A DNA stretch of 50,439 bases from the NCBI GenBank assembly GCA_003279615.1, contig QCHM01000010.1, forward strand, positions 1-50,439, written 5' to 3'. Made by a program: the position numbers and the translations under genes. The notes below the pieces were generated by a model. It searched no databases, had not been told where the DNA came from, and saw only the letters and a program-made list of their open reading frames with translations. This DNA is from Prochlorococcus sp. AG-402-B19 (GTDB lineage Bacteria; Cyanobacteriota; Cyanobacteriia; PCC-6307; Cyanobiaceae). Of this stretch, positions 1-50,439 are shown piece by piece (position 1 is the stretch's first letter; each line of letters starts with the position of its first letter).

Positions 1-96
1 TATCTAAACCCTCAAGAAGCAGTTGAGTATGGTGTTATAGATCGTGTTCTTACTAGTAGGAAAGACTTGCCAAGCGAGAAAGTTTTACCCAAATAA
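1..96 (+). CDS. Clp protease subunit, C-terminal end only (probably ClpR)
   Basis: The window opens inside a reading frame whose last 31 codons encode the typical ClpP-family C-terminus: NPQEAVEYGVIDRVL is the conserved 'A.EYGLID.V' end of the fold. The 5' part lies outside the window. It sits 67 bases ahead of a complete clpP on the same strand. Cyanobacteria commonly carry a clpR-clpP3 pair whose products form a mixed proteolytic ring, so ClpR (the subunit without the catalytic triad) is the likely identity. This cannot be proven because the triad region is not visible. Confidence 0.85.
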   Translation, partial: YLNPQEAVEYGVIDRVLTSRKDLPSEKVLPK

Positions 97-163
97 TCAA
101 TGTAAATTTATTGAAAAATTATTTTTAAATCTTTCACATTAATCATTCATCATTAAATTAACC

Positions 164-766
164 ATGCCAATAGGTACCCCAAGCGTTCCATACCGTCTTC
201 CAGGAAGTCAATTCGAAAGATGGGTGGACATATACACAAGACTTGGTGCGGAAAGAATTCTATTTCTTGGACAAGAAGTCAATGATGGCATAGCAAATAG
301 CCTTGTAGCTCAAATGCTTTATCTTGATTCTGAAGATAGTAGTAAACCCATTTATTTATATATCAATAGTCCTGGAGGCTCAGTAACTGCAGGGCTAGCG
401 ATCTTTGACACGATGAAATATGTAAAGAGTGACATAGTTACCATTTGTGTTGGTTTAGCGGCCTCCATGGGTGCTTTTTTACTGTCTGCAGGAACGAAAG
501 GCAAACGGCTTGCTCTCCCCCATAGCAGAATAATGATTCACCAGCCACTTGGTGGCACTGCTCAAAGACAGGCCAGTGACATAGAGATTGAAGCGAGAGA
601 AATTCTTCGAATAAAAGAGATGCTCAATAAATCAATGGCAGAGATGACAGGTCAAACATATGAAAAAATAGAAAAAGATACCGATCGTGACTATTTTTTA
701 AGTGCAGAAGAAGCAAAAAGTTACGGCCTTATCGACCGTGTGATAAATAATCCAAACGAAAGTTAA
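164..766 (+). CDS. clpP: ATP-dependent Clp protease proteolytic subunit (ClpP3 type)
   Basis: A 200-residue serine protease subunit that forms the barrel degrading substrates unfolded by ClpC or ClpX. The nucleophile serine is in [11 protein letters not shown] (about residue 101), the histidine in [10 protein letters not shown] (about 126), and an aspartate in the DTDRDYFLS segment (about 175), so the triad is complete. The C-terminus ends with the usual [11 protein letters not shown]. The ATG at 164 gives a normal family length. It follows the end of another Clp subunit by 67 bases, the arrangement expected of clpR-clpP3 in cyanobacteria. The paralogue number is inferred from context. ilvC follows on the same strand after 129 bases. 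Confidence 0.96.
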
Positions 767-859
767 TACGAAAAACTTATTGTTCTTAATAATGAAATTA
801 TCTTGATAGCCAAAAAAATATATCAATGAAAGTGGTTTCAATAGCACTCTATTTCGTAA

Positions 860-1891
<1,032 letters not shown>

Positions 1892-1896
1892 AGAAT

Positions 1897-2904
1897 ATTT
1901 TTAATTTAATCTTAATTACTGTCCTTCTTGATCTTTTAATAGGTGATCCTAAGAGCTTGCCGCATCCAGTCGAGTTCATGGGTGCAGTTATTAATTTCTT
2001 GAAAGATTTAGCTGAGAGAATTGCAAAAGAGAATAAAAACAAATTATATTTTGGAGGTGCATTAATTACATTAATAGTCGTATCCCTAAGTGGAATATCC
2101 GGATGGATTATAGAAAGAATATTTTTGTTTTTTGAAATAAACAATCCTATTTTAAGTACATTTTTATTTGCCTTTATTTTAAGTAGTTCACTTGCTTCAG
2201 GAAGTCTAAATAAAAGTATTCACGATGTTATAAATGTAATTAGTAACGAAAATCATCAAAACCATATTAACGATTCAAGAGAAAAATTAAGTTTTATAGT
2301 TGGTAGAGATGTTGAAAAATTAGATAAGAATGAAATACTTAGAGCTTTAGCAGAAACTGCAAGTGAAAATTCTGTGGATGGTATTTTTGCTCCATTATTT
2401 TGGATGTTTTTAGGAGGAATTTTCTGGCAATTTAACCAATTAATTCCTGGGCCATTAGCGATGGCTTGGATCTTTAAAGCATCCAGCACTATTGATTCAA
2501 TGCTTGGGTATAAAGAGGGAAAATTAAAGTGGCTTGGATTTACTGGGGCAAAGCTAGATGACTTTATGACATGGATCCCTTCAAGGATCGTATTAATAAC
2601 ACTTCCTTTATGCTGTAGACAAAAACAATCAATTCCAAACACTATCCAGCAAGCATGGAAGGATGGCATAACTGATTCTTCACCGAACTCTGGGATTTCT
2701 GAAGCTATATTTGCTTATTGCGCCCAAGTGAGAATGGGCGGAATAAACTATTACAAAGGCAAAAAAAGAAAAAAGCCACTCATTGCAAAGTATTATCCAA
2801 TAGCGAGTATTACTTCAATCAAAAGAATACTTAATTTAAGTCTTAGACTTCAATTCGCCTGGCTTATAGGTATTTTATTTATAATAAAATTTATAAATTT
2901 GTAA
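1897..2904 (+). CDS. cobD: Adenosylcobinamide-phosphate synthase (CobD/CbiB), non-ATG start
   Basis: An integral membrane enzyme that joins the aminopropanol arm to adenosylcobyric acid in cobalamin synthesis; Prochlorococcus makes a cobamide, so the gene is expected. Recognisable segments are DLLIGDPKSLPHPVEFMG at the N-terminus, ASENSVDGIFAPLFW in the middle and KASSTIDSMLGYK. The frame contains no ATG before the conserved N-terminus. A TTG at 1957 would delete the LLDLLIGDPK helix that the family keeps, so an earlier start such as ATT at 1897 or 1915 is more likely. The frame is open from just after a stop at 1885, inside the end of ilvC. The exact start is uncertain. Confidence 0.88.
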   Translation: MFNLILITVLLDLLIGDPKSLPHPVEFMGAVINFLKDLAERIAKENKNKLYFGGALITLIVVSLSGISGWIIERIFLFFEINNPILSTFLFAFILSSSLASGSLNKSIHDVINVISNENHQNHINDSREKLSFIVGRDVEKLDKNEILRALAETASENSVDGIFAPLFWMFLGGIFWQFNQLIPGPLAMAWIFKASSTIDSMLGYKEGKLKWLGFTGAKLDDFMTWIPSRIVLITLPLCCRQKQSIPNTIQQAWKDGITDSSPNSGISEAIFAYCAQVRMGGINYYKGKKRKKPLIAKYYPIASITSIKRILNLSLRLQFAWLIGILFIIKFINL

Positions 2905-2906
2905 AC

Positions 2907-3659
2907 TCAAAATGCACCTCTATCCATTGGGAATAGTAGAACTCCTAATGTGAGAATAATTATTTCTAAATCAAGGATAAAATTTCTATTTCTTGCATAA
3001 ACTAAATCTAATTGCACCCTTTTTTTATAACTAAGATTATTCCGCCCACTAACTTGCCATAATCCAGTCAAGCCAGGTCTCACCGATATAACTTCCTCCA
3101 TAAAAATACTATATCTATTCATCTCATTAGTAACTATCGGTCGCGGACCAACTGTACTCATTTCCCCTTTAAGAACATTAAAGAATTGAGGTAATTCATC
3201 AAGACTTGATCGTCTAAGAAATCTTCCTAATTTTGTAATTCTAGGATCATGACGTAATTTGAAATCTTTTTCAAATTCCTCTCTCATTAGAGGAGACTTA
3301 TCTAATAGATTTGGAAGTGATTTAGCAGCATCTTTATACATAGTACGAAACTTAATACATCCAAATTCTCTATAATTTCTTCCTACTCTTTTTTGAATAT
3401 AAAAAACAGGTCCGGGAGAACTTAATTTTACTAATATTCCAATTAGAATAAATATTGGCAAGCCTAAGGTTAAAACTAGTAAAGAGAAAACAACATCTCC
3501 TATTCTTTTTATAGTACGTCCGTAACGACTCTGATTTCTTATTATTTCTACAGCAAGTAAAGAAGAAGGTTCTTTTGAGATTACCTCAAAAGGAATCCTT
3601 GGAGAACCTTTACGGAACTCAGACCATCGTAATAAAGATCTTCTAGGATTAGTTTGCAC
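2907..3659 (-). CDS. Sugar-phosphate transferase (polyprenyl glycosylphosphotransferase)
   Basis: A 250-residue monotopic membrane enzyme of the WcaJ/PglC bacterial sugar transferase family, which moves a sugar phosphate from a nucleotide sugar to undecaprenyl phosphate to start a polysaccharide repeat. One hydrophobic segment (about residues 53-75) is followed by SSPGPVFYIQKRVGR, FKLRHDPRITKLGRFLRR, DELPQFFNVLKGEMS, the TVGPRP motif and RPGLTGLWQVSGRN. It lacks the extra N-terminal membrane domain of long WcaJ proteins. The start is GTG at 3659, because an in-frame stop lies two codons upstream. A glycosyltransferase lies just upstream on the same strand (66-base gap), which suggests a small surface-polysaccharide unit. 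The substrate sugar is unknown. Confidence 0.93.
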   Translation of the reverse strand: MQTNPRRSLLRWSEFRKGSPRIPFEVISKEPSSLLAVEIIRNQSRYGRTIKRIGDVVFSLLVLTLGLPIFILIGILVKLSSPGPVFYIQKRVGRNYREFGCIKFRTMYKDAAKSLPNLLDKSPLMREEFEKDFKLRHDPRITKLGRFLRRSSLDELPQFFNVLKGEMSTVGPRPIVTNEMNRYSIFMEEVISVRPGLTGLWQVSGRNNLSYKKRVQLDLVYARNRNFILDLEIIILTLGVLLFPMDRGAF

Positions 3660-3724
3660 AAATTATTGAGTTCGTAAGCTCAAGACTGCAACAAAAAACA
3701 CCCTACTTAATTAAGATTTTTTGA

Positions 3725-4942
3725 TCAAGATCTAATGCCACTAGTAGTAATGTCACAAGAATTTATATGCTCTCTCCAAACTCTATTTATGGTTTTCTCA
3801 AATCTGATTTTAAATGAATCTTGAGAAAATTGATTGGCCCAATCTCTAATTAATTCAGGATTTAAATCCCTCCAAAGTTGTTTTCCCTTGAAAAACTCAA
3901 TAGCTTCTACCAAAGAATTTACTGTCTGGTCAGGAAACAAAAGCCCAGTTGATCCTTTACTTAAATTAGAATTAAAGCACTTAACTGTATCTAACACCCC
4001 TCCTTTACCGAAAGCAATTACAGGAGCCCCCGCAGCCATCGCCTCGACAGGAGTGATCCCAAAATCTTCAATACCCGCATAAACAAAAGCACGGCATTGA
4101 CTCATTAAATTTTCAATCTTCTCCATACTTTGAAAACCAAGAATTTGAACTGTTGGACCCGCAAGGTTTTTTAAATATGCTTTTTCGACTCCATCACCAA
4201 CAACAATGAGAGGTAGTTTGAGCCTATTAAAAGCTCTCACAAGTAAGTCAACCCTTTTATTAGGGACCAACCTGCAGACACTTAGATAGAAATCTTCTCT
4301 AGGTTTATTCCAGTCAAAACGCTCTACATTGACAGGTGGGTGGATTACCTCTGATCGTCTTTTCCAGTACTTCCAAATTCTCTTTGCTGTAAAATTAGAA
4401 TTCGCAAGCAAGTAATCTATTCTCGAGCTACTTAATTGATCCCATTGCCTCAGAGCATGCAATTGCCATCTAATCAATAATCCTAAACCCATTCTTCTTA
4501 ACAAAGATCTTTTCAAATATATATTCATCTGATCCCAAGCATATCTAACAGGTGTATGCACATAACTAATATGAAGCTGATCAGGCGAAGTTAAAATCCC
4601 CTTAGCCACAAGGTGACTACTACTTATAACAAGTGGATATTTGTCTAAATCAAGTTGTTCAATCGCAAAAGGTAAAAGGGGTAAATATTTTTGAACATGT
4701 GATATACCAAATGGTAATTTTTGGATAAAGGTAGTTCTTACTTTTCTATTAAACAACCAACTACTTTTTGGTAGATTCTCTTCATTAACTAGAGAAAAAA
4801 GTTCTGGCTGTGAAGAAATTTCAGTTAATAAATCATCTACTACCTTAACTACATTCTCAGCACCACCCGTAGATCTTGGAGTAAACCATTCATGTACTAA
4901 TGCAATATTGCTTGGAAGATCCAAAGATGCATTTACACCCAA
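3725..4942 (-). CDS. Glycosyltransferase, GT4/group 1 family
   Basis: A 405-residue GT-B fold enzyme. The N-terminal acceptor half begins NIALVHEWFTPRSTGGAENV, with the glycine-rich loop typical of group 1. The C-terminal donor half has SVCRLVPNKRVDLLVRAF, VVGDGVEKAYL, and the E-x7-E type motif in YAGIEDFGITPVEAMAAGAPVIAF (about residues 290-313). It probably adds a hexose or mannose to a lipid-linked glycan begun by the neighbouring sugar-phosphate transferase; donor and acceptor cannot be read from sequence. The frame opens with a TTG at 4942 and no ATG precedes the conserved N-terminus. No signal peptide is visible, which fits a cytoplasmic peripheral membrane enzyme. Confidence 0.92.
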   Translation of the reverse strand: MGVNASLDLPSNIALVHEWFTPRSTGGAENVVKVVDDLLTEISSQPELFSLVNEENLPKSSWLFNRKVRTTFIQKLPFGISHVQKYLPLLPFAIEQLDLDKYPLVISSSHLVAKGILTSPDQLHISYVHTPVRYAWDQMNIYLKRSLLRRMGLGLLIRWQLHALRQWDQLSSSRIDYLLANSNFTAKRIWKYWKRRSEVIHPPVNVERFDWNKPREDFYLSVCRLVPNKRVDLLVRAFNRLKLPLIVVGDGVEKAYLKNLAGPTVQILGFQSMEKIENLMSQCRAFVYAGIEDFGITPVEAMAAGAPVIAFGKGGVLDTVKCFNSNLSKGSTGLLFPDQTVNSLVEAIEFFKGKQLWRDLNPELIRDWANQFSQDSFKIRFEKTINRVWREHINSCDITTSGIRS

Positions 4943-5077
4943 AGTAACGACCTTAAGTCCTAAAAATTATTATTTTTAGTTTATTACAACTCAGATCTTA
5001 TGACAAGATAATTTTAAATCATCCGTTCTTGAAACTTAATTTTTTTCTATTAGGAGTTGATCTTGCAAAAAATAAAT

Positions 5078-5530
5078 CTAAGTAGATATAGCTGTATTAT
5101 CTAAATATGATATTAAAGGGTCATAAAAGTCATGAAATAGACTACCACTAAAAGAAAACAAATAAACGAGACCACTGAAAAAACCTAGAAAAATAAAATA
5201 CCTAACATACCCATTCCTTCTTTGTAACTTAGCAAATGAAAAAAGCATAATTAACAAAAAAACAAAACCGATCAATTCAGAAAAAAACAACGCTGATTTA
5301 TCAACAACTAATTCAAATTTTCTACCAAGAATAAGGTTATTGCCTACAGTATTATTTTTAAATAGTATAAAATTAATTATTTCCGAGAAAGCAAGGCTAA
5401 AAATAAAGATATATGATACAGGCTTTGTTAGCCTATTCATGGTTTTACTAAAACTCAATAAAAGTACTGTTATAAAAACAGATGCAATTATTGGGATTCC
5501 AGGAATCAACCAGGTAAAGTTTAATAACAT
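5078..5530 (-). CDS. Membrane protein resembling only the N-terminus of NdhF/NuoL
   Basis: A 150-residue hydrophobic protein with about four membrane helices. From memory of cyanobacterial NdhF, the similarity is collinear: WLIPGIPIIASVFITVLLLSF followed by NRL, then a loop, then VDKSALFFSELIGFVFLLIML, then GYVRYFIFLGFFSGLVYLFSFS. This corresponds to roughly the first 130 residues of a protein that normally exceeds 600. The coding frame is clean and ends in a stop, so it does not look like a fresh pseudogene. It lacks the antiporter channel helices. It may be a stand-alone accessory subunit or a domesticated remnant. Function is not known. A 37-codon ORF ends 5 bases upstream on the same strand. 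Confidence 0.75.
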   Translation of the reverse strand: MLLNFTWLIPGIPIIASVFITVLLLSFSKTMNRLTKPVSYIFIFSLAFSEIINFILFKNNTVGNNLILGRKFELVVDKSALFFSELIGFVFLLIMLFSFAKLQRRNGYVRYFIFLGFFSGLVYLFSFSGSLFHDFYDPLISYLDNTAIST

Positions 5531-5535
5531 ATTTC

Positions 5536-5649
5536 TTAACCAAGCTTATTTTTATATGCAACTTTAAAATCCTTTATTTGTTCCCGAAAGGCAACATAAA
5601 CTAAAGAAAAGACAATTGAAATAGATGTATTCATTAAATGATAAAACAT
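5536..5649 (-). CDS. Possible 37-residue single-pass membrane peptide
   Basis: This short ORF reads MFYHLMNTSISIVFSLVYVA, then a charged tail rich in lysine (FREQIKDFKVAYKNKLG), then TAA. A hydrophobic N-terminal half followed by a basic tail is the layout of small membrane subunits. Its stop lies five bases before the ATG of the NdhF-like gene, so the two could be translationally coupled. There is no strong ribosome-binding site, and in AT-rich DNA such ORFs can arise by chance. A further 40-codon GTG-started frame with a hydrophobic end lies upstream at 5704-5826 (minus) and is even less certain. Confidence 0.35.
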   Translation of the reverse strand: MFYHLMNTSISIVFSLVYVAFREQIKDFKVAYKNKLG

Positions 5650-6000
5650 AATAATATTTTTTTTAGCAAGGAAACACTCTGAAAACAAGCTATTAATTAA
5701 TAGTCAAACAAAACTTAATAAGAAAATCAATGCAATAATAAAACTATATATAGAGTCTTTCTTTTTTATATATAAGCCATAGAAACAACAAATATATCTT
5801 TTGAGATTTTGTTTAAGTATAAACACTTTTATATTATTATTTTTACTGATTGTTTTTCAATTTCATATTTTCTTCTATACAAAGCTGAAACTTACTCGCT
5901 TGAAAAATCTAAACGAATAGTGAAAAATCGAAAAAAACTTGGAACAAACTAAAAAAAAATAAATAGATTATAATTTCATTATAAATTGTTCTAAGTTCAA
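5650..6000. other. AT-rich intergenic stretch upstream of hli
   Basis: The gap between the NdhF-like unit (minus) and the hli gene (plus) is very AT-rich. It holds a weak 40-codon frame at 5704-5826 on the minus strand and a consensus -10 hexamer near its right end. I see no RNA gene or strong terminator. It probably carries divergent promoters. Confidence 0.5.
5969..5974 (+). promoter_or_regulatory. Candidate -10 element for hli
   Basis: A perfect TATAAT hexamer ends 26 bases before the ATG at 6001. No convincing -35 hexamer is found at the usual 16-18 base spacing, which is common for picocyanobacterial promoters. It implies a very short 5' leader, about 15-20 bases. Confidence 0.45.
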
Positions 6001-6294
6001 ATGCCTGATCAAGATTCAGAGATCAATAATCAAAGTAAAAATCCAGAGTCCATTAATAAAACAAGAATCGGAACTAAAAGTGATCTTGAACTAATTGATC
6101 CAAGCCCAAGCCTAAAGACGTATCCTAAATGGATTAATAATAAAGGCGAAGAAGTAAAACAAGTTTTTGGCTTTAATGAAAATGCAGAACTTGTTAATGC
6201 CAGAGTAGCTATGATTGGTTTCTTAATGCTTATACTAACTGAACTTGCTTTCGCTGGAGAACCAGCAACACTGAAAATATTTGGAATAAGCTAG
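6001..6294 (+). CDS. hli: High-light-inducible chlorophyll-binding protein (HLIP)
   Basis: A 97-residue member of the LHC-related one-helix family, which binds chlorophyll and carotenoid in thylakoids and protects photosystems and chlorophyll carriers under stress. The signature E-x2-N-x-R-x-A-M-I-G-F is present as ELVNARVAMIGF (residues 63-74), followed by the rest of the single membrane helix, LMLILTELAF. The 50-residue hydrophilic N-terminal extension is longer than in the smallest Hli proteins, and the KTYPKWI...FGFNENAEL spacing is typical of the longer class. Which Hli paralogue it is cannot be decided. A TATAAT box lies just upstream. Confidence 0.93.
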   Translation: MPDQDSEINNQSKNPESINKTRIGTKSDLELIDPSPSLKTYPKWINNKGEEVKQVFGFNENAELVNARVAMIGFLMLILTELAFAGEPATLKIFGIS

Positions 6295-6351
6295 AATAAA
6301 AATAATTATCTTAATATTGATTTCCTTAATCTACTTAATCATCTTAAAGCT

Positions 6352-6564
6352 ATGAATAAAAATACAGTAGTAGGCATTTCATATGTATCAGCATGGATAA
6401 TTATTTGGGGAACAATTGGATCTCTGATTGATTTTTATTTCCTTCAAAATACATATCTTCCTGGTTCATTAGGACAATTTTCAACATTTATAATCACAGC
6501 GATCATCTCATCAATAGTCGCCGTATATTTATTTCCAATAATAAATAAGAAATTTATAAGTTAA
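6352..6564 (+). CDS. Small two-helix membrane protein, unknown function
   Basis: A 70-residue protein with two predicted membrane helices, about residues 8-30 (SYVSAWIIIWGTIGSLIDFYF) and 43-63 (FSTFIITAIISSIVAVYLF), joined by a short polar loop and ending in a lysine-containing tail. I do not recognise a family. It follows hli by 57 bases on the same strand and may share its transcript. Its end overlaps by four bases the end of the convergent gene on the minus strand. Confidence 0.65.
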   Translation: MNKNTVVGISYVSAWIIIWGTIGSLIDFYFLQNTYLPGSLGQFSTFIITAIISSIVAVYLFPIINKKFIS

Positions 6565-6800
6565 TAGCGATAACGTTCAACAACCTGAGCAGGTTGACCA
6601 TTAATCCCATTTTGATAGAGCAACCATTGATTTGTTTCAAGATCATGATCACAAGCTAATCCATCTAATTCGAGAGATTTTAATCTCATTTCATAATGAC
6701 ATTGCTGATCAGCTTCAAAAGCTGATTTATAACCATTAAAGAAGTATAAAAATCCAAGAATTAGAGCTATTAAAGATATAAAAGCAATAGTTAACTTCAT
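6561..6800 (-). CDS. Small protein with N-terminal membrane anchor, unknown function
   Basis: A 79-residue protein starting with a hydrophobic helix (about residues 3-22, LTIAFISLIALILGFLYFF) that could be an anchor or uncleaved signal. The remainder is soluble with two cysteines (QQCHYEM and LACDHDLE) that could form a disulfide outside the membrane. The C-terminus VVERYRY is tyrosine-rich. No family recognised. It starts with ATG at 6800 and converges with the two-helix protein gene. Confidence 0.6.
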   Translation of the reverse strand: MKLTIAFISLIALILGFLYFFNGYKSAFEADQQCHYEMRLKSLELDGLACDHDLETNQWLLYQNGINGQPAQVVERYRY

Positions 6801-6863
6801 AATATCAATCTTAATTTTGTTAATATTAGCTTTAATAGTAGAGAAAATAAAGATTTAAGATTT

Positions 6864-7031
6864 TTATTCTAAAGGTATTTCACATTCAGTCAGATCCTGA
6901 TCATTCAAACGATCTAAGATACGAACCATATCAATAGATGAAAGCTCACCATTAGTTCCCCATTTAAGAGTTGTTTTCCGTTGTTGAGGAATCTTTATTG
7001 TTTTTTCCTCCTGGCTTTTCTTTTGTTCCAT
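6864..7031 (-). CDS. Small hypothetical protein, unknown function
   Basis: A 55-residue soluble protein starting MEQKKSQEEK; the frame is also open to an ATG at 7076, but the extra 15 residues are hydrophobic and look unrelated to the charged body, so I prefer the ATG at 7031. The middle TTLKWGTNGELSSIDMVRIL and the end DQDLTECEIPLE are well-behaved protein sequence. No domain recognised. It is the next gene upstream of the 79-residue anchored protein on the same strand. Confidence 0.55.
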   Translation of the reverse strand: MEQKKSQEEKTIKIPQQRKTTLKWGTNGELSSIDMVRILDRLNDQDLTECEIPLE

Positions 7032-7196
7032 TAATTCTGAATGTATATAGTAAAAGATTAAAATATCCGACTTCAATAATAGAAAAGCAAAGAATATTCT
7101 TAGCCAAACTTTACTTTTATTTTTATAGTGATTTTTTCCTATTCCCAGTGAACTGGCTAAATATTAATTTGTCTAAAGAAGAATCTGCTGGAATCA

Positions 7197-7472
7197 TCAG
7201 CTTCTTCCAAAATTGTAAATAAAGTCTTGAAACGAAGGGCTGTAAAAGTAAAGAAGCACACTTATAACTAATAAAACATTTAAACCAATTACGATTGAAC
7301 CAATAATAACTCTCTGACGTTTCCCAGGAACTTTATATTTTAAGCCAGCTGGAAGATTAACTAATACATCTGGATCTTTAGAGCTTGATTTCCTAAATTT
7401 ATTTCCTTGAACCTTGTCGGTCTTAATTGACTTATCCTTAGCTTTTTTGGAATTAGAAGCTTTAGAGCCCAT
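7197..7472 (-). CDS. Basic protein with one membrane helix, unknown function
   Basis: About 91 residues from the ATG at 7472 (MGSKASNSKKAKDK); an upstream ATG at 7508 would add 12 residues. The first half is strongly lysine- and serine-rich. It is followed by VNLPAGLKYKVPGKRQR, a single membrane helix (VIIGSIVIGLNVLLVISVLLYF) and a short tail. The layout suggests a tail-anchored or single-pass protein with a positively charged cytoplasmic side. I recall similar small proteins in picocyanobacteria but cannot name a function. Confidence 0.65.
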   Translation of the reverse strand: MGSKASNSKKAKDKSIKTDKVQGNKFRKSSSKDPDVLVNLPAGLKYKVPGKRQRVIIGSIVIGLNVLLVISVLLYFYSPSFQDFIYNFGRS

Positions 7473-7612
7473 TTTCTTAGTTAGAAGAAATTCTATATAT
7501 TCTTCCAAGCTTACTTATATAAATCAGATAAAACCTATTTTGTTCTAGTTTTTCACATTATTTTTTGAATAAGACAAAGCAAATGTAAATATTATCAATT
7601 CACCGATGATCT

Positions 7613-7939
7613 CTAGCAATATTTCTTTACAGTTTGAATAATACTTTTAGCACCCTTTCTTTTTATGTTTGAATTCATAGCCATTATTAAATTTGCTTCC
7701 AATCCAAGTAATCTCGTTTGACATGAAAAATTATTATTTTTTACTGCATTTCTTTGGTATTTATTTATATTTAATAATGCATCCTTACAAGATTCTTTAT
7801 CTTGATAACAACTCTCTACTAGGAAATCAATTTCTAAAAAATCTTCGTATTCAAAGGCTGAGAGAGGAATCAAAGGTATAAATAAGTATATAAAGAAAGT
7901 AGATATGATTTTATTTCTTCTTAATTGATCAATAATCAC
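7613..7939 (-). CDS. Putative secreted small protein with four cysteines
   Basis: A 108-residue protein with a possible signal peptide: basic RRNK, a hydrophobic run IISTFFIYLFIPLIPLSAF, then a polar mature part. Four cysteines are in the mature region (SCYQDKESC, FSCQT and the final KKYC), consistent with two disulfides in the periplasm or lumen. The start is GTG at 7939; no ATG is available before the signal. No family recognised. The downstream gene in this direction is the basic membrane protein at 7472. Confidence 0.55.
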   Translation of the reverse strand: MIIDQLRRNKIISTFFIYLFIPLIPLSAFEYEDFLEIDFLVESCYQDKESCKDALLNINKYQRNAVKNNNFSCQTRLLGLEANLIMAMNSNIKRKGAKSIIQTVKKYC

Positions 7940-8044
7940 AACAACATTCCCATTTAAATAAAAGGATATTTTTATATTTGATTAAAAATTTTTCATTTAA
8001 GAAAAAGAATAGATTTTTTCTTTATCAAGCATGATCTAAAGCTT

Positions 8045-8076
8045 AAAAAAAAGGACTCATATTATAAAAGAGTCCC
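8045..8076 (-). terminator. Rho-independent terminator of the HU gene
   Basis: Read on the minus strand, GGGACTC (8070-8076) pairs with GAGTCC (8053-8058) around an AT loop of about 11 bases, followed directly by a run of eight T. It lies 44 bases past the hupB stop. This is a textbook intrinsic terminator and ends the HU transcript. Confidence 0.85.
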
Positions 8077-8119
8077 TTTAAGTAAGAAAAGATAAATAAG
8101 TAATTAATTGTTCAAGCAA

Positions 8120-8395
8120 TCATCCCTGAACACGATCCTTAAACAACTTACCAGCAGTAAAGGCAGGGACACGCTTAGCAGGTATCGCTATCTTTTCTCC
8201 AGTCTTTGGGTTTAAACCTTGACGTGCGGAACGATCACGGGGTTCAAAAGAACCGAATCCCAAAATGGAGACTTTCTTACCCTCCACTACAGAATCAATA
8301 ATTGTATCTATGGCGGCATCAACTACCAGAGATACGTCTGTTTTAGTTAGCTCTGTACGAGCTGCAACCAGATTAACTAGATCTGCTTTGTTCAT
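8120..8395 (-). CDS. hup: DNA-binding protein HU
   Basis: A 91-residue histone-like protein that binds and bends DNA as a dimer and compacts the nucleoid. The family pattern is clear: MNKADLVNLVAARTELTKTD at the N-terminus, GKKVSILGFGSFEPRDRSAR in the middle (the GFG-F turn), then NPKTGEKIAIPAKRVPAFTAGK with the proline that intercalates DNA. It starts with ATG at 8395. It is monocistronic, with a strong terminator on the 3' side and a large gene-free interval upstream that probably contains its promoter. Confidence 0.97.
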   Translation of the reverse strand: MNKADLVNLVAARTELTKTDVSLVVDAAIDTIIDSVVEGKKVSILGFGSFEPRDRSARQGLNPKTGEKIAIPAKRVPAFTAGKLFKDRVQG

Positions 8396-8629
8396 TGGAA
8401 AGATTGTATGTAGCAGGGAGTAAGAGGAAGAAAACCAATAGAGTAATTAGTTTCCAAAAAACTCAATCTTGCTAATCGTATGGAGCAATTCACTTGCCTG
8501 CAACCCAAAGTGCCTGTGATAGTAAGCTTTCTAAAAAATATAGAAATATTTTTTCTTTCTTCAGAAAACTTTTAAAGTTTTTCATCAGTTCTCATGAATA
8601 AAATACAATTTCCCCATAGCACACCAAAA

Positions 8630-8707
8630 GCTTGTCAGTACAAGCCTTCTTAAAGATTGGTTTTCAAATCTTTGACTAAGAAGATCTCTGGTTTTTGACC
8701 AGAAATC
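8630..8707 (+). ncRNA. Candidate structured RNA: three tandem hairpins
   Basis: Three stem-loops occur in 78 bases: GCTTGT/ACAAGC (loop CAGT), AAAGATT/AATCTTT (8-base loop), and GATCTCTGGT paired with ACCAGAAATC (one mismatch, loop TTTTG). No terminator with a T-run follows closely, and no known RNA family was recognised. Strand cannot be fixed because hairpins read on both strands. Offered as a lead only. Confidence 0.25.
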
Positions 8708-8811
8708 AGATGTTTTAATAAAATCACCTGGATTAATAAAGGTCCGCAGAAGAGAACATTTATTGGTATTACAAAATAATAATCAGACTTTTTTGGATCA
8801 ATAAAAATCGA

Positions 8812-8835
8812 TTTTTAAGCTCTCATGCTTAAAAA
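8812..8835. repeat. Perfect 9-bp inverted repeat
   Basis: TTTTTAAGC (8812-8820) and GCTTAAAAA (8827-8835) are perfect complements around a six-base loop. The stem has only two G-C pairs next to the loop and is flanked by A and T runs, so it could act as a weak bidirectional terminator or an operator. It lies 280 bases before glgX. Confidence 0.4.
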
Positions 8836-9117
8836 AGCACTACAGTTTTTGGAATAACGATGTTTTTCTAAGCTTGAGCAAAGACTTTTTTTACTTGAAT
8901 CAAATATCTATAAAGGTCACGAATATAGCAAAATCAAAAAATAATTAAATGCTCTTATAAGAAGAATTTCGCATCTATTGAAGGAAAAACATAAATTTCA
9001 TTCTAAAAATGGTCCTATTAAATTGGGGTTTCATTTTTATAGCTTGTTAAAGCAAACTAAACAACTAAGTTGGAGTAGAGCAACTTAAATGATTAGTAAT
9101 TTGAAGGACAAAAACAA

Positions 9118-11178
9118 TTGGGAAAATTAAATGTTGGTTCAGCATGGCCTTTAGGAAGCTCAATTACTCCTAATGGGGTTAATTTCTCCATAGCAGCGCC
9201 AAATGCAACAAATTTAGAATTACTAATATTCGAAAATGAGAATGACGACTATCCCATAGAAACAATATCTTTAGCTCAAGAAAACAGATCTGGAGATTAT
9301 TGGCACATTGAACTGGAAGGACTAACTGAAGGCACTTTATATGGGTACAAAATATCTATTGATAAGACAAAAGATAAAGAGGGTCTACTTGTTTTAGATC
9401 CATGTGCTCGAGCAATTACAGGCTGGGGGAAATATATACGAGATCAGAATAATATTATTAATAAAGATTATAGGCATTTCTTTAAGGGAGTAGTAACTAA
9501 TAGAGATAATTTTGATTTCAAATCACATCCAAGACCAAAACATCCATGGAATAAAACAATTATTTATGAATTACATGTTGCTGGCTTTACTAAAAATCCA
9601 GATTCCAATATTTGCGATTCTCAAAAAGGTACTTTTATTGGTTTAATTGAAAAGATTCCCTATTTAAAAAGTATTGGTATCACAACTATTGAGCTTCTTC
9701 CTGTATTTGCCTTTGATGTTTATGATGCCCCAGGAGGACTAAAAAACTATTGGGGATACAGTCCTATCAATTGGTTCACACCTCATCAAAGTTTTGTAGA
9801 TGGAAATAACCCATTAGAAGCACGAAAACAATTCAAGCAATTTGTTGAAGTTTGCCACGATAATGGACTTGAAGTGTTAATCGATGTTGTTTATAATCAC
9901 ACAACAGAAGGTAATCAAGATGGTCCAAATATCAGTTGGAAAAGTTTTGGTCCACAAACATATTACCATCAAGATGAAAATGAAAATTATCAAGATGTAA
10001 GCGGATGTGGAAATACTATTGCTGCCAATCGTCCTTTAGTTAGACAATTAATTTTAGAGTCATTACGTTGTTGGGCAATAGAGCTAGGAGTTGACGGATT
10101 TCGTTTTGACTTAGGCATTGCTTTAAGTAGAGGAGAAGATTTAATTCCTTTAGAAAAACCTCCACTATTTGAAGAGATCGAAGCAGATCCCAAGCTTAGC
10201 GATGTGAAGTTAATTAGTGAGCCATGGGACTGTGGAGGTTTGTATAAGCTTGGCAATTTCCCAGCAAAGAGCTTCAGGACATGGAATGGTCATTTTAGGG
10301 ATGATATTAGAAGATTTTGGAAAAGTGAAAAAAATACTATTTGGCCGCTTAAAGATAGATTAGTAGGCAATAAATTACTTTATAATGATAATAATCTGGC
10401 TAATACATTTAGTATTAATTTCATAACCTCTCATGATGGATTCACATTAAAAGATCTAGTAAGTTTTAACAAAAAACATAATCTTGCCAATGGTGAAAGT
10501 AATAGAGATGGAGATAACCACAATAATAGTTTTAATTGTGGAGTTGAAGGGCCAACCACTAATAAAGAGATCAATAAATTAAGGCAAAGACAACAAAGAA
10601 ATCTCCTTTCATCACTTCTTTTATCTCCTGGAATACCTATGCTTTTAATGGGTGATGAAGTAGGCAGAAGCCAAGGAGGCAATAACAACACATGGTGTCA
10701 AGACAACCCACTTGGTTGGATGACTTGGGATCCAAAAAATTGTGATCAAGATTTAAAAGAATTTGTTATCAAGCTCATTTCTCTTAGAAAACAATTACCA
10801 GAGTTTTTTAGTCCTAATTGTGTTTATGATTCTCATAAAGATACTAACAAAGGGAAAACTTCCGATTATTGGATACAGTGGCATGGTATCAAGGTTGATA
10901 AACCTGACTGGAGCGAATGGTCGCATACTCTGGGGTATAGCATCAACCGTAAAGAGGAAGGCTCAGCGATTTGGTTTGGCTTCAATGCTTATAAAGAAGC
11001 AATGGTTTTTGAATTACCAAAACCAATTTCACCTTGGAAAAAATATATTGATACCTCCTTATTAAAAAATAAAAACGTATCTAAAAAACCTTTATCTAAT
11101 CAATCAAATATTCGTATTGAAAGTAACAGTTTTATTCTTTTGGTTACTAATGAGTACTCAAAAAAAATTAATCTATGA
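9118..11178 (+). CDS. glgX: Glycogen debranching enzyme (GlgX/isoamylase type)
   Basis: A 686-residue GH13 isoamylase that hydrolyses alpha-1,6 branches of glycogen. The N-terminal carbohydrate-binding domain (CBM48, about residues 5-100) starts VGSAWPLGSSITPNGVNFSI. The catalytic barrel has DVVYNHTTEG (region I), GVDGFRFDLGIAL with the nucleophile aspartate (region II), KLISEPWD with the acid glutamate (region III) and ITSHDGF (region IV). The start is TTG at 9118; an in-frame stop 21 bases upstream leaves no other choice. Night-time glycogen use is the expected role. A tRNA gene on the opposite strand follows within 15 bases, and a sugar-symporter-like gene comes next. Confidence 0.95.
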   Translation: MGKLNVGSAWPLGSSITPNGVNFSIAAPNATNLELLIFENENDDYPIETISLAQENRSGDYWHIELEGLTEGTLYGYKISIDKTKDKEGLLVLDPCARAITGWGKYIRDQNNIINKDYRHFFKGVVTNRDNFDFKSHPRPKHPWNKTIIYELHVAGFTKNPDSNICDSQKGTFIGLIEKIPYLKSIGITTIELLPVFAFDVYDAPGGLKNYWGYSPINWFTPHQSFVDGNNPLEARKQFKQFVEVCHDNGLEVLIDVVYNHTTEGNQDGPNISWKSFGPQTYYHQDENENYQDVSGCGNTIAANRPLVRQLILESLRCWAIELGVDGFRFDLGIALSRGEDLIPLEKPPLFEEIEADPKLSDVKLISEPWDCGGLYKLGNFPAKSFRTWNGHFRDDIRRFWKSEKNTIWPLKDRLVGNKLLYNDNNLANTFSINFITSHDGFTLKDLVSFNKKHNLANGESNRDGDNHNNSFNCGVEGPTTNKEINKLRQRQQRNLLSSLLLSPGIPMLLMGDEVGRSQGGNNNTWCQDNPLGWMTWDPKNCDQDLKEFVIKLISLRKQLPEFFSPNCVYDSHKDTNKGKTSDYWIQWHGIKVDKPDWSEWSHTLGYSINRKEEGSAIWFGFNAYKEAMVFELPKPISPWKKYIDTSLLKNKNVSKKPLSNQSNIRIESNSFILLVTNEYSKKINL

Positions 11179-11190
11179 GAATTACAATCA

Positions 11191-11261
<71 letters not shown>

Positions 11262-11349
11262 GCTAATCAAAGAATATTTCCAGAAAACTGGATTATTCCT
11301 ATTTAGCCTACATCCATTATTACCTTCCACCCCCCTCTTCTCAAAAAGA

Positions 11350-12732
11350 TTGACGAATTCCAAAAGCTTGATCAAAAAAAAACGTATAAGACTCATGTTG
11401 TCTTATGGGATGGGAGATTCAGGAACAGGTCTTGCCTCAGCTCAATTTGGCTTTTATCTTTTCCCTTTCTTTACTTGTGCTGCAGGCTTACCTCCTTGGA
11501 TAGCAAGCTCTATTTTGATGATAATAAAGCTCTGGGATGCAATTAATGATCCTTTAATTGGCTGGCTAAGTGACCATACTCAATCCAGGTGGGGACCTAG
11601 ATTGCCTTGGATGATTGGTGCATCTCTTCCTTTAGGTATTTTTTTAGCTGCAATGTGGTGGATTCCAAGTGATTACACCATCAAAGAAAAAACTGCTTAC
11701 TACATATTCACTTCAATTCTTTTTATGACAGCTTATACATCTGTAAATCTCCCATATGGTGCCCTATCAACAGAACTTAGTGAAGATGAGAATATAAGAA
11801 CTAGACTTAATGCTGCAAGATTTACGGGATCAATTTTAGCTTCATTATCTGGATTAATTGTAGGAGCAATATATTTAACAAAAGGAAATGAAGGTTACTT
11901 AACAATGGGGAGAATATCAGGCACTATTGTTACTGTAATTACATTACTTTCAACTTGGGGCCTGGCTCCATTTGCAAAGATTGCGAGAAAGCCAATTAAT
12001 AAAATTCAGCCAATAAAAAATCAATTCAAGCGTATTTTAAGTAATAAAATATTTATAAAGGTTATTTATCTATATTTACTTCTATGGTGTGGTCTTCAAT
12101 TAATGCAAACAGTCTCATTAATATACCTACAGCAAGTCATGAATGTACCAAGAGGTTTATCGTTTTGGATTATAATTCCTTTTCAAATAAGTGCTCTTCT
12201 AGGATTACAAGTATGGAGTTTCTATTCTAACCAGAATGGAAGAATTAAAGCATTACAAAGAGGAGGAATAATATGGATGAGTGGTTGTTTAATTGCAATG
12301 ATATTACCTCCACTATCAAATAATTTTGCAATTAGTAATTTCAACATAGACTCTTTAAAAATGTTAGTTTTATTTATAACAATTTTAGTTGTTGGATTTG
12401 GTGCCTCAACAGCCTATCTAATACCTTGGTCTTTATTACCAGACGCTATCGATCATGATCCAGAAAAAGCAGCAGGGATTTATACTGCATGGATGGTTTT
12501 ATGCCAAAAATTAGGGATTGCTATAAGCGTAGGATTATTCGGATACCTTCTTACATTTGCAGGATTCAAAGAAGGTGCCTGTCAGGAAATTATTAATATT
12601 ACTCAGCCTGATTCCGCATTGCTAACTGTAAGGATTTGCATGGGTTTAATACCTTCTATTCTTGTTTATTGGGGACTGCTAATTATGAGAGACTGGAAAG
12701 ATAGAGATACTTATCAACAAATAAAAGTCTGA
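11350..12732 (+). CDS. GPH-family (MelB-like) sugar:cation symporter
   Basis: A 460-residue major-facilitator transporter with about 12 membrane helices. The N-terminal helix has SYGMGDSGTGLASAQFGFYL. The loop after helix 2 contains LWDAINDPLIGWLSDHTQSRWGPRLPW, the MelB/GPH signature with the D-x-x-x-D-P-x-x-G-x-x-S-D pattern. A second signature half occurs near residue 350-370, including LIPWSLLPDAIDHDPEK. Family members move sugars or glycosides with Na or H. The substrate is unknown. The TTG at 11350 is the furthest upstream start, with a second TTG seven codons in and an ATG at codon 16. It is 3 bases ahead of the MlaE-like permease gene. Confidence 0.9.
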   Translation: MTNSKSLIKKKRIRLMLSYGMGDSGTGLASAQFGFYLFPFFTCAAGLPPWIASSILMIIKLWDAINDPLIGWLSDHTQSRWGPRLPWMIGASLPLGIFLAAMWWIPSDYTIKEKTAYYIFTSILFMTAYTSVNLPYGALSTELSEDENIRTRLNAARFTGSILASLSGLIVGAIYLTKGNEGYLTMGRISGTIVTVITLLSTWGLAPFAKIARKPINKIQPIKNQFKRILSNKIFIKVIYLYLLLWCGLQLMQTVSLIYLQQVMNVPRGLSFWIIIPFQISALLGLQVWSFYSNQNGRIKALQRGGIIWMSGCLIAMILPPLSNNFAISNFNIDSLKMLVLFITILVVGFGASTAYLIPWSLLPDAIDHDPEKAAGIYTAWMVLCQKLGIAISVGLFGYLLTFAGFKEGACQEIINITQPDSALLTVRICMGLIPSILVYWGLLIMRDWKDRDTYQQIKV

Positions 12733-12735
12733 TTT

Positions 12736-13482
12736 ATGAATTCACCTAGATGGATAAAAAGGTTTGGATCGAGTCTTTTAATAGGGGGTCAAGCTATTAC
12801 TTCAACATTTAAAGGTCATATAAATAAATCAGACTTATTAGATCAATTAATGGAGGCTGGCCCAGGAAGTTTTTTAATAGTTTTAATAACAGGAATTGCC
12901 GCTGGGACAGTCTTTAATATTCAAGTTGCCGCAGAATTAAGCAAACAAGGTTTAGGTTCTGAAGTTGGTGGTCTTTTAGCAATTGGTATGGCTAGAGAGA
13001 TAGCTCCCTTACTTACTGCAACTCTTCTCACAGGAAAAGTTGCAACTGCTTATGCTGCTCAAATAGGCACTATGAAAGTTACCGAGCAAATTGACGCAAT
13101 TACAATGCTCCAAACAGATCCAGTTGAATATTTAGTTGTTCCAAGAATTTGCGCAATGGTTTTGATGGCACCTGTCCAATGCTTATCCTTTTTTATTGTT
13201 GCTTTATATAGTGGTCAAATTAGTAGCACTATTCTTTATCAAATTCCACCAAGCATCTTTTGGAATTCAGTAAGAGAATGGCTAGTCACATCTGATCTGC
13301 CATTTATGCTTGTGAAAGCATTAGTGTTTGGTCTCTTGATAGCAATTATTGCTTGTGGATGGGGCTTAACCACCAGAGGTGGGCCAAAAGAAGTAGGATC
13401 AAGCACTACTGGAGCAGTAGTAATGACTCTAATAACAGTTTCTTTAGTAGATGTTTTACTCACCCAAGTTCTTTTTGGCTAA
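12736..13482 (+). CDS. MlaE/Ycf63-type ABC transporter permease
   Basis: A 248-residue inner-membrane permease of the MlaE (Ttg2B, Ycf63, plant TGD1) family, which moves phospholipids between envelope membranes with an ATPase and a substrate-binding protein. The conserved core is EVGGLLAIGMAREIAPLLTATLLTGKVATAYAAQIGTMKVTEQIDAI (about residues 76-122), here with the diagnostic REIAPLL and GTMKVTEQIDA. Five or so helices follow. The partner mlaF and mlaD genes are not adjacent. It starts with ATG, 3 bases after the symporter gene, and is followed 5 bases later by the DUF3119 gene, so coexpression is likely. Confidence 0.95.
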   Translation: MNSPRWIKRFGSSLLIGGQAITSTFKGHINKSDLLDQLMEAGPGSFLIVLITGIAAGTVFNIQVAAELSKQGLGSEVGGLLAIGMAREIAPLLTATLLTGKVATAYAAQIGTMKVTEQIDAITMLQTDPVEYLVVPRICAMVLMAPVQCLSFFIVALYSGQISSTILYQIPPSIFWNSVREWLVTSDLPFMLVKALVFGLLIAIIACGWGLTTRGGPKEVGSSTTGAVVMTLITVSLVDVLLTQVLFG

Positions 13483-13487
13483 AAACT

Positions 13488-13895
13488 ATGACTTCTCAAA
13501 ATCCTTTGAATAAAGACGGTGTAATTTTATCGCCTTCTTATCGCTTGCCCTGCTTCATAATATTTATAGGTTTATTATTTTTAATAACACCTTTTCATCC
13601 ATGGCCTACAATTTTAATTAGCAGTTTTGGCTTTTTTCTATTAATGCAATCTTTTACATTAAAATTAAAATTTACCAAGGAAGATCTAATTGTTATGCAA
13701 TTAGGCAATGAATTAAGAAGATTTCCTTTCAAAAACTGGATAGCATGGAGAATTATATTCCCTCAATTGCCAGGTTTTCTTTACTTTAGAGAAGAAGCAA
13801 GCCCTCATCTATTGCCAATACTTTTTGAGGTCAACTCATTAAGAGAACAGTTAAGGTTAAGAGTGAAAGATTTAGAAATAGAAAAAGCAGTATAA
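13488..13895 (+). CDS. DUF3119 family membrane protein
   Basis: About 135 residues from the ATG at 13488 (MTSQNPLNKDGVILSPSYRL). The frame is open further upstream but only in antisense-free overlap with the permease gene, so this start is preferred. Two membrane helices (residues about 21-58, CFIIFIGLLFLITPFHPW and ILISSFGFFLLMQSF) precede a soluble domain with LGNELRRFPFKNWIAWRIIFP and FLYFREEASPHLLPILF. DUF3119 proteins are cyanobacterial and chloroplast-lineage proteins of unknown role. Directly downstream of an MlaE-like permease, a part in lipid transport is possible, but that is inference. Confidence 0.82.
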   Translation: MTSQNPLNKDGVILSPSYRLPCFIIFIGLLFLITPFHPWPTILISSFGFFLLMQSFTLKLKFTKEDLIVMQLGNELRRFPFKNWIAWRIIFPQLPGFLYFREEASPHLLPILFEVNSLREQLRLRVKDLEIEKAV

Positions 13896-13931
13896 TCACC
13901 AAAATTTAAAACTTAATTGAAGTTCTGAGAT

Positions 13932-14960
13932 ATGAAATCCGAAGAAAATCTACCCCTTGATAAACAAAAGTCAGAAAAAAGAATTTCTGTAGAAAATTCT
14001 TCACAGGAGGAGCTTCCCTCCCAAATATCTGGGGAGAAACAATCGCAAACACCAAGCCTCAATATCCCTGAAAACAATCAAAATTTTTCCAAAGAGAATA
14101 AACAGTCTTTCATTAACCTTGCTCTAAAAGATCTTCATCTTTCACGTGAAAAATTAGAAAAAGAATTAGAAGAACTTTCTAAAAAGAAAGCACAAATCGA
14201 GAGTGAACTTAAGAGCTCATTTTCAGGTCAATCTGACGCAATTGCTAGAAAAGTTAAAGGTTTTCAGGAATATTTAACTGGAGCCTTACAAGATTTAGCT
14301 CAATCAGCCGAGCAACTAGAGCTTGTTGTTCCACCGGTAATAGTTAAGCCATCTCCCCTAGACGAAAATAAAAAAACAGATGCGACTAAAGAGCAAGAAG
14401 TCATCCCAGCTGTTTCTGATACTTTTAAACCTGATGAGAATTTAATAAGAAACTGTTTTAGTCAATTTCTAGAACAACCTGATTTCTATGCAGAGCCCTG
14501 GAAACTTAGACGAAGTCTTGAAGCCAAAGATGTTGAACTACTTGAAGATTGGTTTTTCAGCATGGGTGGAAGAGGTGCACAACCAAGTAGAGGAAATAGA
14601 TCAAAAAATGCTTTAGTTGCAGCAGGGATTATTGCTATTTTAGGAGAGTTATATGGCGAACAATTTCAGACTTTAGTTTTAGCAAGTCAACCAGAACGAC
14701 TTGGGGAATGGAGAAGATGCCTCCAAGATGCATTAGGACTTAATCGTGAGGATTTTGGACCAAATAGCGGAATAGTACTTTTCGAAAGATCCGATGGACT
14801 AGTTGAAAGAGCCGATCGACTAGAAGAAAGAGGCGAGTTACCTTTGATTATTATTGATGCAGCTGAAGGAAATGTAGAAATTCCAATTCTTCAGTTTCCT
14901 ATATGGCTAGCTTTTGCAGGAAGTCCCAATGAGATTTATGAAGAGGATGAATTAATATAA
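13932..14960 (+). CDS. DUF3086 family protein with coiled-coil
   Basis: A 342-residue cytoplasmic protein. Residues 1-60 are low-complexity and polar. About 65-100 form a coiled coil (LHLSREKLEKELEELSKKKAQIESEL). From about 175 the conserved domain includes WFFSMGGRGAQPSRGNR, ALVAAGIIAILGELYGEQF, SQPERLGEWRRCLQDALG and PLIIIDAAEGNVEIPILQFP. That arrangement matches the cyanobacterium-specific DUF3086 family as I recall it. Function is unknown. Its position between the DUF3119 and plsY genes on one strand suggests a link to membrane or lipid metabolism. Confidence 0.85.
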   Translation: MKSEENLPLDKQKSEKRISVENSSQEELPSQISGEKQSQTPSLNIPENNQNFSKENKQSFINLALKDLHLSREKLEKELEELSKKKAQIESELKSSFSGQSDAIARKVKGFQEYLTGALQDLAQSAEQLELVVPPVIVKPSPLDENKKTDATKEQEVIPAVSDTFKPDENLIRNCFSQFLEQPDFYAEPWKLRRSLEAKDVELLEDWFFSMGGRGAQPSRGNRSKNALVAAGIIAILGELYGEQFQTLVLASQPERLGEWRRCLQDALGLNREDFGPNSGIVLFERSDGLVERADRLEERGELPLIIIDAAEGNVEIPILQFPIWLAFAGSPNEIYEEDELI

Positions 14961-14980
14961 AATTTGTTGTTGTATTTATT

Positions 14981-15577
14981 TTGAATCTTTTAGTTCTATT
15001 TTTAGGATATTTATTGGGATCTTTCCCTAGCGGATATTTAGCAGGAAGAATTATTAAAGGAGTTGATATCCGTTCATTAGGTTCTGGGTCTACAGGAGCA
15101 ACAAATGTATTAAGACATATTGGGAAACGTGCAGCAATTACAGTATTTCTAATAGACGTTTTAAAAGGAATTCTATCTATTTTATTAGTAAAAAATTTAC
15201 TCTTAAATGATTCATGGCAAGTAGCAATGGGTCTATCAACTTTAATTGGTCACATTTGGCCGGTTTGGTTAAATTGGAAAGGTGGTAAAGCTGTAGCAAC
15301 AGGTTTAGGAATATTTCTTGGCCTTTCATGGCAAGTTGGGCTTGCGACTTTAGGTGTTTTCATCTTAATGCTGACATTATTTAGAATAGTATCACTATCA
15401 AGTGTTACAGCATCAATAGCCCTACCTTTGATAATGTTTTTAAGCTTTAATAATTCAGATGTTTCTCTTCCATTTTTAGTCATTTCTTTATTAGCTATGA
15501 CTTTAGTTATTTGGCGACATAGGGAAAATATAATTAGATTAATTAAAGGTAAAGAGCCAAAAATCGGGCAAAACTAA
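14981..15577 (+). CDS. plsY: Glycerol-3-phosphate acyltransferase PlsY
   Basis: A 198-residue multi-pass enzyme that transfers the acyl group from acyl-phosphate to glycerol-3-phosphate, the first step of phosphatidic acid synthesis. All three PlsY motifs are visible: LLGSFPSGYLAGRI near residue 10, DIRSLGSGSTGATNVLRHIGK near 30, and GHIWPVWLNWKGGKAVATGLG near 88-108. The TTG at 14981 is the only reasonable start because no ATG or GTG precedes the first helix. It follows DUF3086 by 20 bases and converges with pyrF. Confidence 0.96.
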   Translation: MNLLVLFLGYLLGSFPSGYLAGRIIKGVDIRSLGSGSTGATNVLRHIGKRAAITVFLIDVLKGILSILLVKNLLLNDSWQVAMGLSTLIGHIWPVWLNWKGGKAVATGLGIFLGLSWQVGLATLGVFILMLTLFRIVSLSSVTASIALPLIMFLSFNNSDVSLPFLVISLLAMTLVIWRHRENIIRLIKGKEPKIGQN

Positions 15578-15581
15578 TATT

Positions 15582-16313
15582 TTAAATCAAAACTTTATTA
15601 CAAAAACTTTTGAATATAAATGCTGGATCATTTGATTGGGTAATTGCTCTACCGATAACTAATTTTGATGCCCCCATCTTGATAGCTTCGGATGCATCAG
15701 CAACTCTAGATTGATCGTTATTATCTGAACCTAATGACCTAATGCCAGGTGTTACCAGCTCGAAAGTCTCGGGGTGAATTTGACGAAGGAACCGAACTTC
15801 TCTTGGGCTGCAGACACATCCCCCTAATCCAGAATTAGATGCAATCTCTGCTAAATGCTTTACGCGTTGATCTATGGACTGATCAATTAATAGATCATTG
15901 GCAAAATTTTCTTGAGTCCAACTAGTTAAAATTGTAATTCCCAAGAGCTTAGGGGGGGGGGAATTAACTTTTGCCGCCCCTTCATGTGCGGCTTCATTAG
16001 CCATCTTTAGAGCTTTCACCCCTGAGCAAGTATGCAAAGAAATAAATTCAGCTCCATTTTGTGATGCAACAAAGCATGCTCTAGCAACTGTTGTAGGAAT
16101 ATCATGAAATTTAAGATCTAAAAATATTTTCTTCCCCTTATCTCTTAAGAGAGATAATATATCTGGTCCTTCGCTAACAAATAATTCTAATCCAACCTTA
16201 ACCCAAATAACTTCAGGTATTTGTTCAAGTAAATTGAGAACATTGTTCTTATCCATACCATCCAGGGCAAGAATTATTTTTTCACTTGGATTATTTATAT
16301 TCTTCATAAACAT
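15582..16313 (-). CDS. pyrF: Orotidine 5'-phosphate decarboxylase
   Basis: A 243-residue TIM-barrel enzyme that makes UMP from OMP. The signature ILALDGMDKNN opens the barrel, WVKVGLELF holds the first lysine and FLDLKFHDIPTTV (about residues 65-77) is the catalytic D-x-K-x-x-D pattern. TPGIRSLGSDNNDQSRVA and LVIGRAITQ near the C-terminus bind phosphate. An ATG two codons inside could also start it. In the SPPPK segment (about residue 118) the gene has ten cytosines in a row on the coding strand, conspicuous in such AT-rich DNA. The gene is followed on the same strand, upstream, by tyrS with a 3-base gap. Confidence 0.97.
   Translation of the reverse strand: MFMKNINNPSEKIILALDGMDKNNVLNLLEQIPEVIWVKVGLELFVSEGPDILSLLRDKGKKIFLDLKFHDIPTTVARACFVASQNGAEFISLHTCSGVKALKMANEAAHEGAAKVNSPPPKLLGITILTSWTQENFANDLLIDQSIDQRVKHLAEIASNSGLGGCVCSPREVRFLRQIHPETFELVTPGIRSLGSDNNDQSRVADASEAIKMGASKLVIGRAITQSNDPAFIFKSFCNKVLI
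15952..15961 (-). repeat. C10 homopolymer inside pyrF
   Basis: Ten G on the plus strand (ten C in the coding sense) encode part of Ser-Pro-Pro-Pro in a surface loop before KLLGITILTSW. The frame is intact in this sequence. Long G/C runs are prone to slippage, so length variants are possible. Confidence 0.9.
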
Positions 16314-16316
16314 CTA

Positions 16317-17564
16317 TCAGATAGAAGCACGAAGAAATTTTTTCTTGCCTACTTGCAATATTTTCCCTATGAGATCATCCGGACTTACAAACTCTAAGTT
16401 AGGGTCTGTAATTTTTTTTCCATCAATTCTTACTCCACCTCCAAGAATTTGTCTTCTTGCATCACTACTACTTGAGCACAATCCCATTTTATTAAATAAA
16501 TAAAATGCTTTGGCTGGGAAATTCACTTTAGAAATTGAGGCTTCTGGGACTTCTTCAAGAGATTCTTGAGTGCCTAAAACTAATTTTTCAGAGCTAGATT
16601 GAGCCTTTTTTGCAGATTCCATTCCTTTAAAATTAGATGTTATTGTTAAAGCCATGAATTTCTGAACTTCCCTTGGGTTTGAATCTAAATCCTCCAAATT
16701 TTCAGTAGTAAGTAAATTCAAATAACTAAATACTAGATCATCTGGTACCTTTTCTAATTTTGAATACATGGATAATGCATCTTCATTTATCCCTACAATA
16801 TTGTTTAAACTTTTACTCATTTTTTGAGTTCCATCTAATCCAACTAAAATAGGTAATAACATTCCAAATTGAGGCTTCTGCCCAAAAGCTCTCTGAATAT
16901 CTCTTCCCATTGCTATATTAAATTTCTGATCAGTTCCACCTAATTCTATATCGGAATTAATTGCTACTGAATCATATGCTTGAAGCAATGGATAAAGGAA
17001 TTCATGAAGAGATATGGGGGTACCAGATTTATATCGATTACTAAAATCTTCCTTTGCAAGCATTTGTCCAACTGTTGAATTAGACAAAAGTTCTATAACT
17101 TTAGACAAATTAAGATGTTCAAGCCACTCACTATTCCTTTTAATTTCTAGGCGACCAGGCGTTGAGAAATCAAGTAAGGAGTCTTTCGGGTCTTGGCTGA
17201 ATCCTAATTGCTTTAGATAATTCAATGCGTTGGATTCAACTTCATCTTTTTCAAGCTGAACTCTGGTCTTACTCTTACCAGTTGGGTCACCAATCCTTGC
17301 AGTAAAATCTCCAATTATAAGTACTGCTGTATGTCCCGCATCTTGAAAAGCTCTTAATTTCCTAAAAAGAATACTATGACCAATATGAATATCAGTTCCT
17401 GTAGGATCAATACCTAGTTTAACACGCAAAGGTTTTTTTTCTATAGATGAAAGTTCTAATCTTTTTATAAAACTTTGATCTGGATCTTCAGAGTTATTGA
17501 AAGGAAAGAGATCATCTAAACCTCTTGATATCCATTCGGGTAATTGATTTTGCTTATCTAACAT
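16317..17564 (-). CDS. tyrS: Tyrosyl-tRNA synthetase
   Basis: A 415-residue class I aminoacyl-tRNA synthetase. The Rossmann fold carries [15 protein letters not shown] (HIGH motif, about residue 60) and QKMSKSLNN (KMSKS motif, about residue 250). [26 protein letters not shown] forms the tyrosine pocket. A C-terminal S4 RNA-binding domain ends the protein ([20 protein letters not shown]). The length and motif spacing match the TyrZ-like bacterial class. ATG start at 17564. pyrF begins 3 bases after its stop. Confidence 0.97.
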
Positions 17565-17590
17565 AATTTAAATATTTAAAAGGTTGAATA

Positions 17591-17908
17591 TCATTTATCC
17601 AATTCTGATTTCATTCTTTCCAACGTTTTATTCATTTGATCAAACATTTGATCAGGAGTGATTCCAAATTGCCCCAACTGCGTCTTCAACTGCTCTACTG
17701 TCATTTTTGCCTGAAAATCCTCTGAAAGTTCAAATCGCTTCATGAAAACTTTATATCTCCCCATTAAATTTTCCATGTTATCAATAAACATAACTTTCCC
17801 TTCTCTATCAAATTTTCCATAATCAGAGCCTAATTGCATCAGATTCTGATAATCAGTGAAAAGTTTTTTCGCCTCTTCCTGAACAATTTCAGATTCAAAA
17901 AAACTCAT
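17591..17908 (-). CDS. DUF1825 family protein
   Basis: A 105-residue, mostly helical soluble protein starting MSFFESEIVQEEAKKLFTDY and containing the well-conserved LGSDYGKFDREGKVMFIDNME and RYKVFMKRFELSEDF segments of the cyanobacterial DUF1825 family. Charged coils end in MNKTLERMKSELDK. Role unknown. It lies directly upstream of tyrS on the same strand (26-base gap), so cotranscription is likely. ATG start. Confidence 0.88.
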   Translation of the reverse strand: MSFFESEIVQEEAKKLFTDYQNLMQLGSDYGKFDREGKVMFIDNMENLMGRYKVFMKRFELSEDFQAKMTVEQLKTQLGQFGITPDQMFDQMNKTLERMKSELDK

Positions 17909-18233
17909 ATCTTAAAGACCAGTTTAAAGCTCAAATGCTTGATTTTGAATTCAAAGTCTAGGACTGATTATATCACTCAAATCCTGAGTTCAGTTTAAAC
18001 CATTTTCACCAACAAACATTTGTTTAGAGCTTGCAAAAAGCTGTAAAGCTCAAAAAATCAAACTGACAACTCAATTTAATAAAAACAAATTAAAAACAGA
18101 TCAATTCTTTAAATTGTTTTTTTTTAACGTTGATTCAGGAATGTTATGCAAGTAAAAATTATAAAACATGTTATTATTAGGTTAAAATATTAATTCAAAA
18201 TTAGTTTTTACTTTAGATTTTAAACTTTCTAAA
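17909..18233. other. 325-base intergenic region between divergent genes
   Basis: No gene seen. It probably contains the divergent promoters of the DUF1825-tyrS-pyrF unit and of the GIY-YIG gene. The octamer AGCTCAAA occurs in at least two places. A weak hairpin CAATT/AATTG followed by nine T lies near 18102-18126 and would read as a terminator on the plus strand, although no plus-strand gene precedes it. Confidence 0.5.
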
Positions 18234-18833
18234 ATGATAAAATTCGAACGACAATATGATCTATTTAATAAAAATAATATTGGTTTTCTTGACACAAATC
18301 ATTTTAAAAATATCCACATTAGCAAGAAAGTGATTAAGGAATGGCAAGAAAAAATCATTGATCATCAATCTAAAATTTTCAAGTACGGCTATAAAAATAT
18401 AAGTCAACCTTCGTTATTTGAATCTAGTTCAAAAGATATAGAAGAAACCTTTAACCCTAAAGAGCTTACTCCTTTACCTTTAAGTTTTTGGCGATGGCCA
18501 AAAACAATGCATGAAGGACCTGCTGTTTATTTTGTAATGGATAAAATAATAGATTCTGAAGAAAGCATTATTTTATATATTGGAGAAACAATTTCCGCAG
18601 ATAAAAGGTGGAGAGGAGAACATGACTGTAAAAATTATTTATCAAATTATTCCGAGACTCTACAAAAAGCAAATATGACTACCAAGTTAAACATTCGTTT
18701 TTGGCTTGATGTCCCAATCAAGACAAAAGAAAGAAGGAAATTAGAACAAAAGCTTATTCAAGCTTGGCTCCCACCTTTTAATAAAGAGACAAGGGGAATA
18801 TGGGCAACACCATTTACATCTCAATTCAATTAG
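18234..18833 (+). CDS. GIY-YIG nuclease-like protein
   Basis: A 199-residue protein. The C-terminal half carries the GIY-YIG core: GPAVYFVMD (about residue 95), LYIGETISADKRW (about 117-129, with the conserved arginine), the glutamate in RRKLEQKLIQAW and the asparagine in PPFNKE. The N-terminal 90 residues have no domain I recognise. GIY-YIG proteins cut DNA as repair, restriction or homing nucleases; here there is no restriction-modification neighbour and the protein is not inside an intron or mobile element. A repair role is plausible but unproven. ATG start; pepA follows after 37 bases. Confidence 0.8.
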   Translation: MIKFERQYDLFNKNNIGFLDTNHFKNIHISKKVIKEWQEKIIDHQSKIFKYGYKNISQPSLFESSSKDIEETFNPKELTPLPLSFWRWPKTMHEGPAVYFVMDKIIDSEESIILYIGETISADKRWRGEHDCKNYLSNYSETLQKANMTTKLNIRFWLDVPIKTKERRKLEQKLIQAWLPPFNKETRGIWATPFTSQFN

Positions 18834-18870
18834 AAAAAATTGTTATTATTTAAACAAGTTAAAAAATTAA

Positions 18871-20358
18871 ATGCAAATCTCAGCTGTCTCTAACAGGATT
18901 AACGAATGGTCAGGATCAGTACTTATTGTTGGGGTTTTGGAAGAAACAATCGACAATCAAATCAATCTTTTTAAAACAATAATAAAAGACACCTACTTGA
19001 ACCAAAGATTTAATGAAGCCAAGTTCAAAGGAAAAAAAAATCAAAAGTTATCAATTGAAATTATAGAGGGCAAAGTTCAAAAAATAGTTTTTGTAGGACT
19101 AGGTAAAGCCGAAGATCTACTAATTGATGATCTTCGAAAAGCTGCCTCAATAGGAACTCGTCAAGTTTTAAGTTTTGAAAGAAAAGTAGGAATATTTTTT
19201 CCTTGGGATGCATTCGATATGTCCTCAGCAGCATTCGCAGTTAGTGAAGCAGTTAGATTAACTTCTATTAAAGATCTTAGATTTAAATCAGAGACTAAAG
19301 AATCAACTCAAATAGATAAGGTTGAATTAATAGGCTTGGATGTAAAAGTAGCCGAATTAGCTATTAGTGAAATAAATCCAATTTGCGAAGGAGTAAAGCT
19401 TGCCAGAGAACTTGTTTCAGCCCCTCCCAATTTCCTTACTCCCTCTGAATTAGCTAATGAAGCTAAAAAATTAGCTGCTGATTATGATCTAGATTTAAAA
19501 ATTCTTGATAAAAAAGAATGTGAAAAAAAAGGAATGGGAGCTTATCTAGCAGTTGCTAAAGGGTCAGATTTAGATCCTAATTTTATACATTTAAAATATT
19601 CTCCAAAAATCGTTAAAAACAAAATTGTATTGATAGGTAAAGGTTTAACTTTTGACTCTGGTGGATACAACTTAAAAGTAGGTGCTTCTCAAATAGAAAA
19701 AATGAAATACGACATGGGTGGAAGTGCCTCTGTTCTTGGAGCAGCAAGAGCAATCGGAGAACTAAAGCCAAGTAACACCGAGGTGCATTTTATAGTTGCT
19801 GCTTGCGAAAATATGATTAATGGTTCTGCATTGCATCCTGGAGATATAGTCAAAGCTTCAAATGGGAAAACCATTGAAGTAAACAATACTGATGCAGAGG
19901 GGAGGTTAACATTAGCGGATGCCTTGGTGTACGCAAGCGAGCTTCAACCTAACGCTATTGTTGACCTCGCTACTCTCACTGGGGCATGCGTGATTGCATT
20001 AGGGGAAGAAATAGCAGGACTATGGACTGAAAATGACCAGCTTTCTGAGCAATTAGCTAGAGCTGCTGGTAAAGCCGGAGAAGGTATTTGGAGGATGCCT
20101 ATGAGAGATTCATATAAATCTGGAATCAAATCATCTATTGCTGACTTACAAAACACAGGACCAAGAGCAGGCGGATCCATTACTGCTGCCTTATTTCTGA
20201 AAGAATTTGTAAACTCAAGTATTCCATGGGCTCACATTGACATAGCAGGTACATGCTGGACTGAAAAAGATAGAGATATAACTCCCAAAGGTGCTACTGG
20301 TTATGGAGTTAGAACACTAGTTAATTGGATAAAAGAACTAAATTTGAAATCCAACTAA
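18871..20358 (+). CDS. pepA: Leucyl aminopeptidase (cytosol aminopeptidase family M17)
   Basis: A 495-residue di-metal aminopeptidase, usually a hexamer, that trims N-terminal residues from peptides. The N-terminal domain (about residues 1-160) is variable. The catalytic domain has IGKGLTFDSGGYNLKV with metal-binding residues, KYDMGGSASVLGAARAIG, and the M17 signature NNTDAEGRL (about residues 337-345) followed by DLATLTGACVIALG. All ligands expected for the two metals appear present. ATG start. It converges with msrA. Confidence 0.97.
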   Translation: MQISAVSNRINEWSGSVLIVGVLEETIDNQINLFKTIIKDTYLNQRFNEAKFKGKKNQKLSIEIIEGKVQKIVFVGLGKAEDLLIDDLRKAASIGTRQVLSFERKVGIFFPWDAFDMSSAAFAVSEAVRLTSIKDLRFKSETKESTQIDKVELIGLDVKVAELAISEINPICEGVKLARELVSAPPNFLTPSELANEAKKLAADYDLDLKILDKKECEKKGMGAYLAVAKGSDLDPNFIHLKYSPKIVKNKIVLIGKGLTFDSGGYNLKVGASQIEKMKYDMGGSASVLGAARAIGELKPSNTEVHFIVAACENMINGSALHPGDIVKASNGKTIEVNNTDAEGRLTLADALVYASELQPNAIVDLATLTGACVIALGEEIAGLWTENDQLSEQLARAAGKAGEGIWRMPMRDSYKSGIKSSIADLQNTGPRAGGSITAALFLKEFVNSSIPWAHIDIAGTCWTEKDRDITPKGATGYGVRTLVNWIKELNLKSN

Positions 20359-20394
20359 TTTCTTTACAAATGAAATAAAGATCTAAAATAATAT

Positions 20395-20997
20395 TTATTG
20401 CTTATATTCTCCCCAAACTTTTTTCAATCTATTATCTCTACCACAACTACTTCTATAAAAATTATATTTAAGAGGATTTTTTACTGCATAATCTTGATGA
20501 TATTTCTCTGCAATCCAAAAAGGTTTTGAATCAAGTATCTCAACCTTTAATTGGTCATTTGGTATATTAAGTGAAAGTGATATACGAGCCTTGCTCTCTT
20601 TTGCTTGATCCTTTTGCTCTTCATTAGATGTAAAAATTATAGGTTTATATGAATTACCTCTATCACAAAATTGTCCATCGCCATCAAAAGGATCTATATT
20701 AATCCAATAGCTATCAAGCAAATCTTTATAACTAATAATATCTGAATTAAAACTAACCTTCACGACCTCTTGATGACCATTATGATTTTCATATGTAGGG
20801 TTAATAATGGCTCCTCCAGAATATCCACTCTCTGCAGAAATAACTCCATCAAGCTTCTGTAAATCATGCTCTAGACACCAAAAACATCCTCCTGCAAAAA
20901 TCGCTTCTTGTGATTGAGCAATCGCATTAATTGGAAAAATAATTAATATTTGAAAAAGGATGCATAAAACTATTACTGGTCTCAAAAAATTAATCAT
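20395..20997 (-). CDS. msrA: Peptide methionine sulfoxide reductase MsrA, exported
   Basis: A 200-residue enzyme that reduces S-methionine sulfoxide in proteins. The active site GGCFWCLEHDLQ places the catalytic cysteine at about residue 38; SGYSGGAIINPTYENHNGHQEVVKV and EKYHQDYAVKN are the other family blocks. A C-terminal cysteine (RSSCGRD) can resolve the disulfide. The first 28 residues look like a signal peptide (hydrophobic VIVLCILFQILIIFPINAIA), so this form is probably periplasmic or lumenal. It lies 4 bases after lpxB on the same strand, at the end of the lpx cluster. Confidence 0.94.
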   Translation of the reverse strand: MINFLRPVIVLCILFQILIIFPINAIAQSQEAIFAGGCFWCLEHDLQKLDGVISAESGYSGGAIINPTYENHNGHQEVVKVSFNSDIISYKDLLDSYWINIDPFDGDGQFCDRGNSYKPIIFTSNEEQKDQAKESKARISLSLNIPNDQLKVEILDSKPFWIAEKYHQDYAVKNPLKYNFYRSSCGRDNRLKKVWGEYKQ

Positions 20998-21001
20998 GAA
21001 A

Positions 21002-22177
21002 TCATTGAACTGCTAAATCCAGAATATCTCTAGATGCTCGATCTGTGACTCCAGGTTTTCCTAATTTGTCTCTTAGTCTTTTATAACCAGAAATTATTTC
21101 TTCTCTTGTCGAAAGATCTTCAAGAATTTGCAATGCAGAATTAAAAATCTTTTCAGTTTTAAAGTCCTCTTGTATAAACTCTGGTATTAACATTTCATTT
21201 AAAAGAAGATTAACTGGAGAAATATATTTCACATTAAATTGTAACAGGCGTCTTGCAAAAAAAGCTGTAATTCTACTTACTTTATATCCAACGATCTGTG
21301 GAACTGAATTTAACGCCAGCTCCATATTAATAGTTCCAGACTTAGATAAAGCTAAATGTGCAGCAGAAAATAAAAATGGTTTCATATGGTCAACTTCATT
21401 TGACATAACAACTCTTCCATTAACTCCAGATTTAATGAAGGATTGATTCAATACTTCATCAAATTCTTTTAATCCAGATGGTATAAATACAATGATGGAA
21501 GGGTCTTTTTCCTGAAGAAGTTTAGCTACCTGAAGCAAAGTTGGTAAAATATATTTAAGTTCTTGTTTCCTAGAGGCAGGAATTATAAGTAAAAGTTTGT
21601 TATTAGGCGATAAACCAATCTTCTTCAAGGCTTCTTCTCTGCTAGGAATATTTCTATAAAAATCCAGCATTGGATGACCAACAAATCTTACATTTCCTCC
21701 CTTATTTGAGTAAAACTTAGCTTCTTCTTCAAAGATAGCTAAGATTTTATCCGTAAAACCTATCAAATCAGTTGTACCTGAATCACCTAGTCTCCATGCC
21801 CATTCCTGAGGCGCTATGTAATAAATTATTGGAATATTAGGAAAAGTTTTTTTTACTTTTAAACCCAATCGAATATTTGGCCCCATATAGTCAATTAAAA
21901 CAACTGCATCAGGGGGGGAAGAATTTAAATAATTATCAATTTTAGATTGTGCATTCAAAGTTGGTAACACATAAGGAAGAGCTTCTAGAAATCCAATTGC
22001 ACCTATAGAGGAAGTATTAGATATTAACTTTGCCCCAGCTTCCCTCATCCTTTCACCACCTAAAGCAATTATATCTAATTTGATTTTTCTTTTTTCTGCA
22101 TTATCCTTTAAAGCCTTTATTAATAAACTTCCCTGCAAGTCACCAGAAACCTCACCAGTACTTATTAATAGTTTCAT
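21002..22177 (-). CDS. lpxB: Lipid A disaccharide synthase
   Basis: A 391-residue GT19 glycosyltransferase that joins UDP-2,3-diacylglucosamine and lipid X. It starts KLLISTGEVSGDLQGSLLI, the family N-terminus. Other blocks are GIGAIGFLEALP-like SSIGAIGFLEALP, YYIAPQEWAWR, RFVGHPMLDF, LLIIPASRKQELKYILP and SKSGTINMELALNSVPQIVGYK, which binds the nucleotide sugar. It is a peripheral membrane enzyme. The start ATG overlaps the stop of lpxA in TAATG, suggesting translational coupling. A run of seven C encodes SSPPD near residue 90. Confidence 0.96.
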   Translation of the reverse strand: MKLLISTGEVSGDLQGSLLIKALKDNAEKRKIKLDIIALGGERMREAGAKLISNTSSIGAIGFLEALPYVLPTLNAQSKIDNYLNSSPPDAVVLIDYMGPNIRLGLKVKKTFPNIPIIYYIAPQEWAWRLGDSGTTDLIGFTDKILAIFEEEAKFYSNKGGNVRFVGHPMLDFYRNIPSREEALKKIGLSPNNKLLLIIPASRKQELKYILPTLLQVAKLLQEKDPSIIVFIPSGLKEFDEVLNQSFIKSGVNGRVVMSNEVDHMKPFLFSAAHLALSKSGTINMELALNSVPQIVGYKVSRITAFFARRLLQFNVKYISPVNLLLNEMLIPEFIQEDFKTEKIFNSALQILEDLSTREEIISGYKRLRDKLGKPGVTDRASRDILDLAVQ

Positions 22178-23031
22178 TATTTATTAGCTGAAATTAAAGA
22201 AGGCATTGGACCTCTTCTTCCTTTACCAATAGATAGTTCTATAAATTCACATAACCTTGAGGATGATTGAAGCAAATTTTCTTGTCTTGCCATTTTCAAA
22301 CCATCAGAAATTACATATTCTGATTTGAATAATAAATTCCAAATTCTTTTCAATTGTAAATAATCTTCTTTATTTTCTTTATCTAAACTTTTCCTTTTAA
22401 TTCCAACTTTATTTAGTCCCCGCATTCTTCCAGGGTGGCCTTCAGCTAAACAATACGGGGGGACATCCCTATCAACTCTTGTCATGCCTCCAACCATCGC
22501 CAAATAACCAATATGAACGAATTGATGTATCCCTAAACAACCACCAATAACAGCTCTATCTTCTATAAAGACATGGCCAGCTATTTGCACGCTATTAGCT
22601 ATTACTACATTATTTCCTATTTCACAATTATGTCCTAAATGTGAATAGGCCATCAACAAATTTCCATTTCCAATTATAGTTTTCTCTCCTTCAAAAGTAG
22701 CCCTATTAATAGTTATGCATTCTCTAAGAGTATTATTATCTCCAATTAAAACATCAGTAAAATCTCCTTTATACTTTAAATCTTGAGGTTCTAAACCAAT
22801 ACAAGCACCTGGAAAAATCTTATTATTAGAGCCTATTTTAACTCTTCCCTCAATAATTACATTTGGTCCTATCCAAGTATTTGGACCGACAATGACCTCT
22901 GGACCAATCACAGCCCCTGAACCGATATAAACACCTTTCCCAAGCTCAGCCTTTGGAGAAACATCTGCATAATCATGAATATTAACGTCGTTATCTCCAA
23001 AGAAATTTTTAGAGGATTGAAGTTCACTCAT
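22177..23031 (-). CDS. lpxA: UDP-N-acetylglucosamine O-acyltransferase
   Basis: About 284 residues from the ATG at 23031 (MSELQSSKNFF); the frame is open five codons further, to a TTG at 23046. The enzyme adds the 3-hydroxyacyl chain to UDP-GlcNAc, the first step of lipid A synthesis. The left-handed beta helix of hexapeptide repeats runs from about residue 20 to 190 (for example VIGPEVIVGPNTWIGPNVII). The catalytic histidine lies in LLMAYSHLGHNCEIG, and the G-H-I/F pattern in QIAGHVFIEDRAVIGG. The helical C-terminal domain follows. It overlaps lpxB by one base, and its chosen ATG lies five bases past the fabZ stop. Confidence 0.95.
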   Translation of the reverse strand: MSELQSSKNFFGDNDVNIHDYADVSPKAELGKGVYIGSGAVIGPEVIVGPNTWIGPNVIIEGRVKIGSNNKIFPGACIGLEPQDLKYKGDFTDVLIGDNNTLRECITINRATFEGEKTIIGNGNLLMAYSHLGHNCEIGNNVVIANSVQIAGHVFIEDRAVIGGCLGIHQFVHIGYLAMVGGMTRVDRDVPPYCLAEGHPGRMRGLNKVGIKRKSLDKENKEDYLQLKRIWNLLFKSEYVISDGLKMARQENLLQSSSRLCEFIELSIGKGRRGPMPSLISANK

Positions 23032-23035
23032 TTCT

Positions 23036-23494
23036 TCAATCCACAAGAGAAAACATCAAATCTCCAGAACAAACCAATTGATCTTCAACTTTTGCTTCGC
23101 CCTTAACCTTCCCAAACCTCTTCCTTTTTATACTTATCAATTCACAAGACAATACTAATTGATCTCCAGGAACAACTGGTCGCCTAAAACGAACTGCATC
23201 AATCCCAGCGAAAACGAACAGTCCTTTTGGAAGATCAGGCATTTGAGAAACAATCAATCCACCCACCTGAGCCATTGCTTCTACTATTAAAACACCAGGC
23301 ATTAGTGGTCTTTCAGGGAAATGGCCTTGAAACTGAGGCTCATTAAGAGTGACATTTTTTATTGCCACAGCTTTTTTACCTGGTTCATGTTCTATCACTC
23401 TGTCAACAAGAGCAAAAGGATATCTATGTGGCAAAAGCCCCATGATTTGCTCGCTATTTAAAACAAGAGGTTGAGAAGAAGAAATGTTAGTCAA
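23036..23494 (-). CDS. fabZ: 3-hydroxyacyl-ACP dehydratase FabZ
   Basis: A 152-residue hot-dog-fold dehydratase of fatty acid elongation. The conserved [18 protein letters not shown] begins near residue 16 and contains the catalytic histidine region; the second active site is [20 protein letters not shown], with the glutamate. The frame starts at TTG 23494; no ATG precedes the conserved block. It sits between lpxC and lpxA, the usual lpx-cluster position, so it balances fatty acid and lipid A flux. Confidence 0.97.
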
Positions 23495-23506
23495 ATTCAG
23501 ATTTAA

Positions 23507-24352
23507 TTAAGTTAATACCTTTTGAAGCGATGCAGCAAATTCAGTGTGAAGAGAGTGAGAACCTTTATAAACAATAATTTGTGCTCTCGGTAGTCCAACA
23601 AAAGCTAAGTCTCCAATTAAGTCTAGTAATTTATGACGCACTGGCTCATTTGCAAATCTCAAAGGTGGATTCACCCAAGAATCTCCATTACAAACAAGTG
23701 CATTTTCAAGTCCTCCACCCTTAATGAGACCAGCTTTCTTTAATTCATCTAACTGATCAAGAAAGCCAAAAGTTCTAGCAGGTGCAATTTCTTTAACAAA
23801 ATTTTTTGGACACATATCAATAGAAAACATTTGTTCTCCAATTGCTTTATATGGAAAATCAATCAAACCTATTAATTTTAAATTTTTTGATGGTGTAGCA
23901 ATAATGACACTTTCTCCTTCGTGGATAACAATTGAAGAAGTTAATTCTGGTCTTGGCTTAGGAGAAGTACTGGCATTAATCAGACCTGTCCTTTCTATTT
24001 CCTCAATCCAACCAATAGCAGAGCCATCAAGTAAAGGGATCTCACTCCCCGTTATTTCAATTTGTGCATGAGTTACCCCGACACCAATTAAAGCAGCAAG
24101 CAAATGCTCAACAGTAGATATTATTTTTCCATCTAAATCAAGTGTCGTACATAAAGGAGTTTTCCTTACTTGCGAGATATCAATAGTAAAAAGCTTATTT
24201 GGTTCTTCTGATAAGGAAAAATGAAACCCAGGTAATTCTGTTGGCTTGATTAGGACTTTACATTTATTCCCTGTATGCAATCCAATCCCATCTTTTTTGA
24301 TTTCATTACCTAGTGTCCAACCTTGTTCATAATTTTCGGGGAAAGAAAACAC
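23507..24352 (-). CDS. lpxC: UDP-3-O-acyl-N-acetylglucosamine deacetylase
   Basis: A zinc amidase catalysing the committed step of lipid A synthesis. Key segments are GIGLHTGNKCKVLIKP at the N-terminus, STVEHLLAALIG with a zinc histidine (about residue 76), the LLDGSAIGWIEEI block, ARTFGFLDQLDELKKAGLIKGG, and the LRFANEPVRHKLLDLIGDLAF motif with the second histidine and aspartate. I prefer GTG at 24352 because it overlaps the bamA stop in TAGTG; a TTG at 24364 would add four residues. About 281 residues. It is followed by fabZ after 12 bases. Confidence 0.94.
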   Translation of the reverse strand: MFSFPENYEQGWTLGNEIKKDGIGLHTGNKCKVLIKPTELPGFHFSLSEEPNKLFTIDISQVRKTPLCTTLDLDGKIISTVEHLLAALIGVGVTHAQIEITGSEIPLLDGSAIGWIEEIERTGLINASTSPKPRPELTSSIVIHEGESVIIATPSKNLKLIGLIDFPYKAIGEQMFSIDMCPKNFVKEIAPARTFGFLDQLDELKKAGLIKGGGLENALVCNGDSWVNPPLRFANEPVRHKLLDLIGDLAFVGLPRAQIIVYKGSHSLHTEFAASLQKVLT

Positions 24353-26631
24353 TAGAATTTCCAACCAATCCCTATGTTATATCGCCAATCTCCACTGGAA
24401 TCCTTACTTGCAGCCTCTATACGAATTGGGCCTACAGGTGTATTAATGACTAGCCCAGGTCCATAAGAAAAACCAGATCCTGGCTTTTCAAGAAGTTCGC
24501 CAGGATTCCCTGGGACGCTTGATTGGGAGCCAAAGTCAGATCCTGCATCAACAAATAAGGCTCCAGAAAGCAATCGCCAAATAGGAAATCTATATTCTGC
24601 GGTAGCCTCTCCATAATTTCTTGCAACGCCTAGATCACAACTGTTCCAACCTCTTACCGAGCTAGTTCCGCCTAAGCAAAATGCTTCATAAGGAGGCAAC
24701 TCACCAATAATAGTTCCTAATTTTGCTTGAAAACCTATGGATTGAGAGCAATCTGATTTTTCTCCAGGTTTTGGACGGCAACCCTTATGAAACTTCAGAA
24801 AATTAACAGGATAAAATCGAGAATAACTGGCCCTAGCTCTATTAAATGTTGGTGAATTCTCACCTAAACTAATAAATTGCTCTGAGCCAATATTGAAATA
24901 ATCTCCGGAAGTAGGATTCCTTGAATTATTTAAATTGTTATAAGTAACAGCACTTTTGAAACTAACAAGTGTATTTTCAGTGGCGCAATTGTACGCAACA
25001 CAAATAATTTTATTTCGGGATACTGTTTTGTCTGTAATATCAGTTACAGCAACTCCGTAAGGTCTTTTCGCTGAGGAATAATCTATTGGCCTAACTTGCT
25101 GGAAATTCGCACCTATAAGTACACTCCAAGGAACTTTTTTTAGAGGCTTACCTCCATTCAAAGGTCTGGCGAAAGAAAAACCTCCACCAGTACGTTCAAG
25201 CACAATAGAGTCACCTTCATAGTCAAACCAACTATATTGAGATGCTGTTGATTTAGCATCATTAATTGAAGAAAACGGACCTAAACTTATTGATTCGTGA
25301 GCTGTATTAATATCATAGCTTGTTGAGGTATTTGATGCTTTATATATATCTTTAACACCTCTAATACTTGCACCTTCTTGACTCCTAAATTCTTGAGGAA
25401 CTTCCCTGCTTAAAAACAATGAAGTTCTAAGAGATGTTCTATGTTTGTCATTTTTAATCCAAGGATCATATAAAGATAAATTTACAAGTACTCCATATTC
25501 ACCATAAGTGAGATTCATATTTGATGTCCACGATCTTCCTACAAGATTGGACTCTTGCAAGCCAAGCTGTCCAAATACTCCTTGACCTCCACTATAACCA
25601 AGACCACCTGTCAAGGAGCCAGTCCTCTGCTCAGTTATTCCTAATACAATTATAATTTTCCCAGGTTCAGAATTAACTGGTTTAAGAGTAACTTTTACAT
25701 CATTAAAAAGTGAAGTAGAATATAATCTTTTTATATCTGATTCTAATTTAGATCTATTAAAAATATCTCCAACTTTAGTACTTAATTCTCTTTCAATCAC
25801 CCATCTTTTTGTTTTTCCTTTAATTAATCTACCTTTTTCATCTTGCATATTTCCATCTTCATTAATAAAAACAATTTCAATACCAGAAACATATCCTTCT
25901 TGAATCTTAAGTTCAACAATCCCATCATTCGTTACTCGACTTGGGCCAAATATCCTTGCCAATGAAAAACCATTAGAATTATACCAATCCTTAATTTCTT
26001 TTAACCTTATTTGAAGAGTATTAAGATTTAGAGTTTTACCATAATCATCATTAAAAATTTCATTTAATTTTGTATTAGATAATTTTTTTTCGACAGGCAG
26101 AATCTTTATCTTATTTAGTATAGGATTTGGTTCAACTTTAATCAAAAGTTGGACTCCTAAAGGACCATTTAAAGATTCAATTCTTGCACCTGAGAACCAA
26201 CCTGATGAATAAATTCGATTTAAATCTTTCTTAACTTCTTTGCTTGTAACTTTACTACCTGGTCTAATAAGCATTGAATCATAAGCAACAGCCTCCAGGC
26301 GATCTTTTTCAGGGTGATTTTCAAGCCCTTCAATAAGTATTTCTGAAATTAATACTTTTTTTTCTTTAGTTATATTATTTTCATTTTTTTCACTCTTCTC
26401 TTCAGCAATTAAAAACTCATCAAAATCAAGACTCAATTCATTATCTTTCAATTGATGAGAAAATCGAAAAGTATCTGTTTGTTCGTTTTCAAAGAATAAT
26501 TGATTTTCACCTGTAAATACTTTTGATGCTTTTGTTTCTCCAAAAGGACTAATAAAAGGAATTGCTAAAGCAACCGCATATAAACTTCTGCTTATTAATT
26601 TCATATTAAGGTTGGCATTTCTTTTAAGCAT
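24352..26631 (-). CDS. bamA: BamA/Omp85 outer-membrane assembly protein
   Basis: A 759-residue Omp85-family protein that folds and inserts outer-membrane beta barrels. A signal peptide follows the second methionine (MKLISRSLYAVALAIPFISPF), so the real start could be at 26604 rather than 26631. Three POTRA domains lie about residues 90-335 (for example LISEILIEGLENHP, VEPNPILNKIKIL and RTGSLTGG at the barrel junction). The C-terminal barrel ends in a terminal aromatic (GIGWKF), the signal for its own insertion; FCLGGTSSVRGWNSCDLGVARN is the conserved VRGW lid-lock motif. purC lies 56 bases upstream and lpxC overlaps its stop. Confidence 0.95.
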   Translation of the reverse strand: MLKRNANLNMKLISRSLYAVALAIPFISPFGETKASKVFTGENQLFFENEQTDTFRFSHQLKDNELSLDFDEFLIAEEKSEKNENNITKEKKVLISEILIEGLENHPEKDRLEAVAYDSMLIRPGSKVTSKEVKKDLNRIYSSGWFSGARIESLNGPLGVQLLIKVEPNPILNKIKILPVEKKLSNTKLNEIFNDDYGKTLNLNTLQIRLKEIKDWYNSNGFSLARIFGPSRVTNDGIVELKIQEGYVSGIEIVFINEDGNMQDEKGRLIKGKTKRWVIERELSTKVGDIFNRSKLESDIKRLYSTSLFNDVKVTLKPVNSEPGKIIIVLGITEQRTGSLTGGLGYSGGQGVFGQLGLQESNLVGRSWTSNMNLTYGEYGVLVNLSLYDPWIKNDKHRTSLRTSLFLSREVPQEFRSQEGASIRGVKDIYKASNTSTSYDINTAHESISLGPFSSINDAKSTASQYSWFDYEGDSIVLERTGGGFSFARPLNGGKPLKKVPWSVLIGANFQQVRPIDYSSAKRPYGVAVTDITDKTVSRNKIICVAYNCATENTLVSFKSAVTYNNLNNSRNPTSGDYFNIGSEQFISLGENSPTFNRARASYSRFYPVNFLKFHKGCRPKPGEKSDCSQSIGFQAKLGTIIGELPPYEAFCLGGTSSVRGWNSCDLGVARNYGEATAEYRFPIWRLLSGALFVDAGSDFGSQSSVPGNPGELLEKPGSGFSYGPGLVINTPVGPIRIEAASKDSSGDWRYNIGIGWKF

Positions 26632-26687
26632 AAATTTCGAACCAATTTCGGTTAAACGAATGAGTTACTATCCAGAGAATAATTTGC

Positions 26688-27431
26688 TTAAGGAGCATTA
26701 GAGGAGTCTTTTTGTATACGTTTCAAAATCTCCTCATAAGCATCTCTCACACCTCCAAGATCTTGCCGAAAGCGATCTTTGTCAAGGATTCGTTCTTTAG
26801 GATCAGATGTTTTTTTATCCCAAAACCTACAGTTGTCTGGACTTATTTCATCAGCTACCACAAGTTCTCCTGAAGAATTAGTACCAAATTCTAATTTAAA
26901 ATCGACCAATAATAAATCAAGTGAATCAAAATATTCTTTTAAAATTTTATTTACGCTCCTAGTTATTTTCTCAATTTCTTTCATCTGAACATCACTTATC
27001 AAATCAAGCAACTTTAATCTTTCTTCTGTAAGTATAGGGTCTCCTAATTCATCATCTTTATAATATAAATCCAGAAGTGGTGGGGATAATATTGTGCCTT
27101 GATTAATTGGTGTTTCTCTACATAATGAGCCTGTAGCAATATTGCGAATAACAACTTCTAAAGGGATTACACTGATTTTCTCAGCAAACATAAATGTTTC
27201 TGAATGAAGTTCTAAAAAATGAGTAGGAATTCCATTTAATTCAAGCAATTCAAAAAGGGCCGTAGAGATTTTGCAATTCAAGCGTCCTTTTCCCTCTATC
27301 TGTGATCGTTTTTTTGCATTAAAAGCTGTAGCATCATTTTTGAACTCTATTAATACCCTATCTGGATTTTCACAGGCAAAAATTCGTTTTGCCTTACCTT
27401 CATAAATTAGCGATCCTTGGATATGATTCAT
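26688..27431 (-). CDS. purC: SAICAR synthase
   Basis: A 247-residue ATP-dependent enzyme joining aspartate to CAIR in purine synthesis. It begins [20 protein letters not shown], then has [32 protein letters not shown] near residue 96, LVDFKLEFG and [16 protein letters not shown], the block holding the magnesium site. It is transcribed away from purD, with 188 bases between them that probably hold both promoters. ATG start at 27431. The next gene in its direction is bamA. Confidence 0.97.
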
Positions 27432-27619
27432 TAATAGCTTTCATATCGAATTAGTATAAATAGACAATGCTAAAAAAATCACCTCGATCAAAACAAATTT
27501 ATTTAAAAACTAAAATTCAAACAGCACAACAATGTTTTTAAACACAATTTATTAACTAATAATCAAAAAGTAATTCAAAAGCCCACTAAAACTTTTTTCA
27601 ATCAAGAAAGGTACAAACT

Positions 27620-28939
27620 ATGGCAAAGAATCAAACAACTTATGGATTAAGAGAATTAAAAAAAATTCTAGTCATAGGAAGTGGTGGAAGAGAAAACTCT
27701 ATTGCTTGGGCTCTATCAAAAAATACATCTATTGAACAAATTTATGTTTGTCCAGGTAATGGAGGTACTGCTAACTTTGACAAATGTAGTTGTTTACGAC
27801 CCACGTCTCAAGATGAAAAAACAATTATTTTTGAGTGTCAAAGACTTCAAATCAATCTAGTCATTATTGGGCCTGAACTTCCTTTGGCTGAGGGGTTAGC
27901 AAATAAAATGCGTGAAGCAGGATTAACAGTTTTTGGTCCTTGTAAAGAAGGTGCTCAATTAGAAGCAAGCAAAGACTGGGCGAAAAAACTAATGATAGAA
28001 AATAATATTCCTACGGCTAAGTACTGGACAACATGCTCTAAAGAGGATGCCCTAAAAATTCTCGATAAATTCAATCAACCTCTTGTTATCAAAGCAGATG
28101 GTCTTGCCGCAGGTAAAGGAGTAACAGTTTGTGAAACCATTGAAGAATCTAAAGGTGCAATCAATGAAGTCTTTTCAGGGAAATTTGGCTCTGCAGGAGA
28201 CAAAGTCATCCTTGAAGAGAAAATTGAAGGGCCAGAGGTTTCTATTTTTGCTCTATCAGATGGAGAAAAACTAATTGTTCTCCCTCCAGCACAAGACCAC
28301 AAAAGATTACTTGACGGAGATAAAGGTCCTAATACTGGTGGGATGGGTGCCTATGCTCCCGCCCCTCTAATCAATGAAAAAGATCTTCAAGATTTAACTG
28401 AACTAATTCTCATGCCAACATTAGAAGGTTTAAAAAGAAAGAAAATAAAATATATCGGCGTAATCTATGCAGGATTAATGCTTACAGCATCTGGTCCAAA
28501 AGTTATTGAATTTAATTGCCGCTTTGGTGACCCAGAATGTCAAGCCTTAATGCCGTTAATGGGAGAAGAATTTGCGTCTGTACTTTTTGCATGTGCTCGA
28601 GGAGAACTGGAAAAGGCACCAATACTTTCATTTAAGGATTCATGCAGTGCTTGCGTAGTTGCAGCATCTAAGGGATATCCCGAAAAACCTCAAAAAGGCG
28701 ACCAGATAAATATTCATCCCGAATCAAATTCTGCACTCCAAGTTTTTCACGCTGGGACCACCATTGATCAATTTGACAATATAATTACTTCAGGTGGAAG
28801 AGTCCTATCAGTAGTTGCGCAAGGAGAAAGCTTCGATAAAGCTTTTGAATTAGCTTACGGTAGGCTAAAACAAATCAATTATGATGGAATGCATTTTCGG
28901 AAAGATATTGGTTACCAAATCAGGAATATTCTAACTTAA
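27620..28939 (+). CDS. purD: Phosphoribosylamine-glycine ligase
   Basis: A 439-residue ATP-grasp enzyme that makes GAR. After a 14-residue extension the N-domain starts KILVIGSGGRENSIAWALSK. Other blocks are GPELPLAEGLANKM, KADGLAAGKGVTVCE (ATP-grasp), PPAQDHKRLLDGDKGPNTGGMGAYAPAP and IEFNCRFGDPECQALMPLM, the family signature with metal ligands. ATG start at 27620. nblS follows 11 bases later on the same strand, an arrangement I recall as common in picocyanobacteria. Confidence 0.97.
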   Translation: MAKNQTTYGLRELKKILVIGSGGRENSIAWALSKNTSIEQIYVCPGNGGTANFDKCSCLRPTSQDEKTIIFECQRLQINLVIIGPELPLAEGLANKMREAGLTVFGPCKEGAQLEASKDWAKKLMIENNIPTAKYWTTCSKEDALKILDKFNQPLVIKADGLAAGKGVTVCETIEESKGAINEVFSGKFGSAGDKVILEEKIEGPEVSIFALSDGEKLIVLPPAQDHKRLLDGDKGPNTGGMGAYAPAPLINEKDLQDLTELILMPTLEGLKRKKIKYIGVIYAGLMLTASGPKVIEFNCRFGDPECQALMPLMGEEFASVLFACARGELEKAPILSFKDSCSACVVAASKGYPEKPQKGDQINIHPESNSALQVFHAGTTIDQFDNIITSGGRVLSVVAQGESFDKAFELAYGRLKQINYDGMHFRKDIGYQIRNILT

Positions 28940-28950
28940 AAATATTATCT

Positions 28951-31020
28951 ATGAACAAAAAAAATCTAAATAAAAATATTAATTCATCATCGCAAAACGA
29001 GGAAGATTTATTTGATAATTTAAGTATATTAGAAAAATTTTCTTTATGGTGGTCCAGATTCAATCTTAGATCAAAGTTACTTGCTATAGGAACTCTTGTA
29101 GTTAGTTTTATAATGACACTTATTACATTCTTTGCTTTAAGTAGTATACAAAAAGATGCCGGAATGAACGACACCAGGTATGCAAGAGATTTAGGATTAT
29201 TATTATCAGGTAATGTGACAGAATTAGTAGCAAAAGATCAAACAAGAGAGCTTTTTAATGTTGCCGAGAAATTCTGGCGCTCTAGCAGAAACTTAAGGTA
29301 CATTTTCTTTACCGATCCAGATGGTTTTGTAAAACTGGGTATTCCAGTAAGCGCAACAAATTCAGAGCCAGATAATGAAGGGGCTTTACAACTAACTAGA
29401 AAACTTCAACTACCTAATGAATTAAAAAAACAACCTCAATTCCCATTGGTCAGACAACATTCGACTCCTCAAGGTCAAGTAACCGACGTTTTTGTTCCAA
29501 TGCTTTGGAAAGGAGAATATCTAGGCACCTTAGCTCTGGGAGTAACACCTAATAAAAAAGCCCTTGCTACAGCAGCACTAACCAGAGAGATCACTGTGGC
29601 AGTTTTTATTTCTATTTGGGTTTTAGTAATTATTGGAGCAGTATTTAATGCTTTAACTATCACCAGACCTATCAGAGAGTTAGTTATTGGAGTCAGAGAA
29701 ATTGCTAAAGGTAATTTCAAGTCAAGAGTTGATCTTCCAATGAGTGGAGAACTTGGAGAGCTTTTAAATGGTTTTAATGCAATGGCATCAAAATTAGAAG
29801 ACTATGATGCGGCGAATATAGAAGAATTAAAAGCTGCACAAGTAAAACAACAGTCTTTAATAGCAACAATGGCAGATGGTGCTCTTTTACTTGATGAGCT
29901 TGGGAAAATCGTTTTAGTAAATCCAACTGCCAGAAGACTTTTCCGCTGGGAGGGTAGAAATCTTGAAGGTCAAAAGTTATTAAATCAACTCCCTGATTCA
30001 CTTAAAAAAGAACTAGACACACCAATAACATCTCTTTTAAATAACTTTGGAGATAGCGATGACTTACGTTGCAATCTTGAAGAGCCACCAAGAACACTTC
30101 GAATTGTTTTAAAATCAGTAACAGATACAACTGGCGAAAACATCAAAGGAATTGCAGTTACAGTACAAGATCTTACTAGAGAAGTTCAATTAAATGCAGC
30201 ACAAAAACGATTTATTAGTAATGTTTCGCACGAACTAAGAACCCCATTATTTAATATAAAAAGCTACGTTGAAACATTATATGATCTTGGAGAGCAACTT
30301 ACAAAAGATGAGCAAAAAGAATTCCTAGGTGTTGCAACTTCAGAGACAGATAGACTTACTCGTTTAGTAAATGATGTCCTTGATCTATCTAAACTTGAGT
30401 CAGGAAGAACGCTACAATTAGAACCACTAAGTATAAAAGAAGCTATTGAACAAACTCTAAGAAACTATAAACTTAATGCCGAAGATAAGAATGTAAAATT
30501 AGCATTTAACATAGAAGATAACTTACCATTTGTTTTAGGCAATTGGGATATGTTACTTCAAGTATTGGATAACCTTGTAGGAAATGCACTTAAATTCAGT
30601 CATAAAGGAGGAACTATAAATTTAAAGGCTTATACATGGCCAGATATATGCGTTGCTTCTCCAATTGATTTAGATAATAAAGCTCCTCACTGTGAAATAT
30701 TATCTCCGATGCCTAAAATCAGATTGGAGGTATCAGATACAGGATGTGGTATTTCTGAAATTGATCAACAAAGAATATTTGAACGTTTTTATAGAGTTGA
30801 AGATTCTGTACATACTGAAGTAGGAACTGGATTAGGTCTTTCAATTGTTAAAGGTATAGTTGATAAACATGGAAGTGAAATAAGAATGGCTAGTGAACCA
30901 AATACTGGTACGACTTTTTGGTTTGAGCTTCCTCTTGAAGACTCTGATGCCGATCAATTATTACTTAAATCTGCTAGGAAAAATTGGGAAATAGAAAATG
31001 ATAATTCTTTAGTAAAATAA
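28951..31020 (+). CDS. nblS: Sensor histidine kinase NblS (Hik33 orthologue)
   Basis: A 689-residue membrane kinase. Two membrane helices (about 48-70 and 208-228) flank a periplasmic sensor region; a HAMP domain follows (ITRPIRELVIGVREIAKGNF). A PAS-like domain begins around residue 300. The H-box is FISNVSHELRTPLFNIKSYVETL with phospho-histidine at residue 427. The N-box WDMLLQVLDNLVGNALKFS and the G boxes DTGCGIS and GTGLGLSIVKGIV complete the ATPase. NblS controls high-light, nutrient stress and hli gene responses in cyanobacteria and is one of the few kinases kept in Prochlorococcus. The identity rests on the strongly recognisable N-terminal WWSRFNLRSKLLAIGTLVV. It ends 7 bases before the kaiC stop on the other strand. 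Confidence 0.92.
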   Translation: MNKKNLNKNINSSSQNEEDLFDNLSILEKFSLWWSRFNLRSKLLAIGTLVVSFIMTLITFFALSSIQKDAGMNDTRYARDLGLLLSGNVTELVAKDQTRELFNVAEKFWRSSRNLRYIFFTDPDGFVKLGIPVSATNSEPDNEGALQLTRKLQLPNELKKQPQFPLVRQHSTPQGQVTDVFVPMLWKGEYLGTLALGVTPNKKALATAALTREITVAVFISIWVLVIIGAVFNALTITRPIRELVIGVREIAKGNFKSRVDLPMSGELGELLNGFNAMASKLEDYDAANIEELKAAQVKQQSLIATMADGALLLDELGKIVLVNPTARRLFRWEGRNLEGQKLLNQLPDSLKKELDTPITSLLNNFGDSDDLRCNLEEPPRTLRIVLKSVTDTTGENIKGIAVTVQDLTREVQLNAAQKRFISNVSHELRTPLFNIKSYVETLYDLGEQLTKDEQKEFLGVATSETDRLTRLVNDVLDLSKLESGRTLQLEPLSIKEAIEQTLRNYKLNAEDKNVKLAFNIEDNLPFVLGNWDMLLQVLDNLVGNALKFSHKGGTINLKAYTWPDICVASPIDLDNKAPHCEILSPMPKIRLEVSDTGCGISEIDQQRIFERFYRVEDSVHTEVGTGLGLSIVKGIVDKHGSEIRMASEPNTGTTFWFELPLEDSDADQLLLKSARKNWEIENDNSLVK

Positions 31021-31026
31021 ATATTA

Positions 31027-32526
31027 CTATTCATTGGATTTAATACTTTTAAATACTCCAGGGATTTGCTCTTCAGGGTTAACACGATGCGGGGCTCCAC
31101 TAAATATTTGCTCAAAGTTAGAGAATGAGTCCTTAATCTCAGGGCCTTCATTAGTTATGATATATTCACGTATCCTCTTGTCATGCCATGAGCCACGCAT
31201 TTTAAAAACATTTATTGCTCTAGCCATTTCACCTCTTATTTCGACATATTGCAAAAGAAGAATAGTATCAGTAATTGTTGATATATGTGAATCAGTAATT
31301 GAGTGACTCCCCATAAATTCTTCTGCAGTATTTGTAAAGAAACCTGCTATTTCTTCCTGCTTTGCATAACCAGTTACTCCTATAACAAACTGTCTAAATG
31401 CATTCAGACTTACACCTCTAGCTAATGCAGATAAAGAATCGATTGCCATCCTTGAGGGTTTGTATTCACCAATTTCGGATTTAATAATTTGCAAATGATC
31501 TTCTAACCCAGTTGATTCTGGATAAGCACAAATTATCTTTAATAAGCCTTCTGCTTCCATTTTTTCAAAATCAATCCCCCAACTAGTCGCATTACGAAGA
31601 AGTTGTGCTCTTGATTCCTCATATGCAAAAAGTATTGTTCTTTCTTGATGAATGTAAGCATCTTCAACAAATTTAGAAACTAACATTGTTTTGCCAGTAC
31701 CAGTAGCACCAGTTGCAAGAATGATGGAATCTTGAAAATATCCTCCTCCACACATTTCATCCAAGTCGGGGACCCCAGAACTTATACGAATATTTGACGA
31801 TCTTTGAGTCAACCTCATAGCACCCAAAGGAAATGCAACTATTCCCTGGGCACCCATCGTAAATGGAAATTCACCCTTCATATGTGTAGTTCCTCTTAAT
31901 TTCAAAATTTCTACAGTTCTTCTTCTTTTCTCTGCCTCTAAAACATTTCTCAAAATAACAACATTGTCAGAAACAAATTCTTCAACTCCATACCTAGCAA
32001 TTGGACCATATTCATCAATTCTTTCAGTGGTCATAACAGTAGTAACACCTATTTCTTTCAGTCTTGCTATTAATCGAAAAATCTCTCTCCTAACAACATA
32101 TATAGCATCATATTGTTGAAAAACTGCTGTCATTGAATCTATAGCTACTCTTTTAGCTTTGAACTTTCTAATCGCATAACTAATTCTCTCAATTAACCCT
32201 GACAAATCAAAACTTCCAGCAACATCTTGTCCATCAGGGTCTGGAGATGCATCTAAAATGAAGAGTTTATTTTGATCAATTAATCCTTGTAAATCCCAAC
32301 CAAAACTAGAAGCATTTCTAATTATATCTAAAGGAGATTCTTCAAAAGTAACGAAGATACCAGGCTCATCAAAATTGCATATTCCATGATGAAGATATTG
32401 CAAAGAAAAAACTGTTTTACCTGTCCCAGATGTTCCACTGACAAGCGTACTTCGAGCATTTGGCAACCCACCGTGACAAATATCATCAAAGCCCTCAATT
32501 CCAGTAGGGAGTTTTTGAACTTGCAT
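31027..32526 (-). CDS. kaiC: Circadian clock ATPase/kinase KaiC
   Basis: A 499-residue double RecA-like ATPase that forms a hexameric timer. The CI ring has Walker A SGTSGTGKTVFSL and the catalytic pair TFEES; the CII ring has GATGTGKTMLVSK and FAYEES. The phosphorylation sites are kept as S416 and T417 in DSHISTITD, with T411 in the position of the third site. The C-terminus is about 20 residues shorter than in Synechococcus elongatus (519), in the tail that binds KaiA. KaiA is absent here, so the shorter tail makes sense. kaiB lies 131 bases upstream on the same strand. Confidence 0.97.
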   Translation of the reverse strand: MQVQKLPTGIEGFDDICHGGLPNARSTLVSGTSGTGKTVFSLQYLHHGICNFDEPGIFVTFEESPLDIIRNASSFGWDLQGLIDQNKLFILDASPDPDGQDVAGSFDLSGLIERISYAIRKFKAKRVAIDSMTAVFQQYDAIYVVRREIFRLIARLKEIGVTTVMTTERIDEYGPIARYGVEEFVSDNVVILRNVLEAEKRRRTVEILKLRGTTHMKGEFPFTMGAQGIVAFPLGAMRLTQRSSNIRISSGVPDLDEMCGGGYFQDSIILATGATGTGKTMLVSKFVEDAYIHQERTILFAYEESRAQLLRNATSWGIDFEKMEAEGLLKIICAYPESTGLEDHLQIIKSEIGEYKPSRMAIDSLSALARGVSLNAFRQFVIGVTGYAKQEEIAGFFTNTAEEFMGSHSITDSHISTITDTILLLQYVEIRGEMARAINVFKMRGSWHDKRIREYIITNEGPEIKDSFSNFEQIFSGAPHRVNPEEQIPGVFKSIKSNE

Positions 32527-32657
32527 TTTTGCTATAACCTTTTTAATTAAAGAACACTAAAAGTTCTTGTATACAAAACATAATAAAAAAACAGCAAAAA
32601 ATGCTTAGTTATAGGTTGGCCTTAAGAATTCATTTACTTCTTGTTTTAAAATTCCCC

Positions 32658-32981
32658 TTATTTATCGGAAGAATAAAACATTTCTTGGTCTGATAATTCA
32701 TCATACAAAAGGTCCAATCCAATCAAAACCTTTTCTCTATCTGATAGATCACCAATTATTCTTCGAACAGGTGGAGGTAAAATCTTTGCCAAAGTTGGGG
32801 TTGCTAGTATTTTATCTTCTTCTGCTAATTGAGGACTCTTTAAAACATCAATAACCTTAAGAGCATATACACCTTTGAATTCATTTTCTAATATTTGCCG
32901 CAATGTATTCAAAGCTCTCATTGAGTTCGGCGTATTCCCAGCAACATAAAGCTTGAGAATATATGTCTTCCTTGCATTCAT
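32658..32981 (-). CDS. kaiB: Circadian clock protein KaiB
   Basis: A 107-residue thioredoxin-like, fold-switching protein that binds the KaiC CI ring. Family blocks are [45 protein letters not shown] and the [20 protein letters not shown] segment. ATG start. Upstream lies rplU on the opposite strand, 166 bases away, with no kaiA between. The gap to kaiC (131 bases) is larger than in the classical kaiBC operon, so kaiC may have an extra promoter. Confidence 0.97.
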
Positions 32982-33069
32982 TTGAAACCTCCAAAAATCC
33001 AGAGAGCATATTTACCCTATTAAATCTTGACTAAGTAACCAACAAAAAGCCAGAATGTAAGTTTGTTTT

Positions 33070-33094
33070 TCGATTACGTTTAAGGCTTAATCGA
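33070..33094. repeat. Inverted repeat between kaiB and rplU
   Basis: TCGATTA (33070-33076) and TAATCGA (33088-33094) are perfect complements around an 11-base spacer, in the 166-base divergent intergenic region, and are followed by a T run. The location fits an operator or a weak terminator. No known regulator motif was recognised. Confidence 0.35.
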
Positions 33095-33162
33095 TTTTTA
33101 AATTTAAAAGTAGTAAAACTTCTTTTAAATTTATTTCGAGCCTTACCGTGTCTCAAATAATC

Positions 33163-33600
33163 ATGGTTGATAAGAAATCATCCCCCAAGAAGGGAACCCC
33201 GAAAGCAGAACCTTATGCGATAGTTGAAGCATCGGGCAAACAATTTTGGCTTGAGTCCAACCGCTATTACGATTTAGATCGATGTCATGCAGAAGTTAAT
33301 GATGTTTTGACCATCGAAAAAGTTCTTCTAATGAACGATGGTAAAGATTTAAAAATTGGGAAACCTTATATAAAAGATGCGAAAGTAGAAGTAAAAGTTT
33401 TAGAACATCGAAGAGGTCCTAAAATAATCGTCTATAAAATGCGCCCAAAGAAGAAAACAAGACGAAAGAATGGGCACCGACAAGAACTTACAAGAGTTTT
33501 AGTTCAATCTATATCTGTTGGATCAAAAACAAAAAAAACCAAAGAAGCCAAAGATTCCAAAACCACTGCTAGTAAAGTAGAATCAGACCAAGTTAATTAA
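33163..33600 (+). CDS. rplU: 50S ribosomal protein L21
   Basis: About 145 residues from the ATG at 33163; a GTG at 33148 would add five. The L21 core is PYAIVEASGKQFWLESNRYYDLDRCHAE, then DVLTIEKVLLM, and HRRGPKIIVYKMRPKKKTRRKNGHRQELTRV, the family signature. Both ends carry lysine-rich tails (SSPKKGTPK and the KKTKEAKDSKTTASK end). It is followed by rpmA after 16 bases, the standard pair. Confidence 0.96.
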   Translation: MVDKKSSPKKGTPKAEPYAIVEASGKQFWLESNRYYDLDRCHAEVNDVLTIEKVLLMNDGKDLKIGKPYIKDAKVEVKVLEHRRGPKIIVYKMRPKKKTRRKNGHRQELTRVLVQSISVGSKTKKTKEAKDSKTTASKVESDQVN

Positions 33601-33616
33601 AAAGATTACATAACCC

Positions 33617-33889
33617 ATGGCACATAAGAAAGGTACTGGATCAACAAGAAATGGAAGAGATTCAAACTCTAAAAGACTTGGCGTTAAAGCCTATGGCGGT
33701 GAGAAAGTAACAGCTGGCTCTATTCTTATTCGTCAAAGAGGAACATCCATTCTTCCTGGAATCAATGTAGGTAGAGGTAAAGATGATACTCTGTTTGCCC
33801 TAACAGATGGTTCAGTTCATTTTGAAAGTATTCGTAGAGGTCTAAAGAATAGAAAAAGAATAAATATATCTACGGCCAAAGCACTCTAA
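33617..33889 (+). CDS. rpmA: 50S ribosomal protein L27
   Basis: A 90-residue ribosomal protein. The conserved N-terminus [23 protein letters not shown] reaches towards the peptidyl transferase centre. [24 protein letters not shown] and [16 protein letters not shown] complete the family pattern. Its stop lies one base from the stop of the convergent methyltransferase gene. Confidence 0.97.
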
Positions 33890-33890
33890 T

Positions 33891-34643
33891 TTAAATTAAT
33901 TTCCTAAATTTTTTGTAAGCCCTAGTAGTAATTAGAAATGGGTGAAAAACCTCAATGTAATTAGATTGTAAGGTGATAAAGAATTTTTCTATAATATCAG
34001 GATCATCAAAATGAAAAGGATATTCTCCATTTTTACCTTTATAGAAATACCAATTCATTAGAACTATTCCCTCTTGTGAAAGTCTTTGCAAAAATATCTC
34101 TAATTGTTTTGAGGGATCAGGAAGATGCTCAAGCACATCAAGACAAATAACAGAATCAAATATCACATTAGATATGCTTTCTAAATCTCTATGAACAGAA
34201 ATCTGATCTTCTATACCTAATTGCTTAGCCCTTTGCTCGACGAAACTTCTATTTTGAGGGTTTAGATCAACGAACCAAACATGTTCAACTTTCGACAAAA
34301 ATGAAGCGGCAAGTGCATGCGTGCCAATACCTCCTCCAAAATCCAAAACTTTTCCATATGCAAAATTTTGTTGTAGACGAAGAGTATCAGCAATGTAATT
34401 AGAACTATTTAAATGCCATGATGCAAGGTCTATTAAATGAGCATCTCCTACTTTATCTTCGTAAAAATCGTCTGCATCGTTTTTGTTAAACGCCCCTGGA
34501 TGCAAAGCTGCTAAATCATCAACAGCCTTAAGCAATCTTTGCTCTAGCTGATCATTATTAATTTGAAGGAAGTTAATAAGATGATTTTTTAAATTAAATC
34601 CATCTTGAAGGAAGCTGGAAACACTTAGATCTAAATTACTCAT
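33891..34643 (-). CDS. Class I SAM-dependent methyltransferase, substrate unknown
   Basis: A 250-residue protein. The SAM-binding core lies at about residues 95-195: VLDFGGGIGTHALAASF (motif I), WFVDLNPQNRSFVEQRAK (motif II) and DSVICLDVLEHLPDPSKQLEIFL (motif IV with the E-H-L-P-D pattern). The C-terminal YPFHFDDPDIIEKFF region is specific. The N-terminal 90 residues are helical with SSNYIADTLRLQQNF. Substrate cannot be inferred; its neighbours are ribosomal protein genes and truB, but on the opposite strand. ATG start at 34643. Confidence 0.85.
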   Translation of the reverse strand: MSNLDLSVSSFLQDGFNLKNHLINFLQINNDQLEQRLLKAVDDLAALHPGAFNKNDADDFYEDKVGDAHLIDLASWHLNSSNYIADTLRLQQNFAYGKVLDFGGGIGTHALAASFLSKVEHVWFVDLNPQNRSFVEQRAKQLGIEDQISVHRDLESISNVIFDSVICLDVLEHLPDPSKQLEIFLQRLSQEGIVLMNWYFYKGKNGEYPFHFDDPDIIEKFFITLQSNYIEVFHPFLITTRAYKKFRKLI

Positions 34644-34696
34644 ATTATTTGGCTCACCGAAAACAATGAGTTATAACTTTAGATGTTCAGGGTTAC

Positions 34697-35683
34697 TTGA
34701 ACAATTTTTTATATGAGCTTCAATCTACAAAATTAATTTTGGAAAAGCCATTTGGATTTGTTGTTATTGATAAGCCTGCTGGGGTTACCTCTCATGATTG
34801 CGTGAATCGACTTCGAAAAATATTTGGCATCAAGAAAGTTGGACATGGAGGTACTCTTGACCCCTCAGTAACAGGAGTCCTTCCAATAGCCATTGGTGAT
34901 GCAACTAGATTAATCCCTTTTTTAAAAGGTTCTAAGGCTTACAAAGGAGTAATTCAATTAGGTTCCTCTACGAATACTGATGACATACAAGGAGAGTTAA
35001 TAGAATCAAAAAGATGGCCAATAATTAGCAAGAATAATTTAAACAACCTACTAGACAGTTTTAGAGGTGAGATATTACAAAGGCCGCCTATATTTTCTAG
35101 TGTTCACATTAAAGGAGAAAGAGCTTATAAGAAAGCAAGAAAAGGAGAAAAATTTGCTTTAAATCCTAAGAAAATCACTATAAACAAATTAAATTTAATC
35201 AGCTGGTCTCAAACCAAAGGTGAGTTAATAGTTGAAGTTGACTGCTCCTCAGGGACATACATTAGATCATTAGCTAGAGATATTGGCAAAAAAATTGGAT
35301 GTGGTGCTTGCTTGAAGAAGTTAAGACGAACAAAAGCTTATAGTTTTAATGAAAATCATTCAATATTACTTCCAGATAAAAATGAATTTCAACTTACAAG
35401 GAACAAGCCTAAAATTCTTAGTCCAAGTAATTTTTTAGAGCATCTTTCTTCCTTTAAATTAAGTTCGGAAGAAGAGGTCAAAAGTTGGCGATCAGGAAGA
35501 AAGATATCTTTTAAAAATCATATTGATCGTTTACATTTACCCAGAATAGATGAAAAGAAAGATACTATATCTGACAACAAAAAAGTATTGGTCTTTGATC
35601 AAGACAAAAATATCGCAGGCATTGCAGATATAGAAGTTGATTTCATAATTAGTCCTAAAGTTGTTTTTAATGCAATTGGATAG
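34697..35683 (+). CDS. truB: tRNA pseudouridine-55 synthase
   Basis: A 328-residue enzyme that makes pseudouridine 55 in the T-loop of tRNAs. GFVVIDKPAGVTSHDCVNRLRK starts the domain; the catalytic aspartate is in VGHGGTLDPSVTGVLPIAIG; KAYKGVIQLGSSTNTDD and VDCSSGTYIRSLARDIG follow. A C-terminal extension (about 80 residues, with KSWRSGRKIS) is longer than in minimal TruB. The start is TTG at 34697, but a TTG at 34739 (LEKPFGFVV) is an equally credible start and gives a more standard N-terminus. Confidence 0.95.
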   Translation: MNNFLYELQSTKLILEKPFGFVVIDKPAGVTSHDCVNRLRKIFGIKKVGHGGTLDPSVTGVLPIAIGDATRLIPFLKGSKAYKGVIQLGSSTNTDDIQGELIESKRWPIISKNNLNNLLDSFRGEILQRPPIFSSVHIKGERAYKKARKGEKFALNPKKITINKLNLISWSQTKGELIVEVDCSSGTYIRSLARDIGKKIGCGACLKKLRRTKAYSFNENHSILLPDKNEFQLTRNKPKILSPSNFLEHLSSFKLSSEEEVKSWRSGRKISFKNHIDRLHLPRIDEKKDTISDNKKVLVFDQDKNIAGIADIEVDFIISPKVVFNAIG

Positions 35684-35705
35684 AAAATATAATATAAATA
35701 TTTAG

Positions 35706-36947
35706 CTAGTTAATATTTATATTATATTTCTTTATTTGGACTCCAGTATAATAATGTTTGAGTATTTTGTGAAAACTTAACCCTCTTTCTGCCATTGCTT
35801 TAGCTCCCCATTGACTCATACCTACTCCATGACCAGCTCCATAACCCTTCACTAATAAGAAATAGCCTCTTGGAACCTTCGGTAGAGGATAAGGTGCTAT
35901 ACCAGCGTCTATTTTATTATCTAAATGCAAATTATTTTTTTCATTAAAATCATTTATTTTATTAAATTTCAACTCGACCTCAAATTTATTACTCAATAAA
36001 TTTAAATCACTTCTTAATCTTTTGCCAGATATATATTTAGTGCCACTCGATCCATTTAGTCGAACATTCAAGACTCTACCACTATTACTTTTTTTTATTA
36101 TTTGAATACTATTTAGCCCACCTAATTCATGAAATATCTTATCCAGTTCTATAGAAGTAATTTTTTTCAACCATCTATAGTTTGTACTATTTTGATCATA
36201 ATCAATAACACTTATTAAATAAGGTAATTGATACTTCCAGACTTGACCACTATTTTCAGTTCTACCACCAGAACTACTGTGAAAAACTGCCTCTATAAGT
36301 TTATTTTCATGAAACAAAGCAAGTTGATTTGTACTTTTAACTGCCCTAGCTATTTTTGCGGTTTCAGCTTCAAGTCCTAAATAAACTTGACTAGCCTGTG
36401 TTGAATGAATATCAAATAATTCATTCTTCCCTAAAAGTTTTAAAGCATAAGTTCTAGCTGCTACAGATTGAGCTTGAAGAGCTGCAAGTGGAAATTCTTT
36501 AGGCATTTCACTACCTACAACACTTTTTAAATATTTCTCTAATTTTACATAATTTATCACTTGCAACTTCTCATCATTAAATAAAACTCTTAATTCGCCT
36601 GGATATCTTCTATTCCTATACCAAATTCCACGTTTATCATTACTTTTAATAATCAACTTAAAGTCTTTATGCAATTCAAACCATGTGTTTATATTATCAT
36701 TAATAGAGTAATTAATCTTACCATTCTTAACTTTAATATCTATCGATTTAATGCTTATTTGATTAGAAGATAGCCCTTTAACAAAAAATGATTTTATACC
36801 ATCTGATCTAAACCTTACCTTACTTTCTTGGCCTATTAAGACACGCATTATTGGCTCTTTGGCTGCAGCTACCTTTAATGGGAAGATAAAAAATATTGCC
36901 ACAAAGACTATTGTCCATCCAGATTTGCTTCTAGGTGATGTGCTCAC
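35706..36947 (-). CDS. SpoIID/LytB domain protein, exported
   Basis: A 413-residue protein with a signal peptide (SGWTIVFVAIFFIFPLKVAAA). The SpoIID domain includes VVGSEMPKEFPLAALQAQSVAARTYALKLL (about residues 148-175), the FHSSSGGRTENSGQVW segment, and GYGAGHGVGMSQWGAKAMAERG (about 365-388). In Bacillus SpoIID cuts denuded glycan strands; many cyanobacteria have such proteins, perhaps in cell-wall remodelling. GTG start at 36947. It is divergent from rnz, with under 100 bases between. Confidence 0.92.
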   Translation of the reverse strand: MSTSPRSKSGWTIVFVAIFFIFPLKVAAAKEPIMRVLIGQESKVRFRSDGIKSFFVKGLSSNQISIKSIDIKVKNGKINYSINDNINTWFELHKDFKLIIKSNDKRGIWYRNRRYPGELRVLFNDEKLQVINYVKLEKYLKSVVGSEMPKEFPLAALQAQSVAARTYALKLLGKNELFDIHSTQASQVYLGLEAETAKIARAVKSTNQLALFHENKLIEAVFHSSSGGRTENSGQVWKYQLPYLISVIDYDQNSTNYRWLKKITSIELDKIFHELGGLNSIQIIKKSNSGRVLNVRLNGSSGTKYISGKRLRSDLNLLSNKFEVELKFNKINDFNEKNNLHLDNKIDAGIAPYPLPKVPRGYFLLVKGYGAGHGVGMSQWGAKAMAERGLSFHKILKHYYTGVQIKKYNININ

Positions 36948-37044
36948 AATAAAAAATGGATTTAGGTTCTAATTCTGCCTATAAGAAAGAAGGTCTACCA
37001 GTGGTCAAAACTATGAATGGCATCATGTATTAAAAGGGGAACAC

Positions 37045-38001
37045 TTGCAAGTAACTTTCCTAGGAACAAGTTCAGGGGTCCCAACCCTGACTAGAAACGT
37101 ATCAGCAATGGTACTTAAGCCTCCACAAAGATCAGATTTGTGGTTGTTCGATTGTGGCGAAGGTACTCAGCATCAGTTCATAAGGAGCAATCTTAAATTA
37201 TCTCAAATAAAAAAAATATTTATAACTCACATGCATGGTGACCATATCTATGGCCTACCTGGACTACTAGCAAGTATTGGCTTAGCTGGTAGCAGCTCCG
37301 GCATTGAGATTTATGGGCCTACACCTCTTAAAAATTTTGTTGATGCTTGCTTATACAACAGTTCGAGTAGATTGGCTTACTCTTTAAAATTTCATAAAGT
37401 TGAACATGCTGCTATTAAAAATGAGATTTTATTTGAAGATTCCGAATTAGAAATCAAAGCTGCTCCACTCAAGCATCGAATCCCCTCTTTTGCTTACAGG
37501 GTAAATCAGAAATCCAGACCAGGAAGATTCGATATAGATAAAGCAAGATCACAAAAAATCCCTCCTGGTCCCTTATATGCCGCATTACAGAGAGGTGAAG
37601 AAGTGAAGTTAGATGATGGAAGAATTTTCTCTGGGAATGAATTCTGCGGACCACCTAGATCTGGAATTAGCATGGTTTACTGCACAGATACTGTATATAC
37701 AGAGTCCGCAATTGAAATTTCGAGAGAAGCCGATCTTTTGATTCATGAAGCTACTTATGCTTATCAAGAAACTGAGATGGCTTATCAACGCGGTCATTCA
37801 ACTGCCACCATGGCAGCTCAAATTGCGGCAAAAGCAAACGTAAATCAATTAATTTTGACTCATTTGAGTCCGAGATATACCCCTGGGAATGAAACAAGTC
37901 CTAATGATTTGCTTAATGAAGCAAAAGCAATTTTTCCAAATACCCAGTTAGCGAAAGACTTTTTGCAAATTGACCTAAAAAAACGCTGCAACAGTTCTTG
38001 A
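37045..38001 (+). CDS. rnz: Ribonuclease Z
   Basis: A 318-residue metallo-beta-lactamase-fold nuclease that trims tRNA 3' trailers. It starts [19 protein letters not shown] and has the metal motif [19 protein letters not shown] (about residues 59-77). [20 protein letters not shown] is the flexible arm region. VYCTDT and LIHEATY and the [14 protein letters not shown] block give the remaining metal ligands, with LTHLSPRY near the end. The start is TTG at 37045. Expected because many tRNAs here do not encode CCA, as with tRNA-Gly in this window. Confidence 0.96.
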
Positions 38002-38076
38002 TCCCTTTGCCTATGAAATGCCACTACATGAAACAATGGTCGAGTTTGGTGCTTCCGTCAATCGCTGGCGTTATTA

Positions 38077-38625
38077 ATGGACTCTCTTATTTCTTCTCTT
38101 AAACGGTCCCTTACAAGACTATTTGTTTTGATACCTGTGCTTGTAAGTCTCAGTATTAGTCCTCTTTCTGTAAGTGCCCTGTATCCCAGCGACCCTTCTT
38201 CAGTAGAGGCGCTAGATACAAGCTTGGCAGGACAGGACTTACAAAATACAGAGTATGTAAAATACGACTTATCAGGAAAAGATCTTGGTGGGGCGAATTT
38301 CACTGGGGCTTATTTCAGTGTCTCAAGTTTGAAGGGCTCTGATCTAACAGGGGCAAACATGACTAATGTTATTGCCTATGCAACAAGGTTTGACAATGCA
38401 AACCTTACGAATGTCAATCTCACAGGTGCAGAATTACTAAAAAGTATTTTTGATGGTGCTACCATTGATGGTGCTGACTTTACTGATGCTGTATTAGATA
38501 GAAGTCAACAAAAAAAACTATGCAAAGTAGCCACTGGTAACACAGCCGATAGCCTTGGTTGTAGCACTACTGCTGCTGGATATGTTCCTGCAACCAAAGG
38601 TCAAGGTTTTAATCCAGGTACATAA
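38077..38625 (+). CDS. Exported pentapeptide-repeat protein
   Basis: A 182-residue protein with a signal peptide (about residues 1-37, with hydrophobic LFVLIPVLVSLSISPLSVSA). Pentapeptide repeats of the A(D/N)LXX type run from about 65 to 145: LGGANFTG, GSDLTGANMTN, FDNANLTNVNLTGAELL and GATIDGADFTDAVLD. The C-terminus has two cysteines (KLCKVATG and LGCSTT). Such proteins are common in the thylakoid lumen of cyanobacteria. The role is unknown. ATG start at 38077. It is followed by a strong bidirectional terminator. Confidence 0.88.
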   Translation: MDSLISSLKRSLTRLFVLIPVLVSLSISPLSVSALYPSDPSSVEALDTSLAGQDLQNTEYVKYDLSGKDLGGANFTGAYFSVSSLKGSDLTGANMTNVIAYATRFDNANLTNVNLTGAELLKSIFDGATIDGADFTDAVLDRSQQKKLCKVATGNTADSLGCSTTAAGYVPATKGQGFNPGT

Positions 38626-38640
38626 ATTTATCTAAAATTT

Positions 38641-38687
38641 ATTAACCAATAAAAAAAGGGCCAATGGCCCTTTTTTTATTGGTTAAT
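38641..38687. terminator. Bidirectional intrinsic terminator, perfect 22-bp stem
   Basis: The two arms (38641-38662 and 38666-38687) are perfect complements around the loop AAT. The core GGGCC/GGCCC is next to seven A and seven T, so transcripts from both sides end in a U-tract. It separates two convergent genes, the pentapeptide-repeat protein and the small membrane protein. Confidence 0.95.
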
Positions 38688-38704
38688 TTAAGACCTAACG
38701 TTTA

Positions 38705-38896
38705 TCACTTAGTGATAAGGAAAAAAGCCGCGGCAGCTCCCCCTACTGCAAACATAGGCAGTCCAACAAGCAAATGTGAGGTACCAAAGCCAAAGCCTTT
38801 TTGGCGCAATATAAAATAGCCAACCCCAGCAGCTCCAGCTGCTAAAGGAATAGCAGCAGTAGCCGCGGAAGCAACAGCGTGATAGTCGAAGTTCAT
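38705..38896 (-). CDS. Small alanine/glycine-rich membrane protein, unknown function
   Basis: A 63-residue protein with two membrane helices, about residues 8-29 (ASAATAAIPLAAGAAGVGYFIL) and 39-60 (HLLVGLPMFAVGGAAAAFFLI), joined by a short loop RQKGFGFGTS. High alanine and glycine suggests tight helix packing. The base composition is GC-richer than its surroundings, as in highly expressed photosynthesis-related genes, but no family is recognised. ATG start and its own strong terminator support a real gene. Confidence 0.75.
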   Translation of the reverse strand: MNFDYHAVASAATAAIPLAAGAAGVGYFILRQKGFGFGTSHLLVGLPMFAVGGAAAAFFLITK

Positions 38897-39048
38897 CCCT
38901 GTGTTGAAATTTATTTAATTATAATTATCCTTCGAAAACTTAAAATTGAATGAACTTGTGCCTGAAATGCTTCATATCTTCATCACTTTAAATCCAAACA
39001 AATCATTCAACTGAATAAAAGACTTGAGATAATTGCTAATTTTTGAAT

Positions 39049-39438
39049 TCAAGCCAATTGAGGTGCAATATTTGAGCTGTCTCTAGAACGTGGATGTTTG
39101 CTGTACCACCATTCCTGCAAATCTGAATCTAAGCGTCGAGAAAATAAAGTCAAAATTGTTTTCGTTGGCTTCACCCCTGGTTGGATAATCTCAACAGAAT
39201 ATGTTGGACATTTCTGAGCTGCTATATCAGCTACCAATCTTTTACCTATTCTTCTCCAGCTAGGCTCTTTACTGCGCCATGAGAGCCTACAACAAGGCCA
39301 TGGTAAATCTTCACGATCATATAAACGGCAACAAGGGCCTATGACCCTATAACTATATTGACCCCCAATACTTGAGTGAATAGAGCCATGATCCATAAGA
39401 CTTTGAACTCCTTCTTTTGGCAAAACTTCTGAAATCAA
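39049..39438 (-). CDS. Cysteine-pair protein next to ferredoxin, unknown function
   Basis: A 129-residue hypothetical. Two cysteine pairs occur in GPCCRLYDREDLPWPCCRLSW (about residues 35-54), a CC-x11-CC spacing that could bind metal. It is rich in arginine and tryptophan, with LVADIAAQKCPTYSVEIIQPG and SDLQEWWYSKHP later. The start is TTG at 39438, or ATG at 39396 if shorter. It lies 109 bases downstream of the ferredoxin gene on the same strand. I recall similar uncharacterised proteins in marine picocyanobacteria. Confidence 0.65.
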   Translation of the reverse strand: MISEVLPKEGVQSLMDHGSIHSSIGGQYSYRVIGPCCRLYDREDLPWPCCRLSWRSKEPSWRRIGKRLVADIAAQKCPTYSVEIIQPGVKPTKTILTLFSRRLDSDLQEWWYSKHPRSRDSSNIAPQLA

Positions 39439-39547
39439 TTAATTCTTAAATAATTTTATTTGCGCCCATAAGAACACAAATTAGAGGTTGGCGAAGAAGA
39501 AGCTCTTTGGCAAGCAAAACAAGAACAATCTTGTGAAAAATTTAATA

Positions 39548-39847
39548 TCAATACATTTCTTCCTCTGCATGAGTTCTAATTGTGCAATCAGAGGTTGCAA
39601 ATGCGACACAAGTCAAAATATAACCTTTTTTTATTTGATCATCATCCAAAAAACTTTGATCTTGTTGCTCAACCACTCCTTTTTCTAATTTAGCGACACA
39701 AGTTGAACAAGCTCCAGACCTACAAGAAAAAGGGAGATCAATATTTTGTTCAATTGCGGAGTCAAGAATATATTTGTCATCTGGAATATCAATAACTTCT
39801 TTAAGACCACTTAACTCATGAATAAAAGTGACCTTAAAAGATGACAT
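39548..39847 (-). CDS. 2Fe-2S plant-type ferredoxin
   Basis: A 99-residue electron carrier. Cluster ligands follow the plant-type CxxxxCxxC...C pattern: [11 protein letters not shown] (three cysteines, about residues 41-49) and the fourth in YILTCVAF (about 79). It is not the main photosynthetic PetF as far as I can tell, because the N-terminus ([23 protein letters not shown]) and the charged C-terminal end THAEEEMY differ from PetF. The partner is unknown. ATG start. prmA lies just upstream, 35 bases away, on the same strand. Confidence 0.93.
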
Positions 39848-39882
39848 AAAGCGTTTGATTTGAAAATAGATAGTTTATTAAT

Positions 39883-40818
39883 TTAAGACATCTTTCGTGT
39901 TAAGAGCATCAAAGCCCATTGCTCTTTTGTCTGAATATCAAGTACTTCCCATCCTAGAGGCAAAAAGAATTCTTGAAGTTCTTTAATTTGTCCAACTAAT
40001 AAACCAGACAAAATAACTTTACCCTTGTATCCAATAATTTTTGAGAAGCCTGGTCCCAATGATTTAATGACAGGTGCAAGAATATTACACAGGAGCAAAT
40101 CAATTTTTGTTTCAGAGATATTAACCTCAAGTTCATTAATAGAGCCAAGAGAAACATTAAGTAAATGTTCAGGAAAACCATTTAAAGCTGAATTAATTTT
40201 AGTAGCAGATATCGCTAAAGAATCCGTATCAACAGCGAAAGCCCTCTTTGCTCCTAATTTCAAACAAGTTAAAGATAATATTCCGCTGCCGCAACCCAAA
40301 TCGGCAATTGTTTTACCCACTGGTGGATCATTGTCCAATGCTTCAATGCATAAACGCGTAGAAGGATGGCTACCAGTTCCAAAAGCACTTCCTGGATCTA
40401 AAAGAATAATTTTTCGTTCTAAATATTTTTTAGGAACGTCTAACCATGCGGGTAAAATTAAAATTAATTTTCCTATAGGATCAGGTTTCCAGTTTTTTTT
40501 CCAGAATAGGCTCCAATCTTCATCTTTTACTTGAGTCCATTTACAAGCAGGCAAACTTAATTGAAAAGGTTTTGCTAACGAAATTAAGGATTGGACTAGC
40601 TTCTGCTGATCTCTAACTGACCATTCACTCAAAGGAAGCCATACAAAAAGAGTTTGCGTAGAATTATTACCCGGATCTTGTTCAAAAGAAAATCTACTAA
40701 TTTCTAAATTTTTTAGAAGCCAATAAAACGAATCTTCCAGTTCAAAAGGAATTACTTGTTCTAATCTCAACCAAACAAACTGAGAGTTAGGTAGGTTTAT
40801 ATTTTGTTCAACTAACAA
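39883..40818 (-). CDS. prmA: Ribosomal protein L11 methyltransferase
   Basis: A 311-residue SAM-dependent enzyme that trimethylates L11. The N-terminal substrate domain occupies about the first 120 residues. The catalytic domain has DPGSAFGTGSHPSTRLCIEAL, TIADLGCGSGILSLTCLKLGA, the FAVDTDSLAISATKINSALNG segment and DLLLCNILAPVI with the N-P-P-like motif position. The TTG at 40818 lies directly after the serA stop, suggesting coupling to serA. Confidence 0.95.
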   Translation of the reverse strand: MLVEQNINLPNSQFVWLRLEQVIPFELEDSFYWLLKNLEISRFSFEQDPGNNSTQTLFVWLPLSEWSVRDQQKLVQSLISLAKPFQLSLPACKWTQVKDEDWSLFWKKNWKPDPIGKLILILPAWLDVPKKYLERKIILLDPGSAFGTGSHPSTRLCIEALDNDPPVGKTIADLGCGSGILSLTCLKLGAKRAFAVDTDSLAISATKINSALNGFPEHLLNVSLGSINELEVNISETKIDLLLCNILAPVIKSLGPGFSKIIGYKGKVILSGLLVGQIKELQEFFLPLGWEVLDIQTKEQWALMLLTRKMS

Positions 40819-40819
40819 A

Positions 40820-42406
40820 TTATAAAGTCACAGAATGAGCTTCATTTATTCCTTGCATAGATAGGATTGATCCCAGTAGCTCTGATGGAATAGGGTCATC
40901 AATACTTAAAACCATCACAGCCTCTCCTCGAACAATCCTTCTTCCTACTTGCATTGATGCAATATTAACATTATGTTTTCCAAGCATTGATCCTATCTGG
41001 CCAATAATTCCAGGCATATCTCTATGCCTGGTAAAAAGCATATGTCTACTTGGTACAAAATTTATTGGATATTCATCGATACTCGTAATGCCCAAATCAC
41101 CATCACCGAAGATAGTGCCAGAGACACTGTGCGAACCTTTATCGCTAAAACTATCCAGTTGAAGGGAACCTCGAGAGAATTCTGGACTCACTTCATCCTT
41201 CATTTCGACGACATCAATACCACGACCTTTTGCTTCTAAAGATGCATTTACATAATTGATTTTGTCCCCCAGCGCACTAGTAAGCAATCCTTTTAAAGTA
41301 GCAATAACTAAAGGCTGTGATGGATGTTGAGAGAACTCTCCTTGCAGGCGTACTTGTAACTTTTGAATCTGTCCGCCCGAAATTTGACTAACTAACAAAC
41401 CTAATGTTTCGGCAAGTTTTAAATGAGGTTTAAGACTATCCATTATTTCTGCGCTCAGGCCTGGAATATTTACCGCGCTGCGAGCAGGCAACCCTAAAAG
41501 AACATCTCTAATTTGTTCTGCCACATCAATAGCTACATTTGCTTGCGCCTCAACGGTCGAAGCACCTAAATGAGGAGTCAGCACCAATCCATTCTTTACT
41601 GAACGCAGTGGTGAGCTATCAGTTAAAGGTTCTTCCGCATATACATCAATGGCAGCACCTTTAATAATATTTGCTTCTAGTGCATGAGCTAAATCATTTT
41701 CATTAATAATTCCACCTCTCGCACAATTAACTAATCTCGCATTTGGCTTCATTTTTCTTAGAAGATCCATATCTACTAAATTCTCAGTTTCAGGGGTCCT
41801 TGGGAGGTGAAGGGTTACGTAATCAGATTCTTTGAAAAGTTGCTCAATTTCACTTAATTGAACCTGCATTTGCTGAGCTCTTTCAATAGAGACAAAAGGA
41901 TCAAATCCAATGACTTCCATTCCCATTGCATTCGCAACCTTGGCGACATGAGATCCAATCTTGCCAAGTCCTACAACTCCTAAAGTTTTTTTATAAAGCT
42001 CATTCCCTACGTATTTTTTTCGATCCCAGTCTCCATCAAACATACTTGCATTTGCTTGAGGAATATTTCTGGATAATGCAAGCATCATTGCGAGAGCATG
42101 CTCTGCTGCCGCAATGGTATTTCCTCCTGGAGAATTAACAACTATTACTCCCTTTTTGGTGGCCGCTGGCACATCAACATTATCAACTCCAACTCCTGCT
42201 CTTCCAATAATTCTTAATTTCGCAGCTTCAGAAATCACATCTGAGGTAACCTGTGTTCCTGAGCGGATCATTAATCCGTCGTAATCACAAATTATATTCT
42301 TTAACTGGTCTATTGATAGGCCTACTTTTTGGTCAACCTGAGCAACCTGCGTAAGAATATCTAAACCTGCTTGATCAATTGGATCAGAAACAAGAACTTT
42401 CGTCAT
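40820..42406 (-). CDS. serA: D-3-phosphoglycerate dehydrogenase
   Basis: A 528-residue enzyme for the first step of serine synthesis. RAGVGVDNVDVPAATKKGV opens the substrate site; the NAD fold has GVVGLGKIGSHVAKVANAMG; LVNCARGGIINENDLAHAL holds the catalytic arginine and LTPHLGASTVEAQ the histidine. It is the long type with an intervening ASB domain (about 320-450) and a C-terminal ACT domain (RDMPGIIGQIGSMLGKHNVNIASMQVGR), which usually gives serine feedback. ATG start. prmA follows within a base or two. Confidence 0.97.
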   Translation of the reverse strand: MTKVLVSDPIDQAGLDILTQVAQVDQKVGLSIDQLKNIICDYDGLMIRSGTQVTSDVISEAAKLRIIGRAGVGVDNVDVPAATKKGVIVVNSPGGNTIAAAEHALAMMLALSRNIPQANASMFDGDWDRKKYVGNELYKKTLGVVGLGKIGSHVAKVANAMGMEVIGFDPFVSIERAQQMQVQLSEIEQLFKESDYVTLHLPRTPETENLVDMDLLRKMKPNARLVNCARGGIINENDLAHALEANIIKGAAIDVYAEEPLTDSSPLRSVKNGLVLTPHLGASTVEAQANVAIDVAEQIRDVLLGLPARSAVNIPGLSAEIMDSLKPHLKLAETLGLLVSQISGGQIQKLQVRLQGEFSQHPSQPLVIATLKGLLTSALGDKINYVNASLEAKGRGIDVVEMKDEVSPEFSRGSLQLDSFSDKGSHSVSGTIFGDGDLGITSIDEYPINFVPSRHMLFTRHRDMPGIIGQIGSMLGKHNVNIASMQVGRRIVRGEAVMVLSIDDPIPSELLGSILSMQGINEAHSVTL

Positions 42407-42510
42407 TAAAGGCGATAAACGTGCCGATCTGAACTTTAGTGATCTATTTGCCGCTGACCAGATTTATGTTGAGCAGGATTGAAAATCCAAACATTTCTAG
42501 GAGCTAATTC

Positions 42511-43077
42511 GTGTCCACATGCGTCATCGTATTCAAGGGAAAGCAACCAGCAAAAGAGTTTCTTCTCAAATTAAGAGAGGCTCAAACACCTATCAGGAGC
42601 TGCGATCTTATCGAACCCTTGAATAAAAAAATAAGCACTGAGGATATGAATTTAGAAATTCCTGAGGCATTATTTATTAGCCAATTAAATTTTAATAATG
42701 TCAAACTTTTGAATCCAACTCTTGCTCGAAATGAACGCCAAAAAACATTAGCGGCATGGTTAATACCTTTTGGTTTTATTACAGGCTTAAGCTTTTCACA
42801 AATGACCGATCTAAAAACATTTGCAGACATGGGATTCCCTAATCAATTTGAAAAACTTTTAGGTGGCCTAGTCGGAATGCTTTCAGGATGGTTAGGGAGT
42901 TTTTTTTCAGCTGGGAATATTAACCAAGATATTGATGATGACATAAGAGCTCTTCGCAAAAAAAGTGAGCAAGGTTTTTGGTTGATAATTCTTGAAATGC
43001 CAATCGAATTAGAATTACCTTGGGCAATCATAAAAGAAACAAATTGCCTAGAAGTTATAACAATAGGACAACAATAA
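42511..43077 (+). CDS. Conserved membrane protein, unknown function
   Basis: A 188-residue protein. The N-terminal 75 residues form a soluble domain (STCVIVFKGKQPAKEFLLKL and IRSCDLIEPLNKK). Two hydrophobic segments follow (LAAWLIPFGFITGLSFSQ about 80-98, and LLGGLVGMLSGWLGSFFSAG about 115-135, glycine-rich). The C-terminus is soluble again (DDIRALRKKSEQGFWLIILE), ending LEVITIGQQ. No named family recognised. The start is GTG at 42511; it is divergent from serA, with about 100 bases between. Confidence 0.75.
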   Translation: MSTCVIVFKGKQPAKEFLLKLREAQTPIRSCDLIEPLNKKISTEDMNLEIPEALFISQLNFNNVKLLNPTLARNERQKTLAAWLIPFGFITGLSFSQMTDLKTFADMGFPNQFEKLLGGLVGMLSGWLGSFFSAGNINQDIDDDIRALRKKSEQGFWLIILEMPIELELPWAIIKETNCLEVITIGQQ

Positions 43078-43223
43078 TTCTGATTTAAATAATATTTTTA
43101 AAAATTGAATATGAATTTAAATATTATTAATTAAAGATTAATTATTTTTCTACTTAATCAGAACAGAATATTAGGATAAGGTATATAATTACCTAAATAT
43201 AAAAAAAACTTCAATTTCTTTGC

Positions 43224-44012
43224 ATGCATCTTCCAAAAGAAAAGATTTTATACAATAGTCATTTTAAAAAAGAATTAGAAATTTTGCTTAAATATGCAGA
43301 GGAAGCATTAAAGAGGAGAGAACAAGTATGGTCTCCTTTTGTTTCAGCACCAATAATAGAAGAAGTTAACAATAAATTTAAAAATTTACATGATATAACT
43401 TGTCGATTTGAGGGTGGCTTTCCAAATGCAGAGCGAAAAAGAATATGTTTTGTAATGGCTGAAGAAGAAATAAACTCTTCTTATTCAAATATTCCCATAA
43501 AAGGGATTTATCTTAAAGGGAATTTCCTTTTTGATAGAGCCAAACAAAATGAATTTAGAAATTTCTTACATTTACATGATGTAAAAGACGATGAAATTGG
43601 CGATATTTGGTTAATTAGAGATAGAGGAGCACAAGCTATTTGCTCTGAAAAATATGCAGATTTGATGCATCAAAAGTTCGGAAAATTAAGAGAAGTCGAA
43701 GTAGAAATCGAATCAATATCAATCAGCGACATGGAGCTCCCTTTTACTAGACCAGAAAAAGTAATTCATACCGTTGAAGCATCTACAAGAATTGATGCAA
43801 TAGCCTCTGCAGGTTTTGGTTTATCAAGATCCAAAATAACAGCACAAATCAAGCAGGGAAGTTTGCGACTTAACTGGGCATTGAATAATCAGCCCAGCAA
43901 ATTGCTAAATATTGGAGACCTTATTCATTTAGAGAAAAAAGGTTCACTTAAAATTTTAAATATTGATAAAACGAAAAAGGATCGTTGGAGAATCAAATTA
44001 CTAAGGCAATGA
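43224..44012 (+). CDS. Photosystem II S4 domain protein (YlmH-like)
   Basis: A 262-residue RNA-binding protein. The N-terminal part (about 15-90) has LLKYAEEALKRREQVWSPFVSAP and GGFPNAERKRICF. The middle FLHLHDVKDDEIGDIWLIRDRGAQ is like the YlmH domain. The S4 domain is at about 185-250 (RIDAIASAGFGLSRSKITAQIKQGSLRLN). This layout matches the cyanobacterial 'PSII S4 domain protein' family, related to the Gram-positive division protein YlmH; it is thought to act on RNA with an effect on photosystem II, though the mechanism is unclear. ATG start. tRNA-Val follows. Confidence 0.9.
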   Translation: MHLPKEKILYNSHFKKELEILLKYAEEALKRREQVWSPFVSAPIIEEVNNKFKNLHDITCRFEGGFPNAERKRICFVMAEEEINSSYSNIPIKGIYLKGNFLFDRAKQNEFRNFLHLHDVKDDEIGDIWLIRDRGAQAICSEKYADLMHQKFGKLREVEVEIESISISDMELPFTRPEKVIHTVEASTRIDAIASAGFGLSRSKITAQIKQGSLRLNWALNNQPSKLLNIGDLIHLEKKGSLKILNIDKTKKDRWRIKLLRQ

Positions 44013-44079
44013 TTATTAGGTCCGATTGCCTGCTAACTTCGTTTAAGTAGTTTACCTAAAGTTCTCAATTGAATTATAA

Positions 44080-44151
44080 GGGCGATTAGCTCAGAGGTAG
44101 AGCACTACCTTGACACGGTAGGAGTCACTGGTTCGATTCCAGTATCGCCCA
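44080..44151 (+). tRNA. tRNA-Val (anticodon GAC)
   Basis: A 72-base cloverleaf: acceptor GGGCGAT pairs with ATCGCCC, D-arm with TTAGCTCAGAGGTAGAGC, anticodon loop TTGACAC giving GAC, and T-arm with CTGGTTCGATTCCAG. CCA is not encoded. It reads GUC and GUU codons. Confidence 0.97.
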
Positions 44152-44217
44152 TTCATCAACCTAGGATCGTTTGAATACTTATCAATATAAAGCAATACAG
44201 AAATTCTATAAAAGTAT

Positions 44218-44364
44218 TTACCTATCAAACATTTGATGAAGTTCAACCCATTTAATTTCACTCTCACTCTGATCAGCTAAATTAATAAAAGCACATTCAA
44301 CATTGGTTGATTTATCAATTTCCTTTTGTTTTAAAAATTTTTGACCCTCGATGTTTACAGTCAT
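44218..44364 (-). CDS. Small 48-residue hypothetical protein
   Basis: A short ORF: ATG at 44364, TAA ending at 44218, reading MTVNIEGQKFLKQKEIDKST, then NVECAFINLADQSESEIKWV and finishing ELHQMFDR. The composition is ordinary soluble protein, with balanced charges and no low-complexity run, unlike random AT-rich translation. No family recognised. It sits alone between tRNA-Val and murD, on the strand opposite both. Confidence 0.55.
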   Translation of the reverse strand: MTVNIEGQKFLKQKEIDKSTNVECAFINLADQSESEIKWVELHQMFDR

Positions 44365-44668
44365 CAAACATAAGCAAATACTTATGTATATAAACAACTA
44401 TTAAAATACAAAGCCAGAAGTATTAATATTTATTTAACCTCATTGAATTCAAATTAAAACATTAATTCTATGATTTACTAGTTGTAGGAATCGGTACGAC
44501 AGATTCAAGAAAAATGGACAAATAATTTTGTTTAAAACTCAAAACGATACGAATCTCAAAATATTTTATATTAGAGACTCGTCAAATCTCATAGAATAAA
44601 ATTAATACAATCTCAAGAACGACCTAAACCTTGAATTGAACATTATTTACATTAAAATTTAAATTAAA
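44365..44668. other. Intergenic region before murD
   Basis: About 300 AT-rich bases with no gene seen. They should hold the promoter of murD on the plus strand and of the 48-codon ORF on the minus strand. A GTA-N8-TAC palindrome at 44484-44497 is listed separately. Confidence 0.5.
44484..44497. promoter_or_regulatory. Candidate NtcA-type site GTAN8TAC
   Basis: GTAGGAATCGGTAC matches the NtcA consensus GTAN8TAC. A TAN3T box follows 25 bases later at 44523-44528, close to the usual 22-24 spacing of NtcA-activated promoters. The motif is short and is expected several times by chance in 50 kb of AT-rich DNA, so this is only a candidate. A plus-strand transcript would lead towards murD. Confidence 0.25.
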
Positions 44669-46078
44669 TTGTCAAAACAAAAAAATCCAAATCAAATACA
44701 TATTGTACTTGGATTAGGCACCTCAGGAATAAATGCAGCAAAACTACTTCAATCAGAAGGAAAGAACGTTTTAGTATTAGAAAACTATTCAAATGAAAAA
44801 CTAATAGATATATCTAAGAAATTAAAATCAGATGGAATAAATGCGATTTTATTAGACAAACCTCTTCATATTAATAATTTTAAGGATTGGATAGGAAAAA
44901 TTTCTTCGATTGTTGTTAGCCCAGGAATAGATTGGGAGCATAAAACTCTTAAAGAATTGAGGGGTAAAAATATTTATATGCAGGGAGAAGTTCAATTAGC
45001 ATGGGAAAGGTTAAGCCATATTCCATCTATTGGCATTACGGGGACGAATGGTAAAACGACCGTTACTAATATGCTTCATCATGTTCTTAAATTAAATAGT
45101 TTAAATAGTGACATGGGAGGGAATATAGGTAAGGCATTATCTAAAATCGCCTTAGAAAATAAGGCTCAAAATCACAAAAAATTAAACTGGTTGGTTATAG
45201 AATTAAGTAGTTATCAAATTGAAAGCTCACCAAAAATAAAACCAAGAATAGGAATATGGACAACATTTACTCCTGATCATTTAGAAAGACATCATGATAT
45301 AGAGACTTATTTCAACATCAAAAGGAGTTTATTAGAGAAATCATCCATTCGAATTTACAACTCTGATGATAAATATTTGTCACATAAAAGAAAAGAATTG
45401 CCAGAAGGTATATGGGTTGGAATAAATAATCAGTCCTCCTATTCTCATCATCCAAAATACTGGATCGATGAAAAAGGTTATATTTATGAAGATCAAATAC
45501 AGCTTTTCAACTCCTCCATTCTCAAAATCCCTGGCAAACATAATTTGCAAAACCTCCTTCTAGTTACAGCTGCAGCTAGAGAAATAGGTCTTGCTCAAGC
45601 ATCAATAGCGAAATCTATAAATTCATTCAAGCCAATCCCCCATAGACTCGAGTACTTAGGCAAGATAGGGAAATTAGTCATTTATAATGACAGTAAGGCT
45701 ACTAATTTTGACTCTTCATTAACTGCTTTAAAATCTGTGCCATCTCCAATAATTCTGCTAGCTGGTGGCCTCCTGAAAAAGGGAGATTGCATGACATGGA
45801 TAGAACAATTAAAGCAATCTACTAAGGGAGTAGTATTATTTGGAGTTAGTGCATTAGACCTAAAGAAAAGCATAGTAAAATCTTCATATAAAGGAGAGGT
45901 AATTATTAAAAAAAGTTTAGAAGAAGCTACAAAGGCTTCTATTAATTTTGCAAGAACAACAAATTCAAAAACCATACTGTTGTCTCCTGCATGTGCAAGT
46001 TTTGATCAATATAAAAGCTATGAAGAAAGAGGCGAGCACTTCAAAAAAATAGTTAAGAATTATGGAATTAAACAATAA
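44669..46078 (+). CDS. murD: UDP-N-acetylmuramoylalanine-D-glutamate ligase
   Basis: A 469-residue Mur ligase adding D-glutamate in peptidoglycan synthesis. The N-terminal domain binds UDP (HIVLGLGTSGINAAKLLQSEG). The ATP site is IGITGTNGKTTVTNMLHHVL (about residue 125). WLVIELSSYQIESSPKIKP and TFTPDHLERHHDIETYFNIK are central blocks; the C-terminal domain has PHRLEYLGKIGKLVIYNDSKATN and LLSPACASFDQYKSYEERGEHF. The start is TTG at 44669; no ATG is available before the domain. Confidence 0.96.
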   Translation: MSKQKNPNQIHIVLGLGTSGINAAKLLQSEGKNVLVLENYSNEKLIDISKKLKSDGINAILLDKPLHINNFKDWIGKISSIVVSPGIDWEHKTLKELRGKNIYMQGEVQLAWERLSHIPSIGITGTNGKTTVTNMLHHVLKLNSLNSDMGGNIGKALSKIALENKAQNHKKLNWLVIELSSYQIESSPKIKPRIGIWTTFTPDHLERHHDIETYFNIKRSLLEKSSIRIYNSDDKYLSHKRKELPEGIWVGINNQSSYSHHPKYWIDEKGYIYEDQIQLFNSSILKIPGKHNLQNLLLVTAAAREIGLAQASIAKSINSFKPIPHRLEYLGKIGKLVIYNDSKATNFDSSLTALKSVPSPIILLAGGLLKKGDCMTWIEQLKQSTKGVVLFGVSALDLKKSIVKSSYKGEVIIKKSLEEATKASINFARTTNSKTILLSPACASFDQYKSYEERGEHFKKIVKNYGIKQ

Positions 46079-46172
46079 TTTTATTCTTTATATCGTACTA
46101 GGCTTGGTCGGGGATCCACCCTTGGGAAAGAAGTAATAAATGATAGTTTATTAATAGATAAAAAAATGTAAT

Positions 46173-46481
46173 TTGAATAACAATCAATTTTCTCCTAATG
46201 CTATTAGTCACAAGGAATTAAATACCCTTTTGATTAAAGCGAAAAAAGAGATTTCATCAATAGACACTTCTAATAATTCTGATATAAAGGAAAATCATGA
46301 GTTTCAGGAATTAATTGCAGATTGGACAAAAGCAAGTCATAAGATATTAGTAATGTTAAACAAAAAAGATCGAGTTCTAACAAAAAATAGAAATTCTAAA
46401 TCTCTTATTGCTTTTGGTGCTATGGGTGCACATATCAACATGGCGCTACAAGCACTTAAAGCAACTGAATTTGAGCAGTAA
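46173..46481 (+). CDS. Small helical hypothetical protein
   Basis: A 102-residue soluble protein from a TTG at 46173. Charged helical N-terminal two-thirds (NTLLIKAKKEISSI and FQELIADWTKASHKILVML) are followed by a glycine/alanine-containing segment (SLIAFGAMGAHINMALQALKA). No family recognised. The regular amphipathic pattern supports a real gene, but the start is uncertain. Confidence 0.6.
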   Translation: MNNNQFSPNAISHKELNTLLIKAKKEISSIDTSNNSDIKENHEFQELIADWTKASHKILVMLNKKDRVLTKNRNSKSLIAFGAMGAHINMALQALKATEFEQ

Positions 46482-46587
46482 ACATTAAATAGTAATTACA
46501 TAAAAAATGAAAATAACTAAATGTAGTTTTTAGAAAATATAATTAGATAAGAAATCCTTTTATAAGGGTTATAAAATCAACCTTATT

Positions 46588-47010
46588 TTGACTGCACAAA
46601 ACCAAAATCCGCTTGATCTCGTTCCAGAGTCATTAGCTAAATTAATGAAAACTAAGTCAGGCGAAAGCAAAGGATCGATTGAAGATTTGATTTATTGTCA
46701 TCTATATGGGGTTGTGGGGGATTGGTACCTTTCGGAGATATCAGAAGATAGGGAAACGGCATTTGGATTCCAAATAATAAATTCTGAACCTGTATGGGAA
46801 ATGGATAATTGGCTAACTAATTCTTGCGAATGGAGAGATATCTCGATCAAAACTCTTCAAGAACTTGTCAATGAAAAGTTTTTAAAAGAGAAAGATATTC
46901 GTTTTTTAATTACAAGAGATTTATTTTGGGAACCTATAAACTTTTCAGAAATTAATATTGAGCAGAATACTCTTTTCTATCCAGGAACAACTGATAGAAA
47001 TTTTTCTTGA
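46588..47010 (+). CDS. Conserved hypothetical protein, DUF2958-like
   Basis: A 140-residue acidic protein starting at TTG 46588. The segment DWYLSEISEDRETAFGFQII, then EWRDISIKTLQELV and RFLITRDLFWEP has the same order of features as DUF2958 proteins: a 'WY..E.......FG' block, a 'Y.S..EL' block and a final 'ERDL.F.P'. The resemblance is from memory and is not a search result. DUF2958 proteins are usually found near plasmid or phage genes; nothing mobile is visible here. Followed by a small acidic protein after 44 bases. Confidence 0.6.
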   Translation: MTAQNQNPLDLVPESLAKLMKTKSGESKGSIEDLIYCHLYGVVGDWYLSEISEDRETAFGFQIINSEPVWEMDNWLTNSCEWRDISIKTLQELVNEKFLKEKDIRFLITRDLFWEPINFSEINIEQNTLFYPGTTDRNFS

Positions 47011-47054
47011 TTACAAAATGTGAATCTCTTTTATCTTGATAATTTTTAAATAAA

Positions 47055-47300
47055 ATGAAAGAAATAGATCCAAAAAATGATCCTCTTTATTTGTTAGCAA
47101 AAGCTGTTGAAGAAGGTGACCCTGAGGCTATTAAAAAGGTAAAAGAACATTTAAATAGATCAGATGATCCTTCAGAAATGAGATACCTAGAGGGATTACT
47201 TATACTACTTGGGGAACAGCCTGGAGAACTAGAAGATCCTCCCGATTTCGAAGATGATCCAGATGAATATTGGAAAGAGAATGATTATTTTGAAGTCTAA
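47055..47300 (+). CDS. Small acidic hypothetical protein
   Basis: An 81-residue, very acidic protein. The first half is helical (PLYLLAKAVEEGDPEAIKKVKEHL and MRYLEGLLILLGEQP), resembling a single helical repeat; the tail EDPPDFEDDPDEYWKENDYF is almost all acidic. No family recognised. ATG start. Its end overlaps by four bases the end of the convergent transporter gene. Confidence 0.65.
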   Translation: MKEIDPKNDPLYLLAKAVEEGDPEAIKKVKEHLNRSDDPSEMRYLEGLLILLGEQPGELEDPPDFEDDPDEYWKENDYFEV

Positions 47301-48163
47301 ATCAAAGTAATACCAACACCGATAAAAGATAACAAAGAATAAATAATAGTTAGTTTATTAATTTTCTCTCCCTCTCCTTTAGAAATAAACAGTGCAAAGA
47401 TAGGAGAAAGACTTAATAAAGTCCAGCCTATCCCAATAGGCAGAAATTTAAAAACTATCTGCTGAGATAATATTCCAAAATTAGTACCCAGTAAGGTTGA
47501 TAAAATTAAATTAGAATGATTTTGTTTAGTTATTGCTTTGTTACTAATAAGATCACAAAAGTCTTTTTTGAAAATTAAAAATAAAAATATCGACGCTGAT
47601 AAAAGTCTAATCTCAGTAGTTTGCAAGGGAGTTAAGGTAGAGCTAGTTAAAATAATCCTTGACAATAACGCTGCAAAAACCGCACAAAAAACTGATCCCA
47701 AAGCACAGAGAGTTCCAAGAACTTTTATTTCTCTAGAGTGTTCTTCCTGGGATGTGTTTTGACGAACAATCATCAATAGAGATATAGACACAATAAAAGA
47801 ACCTAACCATACTTTTTGAGGATAAATCTCGTTGACACTCAATTTCCCTACAGAAGTTGCAATTATTGGAGTTAACGCTTCAAATGAAAGTGTTTTTCTA
47901 GTTCCTATTATCTTTAATGAATTTATGTACAAATTGTCTCCTATAGCAATACCAATTATTCCACTTATCATCAAAATAAATATAGAACTTAAATCAGAAA
48001 CCCAACTAATTGTTAATCCTATTGGCAAAAAAAGGATTGATGCGAGAACATTTTTATAAATATTAATTTGTCTTGGCAATAAGTTTTTAGATTCTCTACG
48101 CCAAATAGAACAGGCAAAAGTCCAAAATAGCACTGCTGAAATTGCCGAGAAAAAACCAATCAT
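47297..48163 (-). CDS. DMT/EamA family transporter
   Basis: A 288-residue membrane protein of two EamA halves, about ten helices. First half: MIGFFSAISAVLFWTFACSIW to LLMIV near residue 133, with GIIGIAIGDNLYINSLKIIG and SFEALTPIIATSVGKL. Second half from about 150: LGTLCALGSVFCAVFAALLSRI, TPLQTTEIRLLSASIFLF, GTNFGILSQQIVFKFLPIGIGWTLLSLSPIFAL. The family exports metabolites such as amino acids or purines; the substrate cannot be told. ATG start at 48163. Confidence 0.9.
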   Translation of the reverse strand: MIGFFSAISAVLFWTFACSIWRRESKNLLPRQINIYKNVLASILFLPIGLTISWVSDLSSIFILMISGIIGIAIGDNLYINSLKIIGTRKTLSFEALTPIIATSVGKLSVNEIYPQKVWLGSFIVSISLLMIVRQNTSQEEHSREIKVLGTLCALGSVFCAVFAALLSRIILTSSTLTPLQTTEIRLLSASIFLFLIFKKDFCDLISNKAITKQNHSNLILSTLLGTNFGILSQQIVFKFLPIGIGWTLLSLSPIFALFISKGEGEKINKLTIIYSLLSFIGVGITLI

Positions 48164-48263
48164 ATTTCAAATATTTTGATACATTAATTTGTAAAGGTAT
48201 TAAAAATTAATAAAAAATCCTGGAAATAATTAACTCATAAAAATTATTTTTAATTCTAAAAAA

Positions 48264-49025
48264 TTATTTACTCTTTTTGCAATCAGGTGTATTTCTTTTA
48301 TTGTTTAAGTTAAGTTTTTCATCAGACCAAACTTCTAAAACATCAGGGAAATGCTTCTCCATACAAGAATCGCAAATTCCATGACTAAAGCGAATATCTG
48401 TAATTTTTGATAGATATTTTTCTAGATGTTGCCACTCACCCTCCGAATCCCTTACCTCTTTGCAATAAGAACATGTAGTTAAAATACCTTCCATATTGTG
48501 CATATGGGTGAGAGCATCTAAAAGACGAATAGATCTTTTTCGAAGTTCCAACAAAGTTACTACCTGTCTAGATAATGCCTCCATAACTTGATGCTGTATA
48601 TCAGACAAACGTCCTGGCTTTCTATCAATCACGCAAAGAGTCCCAATTCGCTGATCGTTTGGAGTTTGCAGTGGGAACCCTGCATATAAACGAATTTTTG
48701 GTTCCTCTACTACTAAAGGGTTTGATTTAAATCGCTCATCTAAGAGAGCATCTTCAATAATCAAAGGTTCTGGACTCGCAATTGCATGAGAACAAAAAGA
48801 AACATCCCTTGAGGTTTCTTTTGTTTTAAATCCACACATTGATTTAAACCATTGTTTATCTGTATCAACCAAGCTCATTAAAGATATAGGAGTTCCACAT
48901 GTTAGAGATGCAATTTTTGTGATGTCGTCATAACATTGCTCTGGCTGAGTGCCTAAAATCCTATATTCAGCCAGCGCACGTAAACGCTCTTCTTCGTTAC
49001 TTATTTTAGAAGGACTAAAGCCCAC
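48264..49025 (-). CDS. GAF-domain protein with C-terminal CxxC module
   Basis: A 253-residue cytoplasmic protein. The GAF domain runs about residues 25-165 (ITKIASLTCGTPISLMSLVD, SFCSHAIASPEPLIIEDAL, AGFPLQTPNDQRIGTLCVIDR). A C-terminal module has two CxxC pairs, C184/C187 in TTCSYCKEVRDSEGEW and C217/C220 in RFSHGICDSCMEKHFP, a pattern I know from the ends of bacterial kinases and response regulators; it may bind zinc or iron. There is no bilin-type cysteine context that I can confirm. Start GTG at 49025. Its partner is unknown. Confidence 0.8.
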   Translation of the reverse strand: MGFSPSKISNEEERLRALAEYRILGTQPEQCYDDITKIASLTCGTPISLMSLVDTDKQWFKSMCGFKTKETSRDVSFCSHAIASPEPLIIEDALLDERFKSNPLVVEEPKIRLYAGFPLQTPNDQRIGTLCVIDRKPGRLSDIQHQVMEALSRQVVTLLELRKRSIRLLDALTHMHNMEGILTTCSYCKEVRDSEGEWQHLEKYLSKITDIRFSHGICDSCMEKHFPDVLEVWSDEKLNLNNKRNTPDCKKSK

Positions 49026-49228
49026 ATTAAATCTTTTTTATATAAATCAAGAATAGGAACAAAAGCGTTATAAAGACTAATCTCTTTTCAATAATAAATA
49101 ATTAAGTTTTCATACGAAAAGTATAAAACTTAATTCAATCCTAAAGCCCAATAATACTAGATAATCTATCAATTCTAGTCCTTATTGTTATCTTTTTTCA
49201 ATAATATACTCTGAAGAAACTTCTAGCT

Positions 49229-49477
49229 TCAAAAAGTCTTTGTACTTCTAATTTTAAAAGTGCTTTTAGTCATTAAAACATCTTCGCTAAGGTCTAATCC
49301 TTTTACGCTAGAAATCTGACCTTTTAGTCCCTCTAACTGAAGTTGTTCAATCATCTGCTGAATAACCTGGCTTTCAACTAATTTCTGATCAACCTGATCT
49401 GGTGTCATTTTCTCAAAGATTTTCCCTGCTTTAGAAGCAACAATATCTGAGGCATTAGTAATTTTGAGAAGAATCAT
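49229..49477 (-). CDS. Small helical hypothetical protein
   Basis: An 82-residue soluble protein starting with ATG at 49477. It is helical and charged (ASKAGKIFEKMTPDQVDQKL, QVIQQMIEQLQLEGLKGQIS), ending STFKIRSTKTF. No family recognised; not obviously Nif11-like. It stands alone, with 200 bases to the GAF gene and a long gene-free stretch on the other side. Confidence 0.6.
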   Translation of the reverse strand: MILLKITNASDIVASKAGKIFEKMTPDQVDQKLVESQVIQQMIEQLQLEGLKGQISSVKGLDLSEDVLMTKSTFKIRSTKTF

Positions 49478-50062
49478 AATTTAGATACAAAGTTAAATGA
49501 ATTGAAAATCAAATTAAATCTATTGATATAAATAATATTATGTGCATAAGAAAATTAACTAATCTCCAAGAATTATGCAAATATAATTTAACTAAAGATC
49601 ATTATAAGGATTTGGATTGAAGCTAAAGATATAAAAATCCAAAGTGATATCATCCCTAACTTGTTATGAAAAGAACCCTTTTTATAGAAGGATGGGCCAG
49701 AGTCCCAATTCCTGGTCATTATTTAAATCAAATAATCTATAAATAATATAGCAAAATATTTTTCAAAGAACATGTGATCCACAAAAATAAAATATATTTT
49801 ACATAATAATTATTGTTTTCAAAAAATTTATATTTAATTAATGGATCAAAAATTTTGATATGAGGATACAGAAAAGATTAAGAATATATCTTCTAATTTG
49901 ATTTTTTATTTTTACTCTTTCAAAGTAAAAGCTTGCTTGATAAATGCTGGATTAGCTCGAGGCATAATCAATCCTTTAACTAAATGAAGCAACAAATAAT
50001 TCTTTTAAAGATCTTTTAAATAATCAATAAATTAAAGCAAAGACAGTTAGGTTTATAGATTT
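49478..50062. other. 585-base gene-poor stretch with mini-ORFs
   Basis: Only tiny frames are seen: 26 codons at 49540-49620 (plus), 26 codons at 49666-49746 (plus, MKRTLFIEGWARVPIPGHYL) and 27 codons with a TTG start at 49912-49995 (minus). All have plausible protein-like composition but none has support beyond that. No terminator, RNA gene or mobile element was recognised. Confidence 0.45.
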
Positions 50063-50439
50063 TCACAAATGCCAATTCATATGAATATCAATAGAAACCT
50101 CAAGATTAAGTTTAACAGGACATTCTTCAGCAATACTTTGAAGTACTTTGATTTTCTGAGAGTCTAATTCAGATGGCATAAAAATTTCTAAGAAAATTGA
50201 TTTAACTTTTCTAGGCCCCTCTGATGTCATTGTCTTATAAACATCTATCTTTATTTCACCAAGCTCCCAACCTCTTCTCTTTGCCTCAATACCCATAATA
50301 GTTATCACACAACTTCCTAAAGCAGAAGCCAATAAATCAGTTGGGGCAAAATCATTTCCATTCCCATCATGATCCTTAGGTGCGTCAGTATGAATAACAC
50401 TTCCTGATAGAGAATGTTTTACTTCAGTATGAAAATCTC
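50063..50439 (-). CDS. OsmC-family protein, 5' end outside the window
   Basis: The frame is open to the window edge, giving at least 124 residues. The core is FAPTDLLASALGSCVITIMG, with the conserved cysteine of OsmC/Ohr peroxidase-type proteins, followed by RRGWELGEIKIDVYK and VLQSIAEECPVKLNL with the second family cysteine. N-terminal residues read GSVIHTDAPKDHDGNGNDFAP. These proteins reduce organic hydroperoxides; whether this is a YhfA-like or Ohr type is not decided. The first codons lie to the right of the window. Confidence 0.9.
   Translation of the reverse strand, partial: DFHTEVKHSLSGSVIHTDAPKDHDGNGNDFAPTDLLASALGSCVITIMGIEAKRRGWELGEIKIDVYKTMTSEGPRKVKSIFLEIFMPSELDSQKIKVLQSIAEECPVKLNLEVSIDIHMNWHL

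Follow-up and report, generated by a model that had tools for sequence, protein, structure and literature searches.

The window, that is, the whole stretch of 50,439 nucleotides analysed here, comes from a Prochlorococcus genome of 1.55 Mb that is 87.5% complete. It carries a real gene for a stand-alone paralogue of the N-terminal part of NdhF, preceded on the same strand by a small single-pass membrane ORF and by a conserved non-coding block (Table 1). The original prediction had described the 150-codon frame as collinear with only the first part of NdhF, with four helices and no channel region, and our results agree with this description. Indeed, when compared with the PDB, the profile of the short NdhF family matched residues 1-147 of chain F of 6hum (E 5.5e-24), and homology is confined to the start of NdhF, that is, to its first ~145 residues. 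NCBIfam matched residues 3-120 of the short protein to NAD(P)H-quinone oxidoreductase subunit 5 (E 1.9e-10), and Pfam PF00662 gave 16.8 bits, under its cut-off of 24.5 bits. An AlphaFold model made with 27 sequences (mean pLDDT 88.5, pTM 0.81) showed four long helices (residues 8-26, 35-58, 78-100 and 108-126) and a less certain C-terminal one (130-147), and its best PDB matches were chain F of NDH-1L, with TM-scores of 0.71-0.75 over the query. Homology to the N terminus of NdhF/NuoL is hence found by profile, NCBIfam, tree (see below) and structure, in a protein that lacks the full antiporter-like length of at least 600 residues. Elsewhere in the same genome, NdhF1 is encoded by its own intact frame of 671 codons. 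One short copy (P0107) carries the database name NAD(P)H-quinone oxidoreductase NdhF, which masks the short gene as a distinct one. A phage origin of the gene was rejected, PHROGs giving no match, and Rfam at gathering cut-offs returned only two tRNAs across the window.

Table 1. Position of the short ndhF gene, its two conserved loops and the upstream elements in the window
Feature	Position	Strand	Description
Short NdhF paralogue gene	5078-5530	minus	150 codons, ATG start, four predicted transmembrane helices
Helix 3-4 loop, codons 101-112 (QRRNGYVR region)	5195-5230	minus	pN/pS 0.19, 25 loci
Helix 1-2 loop, codons 26-38 (SFSKTMNRLTKPV)	5417-5455	minus	most constrained segment, pN/pS 0.07, 25 loci
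Single-pass membrane ORF	5536-5634	minus	32 codons, with the start placed as in its 37-residue relatives
Conserved non-coding block with palindrome CTATTAATTAATAG	5682-5718	minus	upstream of both frames

Among candidate relatives of 0.55-1.75 times the query length, 972 of 1021 matched the 150-residue protein at E<=0.001, and 109 of the 120 matches listed were exactly 150 residues long; this is more than chance, and the length is conserved in relatives, a check that had been proposed with the original prediction. We then surveyed the 272 genomes of the picocyanobacterial family that are at least 90% complete (34 genera), of which 13 genera carry the short form. These 13 genera comprise 121 genomes (17 from g1, the window's own genus, 87 from g18, 3 from g11 and 14 from ten further genera), and the short gene was detected in 112 of them, a figure that measures its steadiness within the carrying genera and not its spread, since the denominator holds carrying genera only. 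Together with the selection described below, this bears out the idea of a conserved short form. Three of the 112 copies are broken (G255, G316 and G317). In G255, a g1 genome, the copy lies at a contig edge (L053), and its frame is interrupted by a single internal stop but is well conserved elsewhere. Single-contig genomes have the gene in 24 of 26 cases, and the remaining two, G316 and G317, show fragments; both are g18 assemblies in which the fragmented NdhF matches may be due to sequencing error instead of gene decay. All nine genomes without the short gene belong to g18. The neighbouring gene was also not found in eight of them and lies at a contig start in the ninth (G347), a situation better explained by a gap or by loss of the whole stretch than by decay of the lone gene. 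Outside the family, the best matches listed from 146 class-wide genomes included no short stand-alone form; a 265-codon frame was observed in one genome of this set (G485).

The origin of the short form was addressed with a tree of 82 N-terminal sequences, including 34 short copies and only four NdhF3/F4 rows. All 34 short copies fall on one side of a single branch (support 100/99), nearer to NdhF1 than to NdhF3/F4; deep forks among them are unresolved and several branches are long. The tree thus points to one origin of the short form, from NdhF1 and within the picocyanobacterial family, and rules out an origin from the NdhF3/F4 of CO2-uptake complexes. Stop-to-stop frames measure 144-182 codons in most lineages and 296-314 codons in four genera (g30, g44, g15 and g27), and the 34 copies in the tree fall into the same two classes (144-178 and 296-314 codons), to which we refer as the quarter and half forms. 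The quarter form ends before TM5. In the half form, of about 300 codons, the TM5 glutamate of the FWELVG motif, which is present in every NdhF1 row of the alignment, is replaced in six of six sequences, so that the conserved glutamate of the proton channel is missing in both classes. Judged from these sequences, the short NdhF is not a pump. In the half form of g30 both halves are nevertheless constrained (pN/pS 0.18-0.32, three loci). Prochlorococcus, which is among the most streamlined and abundant phototrophs, thus retains an additional fragment of a complex I pump, unable to pump by itself.

The small ORF announced in the original prediction, a membrane frame just upstream on the same strand, does exist: its stop lies five bases before the ATG of the short ndhF, and an alternative ATG at 5649 on the minus strand extends it to 37 codons. 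Its helix lacks five residues in the window. Relatives are present in 22 of 28 g1 loci, by criteria of start and length, mostly ending five bases before the ATG, and in 9 of 26 loci of other genera. The ORF overlaps the ndhF ATG by 1 base in g30 (L056, L057), g53 (L025, L027, L028, L030, L067) and g40 (L065), the relative in L028 having no ATG start, and ends nine bases before it in g28 (L026). It was not seen in 17 of the 26 loci of other genera, which include the three from g18 (L054, L068, L072) as well as L029 (g53), L066 (g40) and L055 (g30), although a partial match remains in the last of these. Conservation of the ORF in relatives was therefore confirmed in part, but the view of a constrained partner fails in g1, where its pN/pS is 1.02 (20 loci), that is, neutral. 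Values were lower in four g1 loci with a GL(R/L)EL core (0.49), and six loci from other genera together gave 0.63, with 0.28 over the first six codons. Dispersed relatives with a single helix followed by a GLREL..E-type segment (L219, L220, L221-L228, L230-L235) occur elsewhere, in other gene contexts, in Prochlorococcus and in some Synechococcus-type genomes, and the ORF is thus one of an unnamed group of single-pass proteins. It gave no match of weight in Pfam, NCBIfam or the PDB. The single helix recalls NdhP and NdhQ, the single-pass subunits of NDH-1L, of which NdhP is given as 5 kDa in the title of PMC4131877, and both of which adjoin NdhD1 according to the corresponding portion of PMC7021789. 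On the other hand, its profile matched none of their PDB chains at E<=10, although a 37-residue profile has little power and this search had no positive control. The microprotein is a real feature of the history of the locus; it was probably one member of an ancestral two-gene unit, and in g1 it is probably a vestige.

Selection on the short gene itself is of a different kind. Over 29 g1 loci (406 pairs), NG86 dN/dS had a median of 0.18 and a 5-95% range of 0.12-0.30, and stayed below 1 in every pair; the median was also 0.18 over 28 loci (378 pairs), which indicates purifying selection. A pseudogene test had been set out with the original prediction, based on dN/dS and on the presence of a full ndhF in relatives. 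The neutral pattern of a pseudogene is absent, and a full ndhF was found at 0 of the 23 loci compared, all of them from Prochlorococcus; selection and the lack of a full ndhF at these loci rule out the decay of a local full-length gene. That the gene is the remnant of a second ndhF in slow decay could be argued from the two size classes, of about 300 and about 150 codons, which suggest shortening, from the neutrality of the upstream microprotein in g1, and from the internal stop in one g1 copy and the fragments in G316 and G317. Yet the dN/dS values, the strong constraint on one loop of the protein (Table 1) and the detection of the gene in nearly all single-contig genomes, in roughly six gene arrangements, speak against it; we deem this explanation very improbable, and the dN/dS largely refutes it.

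We further mapped the constraint along the gene using uncorrected pN/pS over the 25 g1 loci of exactly 150 codons. The whole gene gave 0.27, codons 1-7 gave 0.11, the helices 0.23-0.34 and the stretch between helices 2 and 3 0.44, the helix 1-2 loop having the lowest value. Y108 and V109, in the loop joining helices 3 and 4, are nearly invariant (27 rows). Residues 26-37 of the helix 1-2 loop read SFSKTMNRLTKP in the window, and SFNRTMNRL(T/S)KP or close to it elsewhere. We then compared identity within groups for this 12-residue stretch and for the rest of the N-terminal region. In short copies (n=34), identity was 0.79 in the loop versus 0.32 in the rest. The NdhF1 proteins of genera without the short gene (n=11) showed 0.86 versus 0.82, whereas those of lineages with the short gene (n=33) showed 0.55 versus 0.81; in many genomes, then, the loop that the short copy preserves has drifted in NdhF1. 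Among these 33 sequences are four from g18 genomes where no short gene was found, and their loop has drifted as well, which suggests that it may be dispensable. The drifted loop reads SFNDLFNRSRK(P/Q) in g1 and mostly SINKKINNSREI in g18; in g30, g27 and g58 the NdhF1 loop is intact. A reversal of the g18 pattern was observed in the genus of G026 (L073, L145), where the loop of NdhF1 is perfect and that of a 296-codon half NdhF is degraded (LFPKTVKRLGKP).

Loosening of NdhF1 is not restricted to this loop. In a scan of the whole protein with one sequence per genus (11 versus 15), overall identity was equal (0.82 each), and the window of residues 26-37 ranked fourth among non-overlapping windows for loss of conservation, the largest loss being that of residues 43-54 in helix 2. 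A loss equal to or greater than that of the motif was seen in 27 of 658 windows, and conservation also falls in stretches near the C terminus. Furthermore, loop quality in the short copy and in NdhF1 showed a weak negative correlation within genomes that did not reach significance (Spearman -0.27, p 0.21, 24 genomes), and the same held for genus means (Spearman -0.31, p 0.28, n=14). The reciprocal pattern rests on one clade.

A protein that cannot pump, and in which one loop is far more constrained than the helices, is most simply read as a membrane scaffold offering a face to a partner. We tentatively propose, as a quite possible if unproven role, that the short NdhF is a selected membrane anchor whose helix 1-2 loop, predicted to be cytoplasmic, docks a soluble partner in the place of NdhF1. 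In such a scenario an N-terminal copy of NdhF that has lost the proton-channel part, and that purifying selection maintains, would sit in the membrane as a scaffold, presenting its near-invariant loop to the putative partner; and the docking role would have been handed over from NdhF1, the loop of which would then have drifted. The drift of this loop in the NdhF1 of many of the same genomes suggests such a handover. The sidedness was predicted from the positive-inside rule and from the equivalent loop of NdhF3, which contributes to the CupA site; the loop face of the short protein is most likely cytoplasmic. Counting against the anchor, the loosening of NdhF1 extends beyond the loop, the helices of the short copy are constrained too, the trade-off within genomes lacks significance, NdhF1 has a drifted loop even where the short gene was not found, one g1 copy has an internal stop, and the CupA-type residues are not kept (see below). 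The same drift bears on a different proposal, namely that the short protein acts as an assembly factor or decoy, engaging whatever recognizes nascent NdhF1 and so limiting or timing the assembly of NDH-1L. The short protein does copy the part of NdhF1 that is translated first, but since the conserved loop has drifted in the NdhF1 of many of these genomes, a single binder would no longer see the two proteins as similar, and we regard this proposal as quite unlikely.

The surroundings of the gene bear on its link with NDH-1. No ndhB, ndhD or full ndhF, the three genes to which the search was limited, was found beside it at E<=1e-5 in the 23 loci, so that, unlike an NdhF1 gene, it does not adjoin ndhD; at NdhF1 loci that reach far enough, an NdhD-like frame follows NdhF1. 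The 23 loci show roughly six gene arrangements (11, 3, 3, 3, 2 and 1 loci), some of which share neighbours, and 13 of them have an hli-like gene within 5 kb, an inconstant neighbour that does not sustain the link with hli first suggested. A membrane protein with no remaining link to NDH-1 would fit this isolation, as well as the low identity outside one loop (0.32 across lineages); the best conserved loop is, however, shared with the NdhF1 of genera without the short gene, which makes such a complete separation unlikely. Conversely, the short or half NdhF could be an NDH-1 subunit that caps NdhD, perhaps a second NdhD, at the tip of the membrane arm instead of NdhF1, giving a shorter and less pumping complex. 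It is a paralogue of NdhF1 with the same predicted fold, and its genome has four Proton_antipo_M genes, which we take from reading the frames and from general knowledge to be NdhF1, NdhB and two NdhD. This capping role is made less probable by the helices, the would-be interface with NdhD, being the divergent part of the protein across lineages, and we consider it possible but on the unlikely side. It can be tested: in the part available of PMC2663038, the two ndhD paralogues of MED4 have opposite daily phases (PMM0150 at sunset, PMM0594 at sunrise), which its authors read as two complexes. The short gene would test whether the day and night NDH-1 complexes proposed for MED4 differ beyond NdhD. 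Titles and abstract openings of the literature searched described no short or second NdhF in Prochlorococcus. According to its legend, figure 2 of PMC5607370 gives primary and internal transcription starts under nitrogen deprivation for three genes, among them the ndhF of MED4 (PMM0149), with no apparent relation to the short gene.

Comparison with known systems returns us to the docking role. NdhF1, or subunit 5 of NDH-1L, is the nearest relative in the tree and resembles the short form in the sequence and predicted fold of its first ~145 residues, but differs in that the quarter form lacks TM5 onward and the half forms the TM5 glutamate, in that the short gene occupies a separate locus, and in that its helices have diverged. 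A second comparison is with NdhF3/NdhF4, which work with CupA/CupB (ChpXY). In the excerpt available of PMC6981117, Arg37, Tyr41 and Glu114 of the NdhF3 of NDH-1MS complete the zinc site of CupA. Arg37 and Tyr41 align with the end of the short-form loop, and Glu114 would fall, by residue count, in the helix 3-4 loop. These residues are not kept as a set in short copies, the position of Arg37 being Lys in nearly all and that of Tyr41 being Tyr in some only. The short form also belongs to another clade (with four NdhF3/F4 rows in the tree), and ChpXY occurs in none of the genera that have it. Indeed, ChpXY was found in 178 of 300 family genomes, from 21 genera, and these are the same 21 survey genera in which no short form was seen; it was found in none of the 23 genera in which the short NdhF was seen in any search, and a search of the window's own genome was negative. 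This contrast amounts to one evolutionary event or two, and not to many independent ones. Second NdhF matches in nine genomes of ChpXY-bearing genera are frames of 621-651 codons of the NdhF3/F4 type. A 263-codon frame in G062, which bears ChpXY, matched the short NdhF profile weakly (G062:C1:97988-98428, E 0.009). A broader version of the docking reading, which we find rather doubtful, is that the functions of NdhF have been split in a lineage without NdhF3/F4-CupA docking, the pump remaining in NdhF1 and the cytoplasmic docking loop residing on a quarter-size platform for a soluble factor. The short gene would, in any case, offer a direct test of a part of NdhF that is possibly used for docking and not for pumping.

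Upstream of both frames, the non-coding block is nearly identical by eye in most of the 28 aligned g1 loci, L052 being an exception, and its flanks have drifted. It occurs once per g1 genome (three of three searched), and four genomes from other genera gave no occurrence. Positions 5801-5952 of the plus strand, which lie between the hli-like gene and the short ndhF unit, hold a possible small single-pass frame, the C-terminal end of which resembles, by eye, ORFs of 50-57 residues found at the same place in six other loci.
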